This document shows positions 1 through 64,000 of a stretch of DNA of 64,000 nucleotides, piece after piece. The notes under the pieces were generated by a model. The model saw only the letters and a program-made list of their open reading frames with translations, did not search any database and was not told the origin of the DNA. The translations under genes were made by a program, and so were the position numbers. The first letter of the stretch is position 1; every line of letters starts with the position of its first letter. The DNA lies in the NCBI RefSeq assembly GCF_001049755.1, contig NZ_CVLB01000001.1, forward strand, positions 1,506,995 through 1,570,994, written 5' to 3'. Source of the stretch: Brachyspira suanatina. Its GTDB lineage: Bacteria > Spirochaetota > Brachyspiria > Brachyspirales > Brachyspiraceae.

Positions 1-969
1 GGAGTTATTTTTATTTAAATTTATATTAGGAATATTAGTCTCTAAATATTCTTTTATAATATCTCTTATCTGTTCCTGAACTAATTTTTTTACATTATCA
101 TCTACAGAATTATTAGAATTATTTTGATTATTATTATTTGAAGAGTTAGTATGATTATACATAACATTATTATTGAAGTTATTCATACCACTATTCATAA
201 AGCTATTATTATTGTTATTATTATTAGGAACACTATTATTAAGAATATTATTATTGGCAAAATTACTGTAATTGTTGATAGGAGAAAAACTGTTATTATT
301 AGAATAATCTGAAAGCATAGGATTTCTCATATTAGCAAATGTTGAGCCTTGAAAATTAGAATATTGATTATTACTAAAATTAGGCAATGGAATAAAATTA
401 TCAACACTTTTTTCTCTGGTATTATTATCTTCTGTTTTTTCTTCAATAACATTAACCTTTGAATTATTATTATTATTATTATTATTGCTACTGTCATTAA
501 GCAATTCTTCAGGAATATCTTCATTTTCACTGTTATAAGAATTTTCTTGAACATTAGAACGAGATGCATTATTAGTATTATTAGAAAAACTATTATTTCT
601 ATTTGCACTCTTTTCTTTTAAAGCTTTAGTAATAGAAACTATTCTATCAGCCATTTCACTTGCATCTATAGTTTCAGATGAATGTTTTTTCATTTCTATT
701 CTATCGCTTAAAAGTTTAGTTCTATGCATATCATCATCTTCTTCTGAATAAGAATCTCTATCTTCATTCATAGAATTATTCTTTCTATCATAAATAGAAT
801 TATTAAGCATGATTCTAAGTTCATGTTCAGTTTTCATTCCAAGTCCTAGAAAACCGCCCACTTTTACATCTTTACTAGTTAAAATAACAAAGTTACCACC
901 GTATTCAACTCTGGCTTTAGCGAAAGCGTCTGTCTTATCCTTCCCTCTAATAGTGCGTATATCTACCAT
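1..969 (-). CDS. flhF: Flagellar biosynthesis GTPase FlhF, N-terminal part (runs off the window)
   Basis: Reading leftwards from an ATG at 969 the frame stays open to base 1, so the C-terminus lies outside the window. The start (MVDIRTIRGKDKTDAF, then a GGFLGLG turn near residue 40) matches the B domain of FlhF, the SRP-type GTPase that sets flagellar position and number. Its place downstream of flhA agrees. The 323 codons seen contain the B domain and then a long low-complexity linker very rich in Asn, including a run of eight Asn encoded by a pure ATT repeat. A more ordinary charged segment (VKKLVQEQIRDIIKEYLE) returns near the window edge. The N and G GTPase domains are not visible. The Asn-rich linker is much longer than in the FlhF proteins I know. 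Identification is firm from context plus N-terminus; GTPase function is inferred. Confidence 0.88.
   Translation of the reverse strand, partial: MVDIRTIRGKDKTDAFAKARVEYGGNFVILTSKDVKVGGFLGLGMKTEHELRIMLNNSIYDRKNNSMNEDRDSYSEEDDDMHRTKLLSDRIEMKKHSSETIDASEMADRIVSITKALKEKSANRNNSFSNNTNNASRSNVQENSYNSENEDIPEELLNDSSNNNNNNNNSKVNVIEEKTEDNNTREKSVDNFIPLPNFSNNQYSNFQGSTFANMRNPMLSDYSNNNSFSPINNYSNFANNNILNNSVPNNNNNNNSFMNSGMNNFNNNVMYNHTNSSNNNNQNNSNNSVDDNVKKLVQEQIRDIIKEYLETNIPNINLNKNNS
463..486. repeat. In-frame (ATT)8 microsatellite in flhF
   Basis: Eight perfect ATT units, read as Asn codons on the minus strand, lie inside the flhF linker. Shorter ATT/AAT runs surround them (about 125-260). Copy-number slippage would change linker length without breaking the frame. 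Confidence 0.9.
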
Positions 970-1002
970 TTTATAACTCCTCTCTTCTTCTTTAAATCAC
1001 TA

Positions 1003-1176
1003 TTAATATTGTTCTAATATACCGATAGAAACTTCAAACTCTTTTTTAATCATTCCAAATATGTTTTTTCTTTTGCTCTCTCTCACACTAATAATAAAAT
1101 AGCTTTCACCATACTTATCTCTAGCCTGTTTTTCAATTTCTTCTCTGTTTTTTCCAAAAATTTTTATTGTTTTCAT
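1003..1176 (-). CDS. 57-residue protein resembling the FlhF B-domain N-terminus
   Basis: A short open frame sits between flhA and flhF, from an ATG at 1176 to a TAA at 1003, encoding 57 residues (MKTIKIFGKNREEIEKQ... ending ...SIGILEQY). Its plan follows the first 55 residues of FlhF B domains: beta strand, amphipathic helix, a G(E/N)-x-FI(I/L)xS strand, then a turn 'KRKNIFGMIKKEFEV' like the conserved FFGLFKK-type turn. It resembles bacterial FlhF starts at least as well as the real FlhF at 969 does. It is probably cotranscribed with both neighbours. No known function: it could be a stand-alone B-domain partner of FlhF or a duplicated remnant. A coding region is likely because codon use and the protein pattern fit. 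Confidence 0.68.
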   Translation of the reverse strand: MKTIKIFGKNREEIEKQARDKYGESYFIISVRESKRKNIFGMIKKEFEVSIGILEQY

Positions 1177-1241
1177 CTTGTAACTCCAAGTAATATATTA
1201 TTATTTATATCTTAATTGCCCAATAAGGCATTCATCATTCA

Positions 1242-3362
1242 TTATTTTATACTAGCAATACCCTGTACATTGTATCCTTGCGCTATTTCAGTAGTAGCTA
1301 TAACCTTGTACTTACCAATATTCTTAGCTATAAACTGATACAAAGGTCTTCTAATAATAGGAGAAGTTAAAAATACTATATCATCAACTCCTGAATCACT
1401 TACAAGTTTAACAGCATCTTTTATATTTTTAATTAAGTTCTGCATACTTTCAAAACTCATAGCTATCATCTGAGAACCTTGTAAATTACCTGTATTAGCA
1501 AGATTCTGAGCTATATTGTTTTGAAGCTGCTGACTTAAAGTAATAACTCTTATATTTCTATCCTGATCAGCAACCATCTGCGATATTTGAGATGCTAATC
1601 TGCTTCTTACCAATTCAGTAGCCTGTTCGCTTCCCATAATTGATATAGCATCAGCAACACCTTCTAATATAGCAACACTGTTTCTGATAGGTACTTCCTC
1701 CTGAAGAAGATTCTGCAATACTTTCTGTATATATCCAAGAGGACTTTCATTATGAGGCTTAGCTGCAAGTACTTCAGATACAAGAGCTTTATGATCATCT
1801 TTAATAAGATCAAGCATATTCTGTACTTCTTCACGTCCGATAAGAAGATTAGCATTTCTCTTAATAGTTTCGCTGAAGTGAGTAGCAATAACTGAAGTAG
1901 GCTGAAATAACATAAAGCCTTTTTTCTCAGCCATATCTTTTTCATCAACCTTAATCCAATAAGCAGGAAGTCCAAATGCAGGCTCTCTTACTTTCTCACA
2001 ATCAGGAGAAGGTCCGTCTGGAGAATTAGCATTCAAAGCTAAAAGCATATTAGGACGAACAAATCCTTTAGCCATTTCAGTACCATTAATACTTACTGTA
2101 TATTCATCAGGTTCTATTACACTGTTATCCACAATACGAACAGGAGGAACTACAAGTCCAACTTCTAATGCAAGCTCCCTACGAATCTGACTTATTCTGT
2201 TAATTAAATCTCCTCCCTCAGATTCCAATGCCAAAGGTATAAGAGAAGCACCTACTGAAAGTTCTATCTTCTCTACTTTTAAGAAAGGAGTAACATCCAA
2301 AGGCCCTTGCTGTACCTGTTCGCCAGTATCTGTTTTTGTACCATCTTCATTAAGTCCAAGTTCCTGCTGTTCTTTCTTCAAAGCATATCCTGCTAAAAAT
2401 AAAGCTAAAGCTATTACAAATAATGCAATTTTTGGGAATCCTGGTAAAAGCATTAAGAAGAAAGCAAATCCAGCACCTATGAATAAGTTTTTAGGCTTAG
2501 CAAAAACTTGTACTGCTATTTGAGTAGACAAGTTATCTTCGCTGCTGCTTCTAGTTACCAACAAACCTGTAGCAAAACTCATAAAGAATGAAGGTATTTG
2601 GCTTACTAAACCATCACCAACAGTAAAACGAGTATAAGCATTTACTGCCTGAGTAAAACCCTCTCCTCTCATTGTCATACCAATGATGAGTCCGCCTACT
2701 ATATTTATTACAGTGATTATGATACCAGCTATAACGTCCCCTTGTACGAACTTTGAAGCACCGTCCATAGTACCATAAAAATCACTTTCACCTCTAATCT
2801 TTTTTCTCTTCTCTTCTGCCTCTTTATCTGTGATAGCTCCTGCCTGAAGTTCGCTTTCAACAGCCATCATCTTTGAAGGCATACTATCTAATGCAAATCT
2901 TGCTGCTACTTCTGATACTCTTGTAGCACCTTTAGTGATAACAACAAATTGTACTATTATAAGAATGATAAATATTACAACACCTACAACAATATTTCCG
3001 CCTACTACGAAGTCAGCAAATGAAGTAATTACCTTACCATTAAAATTAGCTCCTTCAGTAAGAATCGCTCTAGTTGTAGATACGTTCAAAGCAAGTCTGA
3101 ATGCTGTCATAACAAGGAGCACAGAAGGAAATACACTGAAATCATTAGCACTTCTTATACTAAGCACCATAAGCAATATCAATAATGATACTATAATATT
3201 TATTATAAGTAAGAAATCCAATATTATTGATGGTAATGGTATGATAAGCATCATAATTACCATAACTGCACCTATAGCAAACATTATATCGCTATGTCTG
3301 CTTAAATTGGAAGGCAGCTTTATATTATCTAAAATTGATTTAGCACCATTCATTGTTGCCAC
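1242..3362 (-). CDS. flhA: Flagellar export gate protein FlhA
   Basis: A 706-residue inner-membrane component of the flagellar type III export gate, which binds export chaperone-substrate complexes through its cytoplasmic C-terminal half. The N-terminal ~330 residues hold about eight hydrophobic helices and the conserved family stretch around RVSEVAARFALDSMP (~150-165) and GEXDFYGxMDGASKFVxGD (~190-210). The C-terminal ~340 residues form the FHIPEP cytoplasmic domain. Length is normal for the family. The start is a GTG at 3362: AGGAGG lies eight bases upstream and overlaps the flhB stop codon. An ATG three codons further on is a weaker alternative. It lies 12 bases after flhB in a tight operon. 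Confidence 0.97.
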   Translation of the reverse strand: MATMNGAKSILDNIKLPSNLSRHSDIMFAIGAVMVIMMLIIPLPSIILDFLLIINIIVSLLILLMVLSIRSANDFSVFPSVLLVMTAFRLALNVSTTRAILTEGANFNGKVITSFADFVVGGNIVVGVVIFIILIIVQFVVITKGATRVSEVAARFALDSMPSKMMAVESELQAGAITDKEAEEKRKKIRGESDFYGTMDGASKFVQGDVIAGIIITVINIVGGLIIGMTMRGEGFTQAVNAYTRFTVGDGLVSQIPSFFMSFATGLLVTRSSSEDNLSTQIAVQVFAKPKNLFIGAGFAFFLMLLPGFPKIALFVIALALFLAGYALKKEQQELGLNEDGTKTDTGEQVQQGPLDVTPFLKVEKIELSVGASLIPLALESEGGDLINRISQIRRELALEVGLVVPPVRIVDNSVIEPDEYTVSINGTEMAKGFVRPNMLLALNANSPDGPSPDCEKVREPAFGLPAYWIKVDEKDMAEKKGFMLFQPTSVIATHFSETIKRNANLLIGREEVQNMLDLIKDDHKALVSEVLAAKPHNESPLGYIQKVLQNLLQEEVPIRNSVAILEGVADAISIMGSEQATELVRSRLASQISQMVADQDRNIRVITLSQQLQNNIAQNLANTGNLQGSQMIAMSFESMQNLIKNIKDAVKLVSDSGVDDIVFLTSPIIRRPLYQFIAKNIGKYKVIATTEIAQGYNVQGIASIK

Positions 3363-3374
3363 TTTTTATTCCTC

Positions 3375-4577
3375 CTATATAGCCCTTGCCATTTTTTCAT
3401 TACGTAATCTATATACCTCGCCAAGTATCCTTGACACAACATGAAATAGCTTTTCAGGTATATATTGTCCTAACTCAACATTGTAATATAATTCACGGGC
3501 TAAAGGTTTATTCTCTACTATTTGAACATCATTTTCCCTAGCTATTTCTTTTATTTTTAATGCTATATGATCTGCTCCCTTAGCTGTTACTACAGGGGCA
3601 TAATCTCCATTCTCATATTTCAAAGCAACTGCAAAGTGAGTCGGGTTTGTAATAACTACATCCGCTTCAGGTACAGATTTAAGCATTGTTCTGCTTACAA
3701 TCTTTCTAGCCATCTCCTGCAATTGACTTTTTACCAAAGGATCTCCTTCCATCTCTTTAAACTCTTCCTTCATCTCATGCTTTGTCATTTTCAAACTATT
3801 AATGTATTGTCTTTTTTGAAAGAAATAGTCGAAAGCGGAAACTATTATCATAAATATAATTACTTTAGCAAGCATTTCTAAAACTATAAAGAAAAACAAA
3901 TTCATAGCCTGACTCAAACCCATATTAACCATATTAAATAATTCTGTACGTTTTCCATATATAGTAGTAAAAGTAAGAAGTGATATAACTATCATTTTGA
4001 AAAGTATTTTTGCCAAATTCATCAAGTTTTGAGATGATATAAATACTCTTTCTTTGAAGTTAGACCAAGTAGGTGCTATTCTTTTAAAATTAGGTTTTAA
4101 TTTCTTTGTAGTAAATAAGAACTGAGTCTGAGCTAAATTAACTCCAACACCAACTACTAAAGCAACAGCCATAATGATGCCCGCAGTTTTTGCTAAAAGA
4201 ACAAATATCTCTAATAACATATCTGTATAAGCTGCATTATTTATTGAAGCATCAGCATTAGATATTTTATTCATTACGCTAGTAAAGAATTGTGCTACTG
4301 TATGAGTAAAATATGTAGTTAATAGAGCTATTACAGCTATTGAAACTGCTAAAACTAAAGTCTGGTTTATCTCAGCCGAGTTAACAACACGTCCTTCTTC
4401 CTCTCTAGCTTTTCTTTTCTTTCTCTCTGTAGGAAGTTCAGTTCTGCCTTCATCTTCAGGAGCAGCAAATAATGTTAATACATATCCTTTTCCTGTAAGA
4501 CGCAAATATTTTCTGTATAGCTTAGCTTTTAATATAATGAACAATTCAAATATAGAAGAAAGTATTTTTTTTATCAT
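3375..4577 (-). CDS. flhB: Flagellar export switch protein FlhB
   Basis: A 400-residue integral membrane protein that controls the rod/hook to filament export switch. Four transmembrane helices (~75-250) precede a cytoplasmic domain carrying the autocleavage motif NPTH at 311-314. The familiar opening 'DEGRTELPTERKKRKAREEGRV' begins only at ~42, so there is an N-terminal extension of about 38 residues including a hydrophobic/aromatic segment. The upstream start is supported: the ATG at 4577 overlaps the fliR stop as ATGA, with GGAGG six bases before it. Translation is probably coupled to fliR. Confidence 0.97.
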   Translation of the reverse strand: MIKKILSSIFELFIILKAKLYRKYLRLTGKGYVLTLFAAPEDEGRTELPTERKKRKAREEEGRVVNSAEINQTLVLAVSIAVIALLTTYFTHTVAQFFTSVMNKISNADASINNAAYTDMLLEIFVLLAKTAGIIMAVALVVGVGVNLAQTQFLFTTKKLKPNFKRIAPTWSNFKERVFISSQNLMNLAKILFKMIVISLLTFTTIYGKRTELFNMVNMGLSQAMNLFFFIVLEMLAKVIIFMIIVSAFDYFFQKRQYINSLKMTKHEMKEEFKEMEGDPLVKSQLQEMARKIVSRTMLKSVPEADVVITNPTHFAVALKYENGDYAPVVTAKGADHIALKIKEIARENDVQIVENKPLARELYYNVELGQYIPEKLFHVVSRILGEVYRLRNEKMARAI

Positions 4578-5377
4578 ACTGTTCCTCCGGATAAGAAAGT
4601 TATTATATTATTAACATCTGCTATAGTAGTTTCTAATACTTTCATAAAATTAGAAACAAGAACTGGTATCAAAATATAATAAGCAGCTACACCAACAGCT
4701 ATCTGCATAGGAAAACCAAGCATTAAAATATTCATCTGAGGTGCCGCCTTAGCTAATAATCCCAAACTTAATGATAATAAAAATAAAGTAAGCATTATAG
4801 GTAAAGCTAATGAAAGAGCCACAGAAAATAAAGAACTCATATAATATATCATTCTATCTATAACGCCGTTAAACGATGAAGTAAATACTGCTTTTGAAGC
4901 ATCGCTCAATACAGGCATAGCCTTAAAGCTGTAAAATAAAGTTCTGATAACCCAGCTAGGTCCGTCTATGGCTATAAATAATAATATAACTACTAAAGAC
5001 TGTAATTGTCCTAGTACTGGTACTGTAACTTGAGATATAGGGTCAACAGTTTCTGATATACCGAATCCCATTTGTATTTCAAAGAAATTCGCCATAACTT
5101 GATAAGCAGTAAATATGATTGACATCAAGAATCCTATCAATATTCCTATTAATGCTTCATTTACTAATGTCAAAAAGTATTCAACAAAAGTAGGAGCCAC
5201 CTGAACATTGATATTAGCAACTAATGGAAATATAGCTGCTGTAGCAATGAAAGCTAATGCCATTTTTATAGTATTAGGAATAACATTAGAAGAAAATAAT
5301 GGAGCTACCATAAGTATAGCTATAAATCTTACCATAATGAGCAGGTAAATTTGAAAGAAATTCACGAAATTATCCAT
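4574..5377 (-). CDS. fliR: Flagellar export gate protein FliR
   Basis: A 267-residue polytopic inner-membrane protein (about six helices) of the FliPQR export channel. Family features include 'FxIQMGFGISETVDP' (~98-112) and a C-terminal 'GLLAKAAPQMNILMLGFPMQI' region (~207-227). Length is typical. It lies between fliQ and flhB in the usual order, 49 bases after fliQ, and its stop overlaps the flhB start. Confidence 0.97.
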   Translation of the reverse strand: MDNFVNFFQIYLLIMVRFIAILMVAPLFSSNVIPNTIKMALAFIATAAIFPLVANINVQVAPTFVEYFLTLVNEALIGILIGFLMSIIFTAYQVMANFFEIQMGFGISETVDPISQVTVPVLGQLQSLVVILLFIAIDGPSWVIRTLFYSFKAMPVLSDASKAVFTSSFNGVIDRMIYYMSSLFSVALSLALPIMLTLFLLSLSLGLLAKAAPQMNILMLGFPMQIAVGVAAYYILIPVLVSNFMKVLETTIADVNNIITFLSGGTV

Positions 5378-5426
5378 TATTAATTCCCTAATCGATTCTC
5401 TAAACTATTTTTTACACCCAACAAAA

Positions 5427-5696
5427 TTATCTAGCTATACTTGGAAGTATGCTGAATAATCTAACAGTAAATGCACTAGTATAATTCAGCATCCAAGAAG
5501 CTAACATATATATCACTGCCAACATTGCTATCATTTTAGGAACAAATGTTAAAGTCTGCTCCTGAATACTTGTAGTAGCTTGAAGTATTGAGATTATCAA
5601 TCCAACAATAATTGATACTCCCAAAACCGGAGCTGATAGCAACATGAATACCCATAAAGTTTCTTGCACTAAAACAATAATCGAAGTATCACTCAT
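5427..5696 (-). CDS. fliQ: Flagellar export gate protein FliQ
   Basis: An 89-residue protein with two transmembrane helices (~15-40 and ~55-75), the normal size for FliQ, a subunit of the FliPQR export channel. The motif 'GLIISILQATTSIQEQTLTFVPK' region (~28-50) is characteristic. It lies between fliP and fliR in operon order. Confidence 0.96.
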   Translation of the reverse strand: MSDTSIIVLVQETLWVFMLLSAPVLGVSIIVGLIISILQATTSIQEQTLTFVPKMIAMLAVIYMLASWMLNYTSAFTVRLFSILPSIAR

Positions 5697-5752
5697 AAAA
5701 TTTCCCTTAAAAAATTATTAACTATATAAAGCAGCAAAATACATTTCTATAT

Positions 5753-6541
5753 TTATTGGAAACTCTGTACTATCTGAAGTATTAAAAGTTTCCATCCGTC
5801 TACCGCAACAAATAAAATTATTTTAAGCGGTAATGATATCATAATAGGCGGAAGCATTATCATACCCATTGCCATAAGTATGGAAGCAACTACCAAATCT
5901 ATAACTATAAATGGAATAAACAAATATATTCCCATCTTAAATGCTATTGTAAGTTCATTAATAATGAATGCGGGAACAACAACAATGGTAGGAATTCTGT
6001 TTAAATCATCAACTGTCTGAATCTCTCTAAGTCTTATATCTGTATTACTTATACTCAAGAACAAATCCAAACTCTTCATACCATTCTCACCACGTAAAGA
6101 GTTAAACATAAACATTCTTATAGGCTGTATACCTCTGCTGTATAATTCATTGACACCTATAGTACCATTTAAATATGGCTGAAGTGCCTCATTATTTACC
6201 TGAGTTAATGTGGGCATCATTATAAAAAATGTCAAAAACAAAGAAAGCCCCATTATCAATGCTCTTGGAGGGGTTTCTTGTAAAGACAATGCCCTTTGAA
6301 CAAAACTTAATACTATTGAAACTCTTATAAAACTTGTTGTCATTATTATTATAGATGGAGATAATGACAATATTGTTAAAAGAAATAATATTTGAAGCCC
6401 CAAGCTAACCTGCTGAGGTGTCTGAGCCTGAGTAACATTTAATCCTATTGTAGGTATTGGTATCTGAGTATTATCTTGAGCGTAAGCTACCGTAGGTATA
6501 AGTAAACATAATACCAAAAATACCATTAGAAACTTTCGCAT
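5753..6541 (-). CDS. fliP: Flagellar export gate protein FliP
   Basis: A 262-residue protein with a cleavable signal peptide (hydrophobic 4-17, AYA cleavage site near 19-21), as in other FliP proteins. It then has the conserved 'SFIRVSIVLSFVRQAL'-like segment (here FVQRAL, ~70-86), 'LTFFIMMP' (~103-110) and C-terminal helices. It forms the core of the flagellar export pore with FliQ and FliR. It is the first gene of the run in this window: no fliO/fliZ or fliMN-like gene precedes it. The next gene upstream is an unrelated acetyltransferase 206 bases away, so a promoter should lie at 6542-6747. I see only a weak TTGACT-type -35 there, with no convincing -10. Confidence 0.97.
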   Translation of the reverse strand: MRKFLMVFLVLCLLIPTVAYAQDNTQIPIPTIGLNVTQAQTPQQVSLGLQILFLLTILSLSPSIIIMTTSFIRVSIVLSFVQRALSLQETPPRALIMGLSLFLTFFIMMPTLTQVNNEALQPYLNGTIGVNELYSRGIQPIRMFMFNSLRGENGMKSLDLFLSISNTDIRLREIQTVDDLNRIPTIVVVPAFIINELTIAFKMGIYLFIPFIVIDLVVASILMAMGMIMLPPIMISLPLKIILFVAVDGWKLLILQIVQSFQ

Positions 6542-6747
6542 CTTGAGAACTCCAATCTTATAAATTTTTTCCTAATCTTTTTTCTTCTGAAAACGATAAT
6601 ATTTAAGACTTCAATAAAGTTAACATATTATCATAAAATAGTCAAGCATTATGTTAACTAATTTACAATCCCTTATAATAAATTTTATCGATCCTATATT
6701 ATTTACAGTATCAATACAGTGTACAAATTTTTTTATACAGTATTAAA

Positions 6748-7248
6748 CTAAATAAATAATCCCATTATATAGCAATTGTAATAAACATCATCAATACAAA
6801 AAAAGCCTTTTATCTCTCCCTCTATAAAAAAACCAAGTGATTTATAGAGTTTTAATGCTCTTTCATTATCAGTTCTAACCGTTAATTCTATCTTTTTTAT
6901 AGAATTTTCTTTAGCATAGGCTATAGCATAATTAATAAGCTTTTTAGCGATTCCATTACCCCAATATTTTTTTAATACACTTATTCCTAAATTTACCCTA
7001 TGTTTTACCCTTTTCTTATCAATACCTTTTAAATTACATATTCCGATAATTTCACCGTCTATTTCGCATAAAAACATCTTAGTAGTTATGCTTTTTTGTA
7101 TATTTTGTAAAAATTCCTCCTCTTTTTTTACATCTAATTCCCTTTCATTAGAATCAGACATCATAAAATTTGTTTCATCAGACACTTTGACTATGTAATT
7201 TACAACATTTTCAGCATCTTCTATATGTGCTTCTCTTATACTACACAT
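6748..7248 (-). CDS. GNAT family N-acetyltransferase
   Basis: A GNAT-fold acetyltransferase of about 166 residues that would move an acetyl group from acetyl-CoA to an unknown amine. The acetyl-CoA pyrophosphate loop is visible as 'KKYWGNGIAKKLINYAIAYA', followed by 'LTVRTDNERALKLYKSLGF', the usual motif A/B pair. The frame can begin at a TTG at 7260. I chose the ATG at 7248 because AGGTG lies five bases upstream of it and nothing comparable precedes the TTG. It is monocistronic by context, with ordinary base composition. Confidence 0.85.
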   Translation of the reverse strand: MCSIREAHIEDAENVVNYIVKVSDETNFMMSDSNERELDVKKEEEFLQNIQKSITTKMFLCEIDGEIIGICNLKGIDKKRVKHRVNLGISVLKKYWGNGIAKKLINYAIAYAKENSIKKIELTVRTDNERALKLYKSLGFFIEGEIKGFFCIDDVYYNCYIMGLFI

Positions 7249-7431
7249 AAACACCTGCAATATTGATTATCGGATTTTATTATGTAAACTATAATATGAT
7301 AACTTATTTTTTCTTATTTTTCAATTGATTTTTTAGAATTTTATATTATTTTTAATATATATAAATTATACATAATATATATTTTTTTAATAATCAATAT
7401 TATTAATTTTACTAAAAAGATTATATTTGGT

Positions 7432-7592
7432 TATAATAGTTGTATATGTATTTTTGTTAATAACTTATTTTACTAATAGATAGAAAATAAGTTATTATAT
7501 TTAACAAAGCAATTATTCATTATTATCAGACTCCTAACACTATTATTGATGGGCTTATGGTTTTCCTTAATCATAAGCCCATTGTTTTATTG
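7432..7592 (+). ncRNA. Candidate small RNA with promoter, hairpin and terminator
   Basis: The 402-base gap between the acetyltransferase and the META lipoprotein contains no open frame of note. It does hold a TATAAT at 7432-7437 (with a TTTACT 18 bases upstream), then a perfect 13-bp inverted repeat (7459-7471 with 7484-7496, 12-base loop), then an intrinsic terminator at 7549-7590. No plus-strand gene lies upstream for that terminator to serve, so a transcript of about 150 nt is the simplest reading. This is inference; no RNA family is recognised. Confidence 0.4.
7549..7590 (+). terminator. Intrinsic terminator (plus strand)
   Basis: Perfect 11-bp stem ATGGGCTTATG (7549-7559) with CATAAGCCCAT (7572-7582), followed by TGTTTTATT. 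The T-rich side is on the plus strand only. It would end the candidate small RNA. Confidence 0.7.
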
Positions 7593-7618
7593 ACAATAGT
7601 ACTTTTTTAAAATAGAAT
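7590..7618 (+). promoter_or_regulatory. Sigma-70 promoter of the META lipoprotein gene
   Basis: TTGACA at 7590-7595, a 17-base spacer and TAGAAT at 7613-7618, just upstream of the gene start at 7651. The -35 touches the tail of the preceding terminator. Confidence 0.7.
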
Positions 7619-7650
7619 ATAAAAAATATAATTATTATTGGGGTAAAAAA

Positions 7651-9027
7651 ATGAAAAAAACACTATTATTACTATCATCTCTATTCTTACTACTATCATG
7701 CTCTCAACAAAAGAATCAAAATATAAACATATTTGAAGCATTAAATGGCAGTGAATTCTATCTCACAAGCAATCCTAAAATAACAATAGGATTTGAAAAC
7801 AGTAATGTTTATGGAAATGCAAGCATAAATAGATATTTCACATCATTCAGCATTAGCAATGATCAAATAATTTTAGGTACAAATATAGGAGCAACTTTAA
7901 TGGCTGGAAACGAAGAAGATATGAAAAGTGAACAAGAATTTTTAACTGATTTAAGCAAAGCTAACTCTGTTTCATTAGATAATGATAAATTAATAATAAA
8001 AACTTCTGAAAACAAAGAATTATTTTTCATAAAAAGAAGTTTAAATTACAATGATTTATATGGCAGAGAATTCATTCTTGAAAATAAATACCCTGAAATC
8101 GGTATAACAATAGGATTTGACACTAATAAAGTTTATGGTTTTTCTGGAGTTAATAGATACTTTGCAGGATATACCTTAACTAACAATAATGTAATATCAA
8201 TAGGGGCATTGGGTTCTACTATGATGGCAGGCCCTGAAGAAAATATGAAAGCAGAACAAGAATTTACAACATTACTTTCAGAAGCATCTAATATCACATT
8301 ATCAATAACAAATTTAGAAATAACTACAAAATCAGGTGAAAAATTAATATTTAAAGATGATTCTATATCAGGCAATAAATTATTAGGAAGAACATTTTTA
8401 TTGAAAAATTTCTATAAATATCCTAATGTAGAAATCACTATGTCTTTTTATGGTAAAGAGAATCAAGTAAATGGTTTCTCTGGTGTAAACACTTACAAAA
8501 CTTCATATAGCAATATAAACGGCAATGAAATTAAATTTAATGGTTTAGCTATGACTAGAATGGCTGGTTCTGAAGAAAATATGAATGCTGAAGCAGATTT
8601 CTCAAAATATATTGAAAATGCTAAATATATGTACTTAAAAGGAAAAGAACTTATTATAATAGCTAATGACGCTACAATATTAAGATTCGTAGAAGATTAT
8701 TTTGATGTTAATGAGTATTCAGGAAAAGAATTCAAATTATCAAATATGCTTGAAGGCACAGAAATCACTTTATCTATAACTAATAATTCATTTGTTGGAA
8801 AATCTGGAGTTAATAACTACAATATACCATTTGAAATAAAAGATGGTAAAATAACAATGAGTAAAACAGGAATATCAACTTTAATGGCAGGTCCTGAAGC
8901 TGATATGAATGCTGAAGATGAATATTTAAAACTTCTTAATAAAGCTAATTATATATCTTATAACAATAATACTTTATGCATAAAAACATCTGATGATGAT
9001 ATATTACTTTTTAACATGGTAAATTAA
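7651..9027 (+). CDS. Lipoprotein with four tandem META (HslJ-like) domains
   Basis: A 458-residue predicted lipoprotein: hydrophobic signal peptide and lipobox LLLSC with Cys17. The mature part is four repeats of about 108-112 residues (roughly 31-127, 135-235, 245-346, 356-455). Each starts near 'G(R/S/K)EF', has a '(S/A)G(V/I)NxY' strand, a 'MAGxEExM' motif (84, 192, 304, 412) followed by 'xxEQEF', and ends in a hydrophobic strand. This is the META/HslJ layout, with Gly where many META proteins have a Cys in the MAC-type motif. Function is unknown; META proteins are secreted or surface proteins linked to stress and antibiotic tolerance in some bacteria. It has its own promoter and terminator; GGGG precedes the ATG. 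Confidence 0.85.
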   Translation: MKKTLLLLSSLFLLLSCSQQKNQNINIFEALNGSEFYLTSNPKITIGFENSNVYGNASINRYFTSFSISNDQIILGTNIGATLMAGNEEDMKSEQEFLTDLSKANSVSLDNDKLIIKTSENKELFFIKRSLNYNDLYGREFILENKYPEIGITIGFDTNKVYGFSGVNRYFAGYTLTNNNVISIGALGSTMMAGPEENMKAEQEFTTLLSEASNITLSITNLEITTKSGEKLIFKDDSISGNKLLGRTFLLKNFYKYPNVEITMSFYGKENQVNGFSGVNTYKTSYSNINGNEIKFNGLAMTRMAGSEENMNAEADFSKYIENAKYMYLKGKELIIIANDATILRFVEDYFDVNEYSGKEFKLSNMLEGTEITLSITNNSFVGKSGVNNYNIPFEIKDGKITMSKTGISTLMAGPEADMNAEDEYLKLLNKANYISYNNNTLCIKTSDDDILLFNMVN

Positions 9028-9125
9028 ATATATTTTTACTGTTTCTTATTTATTATGTTATATATAGTATAGCTACAAACGTCATTTGTTGCGCTCTTAA
9101 GATATATATACAAACCCATTACTTT

Positions 9126-9161
9126 CACTCTATGAATTCAAATTTCATAGAGTGTTTTTTT
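9126..9161 (+). terminator. Intrinsic terminator after the META lipoprotein gene
   Basis: Stem CACTCTATGAA (9126-9136) with TTCATAGAGTG (9144-9154) and a run of seven T (9155-9161). Confidence 0.85.
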
Positions 9162-9184
9162 ATGAAAATATGATAAAAAATATG

Positions 9185-9213
9185 TTGATTAATTAAATAA
9201 TTATTTGTATAAT
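9185..9213 (+). promoter_or_regulatory. Sigma-70 promoter of the penicillin-binding protein gene
   Basis: TTGATT at 9185-9190, a 17-base spacer and a perfect TATAAT at 9208-9213, with the gene start at 9242. Confidence 0.75.
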
Positions 9214-9241
9214 ATCATAAATATATATTAGGATAAGAAAA

Positions 9242-11644
9242 TTGGGAAAAATATTAAAAAAAATATCTGATAAATACAATAGTATAAATATAGAACAATT
9301 TAAAAAATTTTATATAGTATCAATGACATTAATATTTTTAATAATAACTGTCATATTTTCTATTTTGGTTGCTGACATAGTTCTGCAGCCTGATGTTCAA
9401 GCTGTAGAATTGTACAAGCCTACAATACCTACAAAAATTTATGATATAAAAGGTGAAGTAATATCAGAATTTTTCACAGAGCAAAGAGCATTAGTAGAAT
9501 ATAAAGATTTACCTCCTCAATTAATAGAAGCAATAATATCTATGGAAGATAATAATTTTATGTCGCATTTTGGAATAGATATTATAGGTATATTCAGAGG
9601 TACAATAGGAAACATATTAACCGGAAGAAGAGCAAGAGGTGCAAGTACATTAACTCAGCAGGTTGCTAGAAACATTGTATTAAAATCTACAGAAAGAACA
9701 ATAACAAGAAAATTAAAAGAAATATGGGTTACTTTCCAAATAGAAAAAAGACTTACTAAAGAAGAAATAGTTACTTTATATTTCAATCAAATATATTTCG
9801 GACACTCTGTATACGGAGTTCAGGCAGCAAGCAGATTTTATTTTAACAAAGATGTACAAAATTTAGATTTAGCAGAATGTGCAATGCTAGCCACACTTCC
9901 GCCTGCTCCGAATGCATACTCCCCTATCAATAATCCTAATATATCAATAGCAAGACATAAAGTTGTTCTTAACAGAATGGCTGATTTAAATTTCATAACT
10001 AGAGATGAAGCTAAGCAGGCACATAAAGAATTCTGGGAATCATATACAGGAAAAATCGGAAGAAGAGGTTCAACAGCTTATAGTGCATCAATAGACAGAG
10101 CTCCTTATGTTACTGAATATGTTAGAAGACAATTAGTAGATAGATATGGAGAAAAAGCATTAAAAGAAGACGGACTTAAAATATACACAACTATAGATAT
10201 AGAAAAACAGGAAGCTGCTCAGAAATTATTAACAGAGGCGCTTACAGAATATAATAATAAATATGAAGGCGGTTCTATGGATATAGTTAATCTATATAAT
10301 AGAGAAACTATAGATAAAATGAAAATGATTTCTATATTATTTAATCTTCCTGAAAATACAGCTTATAATAAATTTAATATTGCAGTAAGAGATACTTTAA
10401 ATAAATATACTACTTTACCTTTGGCATTGATGTCTGATATATTTGGAATGGAAGAAGTTAATGACATTACTATGGAAGTAATGAAAGCTGATGAAGCAGA
10501 ACTTTCAAGACAAATTGAAGGAGCTTTAGTTTCAATAGACCCTAGAAACGGATATATTGTTTCAATGGTTGGAGGTTCAGGATTTACAGCTAGAAACCAA
10601 TTCAACAGAGCTACTCAGGCAAGAAGACAGGCTGGAAGTGCTTTCAAGCCTTTTGTATATGCTGCCTCAATGGATGTTACTAATTATAGCCCTTCAACTA
10701 TTGTTAGTGATGCTCCTATAGGTTTTGTGCCTGAAGAAGGAGAAGACGGAGAAGTTTGGATACCTAAAAACTATTCAGGAAATTTCAAAGGCGATGTAAG
10801 TTTAAGATATGCATTGTCTGCATCATTAAATATAGCTACAGTTAACGTACTCAATTATGTAGGAATAACAAACACTATAAGATATGTAGAGCCTATATTT
10901 AAAGCTGAACCTGATTCTGATAAATCTAAAAGAATGTTTAATCCTGATTTAACATTAAGTTTAGGTACAGGATTATTCACACCATTAGAACTTACAACAG
11001 GATTTGCTGAATTTGCTAACGAAGGAAAAGAAGTCAATCCTATACTTATAAGATATGTTACTGACAGATACGGAATAGTAATGGACAACTTTGAAGATGA
11101 ATTAAAGAAAAAAGTAACATTAAGAGGCGGTCCTAAACAAGTTATAAGTAAAGAAGTTGCCTACATGATAAGCGACATATTAATGGGAGTATTAAGAGGC
11201 GGTACTGCTACAAGTGCTATGTACGAAGCTAAATTCACAAGAAGAGGCGCTGGTAAAACAGGTACTTCTAATGACTGGAAAGATGCTTGGTTTGTAGGAT
11301 ATACTCCAGAGCTTGCTACAGGAATATGGATAGGATTTGACTCATTTAAATATTCTTTAGGAAATAATCAGGTTGGAGGAAGAGTTGCTGCTCCTATATG
11401 GGGTAAATATATGGTAGAAGCATTGAAAGAGGTTAAGCCTACTTGGTATACAAAACCTGAAAATGTTATAAGCATGCAGGTTTGTGCTATAAGCGGAAAA
11501 TTGCCTGGTCCTTTATGCTATTCTTTCCAAACCGACTTATTTGTACAAGATAAAATACCTATTGATACTTGTAATGTATGTTCTCATTATTTGGAAGATT
11601 CTAATGAACTTGATAGCATAATAGATTCATTCCTCAATTATTAA
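9242..11644 (+). CDS. Class A penicillin-binding protein (PBP1A type), glycosyltransferase plus transpeptidase
   Basis: An 800-residue bifunctional peptidoglycan synthase anchored by one N-terminal transmembrane helix (~24-47). The GT51 domain shows 'ISMEDNNF' with catalytic Glu102 and 'RGASTLTQQVARN' (132-144). The transpeptidase domain shows SxxK at 466-469 (SAFK), SLN at 528-530 and KTG at 672-674. About 100 residues containing 'MDIVNLYN' separate the two, and a short Cys-containing tail (CAISG...LC...CNVC) ends the protein. The only plausible start is a TTG at 9242 behind AGGAT; the first internal ATG would fall inside the membrane helix. It is followed after 12 bases by the TraB-like gene, probably in one transcript. 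Confidence 0.95.
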   Translation: MGKILKKISDKYNSINIEQFKKFYIVSMTLIFLIITVIFSILVADIVLQPDVQAVELYKPTIPTKIYDIKGEVISEFFTEQRALVEYKDLPPQLIEAIISMEDNNFMSHFGIDIIGIFRGTIGNILTGRRARGASTLTQQVARNIVLKSTERTITRKLKEIWVTFQIEKRLTKEEIVTLYFNQIYFGHSVYGVQAASRFYFNKDVQNLDLAECAMLATLPPAPNAYSPINNPNISIARHKVVLNRMADLNFITRDEAKQAHKEFWESYTGKIGRRGSTAYSASIDRAPYVTEYVRRQLVDRYGEKALKEDGLKIYTTIDIEKQEAAQKLLTEALTEYNNKYEGGSMDIVNLYNRETIDKMKMISILFNLPENTAYNKFNIAVRDTLNKYTTLPLALMSDIFGMEEVNDITMEVMKADEAELSRQIEGALVSIDPRNGYIVSMVGGSGFTARNQFNRATQARRQAGSAFKPFVYAASMDVTNYSPSTIVSDAPIGFVPEEGEDGEVWIPKNYSGNFKGDVSLRYALSASLNIATVNVLNYVGITNTIRYVEPIFKAEPDSDKSKRMFNPDLTLSLGTGLFTPLELTTGFAEFANEGKEVNPILIRYVTDRYGIVMDNFEDELKKKVTLRGGPKQVISKEVAYMISDILMGVLRGGTATSAMYEAKFTRRGAGKTGTSNDWKDAWFVGYTPELATGIWIGFDSFKYSLGNNQVGGRVAAPIWGKYMVEALKEVKPTWYTKPENVISMQVCAISGKLPGPLCYSFQTDLFVQDKIPIDTCNVCSHYLEDSNELDSIIDSFLNY

Positions 11645-11656
11645 AGGGAATATGGA

Positions 11657-13543
11657 ATGGATAAAAAAATAATAGAGAATATAGATTCTAAAATTCTAAG
11701 GTATAAAAATATATTAGCAATACCTTCAATACATTCTAGGGTTTATTTTTCTTTAGCTGTAAGAGAAGCTTTTGAAAATTTTAAACCTGATATTGTAGCG
11801 GTAGAACATCCTGCCAATTTTGCTGATTCATTAAGAGAGGCTGTAAGCAGACTTCCATTTGTAAGTTTGATTATAAGAGAAATTGAAAATGAAGCTGTTT
11901 ATATACCTATAGATCCCTGTGATTCTATAATAGAAGCTGTTCGTCTTGCTATAGATGAGGAAATACCATTCTTTCCAATAGACAAAGATATCACTTCAAT
12001 AAACTCTAATTCTCATTATCTTATGCCTGATGATTATGTTATGAAAAATATAGGGCTTGAAAAATTCTATACTGAAGTAAAAAACAATTATATATTTCAT
12101 AAAGATGAAACAGATGAAGAGAGAGAAATATTCATGGCTAAAAATCTTCATGAACTCTCTAAAAAATATAATAAAATACTTCTTGTTATAGGAATGTCGC
12201 ATTGGGAAAATATTGTTGAAATATTAAAAAAATTAGACGATGAAAAATTAAAAGAAGAAATATTAAGTAAAAAGTTTTCAGAAGATGATGAAGAATATAT
12301 ATATTCAGAACCTAAAATATATAATGTACATAAAGAATCATTAAATAAAATGCTTGGAGAGTTTCCATTCACAACTTATATGTACGAACTATATAGAAAC
12401 GGAGAATTAGAAACTTTTGATAAGATACATATAATAGAAACTATTTTTAGAGAAGCAAAGATGAGGTATAAACTTCCAATATCATTACTTCAGCAAAAAA
12501 ATATGATGAAGTATTTAAGGAATTTATGTCTTCTTGATAATTATATAATACCAGACTATATAGATATGCTCACAGCAGCAAAATGCATGATAAACAATGA
12601 TTATGCATTAGAAGTAATGGAAGGTATGGAATATTATCCTCATTACACCGAAGAAGATGAGAACTACCCTACCATAAAATTAAATAGAGATCCAAGCACA
12701 AATGGTATGGAAGGAATGCTAAAAGATAAAAAAATCAAACTGCATAAATATGATAATGTATGGAAAACATCTTTCAAGAAAGTTAATGTAACAACTCGTC
12801 CTAGTGAAAAATATGAAGGAGAATGGGAAGATGTTTGGAATAAAAGAACAAATCTTCTTTCTCATGTACCTGAAGATATACTTATGGAAAAGCATATGAA
12901 TATACTTAGAGATAAAATAAGAAATATGCTTACAGAAGACAAAGCAAGAATAGAACCTTTCACTGTAAGCATTAAAGACGGTATTGATATGCGTGAAACT
13001 ATAAGAAACTATTATAAAAATGAAATATATGTAAGAGAGATTCCAAAAATCAAGGGAAATATCGGACATATGGTTGTAATATTTGATGATGAGCATGACG
13101 AAGATTATGATTGGAATATAGTTTGGTATAGTGAAGCACATGATGACAGCGATTTGATATTATACTCTACTGAACCTGGAAATACTTTAGTAGGTCCTGG
13201 AATTTCTAAATGCTATTTTGGAGGTTATGCTTCTTTAATGCCTCCTCAGGCTCCGCATGATGTTTGGAGAATGTATAAGCATTTAAAAAAAGACGGAATA
13301 GTTAGAAATTATGCTGATTTACTTTTATATACGGCAATAATATATTCTGTTGATAAATATTTAGGTTATGTTGCCCCTACTCCTCCTTCAAGCATATTAA
13401 AAGAATTTGCAAAAAAGAATTCAGTTGAAATAGTTTATGTTCCTCTCACCACTTTTTCAAGTGAAACTCTAAGAAAGTTAAGACATTTTCATGTACTTGG
13501 AAATAAAAGACTTAGAAAAATTGCTGATGATTATATAATATAA
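11657..13543 (+). CDS. Protein of unknown function with a TraB/PrgY-like N-terminal region
   Basis: 628 residues, no signal peptide or membrane helix. The N-terminal ~190 residues suggest the TraB/PrgY (pheromone shutdown, ChaN-like) family. The features are 'VAVEHPANF' (48-56), a mid-region 'EREIFMAKNL' (155-164) matching the family's ER..M(A) motif, and 'ILLVIGMSHWENI' (174-186) matching the family's VVG.GH strand. The C-terminal ~240 residues, rich in Asp, Trp and Tyr (MVVIFDDEHDED, YSEAHDDSDL, PPQAPHDVWRMY), match nothing I recognise. It starts 12 bases after the penicillin-binding protein with GGGAATATGG upstream, which hints at a cell-envelope role. The family link is tentative. Confidence 0.6.
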   Translation: MDKKIIENIDSKILRYKNILAIPSIHSRVYFSLAVREAFENFKPDIVAVEHPANFADSLREAVSRLPFVSLIIREIENEAVYIPIDPCDSIIEAVRLAIDEEIPFFPIDKDITSINSNSHYLMPDDYVMKNIGLEKFYTEVKNNYIFHKDETDEEREIFMAKNLHELSKKYNKILLVIGMSHWENIVEILKKLDDEKLKEEILSKKFSEDDEEYIYSEPKIYNVHKESLNKMLGEFPFTTYMYELYRNGELETFDKIHIIETIFREAKMRYKLPISLLQQKNMMKYLRNLCLLDNYIIPDYIDMLTAAKCMINNDYALEVMEGMEYYPHYTEEDENYPTIKLNRDPSTNGMEGMLKDKKIKLHKYDNVWKTSFKKVNVTTRPSEKYEGEWEDVWNKRTNLLSHVPEDILMEKHMNILRDKIRNMLTEDKARIEPFTVSIKDGIDMRETIRNYYKNEIYVREIPKIKGNIGHMVVIFDDEHDEDYDWNIVWYSEAHDDSDLILYSTEPGNTLVGPGISKCYFGGYASLMPPQAPHDVWRMYKHLKKDGIVRNYADLLLYTAIIYSVDKYLGYVAPTPPSSILKEFAKKNSVEIVYVPLTTFSSETLRKLRHFHVLGNKRLRKIADDYII

Positions 13544-13606
13544 TTTATAAATTAATTATCAAAATAAGATTAATATAAACAATTAAAACTAGATTAACTA
13601 ATTAAA

Positions 13607-14335
13607 TTATTCTTTTTTATCTTTCTCTTTACTATCTAGAGCAATTTGACGGCTATTAAAAGGACTAAATCTTAAACCTATCTGCAGACCAAGACCGAAT
13701 GCATCTGTAGATACATATTTTTTTTCATCAATTTTTTGCCTTACACCAAATTCATAATCAAAATACAATCCGAAATTGGCACCTACATTATAATTATTAA
13801 ATACAGAATAATCTACCGTTAATTTAATGTAAGGTATTACATTCATTTTATCGTATTTATTAACTATATCAACCATATTTACAGTACTTCCAACTGATGT
13901 GTAATTAGTACCATAACTAACTGTTTTTACCTCTTCAATTCCTGATACAGGTATTTTTAATCCTCCTCCAACACCTATAGAAAAATCATAAATATTTACT
14001 TTTGGTAAAATTCCTATTTGAAAGCTATGAAAAGCAGAAGTAGAAACAACAGATTTTGCTTTGTCAGAAGATATTGAAGAAGAATAAGTATCATAACTAT
14101 ATCCTGTTTCAGCCAATATACTAAGTCCTATATTATTTTTAAAATCTATTACATATCCGAATTGTGCTGTAATACCAATATCAAAACCCAATCCTACTTC
14201 ATGTTCTGGTGTTCCCATAGGTATTCCTACAGCCATACCAGCAGGTATATTTATTATTCCTTCAAATCCGCTTGCTGCCAAAAGTGATAAGTTAATTGAT
14301 ATAAAAATACTTATAAATAATAACAGTTTTTTCAT
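13607..14335 (-). CDS. Outer-membrane beta-barrel protein, paralogue of the 53.0 kb protein
   Basis: 242 residues with a signal peptide (MKKLLLFISIFISINLSLLAA) and then alternating hydrophobic/polar strands rich in Gly, Tyr and Phe, as expected for a small outer-membrane barrel. It shares clear segments with the protein at 52955-53623: 'IPYIKLTVDY ... GLYFDYEFG' here against 'IPYLKFTIDF ... GLYFNYDF' there, and 'GVGGGLKIP' against 'GIGAGAKIP'. The C-terminus ends in a charged tail rather than the usual aromatic residue. No specific function is recognised. Confidence 0.65.
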   Translation of the reverse strand: MKKLLLFISIFISINLSLLAASGFEGIINIPAGMAVGIPMGTPEHEVGLGFDIGITAQFGYVIDFKNNIGLSILAETGYSYDTYSSSISSDKAKSVVSTSAFHSFQIGILPKVNIYDFSIGVGGGLKIPVSGIEEVKTVSYGTNYTSVGSTVNMVDIVNKYDKMNVIPYIKLTVDYSVFNNYNVGANFGLYFDYEFGVRQKIDEKKYVSTDAFGLGLQIGLRFSPFNSRQIALDSKEKDKKE

Positions 14336-14466
14336 ATTGGCAACTAAACTCCTCGTATACTTTTCATTACAATATTATCATCAATTTAAATATACATTTT
14401 TTTCAAAATTTATCAAATGATTATATATATTATCGTAAATAATTACTTATTTTATATAATATGAAG

Positions 14467-15861
14467 TTATTTACCTATACAGAAATTAGCAAATATTTCA
14501 TTAATTACTTCTTCAGCATCAACTTTTCCGCTAACGTTTCCAAGTATATTATTCAATATATTCATCTCTTCAGCAACTTCATCCAATGAATAAGACTCTA
14601 ATGATTTTTTTATACATATGTCAATCTGTTTAAGTCCGCTTTCTAAATATCCTCTTTCTCTGTTATTGACATAAGTTTCTTTATTGAAAATATCCATATC
14701 AGAATCTGAAACATAATTTTTCAAAGCAGATATCAATTCATCTTTTCCTGATTTTGTTTTTGTACTTATATTAATAATATTAGCGCTTACTATTTCTTTA
14801 TTAAACTTTTTATCTTCATCGCTTTTATTAAGTATATATATAATATTTTTATTATCTAATGTATTTAAGAACTCTATTAAATTAATATCATCTTCATTTG
14901 CTATGTCGCTTCCGTCAAACACTGCAAGTATAATATCAGATTCACATGCACATTTTTTAGCTCTTTCAATTCCTTCAAGTTCAATATCATTATCAGCTTT
15001 TTTATGAAATCCAGCAGTATCCATCAAATAAAAAGGTATATTCTCAATATAAATGTTTTCACTCAAAAAATCTCTGGTAGTTCCAGCAATATTTGAAACA
15101 ATAGCCCTTTCTCTGTCCAATATCATATTAAATATACTGCTTTTACCAGCATTAACTCTGCCCAATATTGCTACTTTTATACCATTAATAAGATTTTCAA
15201 CCCTTTTGGAATTTGATAAAATATTTTCTATATCTCTTTTTATAATCTCAAAATTTTCTATAAGCTTATCATAAGAAAAATTTTCTGTTTCATCTTCAGG
15301 AAAATCTAATTCTCCATAAACAAGCATAAGAGAATTTTTTATGTTTTCTCTTAGTTTATCTATTTCTCTTGTAAGCCTGCCTCTCATTTTATATATGCTT
15401 GCTTCAGCCATAAGTTTATTATTAGAATCTATCAAATCATGTATAGCCTCAGCCTCACTTATACCTATTCTTCCATTAATATATGCTCTGTATGTAAACT
15501 CTCCTCTATTAGCTGCCCTTGCTCCGTTTCTTATTAAAAGATTCATAAGAGCATCTATTACAACAATGCTTCCATGAGATATAAATTCTATTGTATCTTC
15601 AGATGTGAAAGTATTGGGAGATAAAGAAGATAATACTATAACTTCATCAACAGGAATATTATTTTCATCTTTTATTAAAGCATAATAACTTTTTCTATGC
15701 TCAAAATTATTTATATTCTTATTTTCATTATTAGCATAGAAACATATTTTTGAAGCTATTTCTAATGCCTTGCTTCCTGACATTCTTATTATAGCCAATG
15801 CACTCTTTGAATATGGTGTTGATAATGCCGCTATAGTATCTTTTATATCATACTCATTCAT
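14467..15861 (-). CDS. mnmE: tRNA modification GTPase MnmE (TrmE)
   Basis: 464 residues, normal length. With MnmG it makes the 5-carboxymethylaminomethyl group at wobble U34 of tRNA. Seen: the N-terminal formyl-THF-binding domain (DTIAALSTP, 'GEFTxRAYxNGRI' ~120-132), P-loop GRVNAGKS (234-241), GTTRD (260-264), DTAG (281-284), NKSD in the G domain, and the invariant C-terminal FCIGK. The P-loop has Val where Pro is usual. It is the last gene of a leftward group, ten bases after the BatD-like gene. Confidence 0.97.
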   Translation of the reverse strand: MNEYDIKDTIAALSTPYSKSALAIIRMSGSKALEIASKICFYANNENKNINNFEHRKSYYALIKDENNIPVDEVIVLSSLSPNTFTSEDTIEFISHGSIVVIDALMNLLIRNGARAANRGEFTYRAYINGRIGISEAEAIHDLIDSNNKLMAEASIYKMRGRLTREIDKLRENIKNSLMLVYGELDFPEDETENFSYDKLIENFEIIKRDIENILSNSKRVENLINGIKVAILGRVNAGKSSIFNMILDRERAIVSNIAGTTRDFLSENIYIENIPFYLMDTAGFHKKADNDIELEGIERAKKCACESDIILAVFDGSDIANEDDINLIEFLNTLDNKNIIYILNKSDEDKKFNKEIVSANIINISTKTKSGKDELISALKNYVSDSDMDIFNKETYVNNRERGYLESGLKQIDICIKKSLESYSLDEVAEEMNILNNILGNVSGKVDAEEVINEIFANFCIGK

Positions 15862-15870
15862 ATTTTACTC

Positions 15871-16902
15871 TTAACTATTTTCTTGCAAATGTTCCATTTT
15901 CTTTTGAAGTTTTTTCTGCTCTTTTAATTCTTTTCTTAGCCTTTTCTTTTCTTCTTTTCTTATCTTTTTATTTTCTTTTTCTTCTAATTTTAATGCAGTA
16001 TATAAATTACCATTTTTTACTATATAATCAACACAGAAATCATAATCTTTCTGCATTATTTGAAGTTCAGGAATTTGTCTTGCAAATTTTACATAATCAG
16101 ATTCTTCAAACATTTTTATTATATATTCACTTTCATTAAATACATTTTCCTTGAATAATTGATTTATTTCACTAGTAGTCATATCTTCTATATTGAACCT
16201 AAATCTTTTTGTAAGATATCTTTTAAATATAAATGTTAATTCAAAATAATACTCTGCATATTTACTTTCATTATAATAAGTATTGCAGTCTACGAGTTTT
16301 AATGCATTCAATGCTTCTGTATCTTCTTTTATATTTATTTTCTCATTGAATTTTCTTTCTATATATTTTACTACAGCAAATATTAATATTATTATTCCAA
16401 TAATAGCAAAAACTATAAGAACAACGAATAGCCATACATATTTAGGCATAGGTATACCAATAGTACCTTTCATAGGAGGCAAAGTTTCTCCGTCAGAGAA
16501 AGGATATACCAATATAGTTATATCTTCACCATTAAGTTCTTTGTATTCATTATTATAATTATATGAAATCTTAAATGGATAAACAACAAATTGTCCTACA
16601 TCATAAAAACCTAATTTATATTTTATGATTCTCTCTTTATATTCTCCTGAATCTATAGTTTTATTTTCAACAGATATGATTCTGCATTTATTATCTCTAT
16701 CATCAAATGATAAATCCTCAAAATTATATTCTATATTATTTTTAGAAAGTATACGAACTTCATAATCTACAGTATTTCCAATAACAACATTAACAGATGA
16801 AATACTACTCACCACATTTACTATAGTACTTTTATCTATTTGTTTAGAACATGATATTAATATAGTAAATATCATTATAAATAATATCAATATTTTTTTC
16901 AT
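15871..16902 (-). CDS. BatD-like / DUF4381-like membrane-anchored lipoprotein
   Basis: 343 residues with a lipobox LISC (Cys18). A beta-rich extracytoplasmic part (~25-140) follows, then a 'LPPMKGTIGIP' segment (141-151), one transmembrane helix (~154-178), a helical cytoplasmic region and a Lys/Glu-rich coiled coil (~305-343). This plan of Ig-like ectodomain, single helix and small cytoplasmic domain resembles BatD and the DUF4381 partners of MoxR/VWA operons. No MoxR or VWA gene is nearby, so the label is tentative. Its start overlaps the tsaE stop (ATGA), so the two are probably translated together. Confidence 0.5.
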   Translation of the reverse strand: MKKILILFIMIFTILISCSKQIDKSTIVNVVSSISSVNVVIGNTVDYEVRILSKNNIEYNFEDLSFDDRDNKCRIISVENKTIDSGEYKERIIKYKLGFYDVGQFVVYPFKISYNYNNEYKELNGEDITILVYPFSDGETLPPMKGTIGIPMPKYVWLFVVLIVFAIIGIIILIFAVVKYIERKFNEKINIKEDTEALNALKLVDCNTYYNESKYAEYYFELTFIFKRYLTKRFRFNIEDMTTSEINQLFKENVFNESEYIIKMFEESDYVKFARQIPELQIMQKDYDFCVDYIVKNGNLYTALKLEEKENKKIRKEEKKRLRKELKEQKKLQKKMEHLQENS

Positions 16903-17369
16903 GAAATTAAACTAATCCTATATAATCTATTATTTTCTTCATACATTTCTATTTCAAATAAATAGTATGGAGCTTCAAAATAATCTTTAAATTTACTGCC
17001 CCATTCTATCATAGTAATTCCATTCTCTCTTATTTTATCTTTGAAGCCTATATCATCAAGTTCTTCTTCTTTTTCAAGTCTGTATAAATCCACATGCCTC
17101 AAAATACTTTCTTCGCCATTTAAAATTATATCATACTCATTTATCAAAGTAAATGAAGGACTGCTTACAATATCTTCGCTTTCCATTAATCTTGATAATA
17201 TTCTAACAAATGTAGTTTTACCAAATCCAAGATTACCTTCCATTATAACTATATCACCGTCTTTCAATATATCTTTAAAAAATTTAGCAACTTTTTCTAT
17301 ATATTCAAGGCTTATATTTTTTTCTTCTTTAATAATCTCTTTTTTCATATTTGTTAATGTCAATATCAT
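16899..17369 (-). CDS. tsaE: tRNA threonylcarbamoyladenosine biosynthesis ATPase TsaE
   Basis: 156 residues. TsaE is the ATPase that helps the TsaB-TsaD complex make t6A37 in tRNA. Seen: Walker A 'GNLGFGKTTF' (45-54), 'SPSFTLINEY' and 'HVDLYRL' (the conserved HxDxYR), and 'IEWGSKF' near the C-terminal third. In the last motif Ser-Lys stands where Gly-Glu or Ala-Glu is common. A second in-frame ATG at 17348 (MKKEIIKEEK) is an equally good start; neither has a clear ribosome site. It overlaps the next gene by four bases. Confidence 0.93.
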   Translation of the reverse strand: MILTLTNMKKEIIKEEKNISLEYIEKVAKFFKDILKDGDIVIMEGNLGFGKTTFVRILSRLMESEDIVSSPSFTLINEYDIILNGEESILRHVDLYRLEKEEELDDIGFKDKIRENGITMIEWGSKFKDYFEAPYYLFEIEMYEENNRLYRISLIS

Positions 17370-17401
17370 AAAATAATAATTTAAATTATAGAAATAATAT
17401 A

Positions 17402-18382
17402 TTATAGAGTATTATTTGTCAAATGCTCATCATAGTCTTTTTTATCATTACATATACTAAGCATTTCCATAATGGCAAATATAGAAATTAATCTTAATCC
17501 AAAATTACTCATATCAAGTCCGGCAAGCATAAATAAAGTGAATACTATCAATTTAGGACAATAATATTTTGATACCAAAGAACTCATAAAAGATGTAAAT
17601 AAAGTCATTAAAAACATTATGATAACTACAAGATAAACAGTAAAAGGCAAATACATAACAATTCCTAAAGCACCAAAGAATGACACAACAATCAAAAAGA
17701 AAGAATTACCAAATACTAATATTGCTATTATTGATAATATCACCATAATAATAATAAAAAAGAACGATTTATTAATATTTTTCATAACAACTTTTTTCAT
17801 AAATATAAGTATATAAGCTATCATTAATATAAAAAATGAGAAAGATGATAATTTACTCATATAAGTTGATATAAAATTAGATATATAGTGAAAAACATCT
17901 GTATCTATTATTTTATTGGCTGATATTAAAATATAATTGATATTAGATGCCGCCATAGAAATAAGCATAAAAACATATATTCCTCTGTCTAATTCCATTA
18001 TATTATTTGATTTTACTATAGAAACAAAAATTTTAATTGTAAGTATAAATATTGATAAAAAATATAATAATTCTATATAATTATAAATATTAATTTCTAT
18101 AGCATAAAGTCTCAAAGTACCTGATATTAAAAACAATATACCAAATAAAGCTAAAAAAAGTTCAGAATTAAATATGCAGCTGTAAAATTTATAAAATACT
18201 AGAAGAAAAAAAGATATTAATACAATATAATTTAAAATAAATGTAAATATATATAAAAAAGAATTATTATCAATTACTAAAGTTCTAAAAAACAAATAGT
18301 TAAAAAATACAATGGCAATCAGCAAATATGACCAGAAATTGTATGCACTTACAAAGGAAGTATTTTTATTCATTTGAATCAT
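17402..18382 (-). CDS. Polytopic membrane protein of unknown function
   Basis: 326 residues made almost entirely of hydrophobic helices (about nine) with short charged loops and a Lys/Asp tail (CNDKKDYDEHLTNNTL). I recognise no family motif. It lies between an L,D-transpeptidase-like gene upstream and tsaE 33 bases downstream on the same strand. That may place it in a leftward transcript with envelope and tRNA genes. GGGTA precedes the ATG at 18382; a second ATG three codons in is possible. Confidence 0.6.
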   Translation of the reverse strand: MIQMNKNTSFVSAYNFWSYLLIAIVFFNYLFFRTLVIDNNSFLYIFTFILNYIVLISFFLLVFYKFYSCIFNSELFLALFGILFLISGTLRLYAIEINIYNYIELLYFLSIFILTIKIFVSIVKSNNIMELDRGIYVFMLISMAASNINYILISANKIIDTDVFHYISNFISTYMSKLSSFSFFILMIAYILIFMKKVVMKNINKSFFFIIIMVILSIIAILVFGNSFFLIVVSFFGALGIVMYLPFTVYLVVIIMFLMTLFTSFMSSLVSKYYCPKLIVFTLFMLAGLDMSNFGLRLISIFAIMEMLSICNDKKDYDEHLTNNTL

Positions 18383-18446
18383 TAACTATTACCCAATTAT
18401 TATATATGCTAATATAGTAATATTTTTATAGAAAAATTGCAAGAAT

Positions 18447-19187
18447 TTAAAACACATAGTTTCCTTTAGAATCCACTTTAATCTTTAATTCTTTTTTATA
18501 ATTTTGAAATATATCATATCCTTTTTTTATATTTGACCAAAAATCTATTAAAGATTCATCATAATATTTTTTATAATAATCAAAATTCTTGTCTGTCATT
18601 TGAAAAGGAAATATATAAACAGGTATTCTATTTTGACCATTATCTTTAGCATATACAGCATATAAATATATTTCTTTTATTTTATCATCAGTCATAGGCA
18701 TGCATCCTATAGTAACATTAGCACCATGAATAAATATATCTCCGCCTAATCTTGAAGCATTACTTTTCTTTTTGTCGGATTCATTGGGATAATTAATGCC
18801 TAATGAAAGATAATAACTGCTTGCAGGATTGAATCTGTCTATATAATAAAAACCTTCAGGAACCTGTAAATCTCCTTCCATTCTTTTAGGACCCAATATT
18901 CCTGATTTTGCTGCTATGTTATATGAAGCTATTTTCTTGTATGTACTATCTGATTTATTTTTTGCGTATATTTCAAGTATATCTTCTTGTTTGTATACTG
19001 TTATTAATATATTTAATTCTTCTAATTTTATATTATTATTTTTTAATGTATTTTTTACAATATTGTCTTTTTCTTTTATGGCTGTTCTTACCCTATTGTA
19101 TCTTTTCTGATCATCAAGAAAATCTCCAGCGAATAAAAAAGAATTAATCATATTTAAAACAATAATAGCTATAATAATTTTTTTCAT
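18447..19187 (-). CDS. Secreted L,D-transpeptidase-family protein (YkuD fold, YafK/DpaA-like)
   Basis: 246 residues with a signal peptide (1-20). The YkuD catalytic signature is complete: His154 and Cys162 in 'IHGANVTIGCMPM'. The preceding 'GPKRMEGDLQVPEGFYYI', 'NPASSYYLSLGINYPN' and 'GGDIFIHG' follow the YafK branch, some of whose members (DpaA) detach lipoprotein from peptidoglycan rather than crosslink it. A role in envelope peptidoglycan remodelling is likely; transpeptidase versus hydrolase cannot be told from sequence. GGGGCG precedes the start codon. It is divergent from the thioredoxin-like gene. Confidence 0.85.
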   Translation of the reverse strand: MKKIIIAIIVLNMINSFLFAGDFLDDQKRYNRVRTAIKEKDNIVKNTLKNNNIKLEELNILITVYKQEDILEIYAKNKSDSTYKKIASYNIAAKSGILGPKRMEGDLQVPEGFYYIDRFNPASSYYLSLGINYPNESDKKKSNASRLGGDIFIHGANVTIGCMPMTDDKIKEIYLYAVYAKDNGQNRIPVYIFPFQMTDKNFDYYKKYYDESLIDFWSNIKKGYDIFQNYKKELKIKVDSKGNYVF

Positions 19188-19231
19188 AAAACGCCCCTAT
19201 TAAATCAAATATCGTAATTAGAAATATTTCC

Positions 19232-19260
19232 TTGATTAAAAATATATTTTACTGTATTAT
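19232..19260 (+). promoter_or_regulatory. Sigma-70 promoter of the thioredoxin-like gene
   Basis: TTGATT at 19232-19237, a 17-base spacer and TATTAT at 19255-19260; an AAAGGAG ribosome site follows just before the ATG at 19298. Confidence 0.65.
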
Positions 19261-19297
19261 TATTGCATTAATATATAGAATTTAAAAGGAGTAAGTT

Positions 19298-19657
19298 ATG
19301 TTAACTTTTAAAACCATTGATGATAAAGAAATGCAGCATATAATGGATACTAAAGAAGTAAGCGATGATATAAAAAAATCTTCAGAAAATGTATTGGCTA
19401 TATTCACTCAAGATTGGTGCGGTGATTGGAAAGGATTGCAAAGAGAATTAAATGCTAATAAAGATAATTCAAATATTGATATAACTATTTTTATTTGTAT
19501 GTACAATGAAAGTCCTTTGTATGAACCTTTTATGAATTTCAAAGAAACAGTATGGGGCAATGATTTAATACCTTATTTAAGATATTATAAAAATGGTTCA
19601 TTTGTTAAAGATACTAATCATTTACCTTTCCAAAGATTAATAAAAGCATTTCAATAA
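19298..19657 (+). CDS. Thioredoxin-fold protein with a single-cysteine active site
   Basis: 119 residues with the thioredoxin plan: 'ENVLAIFTQDWCGDWKG' (30-46), a central strand and helix, and 'IPYLRYYKNG' (91-100) with the cis-Pro at 92. The motif position reads C41-G-D-W44, so the resolving Cys of CxxC is replaced by Trp. It may act through a monothiol mechanism, as a binding module, or not as an oxidoreductase. A strong AAAGGAG precedes the ATG. It is followed after seven bases by an acetyltransferase, so the pair forms a two-gene operon with its own promoter and terminator. Confidence 0.8.
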   Translation: MLTFKTIDDKEMQHIMDTKEVSDDIKKSSENVLAIFTQDWCGDWKGLQRELNANKDNSNIDITIFICMYNESPLYEPFMNFKETVWGNDLIPYLRYYKNGSFVKDTNHLPFQRLIKAFQ

Positions 19658-19664
19658 AAATACA

Positions 19665-20114
19665 ATGTTTAAAATTGAGAAGGCGGGGATTGAAAATCTT
19701 GATGATATTTCTCTTCTCGCCAAAAATATATATTTGAAATACAATTCCAATTTAGATACAGATGAAGGAATCAGCAATGTATTAACTTTTATATCAGTTA
19801 ATAATATGAGGCTAAGATTTTTTATGCAAGGCTCTTTAATGCTTATTGCTAAAAATGAAAATGATATAATAGTTGGAATGCTTGAGATAACAGATTTTGA
19901 TCATATTTCCCTTTTTTTCGTAGACGACAAATATTTTAAATTAGGTATAGCCAGCAGTTTATTTGAAGAAGCAAAAAACATTTTAAATTCAGATAAATAC
20001 ACCGTAAAATCTAGTCATTATGCATGCGAATTCTATAAAAAATTAGGATTCGTAGAATTATATAATGATATTCAGGAAGAAAACGGAGTACATTTTCATT
20101 ATATGATTTATTAG
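19665..20114 (+). CDS. GNAT family N-acetyltransferase
   Basis: 149 residues. The GNAT core is visible: 'IIVGMLEITDFDHISLFFVDDKYFKLGIASSLFEEA' (strand 4 and the acetyl-CoA loop, here KLGIAS in place of the canonical RGxGxG/A) and the C-terminal 'YACEFYKKLGFVEL'. The acceptor is unknown. It lies seven bases after the thioredoxin-like gene and ends at a terminator. Confidence 0.8.
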   Translation: MFKIEKAGIENLDDISLLAKNIYLKYNSNLDTDEGISNVLTFISVNNMRLRFFMQGSLMLIAKNENDIIVGMLEITDFDHISLFFVDDKYFKLGIASSLFEEAKNILNSDKYTVKSSHYACEFYKKLGFVELYNDIQEENGVHFHYMIY

Positions 20115-20127
20115 TCGCTAATATTAT

Positions 20128-20163
20128 AAATGGGCAGATGATATTAAAATCAAATGCCCATTT
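20128..20163. terminator. Terminator between convergent genes
   Basis: Stem AAATGGGCA (20128-20136) with TGCCCATTT (20155-20163). A T-rich tail follows on the plus strand. The stem also closes the convergent lipoprotein gene on the minus strand, where the tail is weaker. Confidence 0.75.
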
Positions 20164-20170
20164 CTTATTA

Positions 20171-21699
20171 TTATTTTATTTTTTCAAATTTAAATTTAAT
20201 TTTTAATTCTATTTGATTATTCAATCCTGTAGCTCCATTTCCGCAATTATCTTCATTGTCAGGGCCGTCCATACCATCAATTATCATAGATATCTCAGCT
20301 TCACTATTTTCATTAACAGTTAAACTTGAAGTTTTAGATTTTATTCTATCTCCATATTCATCTGTTATAGAAGCTAATTCAAAAGTATTATTATTTTTAT
20401 TGTATTTGAGTTCTATCTTTATCTTGTCATTTTCACTATAAGCATAAGGATAATGTACTTCATATAGGAAATCTCCGGATCTTTCATCATATTTTGTTAA
20501 ATTGACTGCCATTGATATTGTTATATCATCATTATCCTCATAAAGTAATGAATGTTCTTTTGATGTTATATTAATACTTCCTACAGAATCAAGTTTTACT
20601 TTTAATGCCTGATCTATTTTACTAGGATTTAAAGTAGTAAATGGAGATAAAGAATGAACATCGCTTGAAGAACTATAAAAATCTAACTTCATATCATATC
20701 CAAACAATGCATAATCAAGTACTTTTCCAAACCAACCAACATTACCAGTAATGGCATTTCTACTTGCCGATTTAGTATCTATATTTCTTAATTCCATAGA
20801 AGTAAAAGTCAATTTCATCTCTTTTTTATTGTCGGAAGCATTCTTATTGAAATAAGGTGAAGTTCCAGCACCTTGATATGATGCTATAGGTCTGTTCTCA
20901 TCGTGAATTGAAGGAAAATACCCTGTAGAATTCAGTCTCATTTCATTTTGATATTCAGTATATAAAGTAACTTTTCCATCTGCATGCACTATACCTATAG
21001 GATCATATTCATAAAATTTCTTTTTGCTTTCAAACAGCTCTACAGCCTTAAACTCTATAGGATAAGGAGTACCAACTACAGGAGCACTAGCAGTCTTTGT
21101 TATTTTAGCATAGGCAAATACCAATTTTGAATGAGTATCCACAGCTATTAGATAGTTATTCAAATCTACCCCTATACCAGCAACTTTAGCAGATCCCTTT
21201 ATTCTATAAAATAAAAATCTATTCATTCTATCAGATTGATTATATGAACTATCTATGGTTACTAAAGGGTTTTTAAATTCATATTTATATACAGTCATAG
21301 GATTTATAGCAATACCCTGTGCTTTATTTCCATCTCCAGAAGCATCAAAATTATATTCAACTATAGAAGGATCGCTATAATACCATGATTTAGAGTTATC
21401 CTTATAAAATTCATATATAGGTACATTATCATCATCAAAAGATACTTTTAAAAACCAATCTTTTATCTCATTTCCATTAAAACCATTATACCTATATCAT
21501 TCCAAGGACCATTTTTAAATGGGTCTTCATCTTCGGGTACAGTTTCATCTCCTCCAACATCATCTGGATTACTTTCATTTGTATTTCCGCTAGATATATT
21601 CTTTTTATTATAATAGTATCTAGGATTGAAATAACTTCCACAAGATGTAATAAATAAAGAAAATATAATCATTAATAATATACTGCTTCTGTTCAACAT
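20171..21699 (-). pseudogene. Lipoprotein gene interrupted by a single frameshift
   Basis: Two minus-strand frames belong to one gene. The 5' part (21699 to a TAA at 21463) encodes a signal peptide with lipobox FITSC and an acidic stretch (VPEDEDPFKNGPWNDIG). The rest is in another frame: reading down from about 21480 gives 'GFNGNEIKDWFLKVSFDDDN...', which runs without a stop through the ATG at 21298 to 20171. The shift must lie between 21463 and 21500, because the second frame has a TGA at 21498-21500. The interval is one base short of a whole number of codons, and adding one base would restore about 509 residues. The product looks like a surface lipoprotein of unknown function: beta-rich, with a Gly/Asp/Asn stretch near the C-terminus. 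It could be a true inactivation, a phase-variable state or a sequencing error. Confidence 0.8.
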
Positions 21700-21915
21700 A
21701 ATACCTCACATGAAAATATACATAATGAAAAAAACGTCTACTTTTATAGTATATATTATTAAATTTAAGTAAATAATATTTTTTAATATTTATCATAATT
21801 TTTTTATACTTATTCAACAAATAAAAAAAATACAATACATTTTATACAAAAAACATACGTTATAAACAAACTGTCTATTTAAAAATATTAATTATCATTT
21901 TTAATGTAATGTTAA

Positions 21916-21944
21916 TTGTAAAAATATTAATATTATATTATAAT
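21916..21944 (+). promoter_or_regulatory. Sigma-70 promoter of the peptide/nickel-type ABC ATPase pair
   Basis: TTGTAA at 21916-21921, a 17-base spacer and TATAAT at 21939-21944, 33 bases before the ATG at 21977. Confidence 0.7.
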
Positions 21945-21976
21945 TAACATAATATGTTATTGTAATAGGACGATCA

Positions 21977-22939
21977 ATGGAAAATATACTAGAAGTAGAA
22001 AATTTAAAAATGTACTATCATACCTCAAAAGGTTTAGTAAAGGCTATTAATGATATCAGTTTTAAAATAAAGAAAGGTGAAACTTTAGGCATTGTAGGTG
22101 AATCAGGATGCGGAAAAACTAGTCTTGGTACGTCTCTTTTAAGGATGCCTTCTATACCAGGAAAATATGAAGGAGGAAGAATAATACTTGATAATGAAGA
22201 TATTATTCCGCTTAAAGAAGAGCATGTAAGAAAAAATATAAGATGGACTAAAATATCTATGGTGTTTCAGGGAGCTATGAATTCCCTCACTCCTGTATAC
22301 ACTATAGAAAAACAAATGATAGAAACTATAAACAGACATATTGATATGAGCAAATCAGAGGCTAGTAAACTTATAGAAGAATATTTAGGATATGTAGGAC
22401 TTCATGCTGATGTTGCAAAGAGATATCCGCATGAACTTTCAGGCGGTATGAAGCAAAGAGTTGTTATAGCTACTGCCCTATTTTTGAAACCTAAACTAAT
22501 TATACTTGATGAGCCTACTACTGCATTAGATGTTATAGTACAGGCACAGATTATAAACTTATTAAAAAAATTAAAAAAAGATTTTGATTTGTCATTTATT
22601 TTTATAACGCATGATTTGGCATTAGAGGCTGAAATTTCAGATAAAGTATGCGTTATGTACGGAGGAAAGATTGCAGAGCTTGCAAGCAATGAAGATATAT
22701 ATAAAAATGCTAAACATCCGTATACAAAAAGACTTTTAGCTGCTACTCCTAGATTAAATAAAGCTGTAAGTAAATTGGAGTTCATAGAAGGTACTCCTCC
22801 TGATTTACTTAATCCACCTAAAGGCTGTATGTTTTATGATAGATGCAAAGAAAGAATAGATAAATGCAAAAATAAAGAGCCTATATTAAAAGATATAGGA
22901 AACGGACATTTATGTGCATGCCATTTGATTAATAACTAA
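21977..22939 (+). CDS. oppD: Peptide/nickel-type ABC transporter ATPase, OppD/DppD family
   Basis: 320 residues. Walker A GESGCGKTS (41-49), signature LSGGMKQR (154-161), Walker B LIILDEP (174-180) and H-loop 'FITHDLA' are intact. The C-terminal oligopeptide-transporter domain follows, with Cys284, Cys290, Cys297 and Cys313/315, a spacing like the iron-sulfur cluster of DppD proteins. It is one of two ATPases driving uptake through a peptide-type importer. No permease or binding-protein gene is in the window, so its partners must be elsewhere. The oppD-versus-dppD choice is not decided by sequence. Confidence 0.93.
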   Translation: MENILEVENLKMYYHTSKGLVKAINDISFKIKKGETLGIVGESGCGKTSLGTSLLRMPSIPGKYEGGRIILDNEDIIPLKEEHVRKNIRWTKISMVFQGAMNSLTPVYTIEKQMIETINRHIDMSKSEASKLIEEYLGYVGLHADVAKRYPHELSGGMKQRVVIATALFLKPKLIILDEPTTALDVIVQAQIINLLKKLKKDFDLSFIFITHDLALEAEISDKVCVMYGGKIAELASNEDIYKNAKHPYTKRLLAATPRLNKAVSKLEFIEGTPPDLLNPPKGCMFYDRCKERIDKCKNKEPILKDIGNGHLCACHLINN

Positions 22940-22980
22940 ATATAATTAATAATAAATAATAATAAAAAAGAAGAAAAATT

Positions 22981-23973
22981 ATGAATAATATAATATTAAA
23001 ACTTGAAAATGTAAAAAAATATTTTTATCCTCGTACTAATATAGTGGAAAGCTTGATTAAAAAATCAAATGAAATAAAAGCAGTCGATGATATAAGTATA
23101 GAAGTAAAAAGAGGAGAAATACTTGCCATAATAGGAGAATCCGGAAGCGGAAAAACTACTATAGGTAAACTTGTAATGAAATTGATAAACCCTACTTCAG
23201 GAAATATTATATTTGAAAATGAAAATATTAATAACTTTAATAAAGAAGAAACCGCTAAATATAGAAGAAATGTTCAGATGATATTCCAGGATCCTTATGC
23301 CTCTATGAATCCAAGATTTAAAATAAAGGATGTGTTAAAAGAACCTTTATATATTCATAATATTGAGGGAGATGAAAAGATTTATGATGAAATGGTTATA
23401 AAGGCATTGAAAGATGTAAAGATAAATCCTCCGGAAGAGTTTATGGAAAGATACCCTCATATGCTTTCAGGCGGACAGCGTCAGAGAATTGCAACTGCTA
23501 GAGCTTTGATACTTAATCCTAAATTGGTTGTTGCTGATGAGCCTGTTTCTATGATAGATTTATCTACAAGAGCTGAAATACTTTATATGATGAAAGAACT
23601 TCAAACAGAAAAGAATTTAAGCTATATATACATTACTCATGATTTATCAACAGCAAGATATTTTGCAGATAGAATAGCAGTTATGTATTTAGGTAATATT
23701 GTAGAAATTGGAGATGCTGATGAAATAATAGATAATCCTAAACATCCTTATACAAAGGCTTTAATTGCTGCAGTACCAGATGCATCATCAGGAAGAGTTA
23801 ACATAATAAAAGAACTTCCAATCAAAGGAGAAATTCCTAATGCATCAGATATTCCTTCAGGATGCAGATTCCATACAAGATGCATATATGCAAAAGAAGA
23901 ATGCCAAAACAATATTCCAAATTCTAAAAAGATTTCAGAAAATCATTCTGTTTCATGCCTATTTGCCGAGTAA
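22981..23973 (+). CDS. oppF: Peptide/nickel-type ABC transporter ATPase, OppF/DppF family
   Basis: 330 residues. Walker A GESGSGKTT (52-60), 'QMIFQDPYASMNPR' (99-112, the OppF/DppF Q-loop signature), LSGGQRQR (162-169) and 'VADEPVSMIDLSTRAEI', where Met-Ile-Asp stands in the D-loop region. The C-terminal domain has the 'GCRFHTRC...C' cysteines. It pairs with the upstream ATPase 41 bases away to energise one importer. Confidence 0.93.
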   Translation: MNNIILKLENVKKYFYPRTNIVESLIKKSNEIKAVDDISIEVKRGEILAIIGESGSGKTTIGKLVMKLINPTSGNIIFENENINNFNKEETAKYRRNVQMIFQDPYASMNPRFKIKDVLKEPLYIHNIEGDEKIYDEMVIKALKDVKINPPEEFMERYPHMLSGGQRQRIATARALILNPKLVVADEPVSMIDLSTRAEILYMMKELQTEKNLSYIYITHDLSTARYFADRIAVMYLGNIVEIGDADEIIDNPKHPYTKALIAAVPDASSGRVNIIKELPIKGEIPNASDIPSGCRFHTRCIYAKEECQNNIPNSKKISENHSVSCLFAE

Positions 23974-23979
23974 ATAATA

Positions 23980-24008
23980 TTGAAATTACAAAATAATTTC
24001 AGTATAAT
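23980..24008 (+). promoter_or_regulatory. Promoter of yqeK-hflX overlapped by a small hairpin
   Basis: TTGAAA at 23980-23985, a 17-base spacer and TATAAT at 24003-24008. The spacer is covered by an 8-bp inverted repeat, TGAAATTA (23981-23988) with TAATTTCA (23994-24001). It may also act as a weak terminator for the upstream gene. Confidence 0.55.
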
Positions 24009-24041
24009 AAAATAATTAATGATAAACAGGAATAAATTATT

Positions 24042-24611
24042 ATGAAAGAATACAATGATCAGGAAAAAAAAATAGCTGAATATATAGAAAAATATTTACC
24101 ATTCAGAGCAAAACATATATTTTCTACAAGAGATCTTTCCATTCAAATAGCAGAAAAATATAATGTTGATACAAATAAAGCCTCCATTGCTGCATTATGT
24201 CATGATTTAGGAAAGAGATATAAAGATGATGAAATGCGTAAAATAATACTTGAAAACGATAATAAAGAATATCCAAATTATATAACAGGTGCTTTACTAC
24301 ATGCCAGAGTAAGTTCTATAATCACAGAAAAAGAATTCTTAATAAATGACAAGGAAATTTTAGATGCAATAGAAAGTCATACAGTAGGACATGGAAATAT
24401 GACTATGTTAGAAAAGATAATATATGCATCCGATTATCTAGAGCCTACAAGAAATATACCTGCCGCTGACAAAATAAGAGAGAAAATTTTTACTGATTTT
24501 GATAATGCATTTTTAGAAGTGGTGTTGGAATCTATAAATTTTGTTTTGAGTAAAAGGCAGTATTTATCAGATAAAACCATAGAACTTTATAATTCATTAG
24601 TTATTAAATAA
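24042..24611 (+). CDS. yqeK: HD-domain phosphohydrolase, YqeK family
   Basis: 189 residues. YqeK enzymes hydrolyse diadenosine tetraphosphate and related dinucleotides. HD metal ligands are visible: probably His25, then His54-Asp55 in 'ALCHDLGKRY', His87, His113 in 'ESHTVGHGNMT' and Asp131 in 'YASDYLEPTRN', the usual YqeK ending of AD.iEp.R. In most genomes yqeK sits beside nadD and rsfS; here it precedes hflX by 19 bases. Confidence 0.85.
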   Translation: MKEYNDQEKKIAEYIEKYLPFRAKHIFSTRDLSIQIAEKYNVDTNKASIAALCHDLGKRYKDDEMRKIILENDNKEYPNYITGALLHARVSSIITEKEFLINDKEILDAIESHTVGHGNMTMLEKIIYASDYLEPTRNIPAADKIREKIFTDFDNAFLEVVLESINFVLSKRQYLSDKTIELYNSLVIK

Positions 24612-24630
24612 TAGTATTAGGTAATTTTTT

Positions 24631-25761
24631 ATGAATAACGATAATCTAAAAAAAGCGTATATAATATTTGTAACCGACAGCAGACAATACAGAAACAGCA
24701 AAATAAATATAGATAATATTCTAAATGAACTTGCTATGCTATGCGATACTGCTGGTTATGAAGTTGTAAATAAATATTCATTCATACAGCCTAAAATAAC
24801 AGCCGGAACTTATATTGGTACAGGAAAATTGGAAAGTTTAAAAGAGAGTGCGGCGATTGATAATGTAGAATATTTCATATTCGATAATGAGCTTAGCGGT
24901 TCTCAGGTAAATGCTATAGAAGAAGGTTCTAATATAACAGCTCTCACAAGAACAGAAATAATATTAGAAATATTTGCATTACGTGCTAAAACTATGACAG
25001 CAAAAATGCAGGTGGAATTAGCTTTTTTAGAATTTGAATATCCAAGATTAAAAGGTAAAAGAACTAATCTAAGCCAAATAAAAGGCGGTATAGGATTAAG
25101 AGGCGGAGCCGGAGAAAAACAGCTTGAATATGACAGAAGAAGAGCAAGAGAGCGTATACATAAATTAAAATTTCAATTAAGCAAAGTAGAAAAATCAGCA
25201 AGTACAGGAAGAAAAGGAAGAGAAAATACATTTAGAATAGCAATAGTTGGATATACCAATGCCGGCAAAAGCACATTATTTAATCTGCTTTGCAAAGAAT
25301 CTGTTTATGTTGAAGATAAATTATTTGCTACATTAGATACTCATACTAGAAAACTATATTTAAGCGATGATACTCCTTTAGAAGTTATAATAAGCGATAC
25401 TGTAGGATTCATAGATAGGCTTCCTCATACTTTAGTGGCCTCATTTAAATCTACATTATCAGAAGTTGTTGAAGCGGATTTACTTCTGCATTTATCAGAT
25501 GCAAGCGATGAAAATATAGAAGAAAAACTTCTGCATGTAGAGAGCATAATAAAAGAAATAGATGCCTCTCATATAAAAAGAATAGTGATATTTAATAAAT
25601 CCGACTGCATAGACGAAGTACAAAAAAATAAAATATTAACTTCTTATGATGATGCTATGTTTATAAGTGCTAAAAACAATACAAATATAGAAACTTTAAG
25701 AAAGAAAATACTAGATATTATATTAGAATTAAATACTAATAATAATGAATTACCTTCTTAA
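24631..25761 (+). CDS. hflX: Ribosome-associated GTPase HflX
   Basis: 376 residues. HflX binds the 50S subunit and rescues or splits stalled and stressed ribosomes. Seen: the N-terminal domain 'TAGTYIGTGKLESL' (57-70), the linker 'GGIGLRGGAGEKQLEYDRR' (152-170), P-loop GYTNAGKST (207-215), 'DTVGFIDRLPHTLVASFKSTL' and NKSD. Its last 12 bases overlap the convergent CAP-protein gene. Confidence 0.95.
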   Translation: MNNDNLKKAYIIFVTDSRQYRNSKINIDNILNELAMLCDTAGYEVVNKYSFIQPKITAGTYIGTGKLESLKESAAIDNVEYFIFDNELSGSQVNAIEEGSNITALTRTEIILEIFALRAKTMTAKMQVELAFLEFEYPRLKGKRTNLSQIKGGIGLRGGAGEKQLEYDRRRARERIHKLKFQLSKVEKSASTGRKGRENTFRIAIVGYTNAGKSTLFNLLCKESVYVEDKLFATLDTHTRKLYLSDDTPLEVIISDTVGFIDRLPHTLVASFKSTLSEVVEADLLLHLSDASDENIEEKLLHVESIIKEIDASHIKRIVIFNKSDCIDEVQKNKILTSYDDAMFISAKNNTNIETLRKKILDIILELNTNNNELPS

Positions 25762-26202
25762 TTGAGCAAATATAACTACCCAAAAATCCTCACCATTAAT
25801 AGCATAATGAGCCACTCCTATATGGGTAAATTTACTGCTTAAAATATTAACTTTGTATTTATTAGAATTCATCCAATAACTAGCAACGGTTTCAGCATTT
25901 TTAAATCTGTAAGCGATATTTTCATCAGATGAAAAAACAATTATTCTATTTTCATAAAGCAATTCATCATATTTTGTATTATTAGGTCTTATATGTGAAA
26001 AATTGATAGCAAGTTCTTTAGATCTAGTATCAGCAATATTGTTTAATCTATCATCAATCTCAAATGGATATAAATTTTCATTATCCCTTATTTCATTGAA
26101 TATCTTCAACATAGAATTAACATCATCATTATAATTTTGTGCTGATAAAAAGCTAGCACTACATACAATGATAATAAACATCTTTATTAAAATATTAATC
26201 AT
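25750..26202 (-). CDS. Small secreted CAP/SCP-domain protein
   Basis: 150 residues with a signal peptide (MINILIKMFIIIVCSASFLSA). The remainder follows the CAP (SCP/PR-1) pattern: 'FNEIRDNENLYPFEIDDRLNNIADTRSKELA', 'FSHIRP', 'ENIAYRFKNAETVASYWMNSNKYKVNIL', 'FTHIGVAHY' and a final 'WVVIFAQ'. The conserved His, Glu and Trp positions are kept. Function of bacterial CAP proteins is largely unknown. It overlaps the 3' end of hflX tail to tail by 12 bases. Confidence 0.78.
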   Translation of the reverse strand: MINILIKMFIIIVCSASFLSAQNYNDDVNSMLKIFNEIRDNENLYPFEIDDRLNNIADTRSKELAINFSHIRPNNTKYDELLYENRIIVFSSDENIAYRFKNAETVASYWMNSNKYKVNILSSKFTHIGVAHYAINGEDFWVVIFAQLRR

Positions 26203-26281
26203 ATATTTTCACTTTACTATTAAAAAAAATTATACTTCCATAAAATCCTATTTTTATATGAATAAATATAATATTTTTTCA

Positions 26282-27994
26282 TTATTTTTCAAGTCTAATA
26301 AGTAATTTATTTTTATTAATTTCGGAAATATTTGAATGCTTTATATTATAAATTATTCTTTGTTTTATCTTAGAAATAATGCTTATTTCATCATTCGAAT
26401 ACGACAAAATATCCAAAATACTATTTGTAATATCAATAAGGTATTCATTGGATTTTCTAGAACATAACCTGCTATAAATTTGAAGTATATATTCACCAAA
26501 ATATTTTATAAGCCTTATATCATTAGCTAGTATGGCTGCATTAATATGATAAAAATAAATCTTCAATGCATCAATATTATTATCTCTAGTATATTTATCC
26601 AAAAATATAGAAAACATTTTTATATATTCTAAACTTTTATATTTAAGTTTATCACATATTTCATCTTTATTTATTATATGAACAGAATATTTTAAATTTA
26701 ATACTATAATATCATCTTTATCATAATCAAATATTAGATTATCCTTAGAACAATCTAAAGGATTATCCATCTTTAATCTTATATTATCTATATACCTTAA
26801 TTTTTTATTAACACTGCTGTAACTTGTTTTTGAAGTATCTACTACAAATAAATATTCTATATTTTTAGTTTTATTAACTATGGATCTTTTAGCACCTCTA
26901 TATTTAGTATATTCAGAAGTAACAATATCCAATTTACCTCTGCTTTCAAGTATTGAAATTAAATCATCATACTCTATTATTCCGTCAGTAGAATAACTCA
27001 TAACTATATGCTTAGAATCTATATTATCTAATAAATTTATTAAAGTATCCTTTGCGGTTTTCTTATAACAGTACATAGACTTAGTTTTTACCCAATCTTT
27101 TCTTATTCCGCCTTTATCTGTTTTTTTACCGTTTATATATATATTTTTATTTATTGCTGGTTTATCCCATAAAGCTATTGTGTTTAGCAAATGATAATTA
27201 CTTCCATATTGATGCTGATTATATGGAGGATCTAAATATACCAAATCAAAATGCTTATCTTTATTTTTTACAACAAACTCATTAGCGTCATTCATGCTTA
27301 CATGACATTTTTGGCCATTATACAAAGGTATAGACTTTAGTGATATAGGAGCCATTATCCTATGCAATGCATCTTTATTCCTTCCTCCGAAACCTGCATG
27401 AAATGCCTTAAAAACTCCGGAAGTATTTGTATGCGTAGCAGATTCATATATAATAGAAGCTATCAAATAATAATATTCTTTTTCATTTATCACTTTATTT
27501 TTATAAAGCATTTCTATATTATGTCTTATAATATCAATTCTCTCAGCATTGTAATGAGTATAAAAAAGCCTTTCATTTATTAGATCAGGATTTTCATCAT
27601 TTGAAGGAGCATAATATTTTGATATATATCTGTCATCATCATCTATATACTTAATATTGTTAATCATATTTATTGTATTCTCTGCTCCGCCTGTATGAAC
27701 AAACATATTATTTAAATCTTCTTCATTAATACATAAATGAGCATAGTTTAAAATATAAGAATAATATTCCCAATCATTAGAATAAACTTCTAAGTCCAAA
27801 GTTTTCAAAAGTCTTGAAACACTGCCGCTTCCTGCAAACAGATCTAATGCTGTTTTTATATTGCTGTCTTCTTCCAAAATTCCAGAAATGGTATTTTCTA
27901 TAAAAGAAAGCAGTCTTCTTTTATTTCCAATATATGCTATTAAATTTTCTTTTAGATATTTATCTTTAATATTCGCTTCAGTATTAGTTATCAT
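26282..27994 (-). CDS. Orphan D12-class adenine-N6 DNA methyltransferase with a C-terminal helical extension
   Basis: About 570 residues. The N-terminal ~410 form a D12-class (Dam-like) N6-adenine methyltransferase: 'LIAYIGNKRRLLSFIE' (18-33), SAM-binding 'DLFAGSGSVS' (51-60) and catalytic DPPY (255-258, followed by NQHQYGSNYH). The last ~160 residues are mostly helical and match no methylase domain I know. No restriction endonuclease or specificity gene is nearby, so it is either solitary or its partner is elsewhere. The frame extends to an ATG at 28036; I chose 27994 because the earlier ATG lacks a ribosome site and a TTGATA-17-TAATAT pair lies just upstream. It follows the ROK gene on the same strand. 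Confidence 0.82.
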   Translation of the reverse strand: MITNTEANIKDKYLKENLIAYIGNKRRLLSFIENTISGILEEDSNIKTALDLFAGSGSVSRLLKTLDLEVYSNDWEYYSYILNYAHLCINEEDLNNMFVHTGGAENTINMINNIKYIDDDDRYISKYYAPSNDENPDLINERLFYTHYNAERIDIIRHNIEMLYKNKVINEKEYYYLIASIIYESATHTNTSGVFKAFHAGFGGRNKDALHRIMAPISLKSIPLYNGQKCHVSMNDANEFVVKNKDKHFDLVYLDPPYNQHQYGSNYHLLNTIALWDKPAINKNIYINGKKTDKGGIRKDWVKTKSMYCYKKTAKDTLINLLDNIDSKHIVMSYSTDGIIEYDDLISILESRGKLDIVTSEYTKYRGAKRSIVNKTKNIEYLFVVDTSKTSYSSVNKKLRYIDNIRLKMDNPLDCSKDNLIFDYDKDDIIVLNLKYSVHIINKDEICDKLKYKSLEYIKMFSIFLDKYTRDNNIDALKIYFYHINAAILANDIRLIKYFGEYILQIYSRLCSRKSNEYLIDITNSILDILSYSNDEISIISKIKQRIIYNIKHSNISEINKNKLLIRLEK

Positions 27995-28073
27995 AATCTT
28001 ATTATCATAATATAGTTTACATAATAATATTAACATAATACTAAGAAAATATCAATATTGTATAAAAAATATA

Positions 28074-29267
28074 TTACTTAGATAAATATTTATAAAGACT
28101 ATAATTATAAAAATCATATATAGCTACAGAAGCAGCTGCATATATTTCTATATCTTTAAAATTATTAATAAAGTTGATTTCTGTAAGAAAGTTATAAGAA
28201 TTATATTTATTATTAATATTATTTTTTATTTCATTAATAAAATCTTCACCCAAATAAAGCATTTCTCCACCTATAAATATTGTTTCAGGGTCAAAAGTAT
28301 TAACTATATTATATATTCCTATTGAAACCCAATAAGCTGAAAAATTTTTATAAGTTTCAATTACAATATCATCGTCTATATGATTTTTAATAATTTCTTC
28401 ATAACTTAAATTCTTATATTTGCTATTTTTACTTTGAAGTTCTTTCATAAATGCATTTATGCTAGCAACAGATTCCCAGCATCCTTTTTTACCGCACATA
28501 CAAATATAGTCTGAATCAGTTACTATAGTATGCGAATAGTTAGCAGCTGTATCATGTGTTCCATATAAAATTGAACCATTATTAGAAACAGATACTCCAA
28601 TCCAATTACCCAAATAAATATATACAGATGAAGTTTGTATTGGCATATACTTTTTCATCTCTTCAAGCATACCATATGTAAGCATAGCACATGCATATCT
28701 ATCAATTATAACATCAATACCAGTATTTTGTTCTATATATTCTTTTAATGGTATATTTCTCCATTCAGGTATCCCCATACAATCTACAAGCATATTATTA
28801 TTTTGTTTACTTATTTTACCAGGTACTGACATCCCTATGGCAAATATTTTTTTATTTTTATGTTTATTTTTTAATTCTTTAATTTTTTTGATTATTGGAT
28901 TGAATGTTATTTTATAATCATCATTTATATTTACATTTAATGAACATTGTTCTATTATTTCATTTTCTAAATTAACTATAGCTACATTGCATAGTTCTCT
29001 TCTAAAATGTACAGCTAGAAAATATCCTATGTTCTTATTTATATCTAATAATATAGGTTTTTTACCTCCAAGAGAAGATGATTCTCCGTCACACTTTTCA
29101 TATACTATACCCATATTAATTAAATCATCTACTAGTACAGATATACTTGCTTTGCTTAATTCTAAATTATAAGCTAAATCAGCTCTTGAATAATTTCCTA
29201 TTTTTAATAGCTTTACTATATCAATATAATTTTGTTCTTTTAAATTTTTTGCTTTTAATCTTTTCAT
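28074..29267 (-). CDS. ROK-family transcriptional repressor (NagC/XylR type)
   Basis: 397 residues. An N-terminal winged helix (about 14-75: 'IGNYSRADLAYNLELSKASISVLVDDLINMGIV', then the wing 'SSLGGKKPILL') precedes a ROK sugar-binding domain. That domain has 'AIGMSVPGKI' (143-152), a His at 246 and the zinc motif CMCGKKGC (256-263). The catalytic Asn-Asp of sugar kinases reads Asp189-Arg190, so it should be a regulator, not a kinase. It stands immediately downstream of the ABC transport operon, separated by a terminator. It is the obvious candidate to bind the palindrome at 36365-36381. The inducer is probably a sugar. Confidence 0.87.
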   Translation of the reverse strand: MKRLKAKNLKEQNYIDIVKLLKIGNYSRADLAYNLELSKASISVLVDDLINMGIVYEKCDGESSSLGGKKPILLDINKNIGYFLAVHFRRELCNVAIVNLENEIIEQCSLNVNINDDYKITFNPIIKKIKELKNKHKNKKIFAIGMSVPGKISKQNNNMLVDCMGIPEWRNIPLKEYIEQNTGIDVIIDRYACAMLTYGMLEEMKKYMPIQTSSVYIYLGNWIGVSVSNNGSILYGTHDTAANYSHTIVTDSDYICMCGKKGCWESVASINAFMKELQSKNSKYKNLSYEEIIKNHIDDDIVIETYKNFSAYWVSIGIYNIVNTFDPETIFIGGEMLYLGEDFINEIKNNINNKYNSYNFLTEINFINNFKDIEIYAAASVAIYDFYNYSLYKYLSK

Positions 29268-29301
29268 CTCTTATCTTTATAAGTTATTTTATAATAGAAT
29301 T

Positions 29302-29336
29302 AAAAAAAGCGATGCATATTGTATTATACACCGCTT
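29302..29336 (-). terminator. Terminator of the ABC transport operon
   Basis: On the minus strand a 12-bp stem with G-U pairs (29336-29325 with 29318-29307) is followed by a run of T (the complement of 29302-29308). It lies between the operon's last gene and the ROK gene. Confidence 0.8.
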
Positions 29337-29358
29337 ATAAATTCAATATAAAAATAAT

Positions 29359-30366
29359 TTATTCACTTAATACATTATCAACCATATACTTTATCTGTAC
29401 ATAATTATTAATATCTACATTATTTGTAATGGTCTTAGTATAAATAAATATATTTTGCTGTGTTTTATACCATTTAGAAGCATCTCCATTAGTATATGCT
29501 TTTTTTATATCATCTCCAGAAAGCCATACTGCTGTTTCTCTTTCTAAATCAACTTCTTCAGTTGTTTTATTATTCATATCAGAAACCAATTTTACAGTTT
29601 CACTCATATTAAGCTGTCTATAATCCATAGCTTTAAGTATAGCTCTTGAAAATCTCTTGACTATCTCAGCATTGCTATTTTGATAGGAAGGTGTAACTAT
29701 CCAACTGCTGGGAAAAGATCCAACATCAGAATAATCAACAGTTGTTGCAATAGATTTTACTTCATTTCCAAGAGTATTTAATATCTCAAAAGTATAAGGA
29801 GCTTGTACAGAACCGGCATCAATACTACCATCTATCATAGATTCCACTATTGTATTTCCATCCATATTTATAATATCTACCTCATTTGTTTTAATACCCA
29901 ATGACTGAAGAGCTAAATATAGTAAAATTTCTGAAGAAGTTCCTAATTGAGTACCAATTTTTTTACCTCTTAAATCTTTAACTGATTCTATTTGAGATGA
30001 ATTTCTTACTATAATTTGTTCAGATTTACTTAAACCATTAGGAAACAATACATTAACTTTTCCTTCAATAGCTAATGAATGTGCCCCATGTCCTATATAA
30101 GCAAAATCTAAATTTTTCAAAATCATCTCTTCAACTTCAGAAGGACCATCTAAAAACTCTATTAATTCAACATCTAAATTTTCTTCATCAAAATATCCTT
30201 TTTCTTTTGCTATAGCTACAGCAGATGATCCAGAAAAATCAGGCATATATCCAACTCTTACTGGATATATCTTTTTAGCTGCAGTATCTTCTACTTTTTC
30301 AATTTTTTCTTCACATGATACAAATAGTATCATAATAAATAATAATATAATGTTCTTTTTATTCAT
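29359..30366 (-). CDS. ABC solute-binding lipoprotein, NMT1/SsuA-like (copy 1 of 3)
   Basis: About 335 residues. Signal peptide with lipobox FVSC, then a type 2 periplasmic-binding fold of the NMT1/SsuA/TauA class: 'VRVGYMPDFSGSSAVAIAKEKGYFDEENLDVELIEF', 'FAYIGHGAHSLAIEGKV', 'LRGKKIGTQLGTSSE', 'SSWIVTP'. It is very close to copy 2 along its whole length. The frame opens at a GTG (30378), but AGGTGG sits eight bases before the ATG at 30366, which I take as the start. It is the last gene of the operon. Substrate is unknown. Confidence 0.88.
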   Translation of the reverse strand: MNKKNIILLFIMILFVSCEEKIEKVEDTAAKKIYPVRVGYMPDFSGSSAVAIAKEKGYFDEENLDVELIEFLDGPSEVEEMILKNLDFAYIGHGAHSLAIEGKVNVLFPNGLSKSEQIIVRNSSQIESVKDLRGKKIGTQLGTSSEILLYLALQSLGIKTNEVDIINMDGNTIVESMIDGSIDAGSVQAPYTFEILNTLGNEVKSIATTVDYSDVGSFPSSWIVTPSYQNSNAEIVKRFSRAILKAMDYRQLNMSETVKLVSDMNNKTTEEVDLERETAVWLSGDDIKKAYTNGDASKWYKTQQNIFIYTKTITNNVDINNYVQIKYMVDNVLSE

Positions 30367-30379
30367 ATTACAGACCACC

Positions 30380-30423
30380 TTATAATTAATAAAATTATTT
30401 TATATATTTTTTATTAATTATAA
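30380..30423 (-). repeat. Intercistronic AT-rich inverted repeat between binding-protein genes 2 and 1
   Basis: A perfect 15-bp inverted repeat (30380-30394 with 30409-30423, 14-base loop) ends right at the ribosome site of copy 1. It could stabilise upstream mRNA or damp translation of the last gene. Confidence 0.55.
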
Positions 30424-30457
30424 AAAATTTCAATATGAAAATATGAAAAATATTTTT

Positions 30458-31471
30458 TTATTTTAGAACATTTTCAATTATATAATTTATTTGTACATAG
30501 TTATTAACATCTACTACTTCAGTAACAACTTCTGAGTTTAAGAATATTTTTTGCTGAGCTTCGTACCATTTTGCAGCTGTACCATCCATATAAGCATTCT
30601 TTATATCAGATGAATTAAGCCATATAGCGGTTTCTTTTTCTAAAGCAACAGAATCAGCAGGAGTTCCATTTAATTTAGCTACTATTTCAACTGCTTCATC
30701 CATATTATCAGTTCTATAATCCATAGCTTTAAATATGGCTTTAGAGAATCTATTAACTATATCAGAATTATTTTTTTGATAACCAGGAGTAACTATCCAA
30801 CTGCTAGGAAATACTGCTTCATCTAAATAATTTGTAATAGATGCAATTACAATAGCTTCATCTCCAAGCTGTTTACTAATTTCAAAAGTATAAGGTGCCC
30901 ATACAGAAACAGCATCTACTTTTTTACCAATCATAGAAGATACTATTCCGCTTACATCCATATTAACTACATTAACATCTTTTTTAGAAAGACCAACTTT
31001 TCTTAATGCAATATCTAATACTATATCCCCAGAAGTACCAAGCTGAGTACCTACTGTTTTTCCTTTTAATCCTGCCAAATCACTAACATTAGCCCATTTA
31101 CCAACTATAATCTGTTCAGATTTACTCAATCCATTAGGAAATAATACATTAACTTTACCTTGAATAGCCAATGAGTGTGCACCATGCCCTATATAGGCAA
31201 ATTGTATATCTCCTGAAAGCATAGCAGCAACTTCAGAAGGTCCATTTAAAAATTTTACCAATTCTACATCTAAATTTTCTTCTTTAAAGAAACCTTTTTC
31301 TTGAGCTATAGCAGCTGCAGAAGTTCCTGCAAAATCTGCAAGATATGCAACTCTTATTTTATCAGCTGTATCATTTGATAAAGAAACAGATTGTTTATTT
31401 TCTTTTGAACATGATATTATTAAAGAAATTAATACTATTGATAAAATAGAAACTAATATAGTTTTTTTCAT
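30458..31471 (-). CDS. ABC solute-binding lipoprotein, NMT1/SsuA-like (copy 2 of 3)
   Basis: 337 residues. Signal peptide with lipobox LIISC, then the same fold as copies 1 and 3: 'VAYLADFAGTSAAAIAQEKGFFKEENLDVELVKF', 'FAYIGHGAHSLAIQGKVNVLFPNGLSKSEQI', 'GTQLGTSGDI', 'VWAPYTFEI'. Its similarity to copy 1, including the shared 'VLFPNGLSKSEQIIV', points to a recent tandem duplication. The ribosome site AAAGGAGG is very strong, suggesting high expression. It delivers solute to the shared permease/ATPase. Confidence 0.9.
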   Translation of the reverse strand: MKKTILVSILSIVLISLIISCSKENKQSVSLSNDTADKIRVAYLADFAGTSAAAIAQEKGFFKEENLDVELVKFLNGPSEVAAMLSGDIQFAYIGHGAHSLAIQGKVNVLFPNGLSKSEQIIVGKWANVSDLAGLKGKTVGTQLGTSGDIVLDIALRKVGLSKKDVNVVNMDVSGIVSSMIGKKVDAVSVWAPYTFEISKQLGDEAIVIASITNYLDEAVFPSSWIVTPGYQKNNSDIVNRFSKAIFKAMDYRTDNMDEAVEIVAKLNGTPADSVALEKETAIWLNSSDIKNAYMDGTAAKWYEAQQKIFLNSEVVTEVVDVNNYVQINYIIENVLK

Positions 31472-31543
31472 TTTATCCTCCTTTAATTATTTTATAAAAC
31501 TTATTTGTATCAAAAAAGAATTTTTAACTAATTATAAATTTAA

Positions 31544-32491
31544 TCATCTTCTTAAAGCCATTCTTCTATATGTATGTACTTCTCCTCTCAATACCAATGA
31601 TATAGCCATAGCATTCATAGGACTTGATATTCCTCCTACTCCTGCATCACCTATATGCATTATGTCGGCACCAGACATTTTAGACATTAATGCAATTTGT
31701 TTTATTGTATCTATAGGAGCACCTTCCTGAGCAGTTCCTATAGCTGTTTTTGTAAGCATACCAAGTCTTTTAGCTTCATCTATTAATTCATGAACTTTTT
31801 CTACAGTGTATCCAGGTAAAGTTCCTGGAGCACCAAACATTATCACATCCGCACCTGCATCTGCAATTTGTTTTACAGTACCCAAAGTATCTATATTTCC
31901 TGCACCTGCTCCATGCATTTTACCAGAAATTATCATCATTTTACCCTTAGCAATAGAAGCTAATTCCTCTGTTGCTTTTGCTATAGTATCCATAGAAACT
32001 TTTGTATGAGGATTACCTGTTAATACTATATAATCAATTCCGAAATCTAATGCTCTTTTATAATTGTCTTTAGTAGCTTTCAAACCTTCAGGATAATCAA
32101 CGCCTTCTCCAACAGGTTCCAGATTAATTCCTATAAATCTTCCTGTATATTTTTTAATTCTTTGTATATGATCATTTTTCTTTCTTGAAGATTCATATAA
32201 TTTAAGCTGTCCTTTGAAAGTTCTTTCAACTAAAGGCATAGATTCATCAGCTTCAACTTCATCTAAATCATATATAAAAGGATTAAGTAAATCAAATATG
32301 TTTAATGTAATTAAATCTACTCCCATAGCTGCTAAAATTTCAGGGTCTGTAACTCTTTCTATTAATGGTCTTTTATATATTAAAGATTCGGCCATTAATG
32401 TTCTGCCTTCAGAATTCCTAATAGTTTCTATCAATGTATTAGTATCCATATTAAATGTATCAGTATAATTTAATTCAAATATCCTTTTCAT
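31544..32491 (-). CDS. TIM-barrel protein of unknown function (DUF7916-like)
   Basis: 315 residues, cytoplasmic. Repeated beta/alpha units end in Gly-rich strands ('FIGINLEPVGEG', 'YIVLTGNP', 'MIISGKMHGAGAGN', 'GADVIMFGAPGTLPGYT', 'KTAIGTAQEGA', 'GADIMHIGDAGVGG'), as in phosphate-binding TIM barrels. The opening 'FELNYTDTFNMDTNTLIETIRNSEGRTLMAESL' resembles a family often found next to sugar-transport genes (DUF7916, from memory). Being inside the transport operon, 14 bases after the ATPase gene, it is probably a catabolic enzyme for the imported compound. No specific reaction can be given. Confidence 0.65.
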   Translation of the reverse strand: MKRIFELNYTDTFNMDTNTLIETIRNSEGRTLMAESLIYKRPLIERVTDPEILAAMGVDLITLNIFDLLNPFIYDLDEVEADESMPLVERTFKGQLKLYESSRKKNDHIQRIKKYTGRFIGINLEPVGEGVDYPEGLKATKDNYKRALDFGIDYIVLTGNPHTKVSMDTIAKATEELASIAKGKMMIISGKMHGAGAGNIDTLGTVKQIADAGADVIMFGAPGTLPGYTVEKVHELIDEAKRLGMLTKTAIGTAQEGAPIDTIKQIALMSKMSGADIMHIGDAGVGGISSPMNAMAISLVLRGEVHTYRRMALRR

Positions 32492-32505
32492 TTTAGCCTG
32501 CTCCT

Positions 32506-33291
32506 CTATTTTTTAGCTTCTAAATATTCCTGATATACTAATTGCCATAATTGATTTTTAATATCATTAAATTCAGCAGATAATTTAGTTTCTGGTACTC
32601 TAGGATATCCAATAGGTACTTCAACTATACTTTTTATTCTTCCTGGTCTTGGACTCATTATAACAACTCTTTGAGCCAAAAATACAGCTTCATCTACATC
32701 ATGGGTAATAAAGAAACAAGTTTTCTTTTCATTATCCCAAGTATTTAAAAGCTCTGTTTGTAATTGCGCTCTTGTCTGTGCATCCAAAGCTCCGAAAGGC
32801 TCATCCATAAGAAGTATATTAGGATTAACAGCATAAGCTCTGGCTATAGCTACACGCTGCTTCATACCTCCTGAAAGTTCCTTAGGATATGCATTTTTAA
32901 AATCTATCAAACCAACAGCTTTAAGATAATGGTCAACTATATCATTGATTTCAGATTTAGATTTTTTCTGCAATTCCAAACCAAAGGCAACATTCTTTGC
33001 AACAGTAAGCCAAGGAAATAAAGCATACTGCTGAAATACTACACCTCTGTCAACTCCTGTACCTTCTATAGGTTTTCCGTCTATTTCTATACTTCCTGAA
33101 TTTGGTGTATCAAGACCTGCAAGTATATTAAGCAATGTACTTTTTCCGCATCCTGAAGAACCTATTACACATACAAACTCATTTTTATATATATCTAAAT
33201 TTACATTATCTAAAGCATGAATATCTTTAGTTGTACCTTTATATATTTTACTGACATTAGAAATTTTTACTTTTACTTCTTTATTTGACAT
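32506..33291 (-). CDS. ABC transporter ATPase, SsuB/TauB-like
   Basis: 261 residues. Walker A 'GSSGCGKSTLL', 'VFQQYALFPWLTVAKNVAFGLEL' (Q-loop with the FPWLT stretch typical of the nitrate/sulfonate/taurine class), LSGGMKQR, Walker B 'LLMDEPFGALD' and the 'FITHDVDEAVFLAQRVVIMSPRPGRI' tail are all present. It energises uptake with the permease encoded 49 bases upstream. As the only ATPase of the operon it must serve all three binding proteins. Confidence 0.93.
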   Translation of the reverse strand: MSNKEVKVKISNVSKIYKGTTKDIHALDNVNLDIYKNEFVCVIGSSGCGKSTLLNILAGLDTPNSGSIEIDGKPIEGTGVDRGVVFQQYALFPWLTVAKNVAFGLELQKKSKSEINDIVDHYLKAVGLIDFKNAYPKELSGGMKQRVAIARAYAVNPNILLMDEPFGALDAQTRAQLQTELLNTWDNEKKTCFFITHDVDEAVFLAQRVVIMSPRPGRIKSIVEVPIGYPRVPETKLSAEFNDIKNQLWQLVYQEYLEAKK

Positions 33292-33340
33292 ATTATAATC
33301 TCTTTTTATATAATTTTTTTACTATATAACTTTTTAATTA

Positions 33341-34111
33341 TTATCTTTTTTTCTTTTCCTGCCATACAGTTAACTTGTTTTCTATTAAACTTACTATAAA
33401 ATTTAGTATTAAACCTGTAATACCAATAAGTATTATTCCAAGCATAACTATATCCATTCTAAAGTAAAGACTTGCTTCCTGAATCATCTGTCCTAATCCT
33501 GAACTAGATCCTGTTAATTCAGCAGCAATAAGAGTTGTAAGAGAAGCACCTAATCCTAAACGCATACCAACTAATATATATGGAACTGAAGCGGGTATTA
33601 CAACTTTTAAGAAAATATCTTTATCTTTTGCTCCAAGAACTCTAGCAGCTTTTATTAAAGTTTGATCAACCTCTCTTACGCCTTGATAAACTGTTACAAT
33701 CATTACTAAGAAAGTAGATATAAATATAACTGTTATTTTAGCACTTTCTCCAACTCCCTGTGCAACTACAACCAAAGGTATATATGCTAAAGCAGGTATA
33801 TTCCTCACAAATTGTATTACAGGTTCTATTAATAATTGAACAGGCTGATACCACCCCATTAAAAATGCTATAGGTATTGATATAATAAAAGCTAATCCGA
33901 AACCGGACAATACTCTAAACAAACTTATACCTATATGATTTAACAATTTACCATTGCTAATCTCTCTCACAAATGATTTTAATACATCAGCAGGACTTGC
34001 AATAACTGCCCCTGCTACAGAAGAAGATACTAACTGCCATATTAATAAAGCTATAATAATAGAAGCAGCGGTAAATATATATTTCTTTTTACCCATAGGT
34101 TTACTATTCAT
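33341..34111 (-). CDS. ABC transporter permease, SsuC/TauC-like
   Basis: 256 residues with about six transmembrane helices. The EAA loop is visible as 'EVDQTLIKAARVLGAKDKDIFLKVVIPASVPYILVGMRLGLG', and 'RNIPALAYIPLVVVAQGVGESAKI' is characteristic of the nitrate/sulfonate/taurine permease class. AGGAATAACC precedes the ATG. It lies downstream of copy 3 of the binding protein, separated by 119 bases that hold a hairpin. Confidence 0.93.
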   Translation of the reverse strand: MNSKPMGKKKYIFTAASIIIALLIWQLVSSSVAGAVIASPADVLKSFVREISNGKLLNHIGISLFRVLSGFGLAFIISIPIAFLMGWYQPVQLLIEPVIQFVRNIPALAYIPLVVVAQGVGESAKITVIFISTFLVMIVTVYQGVREVDQTLIKAARVLGAKDKDIFLKVVIPASVPYILVGMRLGLGASLTTLIAAELTGSSSGLGQMIQEASLYFRMDIVMLGIILIGITGLILNFIVSLIENKLTVWQEKKKR

Positions 34112-34179
34112 GGTTATTCCTCTTAATATTTAATAAAAAGTATAGCATATACAAAAAATAAATTTATTAAATTTAATAG

Positions 34180-34215
34180 TTTATAGTTAAAACAAATATA
34201 TATTTTAACTATAAA
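34180..34215 (-). repeat. Intercistronic hairpin between the first binding-protein gene and the permease gene
   Basis: A perfect 13-bp AT-only-plus-C/G inverted repeat (34180-34192 with 34203-34215), followed on the minus strand by a T-rich stretch ending in TTTATTTTTTG. It may partly terminate or stabilise the transcript so that the binding protein is made in excess of the permease. Confidence 0.6.
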
Positions 34216-34230
34216 CTTTATAATTAATTA

Positions 34231-35214
34231 TTAATTTAATGCTTGTTCTATAATATCAATTCTAACATATTTATCTACAGGAACAGGATCAGAATTTAAT
34301 CTATTATTTTGTACAAAATATTCTATTTGTTTTTTGTAAATATTACTTATACTTCCGTCACTTATTCTGCTTTTCATTGTTTGAGAATCCATCCAATCAG
34401 AACTGTATTTCTCTTGTGAAACTGTAGCTATATCTAAACCAATAAGATTTGATACATTTGTAATAGCTTCATCTAAATTTTGTTTTCTATAATCCATTGA
34501 TTTATATAATGCTCTTGTGAATTTTATAACTGTATCAGTATTAGCTTCCAAATAGTCAGGAGTTACTATCCAGCTTGCAGTAGAATCAACACCTACATCC
34601 TGAGGTTTTATAATATATAAATTCTCTATACCAATTCTATTATCTATTTCAACAGTATAAGGAGGCCATACAGATATAGCATCAACTTTATTAGCCAAGA
34701 AAGATGCAACAGCACTTGAAACTTCAGCATTAAGTATATTTATATCTGTTTTATTGACACCTGTTCCAGCCAATACCTGATCTATAATAGTTTCTCCTGA
34801 TGTACCCAATTGTGTTATTAAACTTCTTCCTTTTAATTTTTCAACTGAATTGATACCTGAAGTTTTTAATGTTCTAATACCTTCTACAACGGCTATACCG
34901 TCAGTAGCTATTATTTGAACTTTTCCTTCAGCTGCCAATGTATGTGCTCCGAAACCTATATAACCTATTTGTATATCTCCTGAAACCATAGCTGCTATTT
35001 CTGTAGGTCCGCTTGTAAATTTAACAAGTTCTATATCTAAACCTTCATCTTTGAAATAATTCTGCTGTATACCAGTAATAATTGCAGAAGCTCCGCCTAC
35101 ATTTGGGTGATATGCTACTCTTATTTTACCTGTATTTTCATTAGTTTTTTTACCGCATGATATTAAAAAAGTAAATAACAAAATAAATGTTATAGCTAAT
35201 AATGCTTTTTTCAT
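34231..35214 (-). CDS. ABC solute-binding lipoprotein, NMT1/SsuA-like (copy 3 of 3)
   Basis: 327 residues. Signal peptide with lipobox FLISC. The fold and motifs match copies 1 and 2 ('VAYHPNVGGASAIITGIQQNYFKDEGLDIELVKF', 'GYIGFGAHTLAAEGKV', 'ITQLGTSGETI', 'SVWPPYTVEI', 'ASWIVTP'), but it is clearly more diverged. It lies directly downstream of the sialidase-like gene and upstream of the permease, the position expected of the original receptor; copies 1 and 2 look like later additions. TGGAG precedes the ATG. Confidence 0.9.
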   Translation of the reverse strand: MKKALLAITFILLFTFLISCGKKTNENTGKIRVAYHPNVGGASAIITGIQQNYFKDEGLDIELVKFTSGPTEIAAMVSGDIQIGYIGFGAHTLAAEGKVQIIATDGIAVVEGIRTLKTSGINSVEKLKGRSLITQLGTSGETIIDQVLAGTGVNKTDINILNAEVSSAVASFLANKVDAISVWPPYTVEIDNRIGIENLYIIKPQDVGVDSTASWIVTPDYLEANTDTVIKFTRALYKSMDYRKQNLDEAITNVSNLIGLDIATVSQEKYSSDWMDSQTMKSRISDGSISNIYKKQIEYFVQNNRLNSDPVPVDKYVRIDIIEQALN

Positions 35215-35242
35215 AATTTTACTCCATTATAAATAATAATTA

Positions 35243-36331
35243 TTATCTTAATATATCTTCTATTTCAGAATTAGTCAAAAAATTCATAACTAAAGGCTGA
35301 GATTTATTATCCTGAGACTGCTGCCAAGTAGCATACATACCATCTTTAGTTCTTAATACATCTACATACCTTGAACAGCCTGTACCATAAGGGCTTATAA
35401 ATAATGGTAATTCTTTACTTATTCTTTCAATATGTGAGAACGATCCGTTTTCTATATATGCCACTCCGCCTAATTCTTCGCATGAATATCCTCTAGGTCT
35501 TTTTACAGCTTTTTCATGCTCATCTAAATTTCTGACACATTCTCCGCCGTCATAGAAGAATAAGCTTATTCTTTTATTTTTTAGTACTCCAACCTGAGGC
35601 ATATCAATAACGCAAGTTCCTCTAGTCATAGCAATATCCCAAGTATGACCTTTTTCAAAGAAATAAAATACAGGTGCTTCAAAATTGAGTTTCTCACCTC
35701 TTCTTATCATATATCCTGTATTTGAACTAGTCCAGTTATAAGGATGTGTACAGAACATTAAATATTTTTCACCATTATAACTATCATATACAAAAGGGTC
35801 TTTCAAATGAATAAATCTTGAATCTTCGCCTTTAATAAGTTCCTGAACATTAGAAACACTTAAATTTTCTATTTTATCAGCTACTATAACATCAATATCC
35901 CATACACCAGTTCCAGGTTTTAAATATTCCTTAAGATGATCAGGATATTTATTTTCAGATTTCTCTGAAGATATATAAAGTTCTACCTCGTTATCTTTAT
36001 TAAATCTTAAAGCAGTACCTTCTATAGATAAAACACCTCTAGGAAGTTCTTTTTTTAATATACTTTTTATTTTTTTCCAAGTATTTCCTTTATCTGAAGA
36101 TTTAAATATTGCTAATTCAGCTCCCCTATCTCCTAAATCCAAACCTGTTCTTGAATCTCCGGAATTTCTGTATCTTCCTGAAATATACAAATTACCTTCT
36201 TTATCTTCTATCATATTTCCGCCGCCGAACCAATATCCTGTTTCCGGTGTTACAGGTACTATAATTTTAGCTTTTTTTTCATCTATCAATCTAAGAGAGA
36301 ATTCCATTAACTTTTTTTCTAAATTTGTCAT
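35243..36331 (-). CDS. Cytoplasmic sialidase-like beta-propeller protein
   Basis: 362 residues, no signal peptide. One clear Asp box (SSDKGNTW, 78-85) and repeated propeller strands ('WFGGGNMIEDKEGNLYISGRYRN', 'LKDPFVYDSYNGEKYLMF', 'YGTGCSRYVDVLRTKDGMYATW') suggest a sialidase-like or GH43-like propeller. I cannot identify a complete catalytic set, so hydrolase activity is inferred. It is the first gene of the operon, behind a promoter with a ROK-type operator. It therefore probably acts on the compound the transporter brings in, perhaps a host or dietary glycan fragment. Confidence 0.72.
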   Translation of the reverse strand: MTNLEKKLMEFSLRLIDEKKAKIIVPVTPETGYWFGGGNMIEDKEGNLYISGRYRNSGDSRTGLDLGDRGAELAIFKSSDKGNTWKKIKSILKKELPRGVLSIEGTALRFNKDNEVELYISSEKSENKYPDHLKEYLKPGTGVWDIDVIVADKIENLSVSNVQELIKGEDSRFIHLKDPFVYDSYNGEKYLMFCTHPYNWTSSNTGYMIRRGEKLNFEAPVFYFFEKGHTWDIAMTRGTCVIDMPQVGVLKNKRISLFFYDGGECVRNLDEHEKAVKRPRGYSCEELGGVAYIENGSFSHIERISKELPLFISPYGTGCSRYVDVLRTKDGMYATWQQSQDNKSQPLVMNFLTNSEIEDILR

Positions 36332-36364
36332 AATAATTACCTCGTATATTATTTAATATATTAA

Positions 36365-36395
36365 TTAGTATAGTAAACTAACTAACTAAAATCAA
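36365..36395 (-). promoter_or_regulatory. Promoter and ROK-type operator of the transport/sialidase-like operon
   Basis: On the minus strand TTGATT (36395-36390), a 17-base spacer and TATACT (36372-36367) form a good sigma-70 promoter. A 17-bp near-palindrome, TTAGTTTACTATACTAA on the minus strand (36381-36365), covers the -10 and part of the spacer. Its TTAGTTT...ACTAA form resembles XylR/NagC-family operators. A repressor bound there would block the polymerase. Confidence 0.7.
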
Positions 36396-36589
36396 TTTTT
36401 TTATAAAAAAAGCATTCAAAAAATTATTTTTTTTACACTCTTATACTTTCATATCAAAATACATGTATTAATAATTTAAATTAATTTTGAAATAATGTAA
36501 TTTTTTATATCAAGTTAACATACTTCATAAATTTATAATATAAACTTTCGATAATAATTGAAAAGATATATTTTTATGGGGTTTTTATT

Positions 36590-37519
36590 ATGAATATGCA
36601 AAATGATTATGTTTTCAATGATGAAAAAATATATATTTTGTTGGAAGAATTTAGTGATTATTTACAAACTTTAAATTTCGCTGCTCATACTATTAATAGT
36701 TATAATAAAGATTTAAAAGAGTATTTTCAATTCTTGCATAATAAAAATATTCCATTAGATGAAGCTAATCATTATACAGTAAGAGATTATTTAACTTTTT
36801 TAAAAGAAAAATCTTTAACCAATTCCACTATGTCAAGGCATTTATCATCCATAAAAAAATTTTATAAATATTTAATAAGAAATGGATATTCTGATAAAAA
36901 TAGAATAGTAGATATGAAAAGTCCGAAAAGGGAAGAACATATAGCAAAATTTTTATCCATAGAAGATATAGATAATATATTGGCAATAGATGATGAAGGA
37001 GATTTTACACTTATCAGAGATAAAATGATGGCCCTATTTATGTATGCAATAGGACTAAGAGTATCAGAACTAGCTTCATTAAAACTCAGTATGATAAAAA
37101 AAGGTTCCGAAACATTAAGAATATGCGGTAAAGGTTCAAAGGTAAGAGATATACCAATACTTCCAATAATATATGATAATTGGGATATTTATATGGAAAA
37201 AAGAAGAATAATTCAAAGAGAATATTCTGAAAATAATGACTATCTATTTATAAACAGATTCGGAAAACCAATAAGCGATAGAAGCATAAGAACATCTATG
37301 AAGCGTTTAATAAGAAATGCAAATATATCTATAGATTTTTCACCTCATACATTGAGACATACTTTTGCTACTCATTTACTTAATAATGATGCTGAAATTA
37401 GAGGAGTTCAGGAATTATTGGGACATGAAACAATAGCTACTACACAAAGATATACTCATGTTACAAATTCAAGATTATTTGAAGTATATAATAAATTTCA
37501 TCCTCATTCTAATAATTAG
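36590..37519 (+). CDS. Tyrosine recombinase of the XerC/XerD family
   Basis: 309 residues. The N-terminal SAM-like core-binding domain ('FSDYLQTLNFAAHTINSYNKDLKEYFQFL') precedes the catalytic domain with Arg157 (GLRVSEL), Lys181 (GKGSKVR), HxLRH (253-257), His279 (LLGHE) and nucleophile Tyr288 (QRYTH). All are intact. It probably resolves chromosome dimers at a dif site, though an integrase role cannot be excluded. No second recombinase or element boundary is near. GGGG precedes the ATG. Confidence 0.9.
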   Translation: MNMQNDYVFNDEKIYILLEEFSDYLQTLNFAAHTINSYNKDLKEYFQFLHNKNIPLDEANHYTVRDYLTFLKEKSLTNSTMSRHLSSIKKFYKYLIRNGYSDKNRIVDMKSPKREEHIAKFLSIEDIDNILAIDDEGDFTLIRDKMMALFMYAIGLRVSELASLKLSMIKKGSETLRICGKGSKVRDIPILPIIYDNWDIYMEKRRIIQREYSENNDYLFINRFGKPISDRSIRTSMKRLIRNANISIDFSPHTLRHTFATHLLNNDAEIRGVQELLGHETIATTQRYTHVTNSRLFEVYNKFHPHSNN

Positions 37520-37601
37520 AATTTTTATTAAAAATCAAATCTTTAAAATAAAAAATAATATGTAAGATACATATTCATATAATTTTTATTTATAATAAAA
37601 A

Positions 37602-38270
37602 TTATTTGTTATTTTTCTTAGATCTTTTTATACTTCTAAGATGCAAATATACTGTATGATGAGAAATGTTTAAGTAATTTGCTACTAATTGAACAGACTC
37701 TTTAAATTCGAATATACCCTGGGCATATAATTTTTTTATTATTGTTTTATTATAAACAGAAGGTCCAACTTCATCTTTATCAACAGTTCCTATAACTTTC
37801 TTAAGTGCATCTACAATAATATCTTCTGACTTACTATTTTTGTTTCCTTTTGAATCTGAATTAATATTATCAGGAATAAATACTTTTAATGTATTTACCA
37901 AAGAAACATCAAATTTCCAACTTATAACCATCATAGCTATAGGAATACCGTTAGAATTTTCTATAACTGTATAATTTATTTTATGGCATTCACCTGTAAC
38001 AGTTTCAATAAAATTATTTTTAAAAAATTTATTATTATTTTTATCAAGCATTTCATTTAGTATGCTTCTGTCTTTATCGGAAATAGCATCACCAATATTT
38101 TTATTATGCAAACATTCATTAACTACAAAAACTATAGGACAATCCTCATTTTCAAAAGAATATATCACTATTTCAACATTATCACCAAGGTATTTACCTA
38201 ATGATATAGAAATGTTTTTATAACTATTTAATATGCTAAAATCTTCTTGGGTGTATATATAATTATACAT
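37602..38270 (-). CDS. YheO-like transcriptional regulator (PAS-like sensor plus HTH)
   Basis: About 222 residues. An N-terminal YheO/PAS-like domain ('ISLGKYLGDNVEIVIYSFEN', 'TGECHKINYTVIENSNGIPIAMMVISW') is followed by a linker and a C-terminal HTH of the YheO/DauR type: 'KKLYAQGIFEFKESVQLVANYLNISHHTVYLHLRSIKR'. The frame reaches up to 38342, but GGAGAAGCA lies just before the ATG at 38270, which I take as the start. It is divergent from the HD-domain gene, and the gap between them holds a palindrome, so it is a candidate regulator of that gene. Confidence 0.78.
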   Translation of the reverse strand: MYNYIYTQEDFSILNSYKNISISLGKYLGDNVEIVIYSFENEDCPIVFVVNECLHNKNIGDAISDKDRSILNEMLDKNNNKFFKNNFIETVTGECHKINYTVIENSNGIPIAMMVISWKFDVSLVNTLKVFIPDNINSDSKGNKNSKSEDIIVDALKKVIGTVDKDEVGPSVYNKTIIKKLYAQGIFEFKESVQLVANYLNISHHTVYLHLRSIKRSKKNNK

Positions 38271-38350
38271 TGCTTCTCCAATTTTTATTATTAATACTGT
38301 TATAATATAATAATTTTTTTTCATTTTCCAAATTTTTTTCACTAAAATGT

Positions 38351-38399
38351 TTGTTTTATTATTTTATATATGTATAATTATATTGATAATAATCAATAT
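38351..38399 (+). promoter_or_regulatory. Promoter and palindromic operator of the HD-domain gene
   Basis: TTGTTT at 38351-38356, a 16-base spacer and TATAAT at 38373-38378. A perfect 8-bp inverted repeat follows at once (ATATTGAT 38380-38387 with ATCAATAT 38392-38399) over the expected transcription start, just before an AGGT ribosome site and the ATG at 38410. Confidence 0.6.
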
Positions 38400-38409
38400 A
38401 GGTAATTAA

Positions 38410-39834
38410 ATGGAAATTAATTTAGATAACTACGCAATAATACCATTAGAAAAAATAAAAGATTATAGAAAACTAATACTAAAAGATAAAATAGAAATCA
38501 TTTCTAAAAATGAAAATGGAGTAGTTAATGTTATACCATATAATAAAATTGATTATTTATTTAATAATAATTTGGAAGAAAATACTTTATTTGCAGGATC
38601 TAAATATTATATATACAAATCTTATTTAGAAATGATAGAATTCTTTATTAATCCAAATGAATTAAACAGTAAAGACTATTTTTATTCTATTTTTACAAAT
38701 TCTAAGGATCCTATAGAAAATACAAGAAATGCTCAAGAAGCTATACTTGAAGATATATTATCTATGAATGAATATAAAAGAGTTGAAAATATAAAAAACT
38801 TATTAATAGAATTAGAAATAGAAGAGAATAGAGATAAATTCACATCTAAAGCTGCAAAACTTGTAGGAGAAATATTAATAAGATTAGGCCTTATGATAAG
38901 GATAAATGTAATAGGCAATATATCTGAAAACACTGAAAATCATAAAGGTATATATGACAGTAAAAAATATAATACAAACTATGAAGAATTAATGAAGAGT
39001 ATTGCTGAAAGTGCTTTCGTATTATTAAATAAAAATTACGAAAAAGAAGATATGTTTAGTGATGTAATAGGATTTACGGGATGTAATATAATAGATCATA
39101 GCAATAGACTATTTATTAATACTATAGAATTTATGATATTTTACAATAAAAATATAAGTATGGGAATGCTTTCAAAAATAAGAGCTAAATGGAAAAATGA
39201 TTATATGCCTTATTATGTAAAAATATCAAGAAAAAATAATTTTATAAAGGACATATCAAAATTAGATAATATATTCAAATTAGGAATAAGACAATTTGAT
39301 TATACTGAAATTGTGAATATGTCTATAGCGGCACTCCTTCATGATATTACATTAACAGAAATAACTAATTATTTACCAACAGAAAGTGTTAGTATAAACA
39401 ATGAAATATATTCACATGCTATTAAGTCTTATAATTATATAAAATATTCTATATCTATCAATCAAGATATAAACTTAGCTGTTGGAGTTCATCATGAATA
39501 TTATGGATACGGACATGGACTTGCTATAACATTATACGAAGCTATGAAATCAAAAAGACCTCATTTTGAATATCCATATTTAATAAGTTTCGATTCCAAA
39601 GATATATTTAATTTTACGGCTTTTATATACTATCCTGTAAAAATAATAGAAATACTTGATTTATATGATTTCCTAAAATATAAGCATGATATTTGCATAA
39701 GTGAAATAAATACTGATATAGAAATAATAGATTATATGTTTGATAACTTTTTAAAAGATGAAGTAAAAATAGATTATATAATATTTTCAATTTTCAAAAA
39801 TTATTTGTCAGATATGAAAACTTTTAATCAATAA
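38410..39834 (+). CDS. HD-domain protein, divergent HD-GYP-like
   Basis: 474 residues, no signal peptide. The C-terminal half has an HD metal-site pattern: His230 ('IIDHSNRLFINTIEFM'), His311-Asp312 ('AALLHDITL'), His336 and His361-His362 ('VGVHHEYYGYGHG'). The order and spacing are those of HD-GYP phosphodiesterases, but the Gly-Lys after HD and the GYP triad are changed (ITL; GHG). The N-terminal ~200 residues are of unknown type. Cyclic-di-GMP hydrolysis is possible but unproven. It is divergent from a YheO-like regulator. Confidence 0.62.
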   Translation: MEINLDNYAIIPLEKIKDYRKLILKDKIEIISKNENGVVNVIPYNKIDYLFNNNLEENTLFAGSKYYIYKSYLEMIEFFINPNELNSKDYFYSIFTNSKDPIENTRNAQEAILEDILSMNEYKRVENIKNLLIELEIEENRDKFTSKAAKLVGEILIRLGLMIRINVIGNISENTENHKGIYDSKKYNTNYEELMKSIAESAFVLLNKNYEKEDMFSDVIGFTGCNIIDHSNRLFINTIEFMIFYNKNISMGMLSKIRAKWKNDYMPYYVKISRKNNFIKDISKLDNIFKLGIRQFDYTEIVNMSIAALLHDITLTEITNYLPTESVSINNEIYSHAIKSYNYIKYSISINQDINLAVGVHHEYYGYGHGLAITLYEAMKSKRPHFEYPYLISFDSKDIFNFTAFIYYPVKIIEILDLYDFLKYKHDICISEINTDIEIIDYMFDNFLKDEVKIDYIIFSIFKNYLSDMKTFNQ

Positions 39835-39860
39835 ATACTAAATTATAAAAAGGATAACAT

Positions 39861-40379
39861 ATGATAACTATTCGTTTAATTACAATCTTATTTATTATTT
39901 TATTCAGTATTTCATGCTCAAATAATGCAAGTAATACTGATAAAAAAGAAACTACTACATCTGAAAGCATATTAGATTATGTTCAAGTGGATTCTCCAAA
40001 TTCATTTACTCCTTTGGGGATAGGCATAACAGTTGCTCCTCCTGAACATGGACAAAATGGAAAATATTTTATAGTTAATAAAAATATTGCAGAATCAACA
40101 TTCGATTATATGAATAATGCTTATGTATACAGAGCTTCAAAAGATAAAGAGGCATTATTATCTCTTTATGGGGATTATCAAAATAATACAAATAAAAATT
40201 TCATAGAAAATGAGAACAAAATAGATATAGAATATAATATAACTTCTCTTAATGAAAAATTTACTCTATGGCAAGTAGATGATATATATTATGCCTTATC
40301 TACAAAAATAGAAGATGATAAAGATTTAACCAATTTGTCTATATTATATGTTAATTCTATATATTGGCATAAAAAGTAA
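39861..40379 (+). CDS. Small lipoprotein of unknown function
   Basis: 172 residues with a signal peptide and a lipobox SISC (Cys19), then a Ser/Thr/Lys-rich linker and a compact domain ('FTPLGIGITVAPPEHGQNGKYFIVNKNIAESTFDY'). I recognise no family. It lies 26 bases after the HD-domain gene with AAAGGAT before the ATG, so probably cotranscribed, and ends at a strong terminator. Confidence 0.7.
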   Translation: MITIRLITILFIILFSISCSNNASNTDKKETTTSESILDYVQVDSPNSFTPLGIGITVAPPEHGQNGKYFIVNKNIAESTFDYMNNAYVYRASKDKEALLSLYGDYQNNTNKNFIENENKIDIEYNITSLNEKFTLWQVDDIYYALSTKIEDDKDLTNLSILYVNSIYWHKK

Positions 40380-40392
40380 TAATATGAAAAAT

Positions 40393-40420
40393 AAAAGGGC
40401 TTTATATTAAGCCCTTTTTT
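40393..40420. terminator. Bidirectional terminator
   Basis: Stem AAAAGGGCTT (40393-40402) with AAGCCCTTTT (40409-40418) and T runs on both strands. It serves the lipoprotein gene on the plus strand and the murB-like gene on the minus strand. Confidence 0.88.
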
Positions 40421-40437
40421 AATTCTAAATTAAATAA

Positions 40438-41364
40438 CTAACTAAGCAAAACTATATTAATTCTTGGATTAAAAGCATAATGCTGTTCTATTTTTTTTCT
40501 TGTATCTTCTATTAAATTAATAACATCTTCTGCCCTACATTCTGTTTCAGAATCATATAAAGATTCATTGATAATATAATTAGGAAATCTTCTATGCCAT
40601 TTCATAGCACCAAATTTCATATCAAGTCCACCTACCCTTTCTACCATTTCATAAGCCTTAACATCATAAAAATCATCAAATACAGGACCTATGTTAGCCT
40701 CTGTAGGTGCAACAGAACCTCTTATATATCTAAACCAATCTATTCTATTATCAATACTTTCCGGACTATCCTTTTCTAATACCAATACAGCTGATAATAT
40801 AATTATAAATCTTTTCTCTTTGTCAGTTAAAGCCAAATATTCATCTTTACTTAATTCTATTACTGTGCAGTCTTGTTTATTAAATAATGTTACTGATTTA
40901 ATCAAATTAAGCAGAGATATTCCGAAAGATTCTAATTTATCGTATATAGCAGCACCTATTCTAGTATTAACCAAAGCAACAAATTCTAATCCTGATAAAT
41001 TTCTAATTCTTGATTCATGAGAAAGTCTTTCCAAAATAGCAGAGCTATTAGATTTTAAAACACCATCTTCCAAAAACTCAAAAGATTCAAACTCACCCTC
41101 TAATGATACTATTATACCATTATACCCATTATCAGAAACTATAACTTTACTAGTATCTCCCATCACAAAATAATCTATAACATTCTTATGCAAAAAATTA
41201 GCAAGCTCTAAAAAATCAGATATTTTTTTTACAATAATATATAAATCAATATCTCCACCTACATTAAAACGGCTAAATTTACTAAAAGCTTGATTTATAT
41301 GATATTCTATATTTCTTTCTTTGAGAAAGTTCTCAACCATTTTGTAATTTTCTTGCATATTCAT
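40438..41364 (-). CDS. murB: MurB-like protein lacking the expected catalytic residues
   Basis: 308 residues aligned by eye over the full length of UDP-N-acetylenolpyruvoylglucosamine reductase: 'FSRFNVGGDIDLYI' (30-43) for the FAD-domain start, 'SGLEFVALVNTRIGAAIY' (124-141) and the C-terminal 'WHRRFPNYIIN ... DVINLIEDTRKKIEQHY'. The key positions are altered. The flavin loop G-x-GSN reads MGDTSK (68-73). The MNAGAYG segment reads DKLESFG. The YRxS motif is missing. The proton-donor Ser of AGSxFKNP is Pro (IGPVFDD, 225-231). The C-terminal Glu region reads FNPRINIVLLS. It is probably not a working reductase. AAGGA six bases before the ATG supports the start, which overlaps murC by 32 bases. 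Confidence 0.75.
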   Translation of the reverse strand: MNMQENYKMVENFLKERNIEYHINQAFSKFSRFNVGGDIDLYIIVKKISDFLELANFLHKNVIDYFVMGDTSKVIVSDNGYNGIIVSLEGEFESFEFLEDGVLKSNSSAILERLSHESRIRNLSGLEFVALVNTRIGAAIYDKLESFGISLLNLIKSVTLFNKQDCTVIELSKDEYLALTDKEKRFIIILSAVLVLEKDSPESIDNRIDWFRYIRGSVAPTEANIGPVFDDFYDVKAYEMVERVGGLDMKFGAMKWHRRFPNYIINESLYDSETECRAEDVINLIEDTRKKIEQHYAFNPRINIVLLS

Positions 41365-42721
41365 TACTAATCCTTACTATATTGCCTGCTCCCAAAGTCA
41401 ATATTATATCTCCATCTTTTTTCATATCATCAAGTACTGGCAATGCATCTTCTATATTTGGCACATATCTTATATGATTATTTTGTTTTTTTACTACATC
41501 ACATATAATCTCACCGCTTATTCCTGGTATAGGTGCTTCTCCTGCTGCATAAATATCACTAATAATAACTTCATCAGCATCATTAAATGCAGATTCAAAA
41601 TCATTAAGAAGAAGTTCTGTCCTGCTGTACCTATGCGGCTGAAATACAGCTATTATCCTTCTATTTTTATAAGCATTTCTAACCGATGAAAGTGTTGCTT
41701 TTATTTCTGTTGGGTGATGTGCATAATCATCAAACAAAGTTATCTCTTTATCATAAAGTTTATTCAATCTTCTTCCTACACCCTCAAAAGTTTTTAATCC
41801 TTCTTTTATATCAGCAATATCAATACCTAAATGAATACCAACACCTATTGAAGCCAAAGAATTCAATACATTATGAATTCCTATAAGAGGAACAGAGAAC
41901 TCTCCTAAACATTCATTATTATGATAAGCGGTAAAATAAGTTATAGGAGCTTCAACTCTTATAGAATCTTTATCAACATAAAAATCATAATCCTTTGAAA
42001 AACCATAAGAATAATATTTTTTATTAGCACTTTTTGATAAATCCTTTACAACATTATCTTCAAAACATAAAAATGAACAACCATAAAAAGGAACTTTATT
42101 AATGAACTCTAAAAATGCAACTCTTAAAGCCTCTACATTTCCATAATAATCCAAATGGTCATTATCAATATTAGTAACTATATTAATAACAGGAGAAAGT
42201 CTTAAAAAACTTCCATCACTTTCATCAGCCTCACATACCATATACTCACTGCTTAAATCATTACAAGCAGCATTACTTTTCAAATTAAAATGATTTCCGC
42301 CTATTATACAAACAGGATTAAGACCTGCATGCATCATTATTTGGCTTATAAGAGATGTTGTTGTTGTTTTTCCATGAGAACCTGATATTGCTATACCATA
42401 TCTTAAACGCATAAGTTCAGCAAGCATTTCACCTCTTGATATAACTGTTATCTTTTTTGATTTTGCTTCTATAATTTCTTCATTAGTTGGACTTATAGCT
42501 GATGAAGTTACAACTGCTGTAACATCATCTTCTATATTTTGAGCTTTATGCCCATAATACACCTTTATTCCTGAAGATTCTAAAGATTCTGTTTTTGCTG
42601 TTTTAGCTAAATCGCTTCCTGTTATAGTAAAACCTATAGCATTTAATACACTTGCTATAGCACTCATTCCAATTCCGCCTATTCCTATAAAATGTATCTT
42701 TTCTTTTCTCTTTGTAAACAT
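41333..42721 (-). CDS. murC: UDP-N-acetylmuramate-L-alanine ligase MurC
   Basis: 462 residues, normal length. It adds L-Ala to UDP-MurNAc in the cytoplasm. Seen: the Rossmann start 'HFIGIGGIGMSAIASVL' (10-26), P-loop GSHGKTT (114-120), 'EADESDGSFL' (~176), the 'NIDNDHLDYYG' motif and the C-terminal 'DDYAHHPTEIKATL'. It lies 28 bases after murG in the order ftsW-murG-murC. Confidence 0.97.
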   Translation of the reverse strand: MFTKRKEKIHFIGIGGIGMSAIASVLNAIGFTITGSDLAKTAKTESLESSGIKVYYGHKAQNIEDDVTAVVTSSAISPTNEEIIEAKSKKITVISRGEMLAELMRLRYGIAISGSHGKTTTTSLISQIMMHAGLNPVCIIGGNHFNLKSNAACNDLSSEYMVCEADESDGSFLRLSPVINIVTNIDNDHLDYYGNVEALRVAFLEFINKVPFYGCSFLCFEDNVVKDLSKSANKKYYSYGFSKDYDFYVDKDSIRVEAPITYFTAYHNNECLGEFSVPLIGIHNVLNSLASIGVGIHLGIDIADIKEGLKTFEGVGRRLNKLYDKEITLFDDYAHHPTEIKATLSSVRNAYKNRRIIAVFQPHRYSRTELLLNDFESAFNDADEVIISDIYAAGEAPIPGISGEIICDVVKKQNNHIRYVPNIEDALPVLDDMKKDGDIILTLGAGNIVRISNEYARKLQNG

Positions 42722-42749
42722 ATATTCCTCAATTTTTCATTATTTTTAA

Positions 42750-43826
42750 TTAATTATTTTTTCCTAGAATTCCAGTTATATCATCAACTATTGAAGATAC
42801 AGCCCTTGCGCTCCAATTGTTTTTAATATTTTCTCTAATTTTTTTCAATCTCTCTTCATTATTTAAATTATTAACAACAATATTCTCTAATTTTTCCTTA
42901 TCTAAATCAGATTCTTCTATCAAATATGCCATATCTTTATTAAGCAAATCCAAAGCATTAAAATACTGATGATTATCTGTAGCATAAGGAAAAGGTACTA
43001 ACAATGAAGGAACATTCACAGCTAATATCTCACTGATAGAACTGCTTCCAGCTCTAGATATAACAAAATCTGCTGCATGAAGTAAATTGGCCATATCTCT
43101 ATAGTAACTATGTACAAATACATTTTCAAATTTGGCATTATTCACTTTAGCAATTATATCATTAGCCCATTTAGGACCTGCAAGCCATACAATATACAGA
43201 TTATTAACCTTTGATTTTATATCTTTTATACATTCAAAAAATAATTCATTCAATTTCAAAGCACCTTGAGAACCGCCCATAACAACTAAAAGTTTATCAT
43301 CTTCTTTTAATTTCATAACAGTCCTAGCACTTTCTCTATGAACCACAAAGAAATCATTTCTAACAGGATTTCCAAAAACCTTTCCATTAGGCATAAACTC
43401 TAAAGTCTTTGAGAAAGTCAAATATGCTCTTTTAGCATTTTTATAAAATATTCTATTAACTTTACCAGGTATTGAATTCTGCTCGCATAAAAATATTGGT
43501 ATGTTTTTGTTTTTTGCAGCATAAAGCATAGGAAAAGAAACAAATCCGCCCATACCTATTACACAATCAGGTTTATGCATCTTTATTATACGATATGATT
43601 TCATCAAAGCCGGTATAAATTTTAGTATAAATACTATTTTCTTAACAAAATTGCCTGGAGAATTAATATTTATAGTATTAAAATCATAATTGCTCGGTAT
43701 CAATGGATAATCTTTTTGAGCAACAACAAGTCTTGGTTTATGTCCTTCTTTTTTCATATAATCATATATAGAAATAGCAGGAGTTATATGTCCGGCAGTT
43801 CCTCCGCCGCATAAAATTACATTCAT
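42750..43826 (-). CDS. murG: UDP-GlcNAc:lipid I N-acetylglucosaminyltransferase MurG
   Basis: 358 residues. It makes lipid II at the inner face of the membrane. Seen: 'CGGGTAGHITPAISI' (6-20), 'VIGMGGFVSFPMLYAA' (~89-104), 'EQNSIPG', and the UDP-GlcNAc site 'GGSQGALKLN ... SRAGSSSISEILAVNVPSLLVPFPYATDNHQ'. Its ATG overlaps the ftsW stop as ATGA. Confidence 0.97.
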   Translation of the reverse strand: MNVILCGGGTAGHITPAISIYDYMKKEGHKPRLVVAQKDYPLIPSNYDFNTININSPGNFVKKIVFILKFIPALMKSYRIIKMHKPDCVIGMGGFVSFPMLYAAKNKNIPIFLCEQNSIPGKVNRIFYKNAKRAYLTFSKTLEFMPNGKVFGNPVRNDFFVVHRESARTVMKLKEDDKLLVVMGGSQGALKLNELFFECIKDIKSKVNNLYIVWLAGPKWANDIIAKVNNAKFENVFVHSYYRDMANLLHAADFVISRAGSSSISEILAVNVPSLLVPFPYATDNHQYFNALDLLNKDMAYLIEESDLDKEKLENIVVNNLNNEERLKKIRENIKNNWSARAVSSIVDDITGILGKNN

Positions 43827-44917
43827 TGTTCTCTCCTTTGAGTTATTTTTAATAATATACCTATCATTATCATATTAACAACTAAAGCATTTCTTCCATA
43901 ACTAATGATAGGAAGCGTCATACCTGTTGTAGGCAGCATAAGTGTAGCCACCATTATATTTAAATATGCCTGCACACTAATGAACATAGTAATAGCAAAT
44001 GAAAGATTTTTTAAAAACAGATCATTAGTACGCGACGATATTATAAATCCCCTTATAGTAAATGATAAAAATAAAAGCAATATAATCAAATTACCTACTA
44101 ATCCATATCTTTGCGAAACAGAAGCATATATAAAATCAGTTAAAGCAGCAGGCAAATGCGTGCTAACATCAGCTATATATTCATCTGGAATTCCAGTAAT
44201 CCCCCCGTAATTGAATGCCAATTTTGCCCTTCTAATTTGATAAACCTCTTCTTCAGGCTGACTTTGAGGATCTAAAAATGACACGACTCTGCTTTTCATA
44301 TAAGGCGTATTAAAAATAAATATAGCAAAAAGAATTAATAAGAGAACACCTGAAAGAAGTATAGATCTTAAAGGTATGCCTCCATAAAAAAATATAGCAA
44401 AACCAACTATAGAAAATAAGAGTGCTGTACCTGAATCCGGCTCTATTAAGATAAGTCCGGACACTATTATTAAAATTAATAACGGAGGAAATAACCCTCT
44501 TTTTATATCTATTAATTTCTCTCCTTTCTTACTCAAAACACTAGCAAAATATATACTGCAAGTTATCTTTGCTATCTCAGAAGGCTGTATAGTAATACCT
44601 AGAGGAAGAAGGAGCCATCTTTTTGCATAACTGCCAGCAACCGTTATTCCAAATAAACATACAGATGCAAGAAGCAGCAAAGTAAAAAGCAGAATAAAAG
44701 GCACCATCTTATCTAAAAATGTAAAGAAATCAGGAATTATCATCATAATAATAGTAACAATAAGCATAAATGATAATAATTTCAAATGATTAGAAAAATA
44801 TGCTGTATTAGGCTCATGTATAGTTTGCGCCCCATATATAGAAACCAATCCAGCTACAAGTAAAGCTATATATATTATTAATAAATATTTATCAGGAAAC
44901 AATTTTCTATTTATCAT
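43823..44917 (-). CDS. ftsW: SEDS-family peptidoglycan polymerase FtsW
   Basis: 364 residues with about ten transmembrane helices. Conserved SEDS features: 'RWLLLPLGITIQPSEIAKI' (~100-118), 'LILIEPDSGTALLF' (~155), a periplasmic loop with 'RAKLAFNYGGITGIPDEY', and 'LMLPTTGMTLPIISYGRNALV' near the end. RodA is the main alternative, but the position directly before murG and murC favours FtsW, the divisome polymerase. Confidence 0.93.
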   Translation of the reverse strand: MINRKLFPDKYLLIIYIALLVAGLVSIYGAQTIHEPNTAYFSNHLKLLSFMLIVTIIMMIIPDFFTFLDKMVPFILLFTLLLLASVCLFGITVAGSYAKRWLLLPLGITIQPSEIAKITCSIYFASVLSKKGEKLIDIKRGLFPPLLILIIVSGLILIEPDSGTALLFSIVGFAIFFYGGIPLRSILLSGVLLLILFAIFIFNTPYMKSRVVSFLDPQSQPEEEVYQIRRAKLAFNYGGITGIPDEYIADVSTHLPAALTDFIYASVSQRYGLVGNLIILLLFLSFTIRGFIISSRTNDLFLKNLSFAITMFISVQAYLNIMVATLMLPTTGMTLPIISYGRNALVVNMIMIGILLKITQRREQ

Positions 44918-44931
44918 ATCACTCTTCTATT

Positions 44932-45816
44932 TTATAGTATCTTATAACCTAATGACATTTTTAATTCTATAAATGTCGTATTATTATAATGAGGAAGCCC
45001 GACATGAAGCCCAGCCGATGCTCCTATATTAAAAATTAAAGTTTCTTTTAAAAAATTGAAGTTTATAATACCAGCCATACCAAATTTATGAGATAAATGT
45101 TTTGAATTAATTAAATATGTAAGCCCATAATATCCGCCTATATAGAACATACTTATCTTACCTAAAAGATAAAAATCATTAATTAATTCAAACTCACTTT
45201 TTGCATGCAATATTGAAGTTCTGGGATCATAATAATATTTTTTATCCCCAACATTAACATAAGACATATTAAGATTATCTATTAAAATAAAATTATCAAA
45301 TTTAAATACAAAATACGGAGAAACATTTATTATATACCCAAAGGCATTACCTTTTTCCATGGCATATAATTCATCAAAGGAATAGCTTACATTTTTACTA
45401 TCAAATCCTGCATAACCAAAATTCATAGCATTAAACATAAAATCAGCATACCCGCTTACTCTAATGCCTAAAAATGATAATGGCCTAATATCTATATATA
45501 GTCCAACCATATCTGAAGACAATGAAAAATTATTCTCTATACCAAAATCAACTTTTGTATTTTTAAATAAAAAATTTGTAGCATTTTTATAAAAATATAA
45601 TCTATAATATAATCTAGTCTCTAAATTAAATTTTATATAATTAAATCCCCCCAAAGCTGTTTGTTCTATAAAAAGTTCATTGCTATAAACACCTGTATTG
45701 GTATTAATAGCTAAATTCCTTTCATATATATCCATATTAAAAATAGTATTTATATCTGCAAAAACAATCTTTGAATATATAAAAACTAACACTATAAGAA
45801 TATTTATTTTTTTCAT
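44932..45816 (-). CDS. Predicted outer-membrane beta-barrel protein
   Basis: 294 residues with a signal peptide (MKKINILIVLVFIYSKIVFA). The rest is a series of amphipathic strands rich in Tyr, Phe and Gly ('YIKFNLETRLYYRLYFYKN', 'LLGKISMFYIGGYYGLTYL', 'TTFIELKMSLGYKIL'). No named family is recognised. It is 14 bases upstream of ftsW on the same strand, so it may be the first gene of the ftsW-murG-murC transcript. It shows no obvious similarity to the two related barrels elsewhere in the window. Confidence 0.62.
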   Translation of the reverse strand: MKKINILIVLVFIYSKIVFADINTIFNMDIYERNLAINTNTGVYSNELFIEQTALGGFNYIKFNLETRLYYRLYFYKNATNFLFKNTKVDFGIENNFSLSSDMVGLYIDIRPLSFLGIRVSGYADFMFNAMNFGYAGFDSKNVSYSFDELYAMEKGNAFGYIINVSPYFVFKFDNFILIDNLNMSYVNVGDKKYYYDPRTSILHAKSEFELINDFYLLGKISMFYIGGYYGLTYLINSKHLSHKFGMAGIINFNFLKETLIFNIGASAGLHVGLPHYNNTTFIELKMSLGYKIL

Positions 45817-45997
45817 TCAAATCTCAAAAATTATGAAAACTTTTTAATATGATACTTTATAAAATAAAAAAATCAAGATAAAAAATATAATTTTACTATT
45901 TTAATATATAACTAATATATACAAAAAATAGATTGAAAAAAAAGGACATATATGTTAATATAAGATATATTTTGTATCTTACTCAAGGTATGTTCTA

Positions 45998-47020
45998 ATG
46001 TATAGAAGTATTATCAAATCGATAATGGAAAACAAAATTGAAGTAATAAAGAAAGACTCTACTTTAGTAGAGGTAGCTTCTCTTGTCTCTAAATCTTCTA
46101 ATAAAATATTAGCTGTTATTAATGATTCAGACAAAATAGTTGGAATAATTAACTATAATGAACTATTGGTAAATATATTAAAGAATATTAATAAAAAAGA
46201 TTCAAAAAATATTTTTAATAAAGAAATATCAGCTTTTATGAACAAAAACCTTGTAATAGCGCATCCAGAAGATGATATAACAGTTGCATTTGATATAATG
46301 AAAGAAAATAAAATAGATTATTTAGTAATAATAAATAATGATAATTATCCCATTGGAATCGTTAATATATACGATATATATGAAACTATAATAAAAATAA
46401 GAATGCGCAGTATGAATATTGCAATCAATGAAGTAGAAAAAAAATCTTCTATGGAAAAAGATAAAGTAATAAAAAAACTAATGAAAGAAATTGATACTTT
46501 GCATGCTCAATCAACTATAGATCCTTTAACAGGTTTATTCAATGTAAGATATTTTAATAAAATTATAGAAGAAGAAGTAGAAAGAGCTAAAAGATACAAA
46601 TATAGTATATCTATTATATTTATGGATCTTGACCATTTCAAAGATATTAACGATATATACGGACATGACTGCGGCAATGTGGTGCTTCATGAAATAGGTA
46701 GATTATTAAGTAATACTTCTGAAAATATCAATATGCTTAGAAAGAGCGATATTGCTATTCGTTACGGCGGTGAAGAATTTATAGTTATATGTCCTAATAC
46801 TAAAAAAGAACAGGCTTATATAGTTGCTGAAAGAATAAGAAAAACAGTAGAAAAAAAGAGATTTAATTATGAATCTACTGTTATAAATGTAACAGTAAGT
46901 GTTGGAATTGCTGAACATAAGGGAACATCTAAAAAACCTATAGCAGAAACTATCAAAAATGCTGATACAGCAATGTATGAAGCTAAACATCTTGGAAGAA
47001 ACAAAGTAATTTTGCATTAA
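45998..47020 (+). CDS. Diguanylate cyclase with paired CBS domains
   Basis: 340 residues, cytoplasmic. Two CBS domains (~8-60 and ~75-135), a helical linker (~140-170) and a GGDEF domain (~172-340). The active site is GGEEF (257-261). The RxxD allosteric inhibition site (Arg248-Asp251) sits exactly five residues upstream, so product inhibition by cyclic di-GMP is expected. The CBS pair would sense an adenine nucleotide or similar ligand and tune c-di-GMP synthesis. AAGG lies nine bases before the ATG. It is a single-gene transcript between divergent and convergent neighbours. Confidence 0.93.
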   Translation: MYRSIIKSIMENKIEVIKKDSTLVEVASLVSKSSNKILAVINDSDKIVGIINYNELLVNILKNINKKDSKNIFNKEISAFMNKNLVIAHPEDDITVAFDIMKENKIDYLVIINNDNYPIGIVNIYDIYETIIKIRMRSMNIAINEVEKKSSMEKDKVIKKLMKEIDTLHAQSTIDPLTGLFNVRYFNKIIEEEVERAKRYKYSISIIFMDLDHFKDINDIYGHDCGNVVLHEIGRLLSNTSENINMLRKSDIAIRYGGEEFIVICPNTKKEQAYIVAERIRKTVEKKRFNYESTVINVTVSVGIAEHKGTSKKPIAETIKNADTAMYEAKHLGRNKVILH

Positions 47021-47110
47021 TATTATTTTAATTCAAACTATTAAACTGTATAATCAAAGCAACAATATGAATACTATTTTAGAATAATACAAAGAATAAA
47101 AGATTATTGT

Positions 47111-47144
47111 ATAAAAAAGGCCGCCAATAAATTAATTGACAGCC
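47111..47144 (-). terminator. Terminator downstream of pta
   Basis: On the minus strand GGCTGTC (47144-47138) pairs with GGCGGCC (47125-47119) using two G-U pairs, followed by TTTTTTAT. The plus-strand version has mismatches, so it is oriented for pta, about 120 bases after the stop. Confidence 0.7.
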
Positions 47145-47263
47145 ATAAATACTTTTTTATTGTTGCTAGAAATAAAGTTTTTATTTGTAACTTCTCTTTT
47201 AAAGATCAGAGAAAAAATGAAGTTATAAACTATTCATTTATCTCTTTATAAATCATATACAAT

Positions 47264-48271
47264 TTATTTAACTTGTAAAGAAGTTATAACAGCTAAATCA
47301 GCAATATCCTGAGCAGAACATCCTCTTGAAAGGTCATTAGCAGGTTTAGCTATACCTTGAAGCATAGGACCTATAGCAGTACATTTTCCTACTCTCTGAG
47401 CTATTTTGTGACCAATATTTCCAGAGTTTAACTCAGGGAATATAAATACATTAGCATCACCTTTAATAGGAGAACCAGGAGCTTTTTGAGCAGCAACTTT
47501 TTCAATCATAGCTGCATCAAGCTGCATTTCGCCGTCATAAACGAAATCTACTACCTGTGAATCTAATATTTTTTTAGCTTCTCTAACTCTAGTGATTGAT
47601 TCATGTTCAGCAGAACCTTTAGTAGAGAATGAAAGTAAAGCAACTTTAGGCTCATTACCTGTCATATTTCTATAAGATTCAGCTGTAGCCTTAGCTATAT
47701 CAGCAAGCTGTTCAGGTGTAGGCTCAGGTATAACAGCACAGTCAGCAAAACAAGATATACCATTTGTAAATAAAGATTTATCAGGGCTTTCAAGGAAGAA
47801 TGTAGATGATAAAGTTCTAATTCCTGGTTTTAAGCCTATTAAGAATAAAGCAGCTCTAAGCATTTCACCTGTTGAATAAACAGCACCGCCTACCATACCA
47901 TCTGCATCATTGTCAGCAATCATTGCAGCAGCTGCATATATAGAATGATTTGTAATTAAATCTTTAGCATGATCTTTAGTCATACCTTTCTTTTCTCTAG
48001 CTTTAAAAAGCATTTCAATATATTTTTCTGTTATAGCTTCTTTGGTTGGATCAAAAATTTTGACAAAACCATCATCTAAGTTTAAATCATTTTCTTTAGC
48101 TAAACCTTGTATTTTAGCAGTATCTCCTACCAATATAAGTCCTTTAACTAACTGTTCTTTTTTTAGTATAACAGCAGCCTTAACATGTCTTTCATCATAT
48201 CCTTCTGCCAATACTATAGTTTTAGGATTAGATTTAGCTTTTTCTTTTAAATTATCCATAAATGATGCCAT
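47264..48271 (-). CDS. pta: Phosphate acetyltransferase Pta
   Basis: 335 residues, the short single-domain form. It interconverts acetyl-CoA and acetyl phosphate for ATP-yielding acetate formation. Seen: 'IVLAEGYDERHVKAA' (19-33), 'ADGMVGGAVYSTGEMLRAAL', 'IRTLSSTFFLE', 'VALLSFSTKGSAEHE' and 'KGDANVFIFPELNSGNIGHKIAQR' (the phosphate/CoA site). Its codon use is less AT-biased than its neighbours', as expected for a highly expressed gene. AGAGG precedes the ATG. The acetate kinase gene is not in the window. Confidence 0.97.
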   Translation of the reverse strand: MASFMDNLKEKAKSNPKTIVLAEGYDERHVKAAVILKKEQLVKGLILVGDTAKIQGLAKENDLNLDDGFVKIFDPTKEAITEKYIEMLFKAREKKGMTKDHAKDLITNHSIYAAAAMIADNDADGMVGGAVYSTGEMLRAALFLIGLKPGIRTLSSTFFLESPDKSLFTNGISCFADCAVIPEPTPEQLADIAKATAESYRNMTGNEPKVALLSFSTKGSAEHESITRVREAKKILDSQVVDFVYDGEMQLDAAMIEKVAAQKAPGSPIKGDANVFIFPELNSGNIGHKIAQRVGKCTAIGPMLQGIAKPANDLSRGCSAQDIADLAVITSLQVK

Positions 48272-48836
48272 AATAAAAACCTCTTAAAAAATAAAATTCT
48301 ATTTATATATTTTAATATATAAATTAGAATTTTGCAAACATATACTAGGCATCAGTATAATTTTTATTTAAAATAATTAATATTACTAACATATCTTAGC
48401 AATATTTTATTGCTGTTTAATTTTTATTACTAAATTGCATCACTATAAACAAATCAAAATTAATTGATTATAAACAAAACAGACTTTAAAATAAATGAAA
48501 TCTAAAAATTATATTTAAATAATAATACTTAAAACTACTAAAAATATTCTAATTACAGTTTATTTGTATTGGTGCATTTATGTTATATAGTATACTTCTT
48601 TTATAAGATATAGTTAAACAAATAAGCAAAAATCATAAATGTATAAATAGATTATCAATATTAAAAAACAAGTATTAAAATGTTGCAAATTTACAGCAAT
48701 AAACAAATGTATATGGCAACTTTCATTAAAATATTAAATCAATGCAATTGCATCGGTTTAATAATCTTAATTTATATTTATTTTTTATAAAACTAAACTT
48801 ATATTAAAAATTATTAACTTTATAAAAAACTATATT
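48272..48836. other. 565-base non-coding region upstream of pta
   Basis: I find no credible gene here. It holds a likely pta promoter (48309-48337, minus strand), a short hairpin AGCAATA/TATTGCT (48398-48414) and a 24-bp imperfect palindrome at 48736-48759 centred on the perfect 12-mer ATGCAATTGCAT (48742-48753). The palindrome lies 78 bases after the EamA gene's stop and could be part of its 3' end or a regulatory site. Confidence 0.55.
48309..48337 (-). promoter_or_regulatory. Likely promoter of pta
   Basis: On the minus strand TTGCAA (48337-48332), a 17-base spacer and TAAAAT (48314-48309), 38 bases before the pta start. Confidence 0.45.
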
Positions 48837-49715
48837 TTATACATCTTTTTTTATATTGCTTCCTATTTCGCATATAAATACTGCCGCTATCATACATGCC
48901 CCGCCTATAACAAAATTGATGGTAACAGGATCCTTCATAAAAATAACACCTCCCAAAGCTCCCAAAAATGATTCCAAACTTAATATAATTCCTGCTTTGC
49001 TAGGATTTACATACTTTTGGGATACAGTTTGAAGTAAATAAGCAATTCCTGTAGCTCCTATAGCCAAATATATAAGAGAATAAATTGCCTCATTTGAGAT
49101 ATCATTAATATTAAAAGGAGTCGATGTTATTGCACCAACTGAAAGAGATACTATACCTGCTATAATAAGCTGCAATGCTGCCATTATTATACCATCTACA
49201 TATTCAAGCATTTTATCTATAAGCATTAAGTGAACAGCAAATACAATAGCACAAAGTAAAGCAAATAAATCCCCAGCTTCTATACCTGAAAAGCCTTCAA
49301 AAGAACTTAATAAATATAAACCTAAAACTGTAATTACCGCTGCTATAAATGCTGAAATATGAGGTCTTTTTTTATATATTAACCAAGAAAAAAATGGTAT
49401 GAATATAACATATGAACCTGTAAAAAACGCTACTTTTGAAGCAGTTATGAATTTAGAACTCATAGTTTGTAAAAAGAAACCTAAAAATAACGCTATTCCA
49501 ACAGGTATTGATAATATTATATCCTTTTTGGAAATACTCTTCATTCTTTTGAAAAATACAAGAGATAAAAAAATTCCTCCGGCAAAATTTCTTATTCCTA
49601 CAAGATAAAAAGGTTCGATTTCTCTAACAACAACTTTAACAGCAACAAAGCTATATCCCCAAATTAATGCTGTTAAAAATATACCTATAGTGCCTAATCT
49701 TTCTTTATTAGCCAT
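48837..49715 (-). CDS. EamA/DMT-superfamily transporter
   Basis: 292 residues with ten hydrophobic helices in two halves, the EamA (drug/metabolite transporter) plan. Typical segments are 'FLTALIWGYSFVAVKVVV' at the start, 'NFAGGIFLSLVFF', and the second-half 'YLLQTVSQKYVNPSKAGIILSLESFLGALGGVIF'. It probably exports a small metabolite or amino acid. Substrate cannot be inferred. Confidence 0.9.
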   Translation of the reverse strand: MANKERLGTIGIFLTALIWGYSFVAVKVVVREIEPFYLVGIRNFAGGIFLSLVFFKRMKSISKKDIILSIPVGIALFLGFFLQTMSSKFITASKVAFFTGSYVIFIPFFSWLIYKKRPHISAFIAAVITVLGLYLLSSFEGFSGIEAGDLFALLCAIVFAVHLMLIDKMLEYVDGIIMAALQLIIAGIVSLSVGAITSTPFNINDISNEAIYSLIYLAIGATGIAYLLQTVSQKYVNPSKAGIILSLESFLGALGGVIFMKDPVTINFVIGGACMIAAVFICEIGSNIKKDV

Positions 49716-49791
49716 ATACTACTTAACCTAATAATTAAATTTATTAGTATTAAATAATATAATATTTAGATTAAAATGTCAAAATATATTA

Positions 49792-51429
49792 TTATGATTT
49801 AAGTTTATTATTAAATAAATTTACAATACTGTTATAGCCTTTTTCTTTAGCAACATCATATTCTTTTTCAAATATATTATTGCTAAAGTCATTTATTTCA
49901 TAATATTTAACTAATTGCTCACATATCTCAAAGTAACCTTTTGAAGAAGCTATATATAAAGCAGTATCACCATTTATATTCTGTTCTTTTATAGAAGCAT
50001 TATTTTTAAGGAGATAATCTACAACTTCTGTTTTTCCATTATCTGCGGCTATCATTAAAGCTGTTTCACCAGATTTATTTTTATTATCAATAATATCAGG
50101 ATAAAGCTCTAAAATATATTTAACAATATCATCATAACCTTTGGCGCATGCAAACATAAAGCAGTTCCAGCCATTAATATCTGTTTGATAAATATCTATA
50201 CCCTTTTGTATCAAGTATTTAACAGACTTTAAATTATCATATATAACAGCCCACATCAAAGGAGTAATGGATTCTCCGTCGCCTTTTAAACTCATTCCAT
50301 GCATTAAAAGAAGTTCAACAATATCTATATTTCCTGCTATAATGGCATGTATAATAGCATTTCTATCTATACTATCCGCAGCATATATATCAGCACCATT
50401 ATCAAGCAAAGTTTTTACTATCTCAATATTACCAATATAGCATGCATACATAAGCGGAGTAACATAATCATCATCAGCCTGATTAACATTAACATTATGC
50501 TTTATTAATAAATCTATAATTTCTTTATTTTCTATTTCTATAGCCAATATCAAAGCAGATTTTCCATTATCTGTAACACCATCAGGATGTACCTTATTCA
50601 TCAGCAAATACTTAACTATATCTTTATGACCTGCAGATGCTGCTATAGCTAATGCTTTAGGAGCTTTTTTCTTTGAATTATCAAAAAAGTATCTTACAAC
50701 ATCTAAATGACCATTATATGCTGCAGATATAAAAGCACTTGAAAATACATTATGCTTATTTCCGCCTAACTTTGAATGTATATAATGAACTAATGATAAA
50801 TTACCACTAATTGCAGCTATTGTCAAAGAATATTTAGGTATTTCTATATCACCTTTATTAAGTATATACTCTACTATATCTATATTACCGCTAGATATAG
50901 CATAAGATAACACAGTTTCTTCGTATATATCAACATCATCTAAATTGGCATGATTATCTATTAAAAATTTAACAGCTTCAAAATTTGATTTCTGACATGA
51001 ATACATTAAAGGAGTTATATTAATATCAGTTTTGGCATTAACATCAGCACCATTTTCTACAAGAAGTTTTATAATATCAAAATGATTCTCAGAACAAGAA
51101 TAATGCAAAGGAGTTTCATTATTACAATTACTCAAATTTACCAAAGCTCCATTTTTTATTAATATTTCTGCTATATCTCTATGTCCATTGGCACATGCAT
51201 TCATTAAAGGAGTTATGTATAACTGATCAGCTTTATTAGGATCTGCTCCAGCATTCAATAGTAATTCAACTATCTCTTTATATCCTGCTTTACAGGCATG
51301 TGTTAATGGAGTTAATCCCAATATATTACTTAAATTAACATCTATATCTTTGTTTTTTAATAATATTTCAACAGCTAATACATTATTTTTTGCAGAAGCC
51401 TCATGTAATTCAATCTCAATTTCTCTCAT
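49792..51429 (-). CDS. Ankyrin-repeat protein, about fifteen repeats
   Basis: 545 residues built almost wholly of ~33-residue ankyrin repeats with the usual 'G.TPL..A...G..(D/E)IV..LL..GAD(V/P)N' pattern (for example 'LGLTPLTHACKAGYKEIVELLLNAGADPN' near 38-66). No signal peptide or membrane helix, so it is probably a cytoplasmic protein-binding scaffold. A second, secreted ankyrin protein is at 57494-58162. Partner unknown. Confidence 0.92.
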   Translation of the reverse strand: MREIEIELHEASAKNNVLAVEILLKNKDIDVNLSNILGLTPLTHACKAGYKEIVELLLNAGADPNKADQLYITPLMNACANGHRDIAEILIKNGALVNLSNCNNETPLHYSCSENHFDIIKLLVENGADVNAKTDINITPLMYSCQKSNFEAVKFLIDNHANLDDVDIYEETVLSYAISSGNIDIVEYILNKGDIEIPKYSLTIAAISGNLSLVHYIHSKLGGNKHNVFSSAFISAAYNGHLDVVRYFFDNSKKKAPKALAIAASAGHKDIVKYLLMNKVHPDGVTDNGKSALILAIEIENKEIIDLLIKHNVNVNQADDDYVTPLMYACYIGNIEIVKTLLDNGADIYAADSIDRNAIIHAIIAGNIDIVELLLMHGMSLKGDGESITPLMWAVIYDNLKSVKYLIQKGIDIYQTDINGWNCFMFACAKGYDDIVKYILELYPDIIDNKNKSGETALMIAADNGKTEVVDYLLKNNASIKEQNINGDTALYIASSKGYFEICEQLVKYYEINDFSNNIFEKEYDVAKEKGYNSIVNLFNNKLKS

Positions 51430-51544
51430 AAATAATAAACCTCATATTATATATTAAATGTAATATAAAAGCATAAATAGTCAAACATATTTTATTTTTA
51501 TAATATAACACAATAACAATAATTTAACAATTATTTAAAAAAAA

Positions 51545-52903
51545 TCAAAAAAATATTACAAATGCCAATGTAGCTATAGAACAGTACAAAGCCGTACCAA
51601 CTATATCGCATATAGAAGTAAGCATTGGTGCTCCGCTTATAGCTGGATCTATATTTAATTTAGTAAGTATAAAAGGCAGACAAAGCCCTATAACACTTCC
51701 AATAAAAACTATACTAAACATTGATATAGATACAATAGCTGCTATTTCTAATCCTCCTCTTATAAAACCTAATATATAGGCTCCAACAGACATACTCAAC
51801 CCCAACATAGAAGCTACTAATAGCTCTTTTGAAAGCATATAAAACCAATCTTTTAAGACTACATCTCCAATAGCTAAAGACCTTATAACAAGTGTAGCAG
51901 ACTGACTTCCTGCATTACCTCCGCTTCCTATAAGCAAAGGCAAGAAAACAACCAAAACTATATGTTTTTGAAGTGTATTTTGGAATATACCTATAACACC
52001 TCCTGAAAATATATTAATGAATACTAATATTAAAAGCCATAATATCCTCTGTTTGTAAAGAGTGGATATAGGAGTTATTTTTAAATTATCATCAAATTGA
52101 TCTTCGCTTGAAGTTATTCCCGCCATTTTATGAAAATCATCTGTATATTCTTCTTCTGCGATGTCCATTATATCATCTACTGTAACAATCCCTATCATAG
52201 AATGCCTATCATCAACAACAGCAAGAGAGTGAAGATTATATTTCTTTATTACATCAATAGCATTTTCCTGATCATCATAAGCCGATATATAAGGGCAATT
52301 ATTAGTAATTTCTGATATTAATGTATCTTTATCCGTAAAAAACAATTTCCTTAAAGCAATAGATCCAATCAATGTTCTTCTTGCATCTGTAACGTACAAA
52401 GTAGTATATGTTTCTGATTCAGCTATATTGCTTCTAACATATTCAAATGCCTCGCTTACAGTCCAATCTGGCTTTATACTTATATATTCAGGCGTCATCA
52501 AACGTCCTATACTTCCTTCAGGATATGCTAAAAGCCATGAAGCTATTTCCCTCTCTTCGCTTCCTAAAAGTTTTAATATATTTTCAGACATAGTTTCAGG
52601 AATAGAGGCTAAAAAATATGTTCTGTCATCAGGATTAATATTTTCCAAAAGGTCTTTAATATCAGCTTCCTGCATATTTTCTATGATTCTCTGCTGATCT
52701 ATAGGAGCAAGTTCAGGAAATACTTTATAATAATACTCATGTGGGAGAATACTAAAAACTTTGTATTTATCATCATTTTTTAGAGAAGTGATGAGATTAG
52801 CAGTTTCTACCTCTTGCCATAAAGGAAGTATATCTGTTAATGCATCCCACTCTTTTTCTTCTATCAAATCTTCAATTTCAGGCTGTAAAAGTTCTTTCAG
52901 CAT
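51545..52903 (-). CDS. mgtE: Magnesium transporter MgtE
   Basis: 452 residues, normal length. Superhelical N domain (~1-130), two CBS domains (~135-255) that sense Mg2+, and a C-terminal pore of five helices (~280-452) with 'LPLLIGSGGNAGSQSATLVIRSLAIGDV' and 'LPFILTKLNIDPAISGAPMLTSICDIVGT', the conserved pore signatures. It is a Mg2+-gated channel. I saw no riboswitch upstream; the gap to the next gene is only about 50 bases. Confidence 0.96.
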   Translation of the reverse strand: MLKELLQPEIEDLIEEKEWDALTDILPLWQEVETANLITSLKNDDKYKVFSILPHEYYYKVFPELAPIDQQRIIENMQEADIKDLLENINPDDRTYFLASIPETMSENILKLLGSEEREIASWLLAYPEGSIGRLMTPEYISIKPDWTVSEAFEYVRSNIAESETYTTLYVTDARRTLIGSIALRKLFFTDKDTLISEITNNCPYISAYDDQENAIDVIKKYNLHSLAVVDDRHSMIGIVTVDDIMDIAEEEYTDDFHKMAGITSSEDQFDDNLKITPISTLYKQRILWLLILVFINIFSGGVIGIFQNTLQKHIVLVVFLPLLIGSGGNAGSQSATLVIRSLAIGDVVLKDWFYMLSKELLVASMLGLSMSVGAYILGFIRGGLEIAAIVSISMFSIVFIGSVIGLCLPFILTKLNIDPAISGAPMLTSICDIVGTALYCSIATLAFVIFF

Positions 52904-52954
52904 ACTTATATCCTATGTATTATCTATATAATATAAAACAATTTTTATAATAAA

Positions 52955-53623
52955 TTAATAACTAGTTCCAACCAAATAAGTACCTATTTGTACACCAAAA
53001 TCAAAAGAATGTATATTATATCTTGAATAACTAGGATGTTTATAATTCATAGCAAAATCATAATTAAAATATAAACCTGCTGCAATAGCTGCAAAACTGC
53101 TTAAATTATATTTAAAATCTATAGTAAATTTAAGATATGGTATAACGGCAGATGTAAATGATTTTTTTATTTCATCGGCATTTAATTTTGCATTATAATC
53201 ACCATCTTGTAAATTAGCTGCCAATGGTATCTTTGCTCCTGCTCCTATACCTAAAGAAAGCACCAAAAAAGTAACTCTAAACATAGCACCTGTATTTAAA
53301 GTATCAAATGTATAAGAAACTATTTTAGCCTCCTGAGAATTTATATATTTATAAGAACTTCTATAATACCCTATATCGGCCAATACATCAAATCCTAATA
53401 ATCCTCCGAAATCATAAAAATAGCCGGGCTGAACCAATACTCCGAAATCGAATGAACTACTGCTTTTTAGTATATCAATTTTACTATTATCTAATCCTCT
53501 CAAATCAGCAAAAGCAAAACTTCCTGTCAATGGCACAAATAAAGCAACACCGCCCCCATGCTGAGCAAATGAATTTACACTAAAAAATATAATAAAAAAT
53601 AAAGATGCTATTAATTTCTTCAT
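52955..53623 (-). CDS. Outer-membrane beta-barrel protein, paralogue of the 13.6 kb protein
   Basis: About 222 residues. Signal peptide (MKKLIASLFFIIFFSVNSFA) and barrel-type strands. It shares the 'IPYLKFTIDF...GLYFNYDF' and 'GIGAGAKIPLA' segments with the protein at 13607-14335, placing both in one family. The frame extends to a TTG at 53638, but GAGAGAACATC precedes the ATG at 53623 and the signal peptide starts there. Function unknown. Confidence 0.68.
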   Translation of the reverse strand: MKKLIASLFFIIFFSVNSFAQHGGGVALFVPLTGSFAFADLRGLDNSKIDILKSSSSFDFGVLVQPGYFYDFGGLLGFDVLADIGYYRSSYKYINSQEAKIVSYTFDTLNTGAMFRVTFLVLSLGIGAGAKIPLAANLQDGDYNAKLNADEIKKSFTSAVIPYLKFTIDFKYNLSSFAAIAAGLYFNYDFAMNYKHPSYSRYNIHSFDFGVQIGTYLVGTSY

Positions 53624-53687
53624 GATGTTCTCTCTCAAATTATGTATATATTATTATAATATAAAAAAAACAATATAATGTCAAATA

Positions 53688-54446
53688 TTAAACTTCTATA
53701 CTAAGTCCGTCATAAGCAGGATACATATTTGGAGGAAGTTCTTTTTCTAAATTTTTGTGTAAAACATCATGAGTCATATGAGTAAAATAAGCCTTTTTAA
53801 CACCTAATTTGTCTGCTATATTTACAGATTCCTGTAATGATAAATGAGTATGATGCTGTCTGTATCTTAATCCATTTAAAACTAAAATTTCAGTTCCTTC
53901 AATTAATTTTAAACTCTCATCGCTTATATAGCTTGCATCTGTTATATATGTAAAATTATTGAATCTATAACCCAATATATTAAGAACCCCATGCTTTACA
54001 GATATAGGAGTAACTTTTATATCATCAAACATCATTTCACTTTCTATATGATGAAAAACAACCTGAGGAAGTCCTCCGCCTAATTGAACAGGATTAAAAA
54101 AGAAATCATACTTCTCTCTTAAATTATCCATAGTATCTTTATTACCATAACAATCTATTGCTGTATGCATTATAAAATTTAATGATCTTAAATCTACAAT
54201 TCCTGAAGTATGATCAGCATGCGAATGTGTATAAAATACAGCTTCAAGACTATCAACTTTTTCTCTTAACATCTGGGCCCTAAAATCGGCAGAAGTGTCT
54301 ACAATATAATTTTTATCATTATGTCTTATCAGTATTGATGAGCGAGTTCTCTTATCTCTTTTATCTTTACTTCTGCATACTTTACATTTACATCCAATCA
54401 TAGGAACACCATCGGAAGTACCTGTACCTAAAAAAGTTATTCTCAT
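53688..54446 (-). CDS. Metallo-beta-lactamase-fold phosphodiesterase, PhnP-like
   Basis: 252 residues. The metal motif THSHADH (73-79), an N-terminal 'GTGTSDGVPMIGCKC..C' with Cys19, Cys21 and Cys24 (the extra zinc site of PhnP), 'IVDTSADFRAQML', 'SVKHG' and 'YITDASYIS' are all present. PhnP hydrolyses cyclic phosphate diesters, but no phosphonate genes are nearby, so the substrate may differ. It is 51 bases downstream of the glycosyltransferase gene. Confidence 0.88.
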   Translation of the reverse strand: MRITFLGTGTSDGVPMIGCKCKVCRSKDKRDKRTRSSILIRHNDKNYIVDTSADFRAQMLREKVDSLEAVFYTHSHADHTSGIVDLRSLNFIMHTAIDCYGNKDTMDNLREKYDFFFNPVQLGGGLPQVVFHHIESEMMFDDIKVTPISVKHGVLNILGYRFNNFTYITDASYISDESLKLIEGTEILVLNGLRYRQHHTHLSLQESVNIADKLGVKKAYFTHMTHDVLHKNLEKELPPNMYPAYDGLSIEV

Positions 54447-54497
54447 AATATACCTCCTTTTTTATGTATGCATATTATATAACTTATATTTTTTATA

Positions 54498-55541
54498 TCA
54501 ATACTGAAGTTTTTCTATGAATCTTTTTGCTAAGATTTCAGCATCTATATTTTCTATACATATATGATTATTAGGGCAGTTCTTTCTTTTGTAGCATCTT
54601 GCACATTCTAAATTTTCTACCCTTATAGTTTCAGAATTTTTTGCTATTGGCCCTACCCTAACTTCGCTTGTAGGTCCGAATATTGCTATAAGCGGTTTTT
54701 GAAATGCACATCCTGTATGCATAGGAAAAGAATCTACTGTTATCATTCCTTTTGAATTTCTTATAAGATATGCTAATTGAGGAAGATTAAAAAGTCCTGA
54801 AGTATTTAATACATTATCAAAACCTTTTACTATTTCAGAACATTCTTTATCATAATCAGATGTAGCTGAAACTATTATTTGTATGTCTTTTAATTTTTGT
54901 ATTTCTTTTATTATCTCTCTTGATTTATTAACAGATAAATCTTTAGTATCCCATCTTGAAAATGGAGAAAAAACTATATATTCATTATCTATATCAAAAT
55001 TGCTGTTTATTGAATACTTTATATCTTTTATTCTTTCAGCAAAATCTATATCTATATTTTTAGGTAAAAAATAGTCTAAATCTGTACCGTCATCAGGACA
55101 GTCTATAAACTTCAAGAAAGATAATAAACCTACTATTGCATTTATATCTTTATAATAATTACTTTTAAGTCCTAGCCATTTACCCTTAGCATATTTCTTT
55201 TTTGAATGACATAAATACAAAAATATAACACTCCTTTCAAGTCCCTGCAAATCCATAGCTATATCATAATGCTCTTTTCTTACTTCTTTTATATGCGAAA
55301 AGAATTCTCTTATAGTTGAAAAAAACAATAAAGGAGATTTAAATATCTCTGTTTCATATTTGTATATATCCAAAACATACAATTTATTTATATAAGGATT
55401 ATTCTCTAATATTCCTAAAGCTCTTTTATCTGTAACAACATCTATAGTACAGTCAGGCTTCCATTTTTTTAGTGCCCTTATAACAGGCGTCATATGCAAA
55501 ACATCTCCCAAAGAAGTTTGTTTTATTAAAAGTATCTTCAT
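54498..55541 (-). CDS. Glycosyltransferase family 9 (heptosyltransferase-like)
   Basis: About 347 residues. 'KILLIKQTSLGDVLHMTPVIRALKKWKPDCTIDVVTD' at the start and 'TVDSFPMHTGCAFQKPLIAIFGPTSEVRVGP' near the C-terminus are GT9 signatures, the family that adds heptose to lipooligosaccharide cores. 'LECARCYKRKNCPNNHICIENI' follows. A frame extension to 55577 exists, but AAGGTG precedes the ATG at 55541. The nearby gmhA makes the heptose precursor, which supports a heptose role. Confidence 0.85.
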   Translation of the reverse strand: MKILLIKQTSLGDVLHMTPVIRALKKWKPDCTIDVVTDKRALGILENNPYINKLYVLDIYKYETEIFKSPLLFFSTIREFFSHIKEVRKEHYDIAMDLQGLERSVIFLYLCHSKKKYAKGKWLGLKSNYYKDINAIVGLLSFLKFIDCPDDGTDLDYFLPKNIDIDFAERIKDIKYSINSNFDIDNEYIVFSPFSRWDTKDLSVNKSREIIKEIQKLKDIQIIVSATSDYDKECSEIVKGFDNVLNTSGLFNLPQLAYLIRNSKGMITVDSFPMHTGCAFQKPLIAIFGPTSEVRVGPIAKNSETIRVENLECARCYKRKNCPNNHICIENIDAEILAKRFIEKLQY

Positions 55542-55641
55542 TATTAAATACACCTTATTAAATAATAATATAATCATATATATTTTTTTATAATAATCAA
55601 TAAAAAATAATAAAAATATACAAAACTTACTACAAACAGTA

Positions 55642-55685
55642 TTGACAAAATTACTTTATATAGTAATATTACTATATAAAGTAAT
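55642..55685 (+). promoter_or_regulatory. Promoter overlapped by a 36-bp perfect palindrome
   Basis: A perfect TTGACA (55642-55647) is followed after 16 bases by TAATAT (55664-55669). Bases 55650-55685 form a perfect 36-bp palindrome, two 18-base arms with no spacer. Each arm is itself an imperfect palindrome (TTACT...AGTAA). It covers the spacer, the -10 and the expected start, as an operator for a dimeric or tetrameric repressor would. The gene it controls starts at 55726. Confidence 0.75.
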
Positions 55686-55725
55686 TAATTAAAAAATCAA
55701 AAAATAAATATAAAAGGATTAAAAA

Positions 55726-56709
55726 ATGAAAAATAATAAAACTATAATTTTTGTATTAATGATAATATTTGTATTAATATCATCATTCACTATAAGTAAA
55801 AAATATATGTATCCAAAAAATGAAACTGATGAAGTTATAACAATAGGAATAAGTCAGATGATAGAGCATGATGCATTAGATTTAATTTATAAAGGCATAG
55901 AAGATGAATTAAATAAATATTATAAAGACAGCAATAAAAAAATAAATATTGATTATCAAAATGCTCAAGGCGAACAGGCAAACTGCAATACAATAGCTCA
56001 AAAGTTCGTTAATGATAAAAAAGATATTATAATAGCAATAGGCACCCCTTCGGCACAGTCAGCCGTCAATTTAACGAAGGATATACCAATAATAGTTTCA
56101 GGCATAGGCGATCCAATAGGTGCAAGGTTAGTAACGAATTTAAATAAACCGAATGTAAATGTAACTGGAATTATAAATCTTCCTCCTATAGCAAAGCAAA
56201 TAGAGCTTATGCATAAACTTCTTCCAAATGCTAAAAAAATAGGACTTTTATATTGCTCAAGTGAAATCAATTCTGCATATCAAATAAAGCTAGCAAAAGA
56301 AAAATTGGATTCACTCGGACTTGAGTATATTGATTTAACTGTTGCAAATGCCAATGAAATTCAGCAAATTATGTTAAGTGCTGTAGATAAAGTAGATGCT
56401 ATATTCTCACCTACCGATAATATAATAGCAAACAGCATGGCTAATGTTGCTATGATAGAAGAAAGCACAAAAATTCCTGTTGTATGTGCCGATGCCAGCA
56501 TGACAAAAATAGGAGGCACTGTTACTTATTCTGTTGATTATTATGATATGGGAATTGCTACTGCTAAAAAGACAATAGAAGTATTAGAAGGTATAAAAGA
56601 TATAAAAAACATACCATTAGAGCCTTCAGAGAATTATAACTTTGTTGTTAATACGAATATGATAGAAAAATTAGGACTAAGCATACCAAACTATATTTAT
56701 AATAATTAA
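55726..56709 (+). CDS. Orphan ABC substrate-binding protein, TrpX-like (ABC_sub_bind family)
   Basis: 327 residues. A hydrophobic N-terminal segment without a lipobox Cys may be a signal anchor. The body follows the PF04392 pattern: 'ITIGISQMIEHDALDLIYKGIEDEL', 'IIAIGTPSAQSAVN', 'IPIIVSGIGDPIGARLV', 'VTGIINLPPIAKQIELMHKLLPNAKKIGLLY', 'VDAIFSPTDN', 'GGTVTYSVDYYDMGIATAKK'. Relatives bind tryptophan or other small ligands. The usual permease and ATPase genes do not follow; a terminator and a convergent gene do. It has its own promoter and palindromic operator. Confidence 0.85.
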   Translation: MKNNKTIIFVLMIIFVLISSFTISKKYMYPKNETDEVITIGISQMIEHDALDLIYKGIEDELNKYYKDSNKKINIDYQNAQGEQANCNTIAQKFVNDKKDIIIAIGTPSAQSAVNLTKDIPIIVSGIGDPIGARLVTNLNKPNVNVTGIINLPPIAKQIELMHKLLPNAKKIGLLYCSSEINSAYQIKLAKEKLDSLGLEYIDLTVANANEIQQIMLSAVDKVDAIFSPTDNIIANSMANVAMIEESTKIPVVCADASMTKIGGTVTYSVDYYDMGIATAKKTIEVLEGIKDIKNIPLEPSENYNFVVNTNMIEKLGLSIPNYIYNN

Positions 56710-56758
56710 TGCAATAATAAAAAGCGAATAGTTCCGTATTTAGATTACTACATAAATA

Positions 56759-56791
56759 AGGCTTGTAATTATTATATATAATTGCAAGCCT
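56759..56791. terminator. Terminator between the TrpX-like gene and gmhA
   Basis: Stem AGGCTTG (56759-56765) with CAAGCCT (56785-56791), extended inward by AATTAT/ATAATT with one wobble pair. T-rich flank on the plus strand; it also lies at the 3' end of gmhA on the minus strand. Confidence 0.72.
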
Positions 56792-56805
56792 ATAATATTT
56801 AATTA

Positions 56806-57432
56806 TTATCTGTTTTCCTTAAAAAAATGTTCTTCCACTCTTATACAAATTTCATGATATATTGCCTCATGAAATTCCTGAGATATATGAGTTTCTTTTG
56901 CAGGAGCCTTAATAGCAATATCAGCCATCTCAGCAAGTTTTCCACCATTCTCATTAGTAAATGATACAACTTTTATTCCCATAGCCTTAGCAAGTTTTGC
57001 AGCATATATAATATTCTTTGCATTTCCTGATGTGCTTATAGCGAAGAAAATATCTCCTTTATCTCCAAATCCCAATAATTGCTGGGCAAATACCAAATAA
57101 GGTTCTTTGTCATTAAGATAAGCACTTGAAAGTCCTAAATGTGAAGTTAAAGCAACAGCTCTTAAAGGAGATTCTAAATTATCAGCAATATACTGTCCGT
57201 CATCAAACTGTAAAAGCTCCTTTCTTATCTCTTCATTAATAGGACGCTTCTTTAAAAAACTCTTTAATAACTCTCCTGCTATATGCTCACTATCGCAGGC
57301 ACTTCCTCCGTTTCCTGCTATTAAAACTTTATTTCCTCTTTCATAGCATTTTATAGTTTCATTTATAGCAGATTCAATATTATCTTTTATACTTTCCAAT
57401 TTTGGAATTCTTTTTATTAATTCTTCTATCAT
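56806..57432 (-). CDS. gmhA: Sedoheptulose-7-phosphate isomerase GmhA
   Basis: 208 residues. SIS-domain isomerase making D-glycero-D-manno-heptose 7-phosphate, the first step to ADP-heptose for lipooligosaccharide. Seen: 'LIAGNGGSACDSEHIAGELLKSF' (37-59), a central 'SPLRAVALTSHLGLSSAYLN', 'LGFGDKGDIFFAISTSGNAKNIIYAAKLAKAMGIKVV' and 'ETHISQEFHEAIYHEIC'. The 'KKRPINEEIRKEL' insert is common in the family. The GT9 gene at 54.5 kb is a likely downstream user. Confidence 0.93.
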   Translation of the reverse strand: MIEELIKRIPKLESIKDNIESAINETIKCYERGNKVLIAGNGGSACDSEHIAGELLKSFLKKRPINEEIRKELLQFDDGQYIADNLESPLRAVALTSHLGLSSAYLNDKEPYLVFAQQLLGFGDKGDIFFAISTSGNAKNIIYAAKLAKAMGIKVVSFTNENGGKLAEMADIAIKAPAKETHISQEFHEAIYHEICIRVEEHFFKENR

Positions 57433-57493
57433 TTAATATTCCTCAAAATAAATTACGATTAATTATATATAGATTTTAAAAATTTAAAAAATA

Positions 57494-58162
57494 TTATTCA
57501 GTAGCACCATACTCCGTTAAAAACGCTATCAAAGTATCAGGCTTTTTATAATTATTTTTCACATAAGTAAGTGCAGTTCTTCCGTTCTTATCTCTAGCAT
57601 TAACATCTATTCCATTATCACAAAGAAGTCTAGCAACTGGAAGCATATTTTCACTTTTATCAGCAGACATAAAAACCATTATCAATGCATTATCTCCATC
57701 ATTGTTAATGGCATTTATATTTACTTTATAATCAATCAAAGTCTTCACTATATCGGTATACAATTTATATGAAGCTATATGCAAAGCAGTTTCTCCATAA
57801 CTATTAGAGGCATTAACATCTGCTTTTGCCTTTAATAAAATCTTCACAATATCATGATATCCGCCTGTTGCAGCCATTAATAAAGCAGTATAACCCACTT
57901 TATCAGAAACATTCACATCTGCATTAGAATTTACTAAAAGCCTTACAATAGCGGTATGTCCATGATGAGATGCAAGCATTAATCCTGTAACTCCATCCTC
58001 AGATACAACATTAACATTAACCTTTTTGTTTATAAAGGCAACAACTGCATCATATTTACCTTCTTCACAAGATTTTAAAAACTTGCTTTCATTATCAGTC
58101 AAAGCATAGGATACATTAAAAAATAGTGCAAAAATAAAAATAATATTTATTAATTTTTTCAT
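57494..58162 (-). CDS. Secreted ankyrin-repeat protein
   Basis: About 222 residues. Signal peptide (MKKLINIIFIFALFFNVSYA), then about six ankyrin repeats ('DGVTGLMLASHHGHTAIVRLLVNSNADVN', 'GYTALLMAATGGYHDIVKILLKAKADVN'). The frame continues upstream to 58210, but the signal peptide begins at the ATG at 58162 with TTGGGTTG before it. It probably works in the periplasm. It lies between gmhA and the ketoreductase gene on the same strand. Confidence 0.87.
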   Translation of the reverse strand: MKKLINIIFIFALFFNVSYALTDNESKFLKSCEEGKYDAVVAFINKKVNVNVVSEDGVTGLMLASHHGHTAIVRLLVNSNADVNVSDKVGYTALLMAATGGYHDIVKILLKAKADVNASNSYGETALHIASYKLYTDIVKTLIDYKVNINAINNDGDNALIMVFMSADKSENMLPVARLLCDNGIDVNARDKNGRTALTYVKNNYKKPDTLIAFLTEYGATE

Positions 58163-58249
58163 AAACAACCCAATATATATAACTATTATATATAATATCA
58201 TTAAAACCATATTTGTAAAATACTTTTTGTTTAGTTATGTAAAAAATGT

Positions 58250-58978
58250 TCAATACATTCCGCCATCAACGCTTATAACCTGCTTAGTAATATAATTAGC
58301 CTCATCAGATAATAAGAAATTTACAGCATTTGCCACATCCTCTGGCTTTCCTATTCTTTTTAAAGGTATCATATTTTTAGCATGCTCTATTATTTCATCA
58401 TTAATCATTTCGCTTTCAATAATACCCGGAGCAATACAATTTACAGTAATATTTCTTTTATCCAATTCTATAGCTAAAGATTTAACAGCACCTATTAATC
58501 CTGCCTTAGAAGCTGCATAATTAACCTGTCCCCTATTACCAATAAGACCAGTTATTGAACTTATAGCTATAATTCTTCCGCCTTTTTTATTTCTTATCAT
58601 AGGCATTATGAGAGGATTAACTATATTATAAAAACTTTTAAGATTAACATCTATGACATTATCCCATTCATCTCCGCTCATAGCAGGAAAAGCATTATCC
58701 ATAGTGATTCCAGATGAAAGTACTATACCATAATAAGCTCCGTTTTCTTCTATATCTTTAGTTAATATATTTTTAACTTCTTCTCTGTCTGTAATATTCA
58801 TTTTTAAAAATCTTATGTTAACATCATAATCTTTTGAAAAATCTTTTATTTTCTCTATAAAAGAATCATTTTTATTATAGCACATTACAGCATCGTATCC
58901 GTTTTCTATAATCTTTTTTGATATAGCAAATCCTATACTGCCTGAAGCACCTGTTATTAAAATAGATTTATTTTTCAT
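58250..58978 (-). CDS. 3-oxoacyl-ACP reductase, FabG-like SDR
   Basis: 242 residues. Short-chain dehydrogenase with TGASGSIG (9-16), catalytic Ser141, Tyr154 and Lys158 (NYAASKAG), 'CIAPGIIESEM' and 'GKPEDVANAVNFLLSDEANYITKQVISVDGGMY'. This is the FabG pattern: NADPH reduction of the 3-oxoacyl intermediate on acyl carrier protein. It is the last gene of the LolA-MMPL-ketosynthase-dehydratase-reductase operon, so it is likely dedicated to that pathway rather than to housekeeping fatty acid synthesis. Confidence 0.9.
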   Translation of the reverse strand: MKNKSILITGASGSIGFAISKKIIENGYDAVMCYNKNDSFIEKIKDFSKDYDVNIRFLKMNITDREEVKNILTKDIEENGAYYGIVLSSGITMDNAFPAMSGDEWDNVIDVNLKSFYNIVNPLIMPMIRNKKGGRIIAISSITGLIGNRGQVNYAASKAGLIGAVKSLAIELDKRNITVNCIAPGIIESEMINDEIIEHAKNMIPLKRIGKPEDVANAVNFLLSDEANYITKQVISVDGGMY

Positions 58979-59002
58979 CTTTTATCCGTTATATCATTAT
59001 TA

Positions 59003-59491
59003 TTAATTAAAAACATCTGAAGAACTTTCCATAACCATTATAGAACAGTCCATGATTTTATTGTCATCATTAACTATTTTTTTATATTCATCTAAAGTAT
59101 TTATATCATCATTATAAAGAATAGCTTCTCCGTCATAGTAGGCTATTTTTTTATCATTAAAAGTTTCTTTCACAAATATATAAACTCTATTATCAGATTT
59201 TATTTTATTTATATAGCAATTAACTTTTTTTATATTTAAAATAAAACCTATTCTTTTATTATCATCATTATTTGATAAAGCTCCGTTATAAGCTGCCGCA
59301 GTCTGTGCTGCATATTCTGTAAATATATAAGATTCTATACCTTCAGGTTCTGAAATATCATAAAAAATATTATCTTTCTTAATATTAGAAAAAGAAAGTA
59401 TTTCTTTATAATCAAAATTTATATCAGATATACCTTCTATCAATAACATTTTTCCTTTATGAGGTATATTCAATTTATATTTATTTTCCAT
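59003..59491 (-). CDS. Hotdog-fold 3-hydroxyacyl-ACP dehydratase (ApeP-like)
   Basis: 162 residues. 'NIPHKGKMLLIEGI' (9-21) carries the His11 position of the P-H-x-G-x-M motif, and 'TEYAAQTAAAYNG' (58-70) carries the catalytic Glu59 of hotdog dehydratases. The form 'PHKGKMLLI' is closer to the dehydratases of aryl polyene and related clusters than to FabZ. It should dehydrate the hydroxyacyl intermediate made by the adjacent reductase. It lies 18 bases after the ketosynthase gene and 24 before the reductase. Confidence 0.78.
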   Translation of the reverse strand: MENKYKLNIPHKGKMLLIEGISDINFDYKEILSFSNIKKDNIFYDISEPEGIESYIFTEYAAQTAAAYNGALSNNDDNKRIGFILNIKKVNCYINKIKSDNRVYIFVKETFNDKKIAYYDGEAILYNDDINTLDEYKKIVNDDNKIMDCSIMVMESSSDVFN

Positions 59492-59509
59492 AAAATTATT
59501 AATCCGAAA

Positions 59510-60682
59510 TTATTTTCCAACTATCAAACAAGTATTGCTTCCACCGAAACCAAATGATACACTCATACAATTTTCAAGTCTTTCAGATTTTACTTTGCCA
59601 TTAACCAAATTTATTTTAGCTAATGTATCATCATATTCACCATCATATAAATGCGGAGGAAGTATTTTTTCTTTATTAATATCAGAAAGTGTAATATAGC
59701 AAACTCCAAGCTCCATAGCTGCAGCTGCACCTATAGTATGACCGAATGATGTTTTACTAGAACTGCAGTATATATCAGAAGCATTAACTATATTAAGTGT
59801 TGTGCTTTCCATTTTATCATTTATTGAAGTTCCTGTACCATGAAGATTAATATAATCTATATCATTTATATTCATATCAGCATGTTTTAAAGCATCATTG
59901 ATACATTTGCTTGTAGTAGTACCGTCTATATCTGGACTAGTCATATGATGAGAATCTGAATTGCTGTTATAGCCTTTAAGATATAATGCATTTTTTGAAT
60001 CAATTAAATTATCTTTTGCAAGCACTGTAAATGCAGCACCTTCTCCTAAATTAATACCTTTTCTGTTTTTTGAAAAAGAATTAGTTTTATTATAATCAAC
60101 TACTTCAAGAGAATCAAATCCGTAAACAACAGTATCAGTTACAACATCAGCACCGCCTACTATAGCTGCATCTATTACTCCGCTTCTTATAAGTTCATCT
60201 GCTGCTATTATAGCATTAGCACTTGAAGTACATGCAGTAGATATAGTAAATGAAATACCTGAAACATCAAAATATTTTTGTAAAAAATCACAGCATATAT
60301 TAAGGCTTTGCATAATCAATATTTTTTTCTCATCGATTACGCTTCCTTTCAATATATAATCTTTAGTTTCATCACTTCCATTTTCGCAAGTACCTACTAT
60401 AACGGATATTCTATTTTTTCCGTATATCTTTTTAGCTTCATCAATTATAGGTTTTAATTGATTAACAGCATGCAAAGCCATTTTATTTATTTTATTATTA
60501 TAAGGGTTATCAAGTTCAAAATTAAAAAAATCATTATCTATTTTACCTAAGAAAAATTTTTTCACATAATCATTATTCTCTTTTAAACCATACTCACCAT
60601 TTAAAAAATATTTATTATACAATTCTTCCTTATTTCTGGCTAAACAATTAATAATTCCAAAATCCAATAATACGTTGCTCAT
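59510..60682 (-). CDS. Beta-ketoacyl-ACP synthase (FabF-like, aryl-polyene type)
   Basis: 390 residues. The Cys-His-His triad is complete: Cys151 (STACTSSA), His281 (HGTGTSIND) and His315 (FGHTIGAA), with Lys310 before the last. It is therefore a catalytic ketosynthase, not a chain-length factor. It extends an acyl chain on acyl carrier protein. Somewhat shorter than FabF (about 410). AGGTG precedes the ATG. It lies between the MMPL exporter and the dehydratase. Confidence 0.9.
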   Translation of the reverse strand: MSNVLLDFGIINCLARNKEELYNKYFLNGEYGLKENNDYVKKFFLGKIDNDFFNFELDNPYNNKINKMALHAVNQLKPIIDEAKKIYGKNRISVIVGTCENGSDETKDYILKGSVIDEKKILIMQSLNICCDFLQKYFDVSGISFTISTACTSSANAIIAADELIRSGVIDAAIVGGADVVTDTVVYGFDSLEVVDYNKTNSFSKNRKGINLGEGAAFTVLAKDNLIDSKNALYLKGYNSNSDSHHMTSPDIDGTTTSKCINDALKHADMNINDIDYINLHGTGTSINDKMESTTLNIVNASDIYCSSSKTSFGHTIGAAAAMELGVCYITLSDINKEKILPPHLYDGEYDDTLAKINLVNGKVKSERLENCMSVSFGFGGSNTCLIVGK

Positions 60683-60733
60683 AAAACACCTCAGAATCGA
60701 GTATATAATTCTATAACAAAAATGTCAAATTAT

Positions 60734-63040
60734 TTAATCATTATTCTTTTTTATTAATTTATTAAAATTAAACAATACAGGAGAAATTATAAATGATGAT
60801 AAAATTCCAATAAATAAGAATAAACCGAAAGATTTTACAGGTATAAAACTGCTGAATGCCAATGTACCGAATGATAATACAGTTGTCATCATAGATAAAA
60901 ATACAGCTAAAAATGTAATCTCTTTATCTGCAGCACTATTTGAGAAAAATATTGAATAATCTATTGATATTCCTATTGAAAGTATCAAAGCAAATATAGA
61001 AAATATATTTATATTAATACCAAATATTGAATGTACTGATAAATTTATTAATATAGACATTAACTGTACGATTATTATAGCTATTGCTTTATTTTTATCA
61101 AAAAATATCATCATAGCTATAAATATTATAATATAGGCAATTACAGCCATTTTTATAGCCGTTTTTGCAGTGCCGTCTAAAGCATCATTAATTTCTTCAT
61201 TTATGTTAAATATTTTTACATCGTTATTATCCGATTTTATTATATTGTTTGTATCATAATCGCTAGTTGCTATAATAAAATATTTATTATTATTAGTAAC
61301 TATAATTTTATTCAAATCATTGAAATTAGTATTCTCAAGTATTTTATTTATATCAAGAATTTCATTTTTAGTATTTTCAAATTCTGATTTTATTCTCTGA
61401 TAAGAAACTTCATCTAAATTCAAAGCATCAGTCTGTTTTCTTAATATAGGCATTAATTTATCATTTACCAGCTTAACATTATCTTTCTGTCTTTCTTCTG
61501 AATATAATATTTTTGATATAGCAGTATAATTATTATTGCTGAAATTATTCGCTATGCTCTCCTCTGCTGATAATGCCTTCGAAAGAGTATCTCCTCTTGA
61601 AATTATAATATTCTTTGCAAGTGATGTATTTAATCTGTTATAAACTTCTTTTTCACTATTAAGCAAAAAATCCGGTGTATTATAAAGCTGATTAGCAGAG
61701 AAATTCACTTTTATTTTTGGTATGAATATTATAGAAATTATAATAACCGCTACAAATATAATCAATACATTTTTTATGCTTATTATTTTAACATAATCAT
61801 TTAATATATTCTTGCTTTTATCAAGTATCGATTTTTTTATTACACTTTTATCATTTTTAAATAATACAGGATATATTATGTTTACTGTAAGAAATGAGCT
61901 TAAAAGTCCGAATATAGAAAATAATGCTATTTGCTTTAATAATATAAGAGATGTTAAAGACAATGATATATAACTCACTATTGTAGTTACAAAACCCAAA
62001 AGCATACTTGGAAATATTTTTTTCAACACTTCTTTTTTATCTTCTTCATTATACCATTCAGTTATAAAATGTATTGAATGGTCTATTGATATACCTATAA
62101 GACTTGTACCAAATACAAATGTAAATATATGAATCGAATCAAAAAATACCGATGAATATAAAAATGCAGATAAACCTGATATCATTATAGTACACATTGA
62201 AATTATATAAGGCTTCAAAGATTTGAATATAAAAATGAATATCAGACAAATAACAATAAACGATACTATAGATATAATAGTAATTTCAAACTTAGCACTT
62301 TTCTGACTATAATAAGTATGTACCGGAACACCTGAAATATATGTTTTTATATTTCCTTCATTTTCTAATACTTTTAAATATTCTGTAATATCATCAAAAA
62401 ACTTTTCATTATCAAGATTTTTAGGCATATCAATATTTACAAGAATATTATATTTATCATCATAATTTATAAATTGTATTGAATCTATTGACTGAAAATT
62501 ATTTTCTGAAGTGAGAATCTCATTTATTTTTGAATTAACAGTCAAAAAAGGATCATCTTCAATATTATCAACTATTGGTATAAAAAAAGGAGAATAAAAA
62601 TTTGCAAGAGCATTTTCAGCTATAATATCCGCATCATCATTCAATAAGTAATTTCTTATTTCTTTTGAAAGAAGCTGATATTTATACTTCACCATAGTAT
62701 TTAAAATATCATCATAGTTTCTCGAATGAAAATTAACTGAAACATTACTATAAGACTCTTTTATATGTTCATCTAATTTTAATGCATTATTTTTGGCATT
62801 ATCAAAATCTTCACTTTCTATAAATATTTTTACACTGCTTGAATTTTTAAAAAAGAAATCTTCTAAAGGCTTTTGAAAATCTTTATCTTCCAAAAACTTA
62901 GGAGTTATAGATAAAAAATTAGTATCTATTTTGGCTGTTTTTTCAAATCTTGCTAAAAATAATATAACTGCAAATAAATGAAAAATTATCCAAATATATA
63001 TAAAAATTTTTCTTCTATTATCTAAAATACTTTTATTCAA
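60734..63040 (-). CDS. MMPL/RND-family exporter
   Basis: 768 residues with the two-fold RND plan: one helix, a periplasmic domain and five helices, twice (helices near 12-30, ~250-390, ~420-440, ~640-765; 'GTSLIGISIDHSIHF' and 'LILSIGISIDYSIFF' are the equivalent helix-4 segments with the buried Asp). It belongs with the predicted exporters of lipid and aryl polyene clusters. The start is a TTG at 63040 preceded by GAGGAG, and the gene overlaps the LolA-like gene by eight bases. It probably moves the product of the adjacent synthase enzymes across the inner membrane. Confidence 0.87.
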   Translation of the reverse strand: MNKSILDNRRKIFIYIWIIFHLFAVILFLARFEKTAKIDTNFLSITPKFLEDKDFQKPLEDFFFKNSSSVKIFIESEDFDNAKNNALKLDEHIKESYSNVSVNFHSRNYDDILNTMVKYKYQLLSKEIRNYLLNDDADIIAENALANFYSPFFIPIVDNIEDDPFLTVNSKINEILTSENNFQSIDSIQFINYDDKYNILVNIDMPKNLDNEKFFDDITEYLKVLENEGNIKTYISGVPVHTYYSQKSAKFEITIISIVSFIVICLIFIFIFKSLKPYIISMCTIMISGLSAFLYSSVFFDSIHIFTFVFGTSLIGISIDHSIHFITEWYNEEDKKEVLKKIFPSMLLGFVTTIVSYISLSLTSLILLKQIALFSIFGLLSSFLTVNIIYPVLFKNDKSVIKKSILDKSKNILNDYVKIISIKNVLIIFVAVIIISIIFIPKIKVNFSANQLYNTPDFLLNSEKEVYNRLNTSLAKNIIISRGDTLSKALSAEESIANNFSNNNYTAISKILYSEERQKDNVKLVNDKLMPILRKQTDALNLDEVSYQRIKSEFENTKNEILDINKILENTNFNDLNKIIVTNNNKYFIIATSDYDTNNIIKSDNNDVKIFNINEEINDALDGTAKTAIKMAVIAYIIIFIAMMIFFDKNKAIAIIIVQLMSILINLSVHSIFGININIFSIFALILSIGISIDYSIFFSNSAADKEITFLAVFLSMMTTVLSFGTLAFSSFIPVKSFGLFLFIGILSSFIISPVLFNFNKLIKKNND

Positions 63041-63602
63041 AATATTTTGTCTCCTCAGAGGTTATTCTATTAGATTTAGATAAAACTTTCATTATATATT
63101 CAGTAGTGCTGTTATTAGAAGAATACATTTTTATTTTTTCTATATATCCTGCATTAGCAAAACTTACTTCTATCTTCTCTATTATTTTTTTAAGCTCATT
63201 AGTTTTAGGAGTATAAACTATAATATTTCCATTAACACTTTTATTAAATGATTCATTTATAGTTTTTTCATCATAGGTAAAAATTGACTTTATTATATTA
63301 GCTATTTGAGCAAACATAGCATTATTAGAATCGGCCATAACTTTCTTTTTCCCGTCAGGCATTATCTGAACAACATTTTTTTCACCCATTACTGTTATAG
63401 ACTCTTTAGGACTTTTAGTAAACCAGCATATACCATAACCGCTAACTACAATAAAATCCCCTGAAGATTCAAAACTTCTTCCTTTCTGACTTACTATTTG
63501 AGTATAGCTTCCTTTCAATAGTTTTGCATTTTTATATTCATCTTTAACTTGGCATAATAAAATAGAAGCTATTGCCATAAATATTATAAAAATTTTTCTC
63601 AT
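63033..63602 (-). CDS. LolA-like periplasmic carrier protein
   Basis: 189 residues. Signal peptide (MRKIFIIFMAIASILLC; a Cys at 17 could serve as a loose lipobox), then a LolA-type half-barrel: 'KLLKGSYTQIVSQKGRSFESSGDFIVVSGYGICWFTKSPKESI', 'MPDGKKKVMADSNNAMFAQIANIIKSIF', 'YTPKTNELKKIIEKIEVSFANAGYIEKIKMYSS'. LolA-like genes next to MMPL exporters in polyene clusters are thought to carry the lipid product to the outer membrane. The frame runs on to 63776 through repeat DNA, but TTAGGAAATG precedes the ATG at 63602 and the signal peptide starts there. It is the first gene of the operon. Confidence 0.83.
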   Translation of the reverse strand: MRKIFIIFMAIASILLCQVKDEYKNAKLLKGSYTQIVSQKGRSFESSGDFIVVSGYGICWFTKSPKESITVMGEKNVVQIMPDGKKKVMADSNNAMFAQIANIIKSIFTYDEKTINESFNKSVNGNIIVYTPKTNELKKIIEKIEVSFANAGYIEKIKMYSSNNSTTEYIMKVLSKSNRITSEETKYFE

Positions 63603-63628
63603 TTTACATTTCCTAATATTATTTATAT

Positions 63629-63659
63629 AGTATATGCCCAAACAACTATATTTTGTCAA
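63629..63659 (-). promoter_or_regulatory. Promoter of the LolA-MMPL-ketosynthase operon
   Basis: On the minus strand a perfect TTGACA (63659-63654) and TATACT (63634-63629), spacer 19 bases, slightly long. It lies just upstream of the LolA-like gene's ribosome site, so the operon seems to begin here. Confidence 0.5.
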
Positions 63660-63687
63660 AAATAATTTTTTTAAATTTAAATATATG

Positions 63688-63784
63688 CAGGGCTTTGCCC
63701 CGCACCCCACTTCTTTTGCCGAATAGGCACCTACTCGGTGTTGCCACATACGAAGTACGCCTGCGGCGAGAAGCAAAAAGGCTG
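63688..63784. repeat. GC-rich intergenic repeat module 1
   Basis: About 100 bases of clearly GC-rich DNA in an AT-rich setting. It opens with the hairpin GCaGGGC-ttt-GCCCcGC (63688-63704) and contains CGAAGTACGCCTGCGGC, shared in form with module 2. Its ends carry inverted CTTCTTTTGC / GCAAAAAGG-type sequences. Probably a dispersed, structured non-coding repeat; it carries no gene. Copy number elsewhere cannot be seen from here. Confidence 0.65.
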
Positions 63785-63835
63785 CATTTTTATGGTATAT
63801 CCTATATTTAATAGGAATGTTTTTAATATAAAGTT

Positions 63836-63905
63836 CTAGCAGTTGCGTTTTCGCGAAGCGTGCCTACGGCAGCAACTTTTTTGTGCGGCAAAAAAGTTGA
63901 TAATT
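63836..63905. repeat. GC-rich intergenic repeat module 2
   Basis: A second GC-rich block. It has AGTTGC...GCAACT outer arms, the palindrome TTCGCGAA, the segment CGAAGCGTGCCTACGGC (matching module 1 at 13 of 17 positions) and a TTTTTTG-TGCGG-CAAAAAA hairpin. The bases from here to 64000 are AT-rich with no gene. Confidence 0.6.
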
Positions 63906-64000
63906 CTATATAAAGTGCGTCAGTTGACAAAGTTAAAAATTCTTAGTATACACTAAAAATTTTATATTGTTCTTTTTCACATCTCATACATTATGCATAC

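Follow-up and report, generated by a model that had tools for sequence, protein, structure and literature searches.

A ROK-associated operon of Brachyspira joins an SsuABC-like importer to two enzyme families of unknown function and may serve the uptake of a sulfated sugar

The DNA from 28074 to 36331 of the window (the whole stretch of 64,000 nucleotides of Brachyspira suanatina analysed here) is a real, coherent operon, in which an SsuABC-like importer is combined with a beta-propeller protein (PROP), a DUF7916 barrel (TIM) and a ROK-family regulator. Our main reading, to which we give a probability of about 0.5, is that the operon is inducible and serves to take up and degrade a small sugar with negative charge, for which a sulfated (amino)sugar or a sulfated glycoside is the likeliest candidate. 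Within this reading, we infer the substrate, both reactions and the direction of regulation.

The host genome is 3.26 Mb in size, and the relatives identified by name are B. hampsonii, B. innocens, B. pilosicoli, B. alvinipulli and Brachyspira sp. G79. Read in the direction of transcription, on the minus strand, the island begins with PROP (35243..36331), a protein of 362 aa predicted to be a five-bladed propeller, followed by the receptor lipoprotein SBP1 (34231..35214; E 3.7e-23), a single ABC permease (33341..34111; PF00528, BPD_transp_1, E 8.7e-28), a single ABC ATPase (32506..33291; PF00005, ABC_tran, E 1.3e-35), TIM (31544..32491), and the receptor lipoproteins SBP2 (30458..31471; E 9.5e-23) and SBP3 (29359..30378; E 3.9e-25, with a GTG start in the ORF call used). 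All three receptors are of the NMT1 class (PF09084, E 4e-25 to 1e-22) and have a lipobox-type Cys. The gene of the ROK-family protein (28074..29267; PF00480, E 3.9e-35), a predicted repressor, sits last, behind a terminator-like hairpin (29307..29336, minus strand) with a 12-pair stem and a T run. A sequence-only reading of this DNA had listed the same genes at the same coordinates, with one permease and one ATPase served by three homologous receptors under a ROK regulator, and this inventory was right.

About ten Brachyspira species have the genes in this order. The five-gene core from PROP through SBP1, permease and ATPase to TIM is also found in a Brevinema MAG, and another Brachyspiraceae genome has it divided between the ends of two contigs. 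Because the order is conserved in these species and the core in two neighbouring lineages, the island is more than a chance arrangement. As far as the compared contigs show, SBP2, SBP3 and the ROK gene are Brachyspira additions, and SBP1, found also in the Brevinema and Brachyspiraceae MAGs, would be the ancestral receptor. Receptor number differs among species: the island encodes between one and three, and orphan receptors lie elsewhere. SBP1 and TIM are both absent in three genomes (G016, G017, and G024); both are present in the outgroups, which makes their absence a loss, and since the permease and ATPase genes intervene yet remain, it took two separate deletions. The joint loss probably happened once, in the clade of these three genomes, and links TIM with the ligand that SBP1 captures. 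In four genomes without the island, a lone SBP2/3-type receptor lies at or near the same locus, and no permease closer than about 40% identity was found anywhere in these genomes. An SBP3-type lone gene persists in genomes without the island, and further orphan receptor copies adjoin aroA.

The nearest relatives of the transporter carry the argument for a sulfated sugar. A sulfatase is encoded in the same cluster in 13 of the 14 distinct loci read as close relatives, and in 0 of 10 controls chosen from further down the ranking, where the relatives, taken from annotated plasmids, are plasmid-borne only, in many cases rhizobial and not independent, and represent about five lineages. The controls mostly carry SsuD/TauD-type oxygenases, and the one sulfatase-less relative, Bradyrhizobium 195, also falls inside the permease clade. 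In the permease tree, the proteins of the window, Brevinema, and the sulfatase-linked loci form one clade (support 0.982) apart from the controls, and the ATPase is 55–57% identical to ATPases of sulfatase-linked operons. The receptor tree gives the same grouping more weakly, with no reported support for the node uniting all of them and 0.957 with the NEB 577 receptor, and the receptors of the window share the pocket motifs NGP, YIGxGA, and GTSG with the sulfatase-linked relatives and not with Tau/Ssu controls. All six linked sulfatases that were read carry CxPxR; five are clearly without a signal peptide and the start of the sixth (Nonomuraea) is uncertain, so that these relatives likely import a compound that is still sulfated. 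A ROK regulator is adjacent in four sulfatase-linked relatives, and ROK or LacI regulators and sugar kinases are often nearby. The Arthrobacter Rue61a operon adds genes for SIS, a NanK/GlcNAc-kinase-like ROK kinase, a tagatose-6-P-kinase-like protein and a KbaY/GatY-like aldolase, and the NEB 577 operon adds GH20, all of which indicate sulfated hexosamines. More distant SsuABC-like systems of Brachyspira are also sulfatase-linked.

The operons of Arthrobacter Rue61a, Streptomyces fungicidicus, Nonomuraea, Martelella and Rhizobiaceae plasmids, in which a ROK or LacI regulator accompanies an SsuABC-like importer and a cytoplasmic sulfatase, are thus like the island in permease clade, similar receptors, frequent ROK regulators and sugar-catabolic neighbours. 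They differ in having a sulfatase, often with a formylglycine (FGly)-generating enzyme, whereas the island has PROP, DUF7916 and up to three receptors. Given such operons in Arthrobacter, Streptomyces, Nonomuraea and Martelella, the earlier statement that this combination fits no known pathway was too strong. The accompanying suggestion of a sulfated glycan piece gains support from the sulfatases and sugar-catabolic genes beside the nearest permease and receptor relatives, and these neighbourhoods also bear out the proposed tie of an SsuABC-class importer to sugar metabolism under a ROK regulator. In the literature, we found no paper describing ROK-SsuABC-like-sulfatase operons, and nothing relevant on ROK regulators with NMT1-class sugar uptake.

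With the SsuABC and TauABC alkanesulfonate importers, the island shares an NMT1-class receptor, a single SsuC-type permease, and a single ATPase, and SsuA/TauA/NtrCD models match at the level of the family, with scores that stay below their cut-offs. Ordinary uptake of alkanesulfonates or taurine for sulfur is nevertheless very unlikely. At the position of TauA Gln30, the three receptors of the window have H, L or M, and Q occurs in 0 of 22 receptors (TauA residues from PMC6906117), a one-sided test in that some controls also lack Gln at the same alignment position. The equivalent of TauA Asp205 is missing in the window receptors and the Gly/Thr anion cradle is kept, while the equivalent of Glu106 is Glu in the window receptors and Asp in the sulfatase-linked relatives (PMC6906117). 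The island has no SsuD/TauD-type oxygenase, which most controls have, and its permease lies outside the control clades. A taurine/sulfonate importer was rejected on receptor residues, neighbours and clade.

PROP alone has no Pfam, NCBIfam or PDB sequence match, and no visible signal peptide. An AlphaFold model for which 48 sequences were used (Planctomycetes, Spirochaetes, Chloroflexi and other groups) reached pLDDT 88 and pTM 0.90, and the strand count on this model gives five blades. Foldseek places GH43 first (TMq up to 0.61), then GH93 and GH117, with GH33 weaker. A sister family from Chloroflexi and Planctomycetes aligns to PROP at 99.9% probability (hhalign); its best PDB profile match is a GH130 mannobiose phosphorylase (E 3e-5), and it also matches GH32 and GH117 chains and, weakly, Pfam GH32N. 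From sequence profiles and the model, PROP would be an uncharacterised clade of the GH43/32/130/117-type superfamily. It shares with the five-bladed GH43, GH117, GH130 and GH32 enzymes the fold, a KDP motif in the third blade, and the sequence link through the sister family. It differs from these enzymes in matching no Pfam family and in two long family-specific loops (59-66 and 267-285) with many invariant positions and low model confidence. Of the GH43 catalytic residues, Asp in blade 1, Asp in blade 3 and Glu in blade 4, only D178 would remain by blade order alone, with G38/N39 and R237 at the base and acid positions; GH43 chemistry therefore seems unlikely for PROP. Residues common to PROP and the sister family include R53/R55, R69, E104, D147, K177-D178-P179, D232, R237, D261 and R321. 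PROP has many invariant Arg and Lys residues, several of them also in this distant family, and such an Arg/Lys-rich centre would suit an anionic ligand. PROP probably acts on the imported compound.

The name sialidase-like, which the sequence-only reading had used for PROP, comes from a single Asp-box (SSDKGNTW, residues 78-85); weak BNR hits occur in 5 of the 48 family members. It is extremely doubtful that the operon scavenges sialic acid, in which case PROP would be a sialidase inside the cell and TIM an epimerase similar to NanE: beside the Asp-box, there are GH33 enzymes among the weaker Foldseek matches of PROP and a weak NanE match of TIM, but PROP is five-bladed and not six-bladed, its sequence rises above noise against no GH33 entry of Pfam or PDB, and no NanA accompanies it in the island. 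PROP as a GH33 sialidase was rejected on fold and sequence. With best folds in GH43 and GH117 and a sequence link to GH130 and GH32, the propeller is related to glycan enzymes all the same, though not as the sialidase type first supposed, so that the sequence-only reading survives the check it had set itself on this point.

Against the sulfated-sugar reading, no sulfatase gene is present in the island, where PROP and DUF7916 are found instead, and G017 (one genome, 100% complete) has the island with no PF00884 match anywhere in the genome, so that a classical sulfatase is not required there. Either PROP therefore does the job of a sulfatase, or the ligand is not sulfated. On the first alternative, PROP would represent a novel class of propellers active on carbohydrates, would process sulfated sugars in the cell and would stand in for a formylglycine sulfatase, no classical sulfatase being used, which we consider unlikely. 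On the second, the same architecture would serve a non-sulfated anionic sugar (a uronate, or a phosphorylated or carboxylated glycoside), with PROP as a GH130-like phosphorylase or hydrolase. The GH130 match of the sister family, an Arg/Lys-rich centre that would suit phosphate or carboxylate as well, and the fact that G017 runs the island without any sulfatase all speak for such a ligand; however, the transporter and receptors belong to the sulfatase-linked group, and we hold this alternative to be credible but somewhat unlikely.

The neighbourhoods of PROP in other genomes are varied. It adjoins CUT1 importers in five loci and CUT2 importers in two, and Opp-type importers are also seen beside it. 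One of the CUT1 loci, in a Spirochaetaceae MAG (L098), is an operon of ROK, PROP and CUT1. It resembles the island in that PROP and an ABC importer go together with a ROK regulator, the importer there being a sugar CUT1 system and here SsuABC-like. This occurrence with sugar-type ABC importers, once with a ROK regulator, counts for the sulfated-sugar reading. In Planctomycetes, PROP mostly stands alone, with no consistent partner among its neighbours; 11 of 59 loci have a same-strand sulfatase less than 400 bp away, but they represent about five independent lineages with sulfatase-rich genomes, and this proximity is weak evidence. Plasmid or viral homologues of PROP were looked for and none were found. 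In one Spirochaetota lineage (L083), PROP is followed by PfkB, whose best NCBIfam model is pseudouridine kinase, and a PsuG-like PF04227 protein (E 2.6e-133), and in L076 by a PfkB gene. That PROP mostly stands alone in Planctomycetes and heads a PfkB-PsuG operon in one lineage counts against the sulfated-sugar reading. These operons would fit a route for a modified nucleoside or pyrimidine (pseudouridine, HMP or a similar compound), in line with relatives of the NMT1/THI5 kind, and PsuG is held elsewhere in most Brachyspira genomes. Yet the linkage of PROP to PfkB and PsuG occurs in one related lineage only, the PsuG of Brachyspira is unlinked and found with and without PROP, so that co-occurrence is uninformative, a search for a TPP riboswitch found none, and the receptors are nearest to sulfatase-linked ones. 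A nucleoside or pyrimidine route is thus quite unlikely, and a thiamine or pyrimidine substrate is disfavoured.

TIM, a (beta/alpha)8 protein, matches PF25509 over its full length (positions 2-292 of 296, E 5e-98), and its model, built with six sequences, has pTM 0.78 and gave only generic barrel matches in a fold search. A profile of ten DUF7916 members matches NanE (N-acetylmannosamine-6-P epimerase) weakly (E 0.002), and no literature on DUF7916 was found. In a plasmid operon of E. faecium, a DUF7916 gene lies between genes for a LacD-type aldolase and PTS IIC, with an AgaS-type protein upstream; as in the island, the barrel is thus part of a sugar operon, but that operon has a PTS transporter and a GntR regulator, and the DUF7916 proteins are about 36–40% identical. 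A DUF7916 paralogue of Brachyspira sits with PTS EIIC, an FGGY kinase and another ROK gene. From these contexts, TIM is probably the enzyme of a (phospho)sugar step.

The ROK protein of the island has an N-terminal HTH-type region and the zinc motif CxCGxxGC, and lacks the kinase motifs. The ExGH motif of ROK proteins contacts sugar; in the alignment it reads NYSH in all eight orthologues, and therefore the inducer may differ from a plain hexose. The replacement of this sugar-contacting Glu is an observation against the sulfated-sugar reading. Upstream of PROP, a promoter and candidate operator block of 39 nt (36357..36395, minus strand; TTGATT-17 nt-TATACT with flanks) has 8 + 23 contiguous identical positions in nine Brachyspira species, among which the flanking sequence does not align. 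The 17-bp near-palindrome TTAGTTTACTATACTAA at 36365-36381, in which 14 of 16 non-centre positions are self-complementary, overlaps the -10 box. With up to three mismatches allowed, the genome has a single match to the 21-nt core of this block (chance in the window 0.03); no further copy was found, nor any in front of the orphan receptors, and a promoter scan, with 69 found and 64 expected, would not by itself single out the PROP promoter. ROK-family XylR sites carry a CTTAGTTT half (PMC9104551), which makes the site plausible for a ROK protein, and we regard the block as a candidate ROK operator.

For the sulfated-sugar reading, we propose that receptor lipoproteins of this SsuABC-like subclass would capture a compound of the kind freed from host mucin, and that one permease and one ATPase would bring it into the cell still charged. 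There, cytoplasmic PROP, with its Arg/Lys-rich centre, would act on it, in the role held by the cytoplasmic sulfatase in related operons, and the ligand that SBP1 delivers may undergo another reaction, of isomerase, epimerase or aldolase type, on the DUF7916 barrel. The ROK protein would repress the promoter through the palindrome over the -10 box, and release it when a pathway compound binds.

The finding suggests that SsuABC-like importers include an uncharacterised subclass, with sulfated sugars as the probable substrates, that spans Actinobacteria, Rhizobiales and spirochetes and whose members are labelled today as aliphatic sulfonate transporters; if this is true, many database names would need correction. 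It also gives a concrete substrate hypothesis for two enzyme families of unknown function, the PROP clade and DUF7916. If PROP replaces a sulfatase, a sulfated host sugar would be used without a classical sulfatase, as the sulfatase-free G017 would allow. If true, our reading suggests how colon-dwelling Brachyspira could use the sulfated sugars of host mucin.

In four Brachyspira genomes without the island (G010, G007, G012 and G004), the island permease is missing and a receptor gene of the SBP2/SBP3 type is still there, kept as a solitary gene at or near the island locus (L206, L207, L209 and L214, respectively). Orphan NMT1-class receptors, one to three more, also adjoin aroA in many Brachyspira, without a permease (L202, L203, L204, L205, L215–L217, L219 and L220).

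In Brachyspira sp. G79, two overlapping frames stand in place of the single ROK repressor gene (L044, 6424–7616), perhaps because the repressor is no longer intact or because the sequence contains an error, and in B. pilosicoli a short transposase-like ORF is inserted between the TIM-barrel and SBP2 genes (L048, 10021–10338). The gene that adjoins the island in the window (26282–28036), a D12-class adenine methyltransferase of 584 aa, is kept in several species.

Elsewhere, the DUF7916 barrel is found in an E. faecium plasmid operon, GntR-AgaS-LacD-PTS IIC (L142, 6986–12190), where it is annotated as “PEP phosphonomutase”, a name for which we saw no support. The propeller family is tied to pseudouridine breakdown in one lineage, via a PROP-PfkB-PsuG-EamA operon of a Spirochaetales MAG (L083, 2847–6924).

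Genome G000 carries three tandem, large (~770–790 aa) sulfatase-like genes on contig C2 (L255, 2550–9951). Some Brachyspira operons combine a sulfatase, a receptor, two permeases and two ATPases (L252, 5799–11547, corresponding to G000:C1:1295798–1301546; also L253 and L254); a LacI-like gene neighbours two of these three. The sulfatase-receptor-permease-ATPase operons probably encode another sulfate-ester importer.
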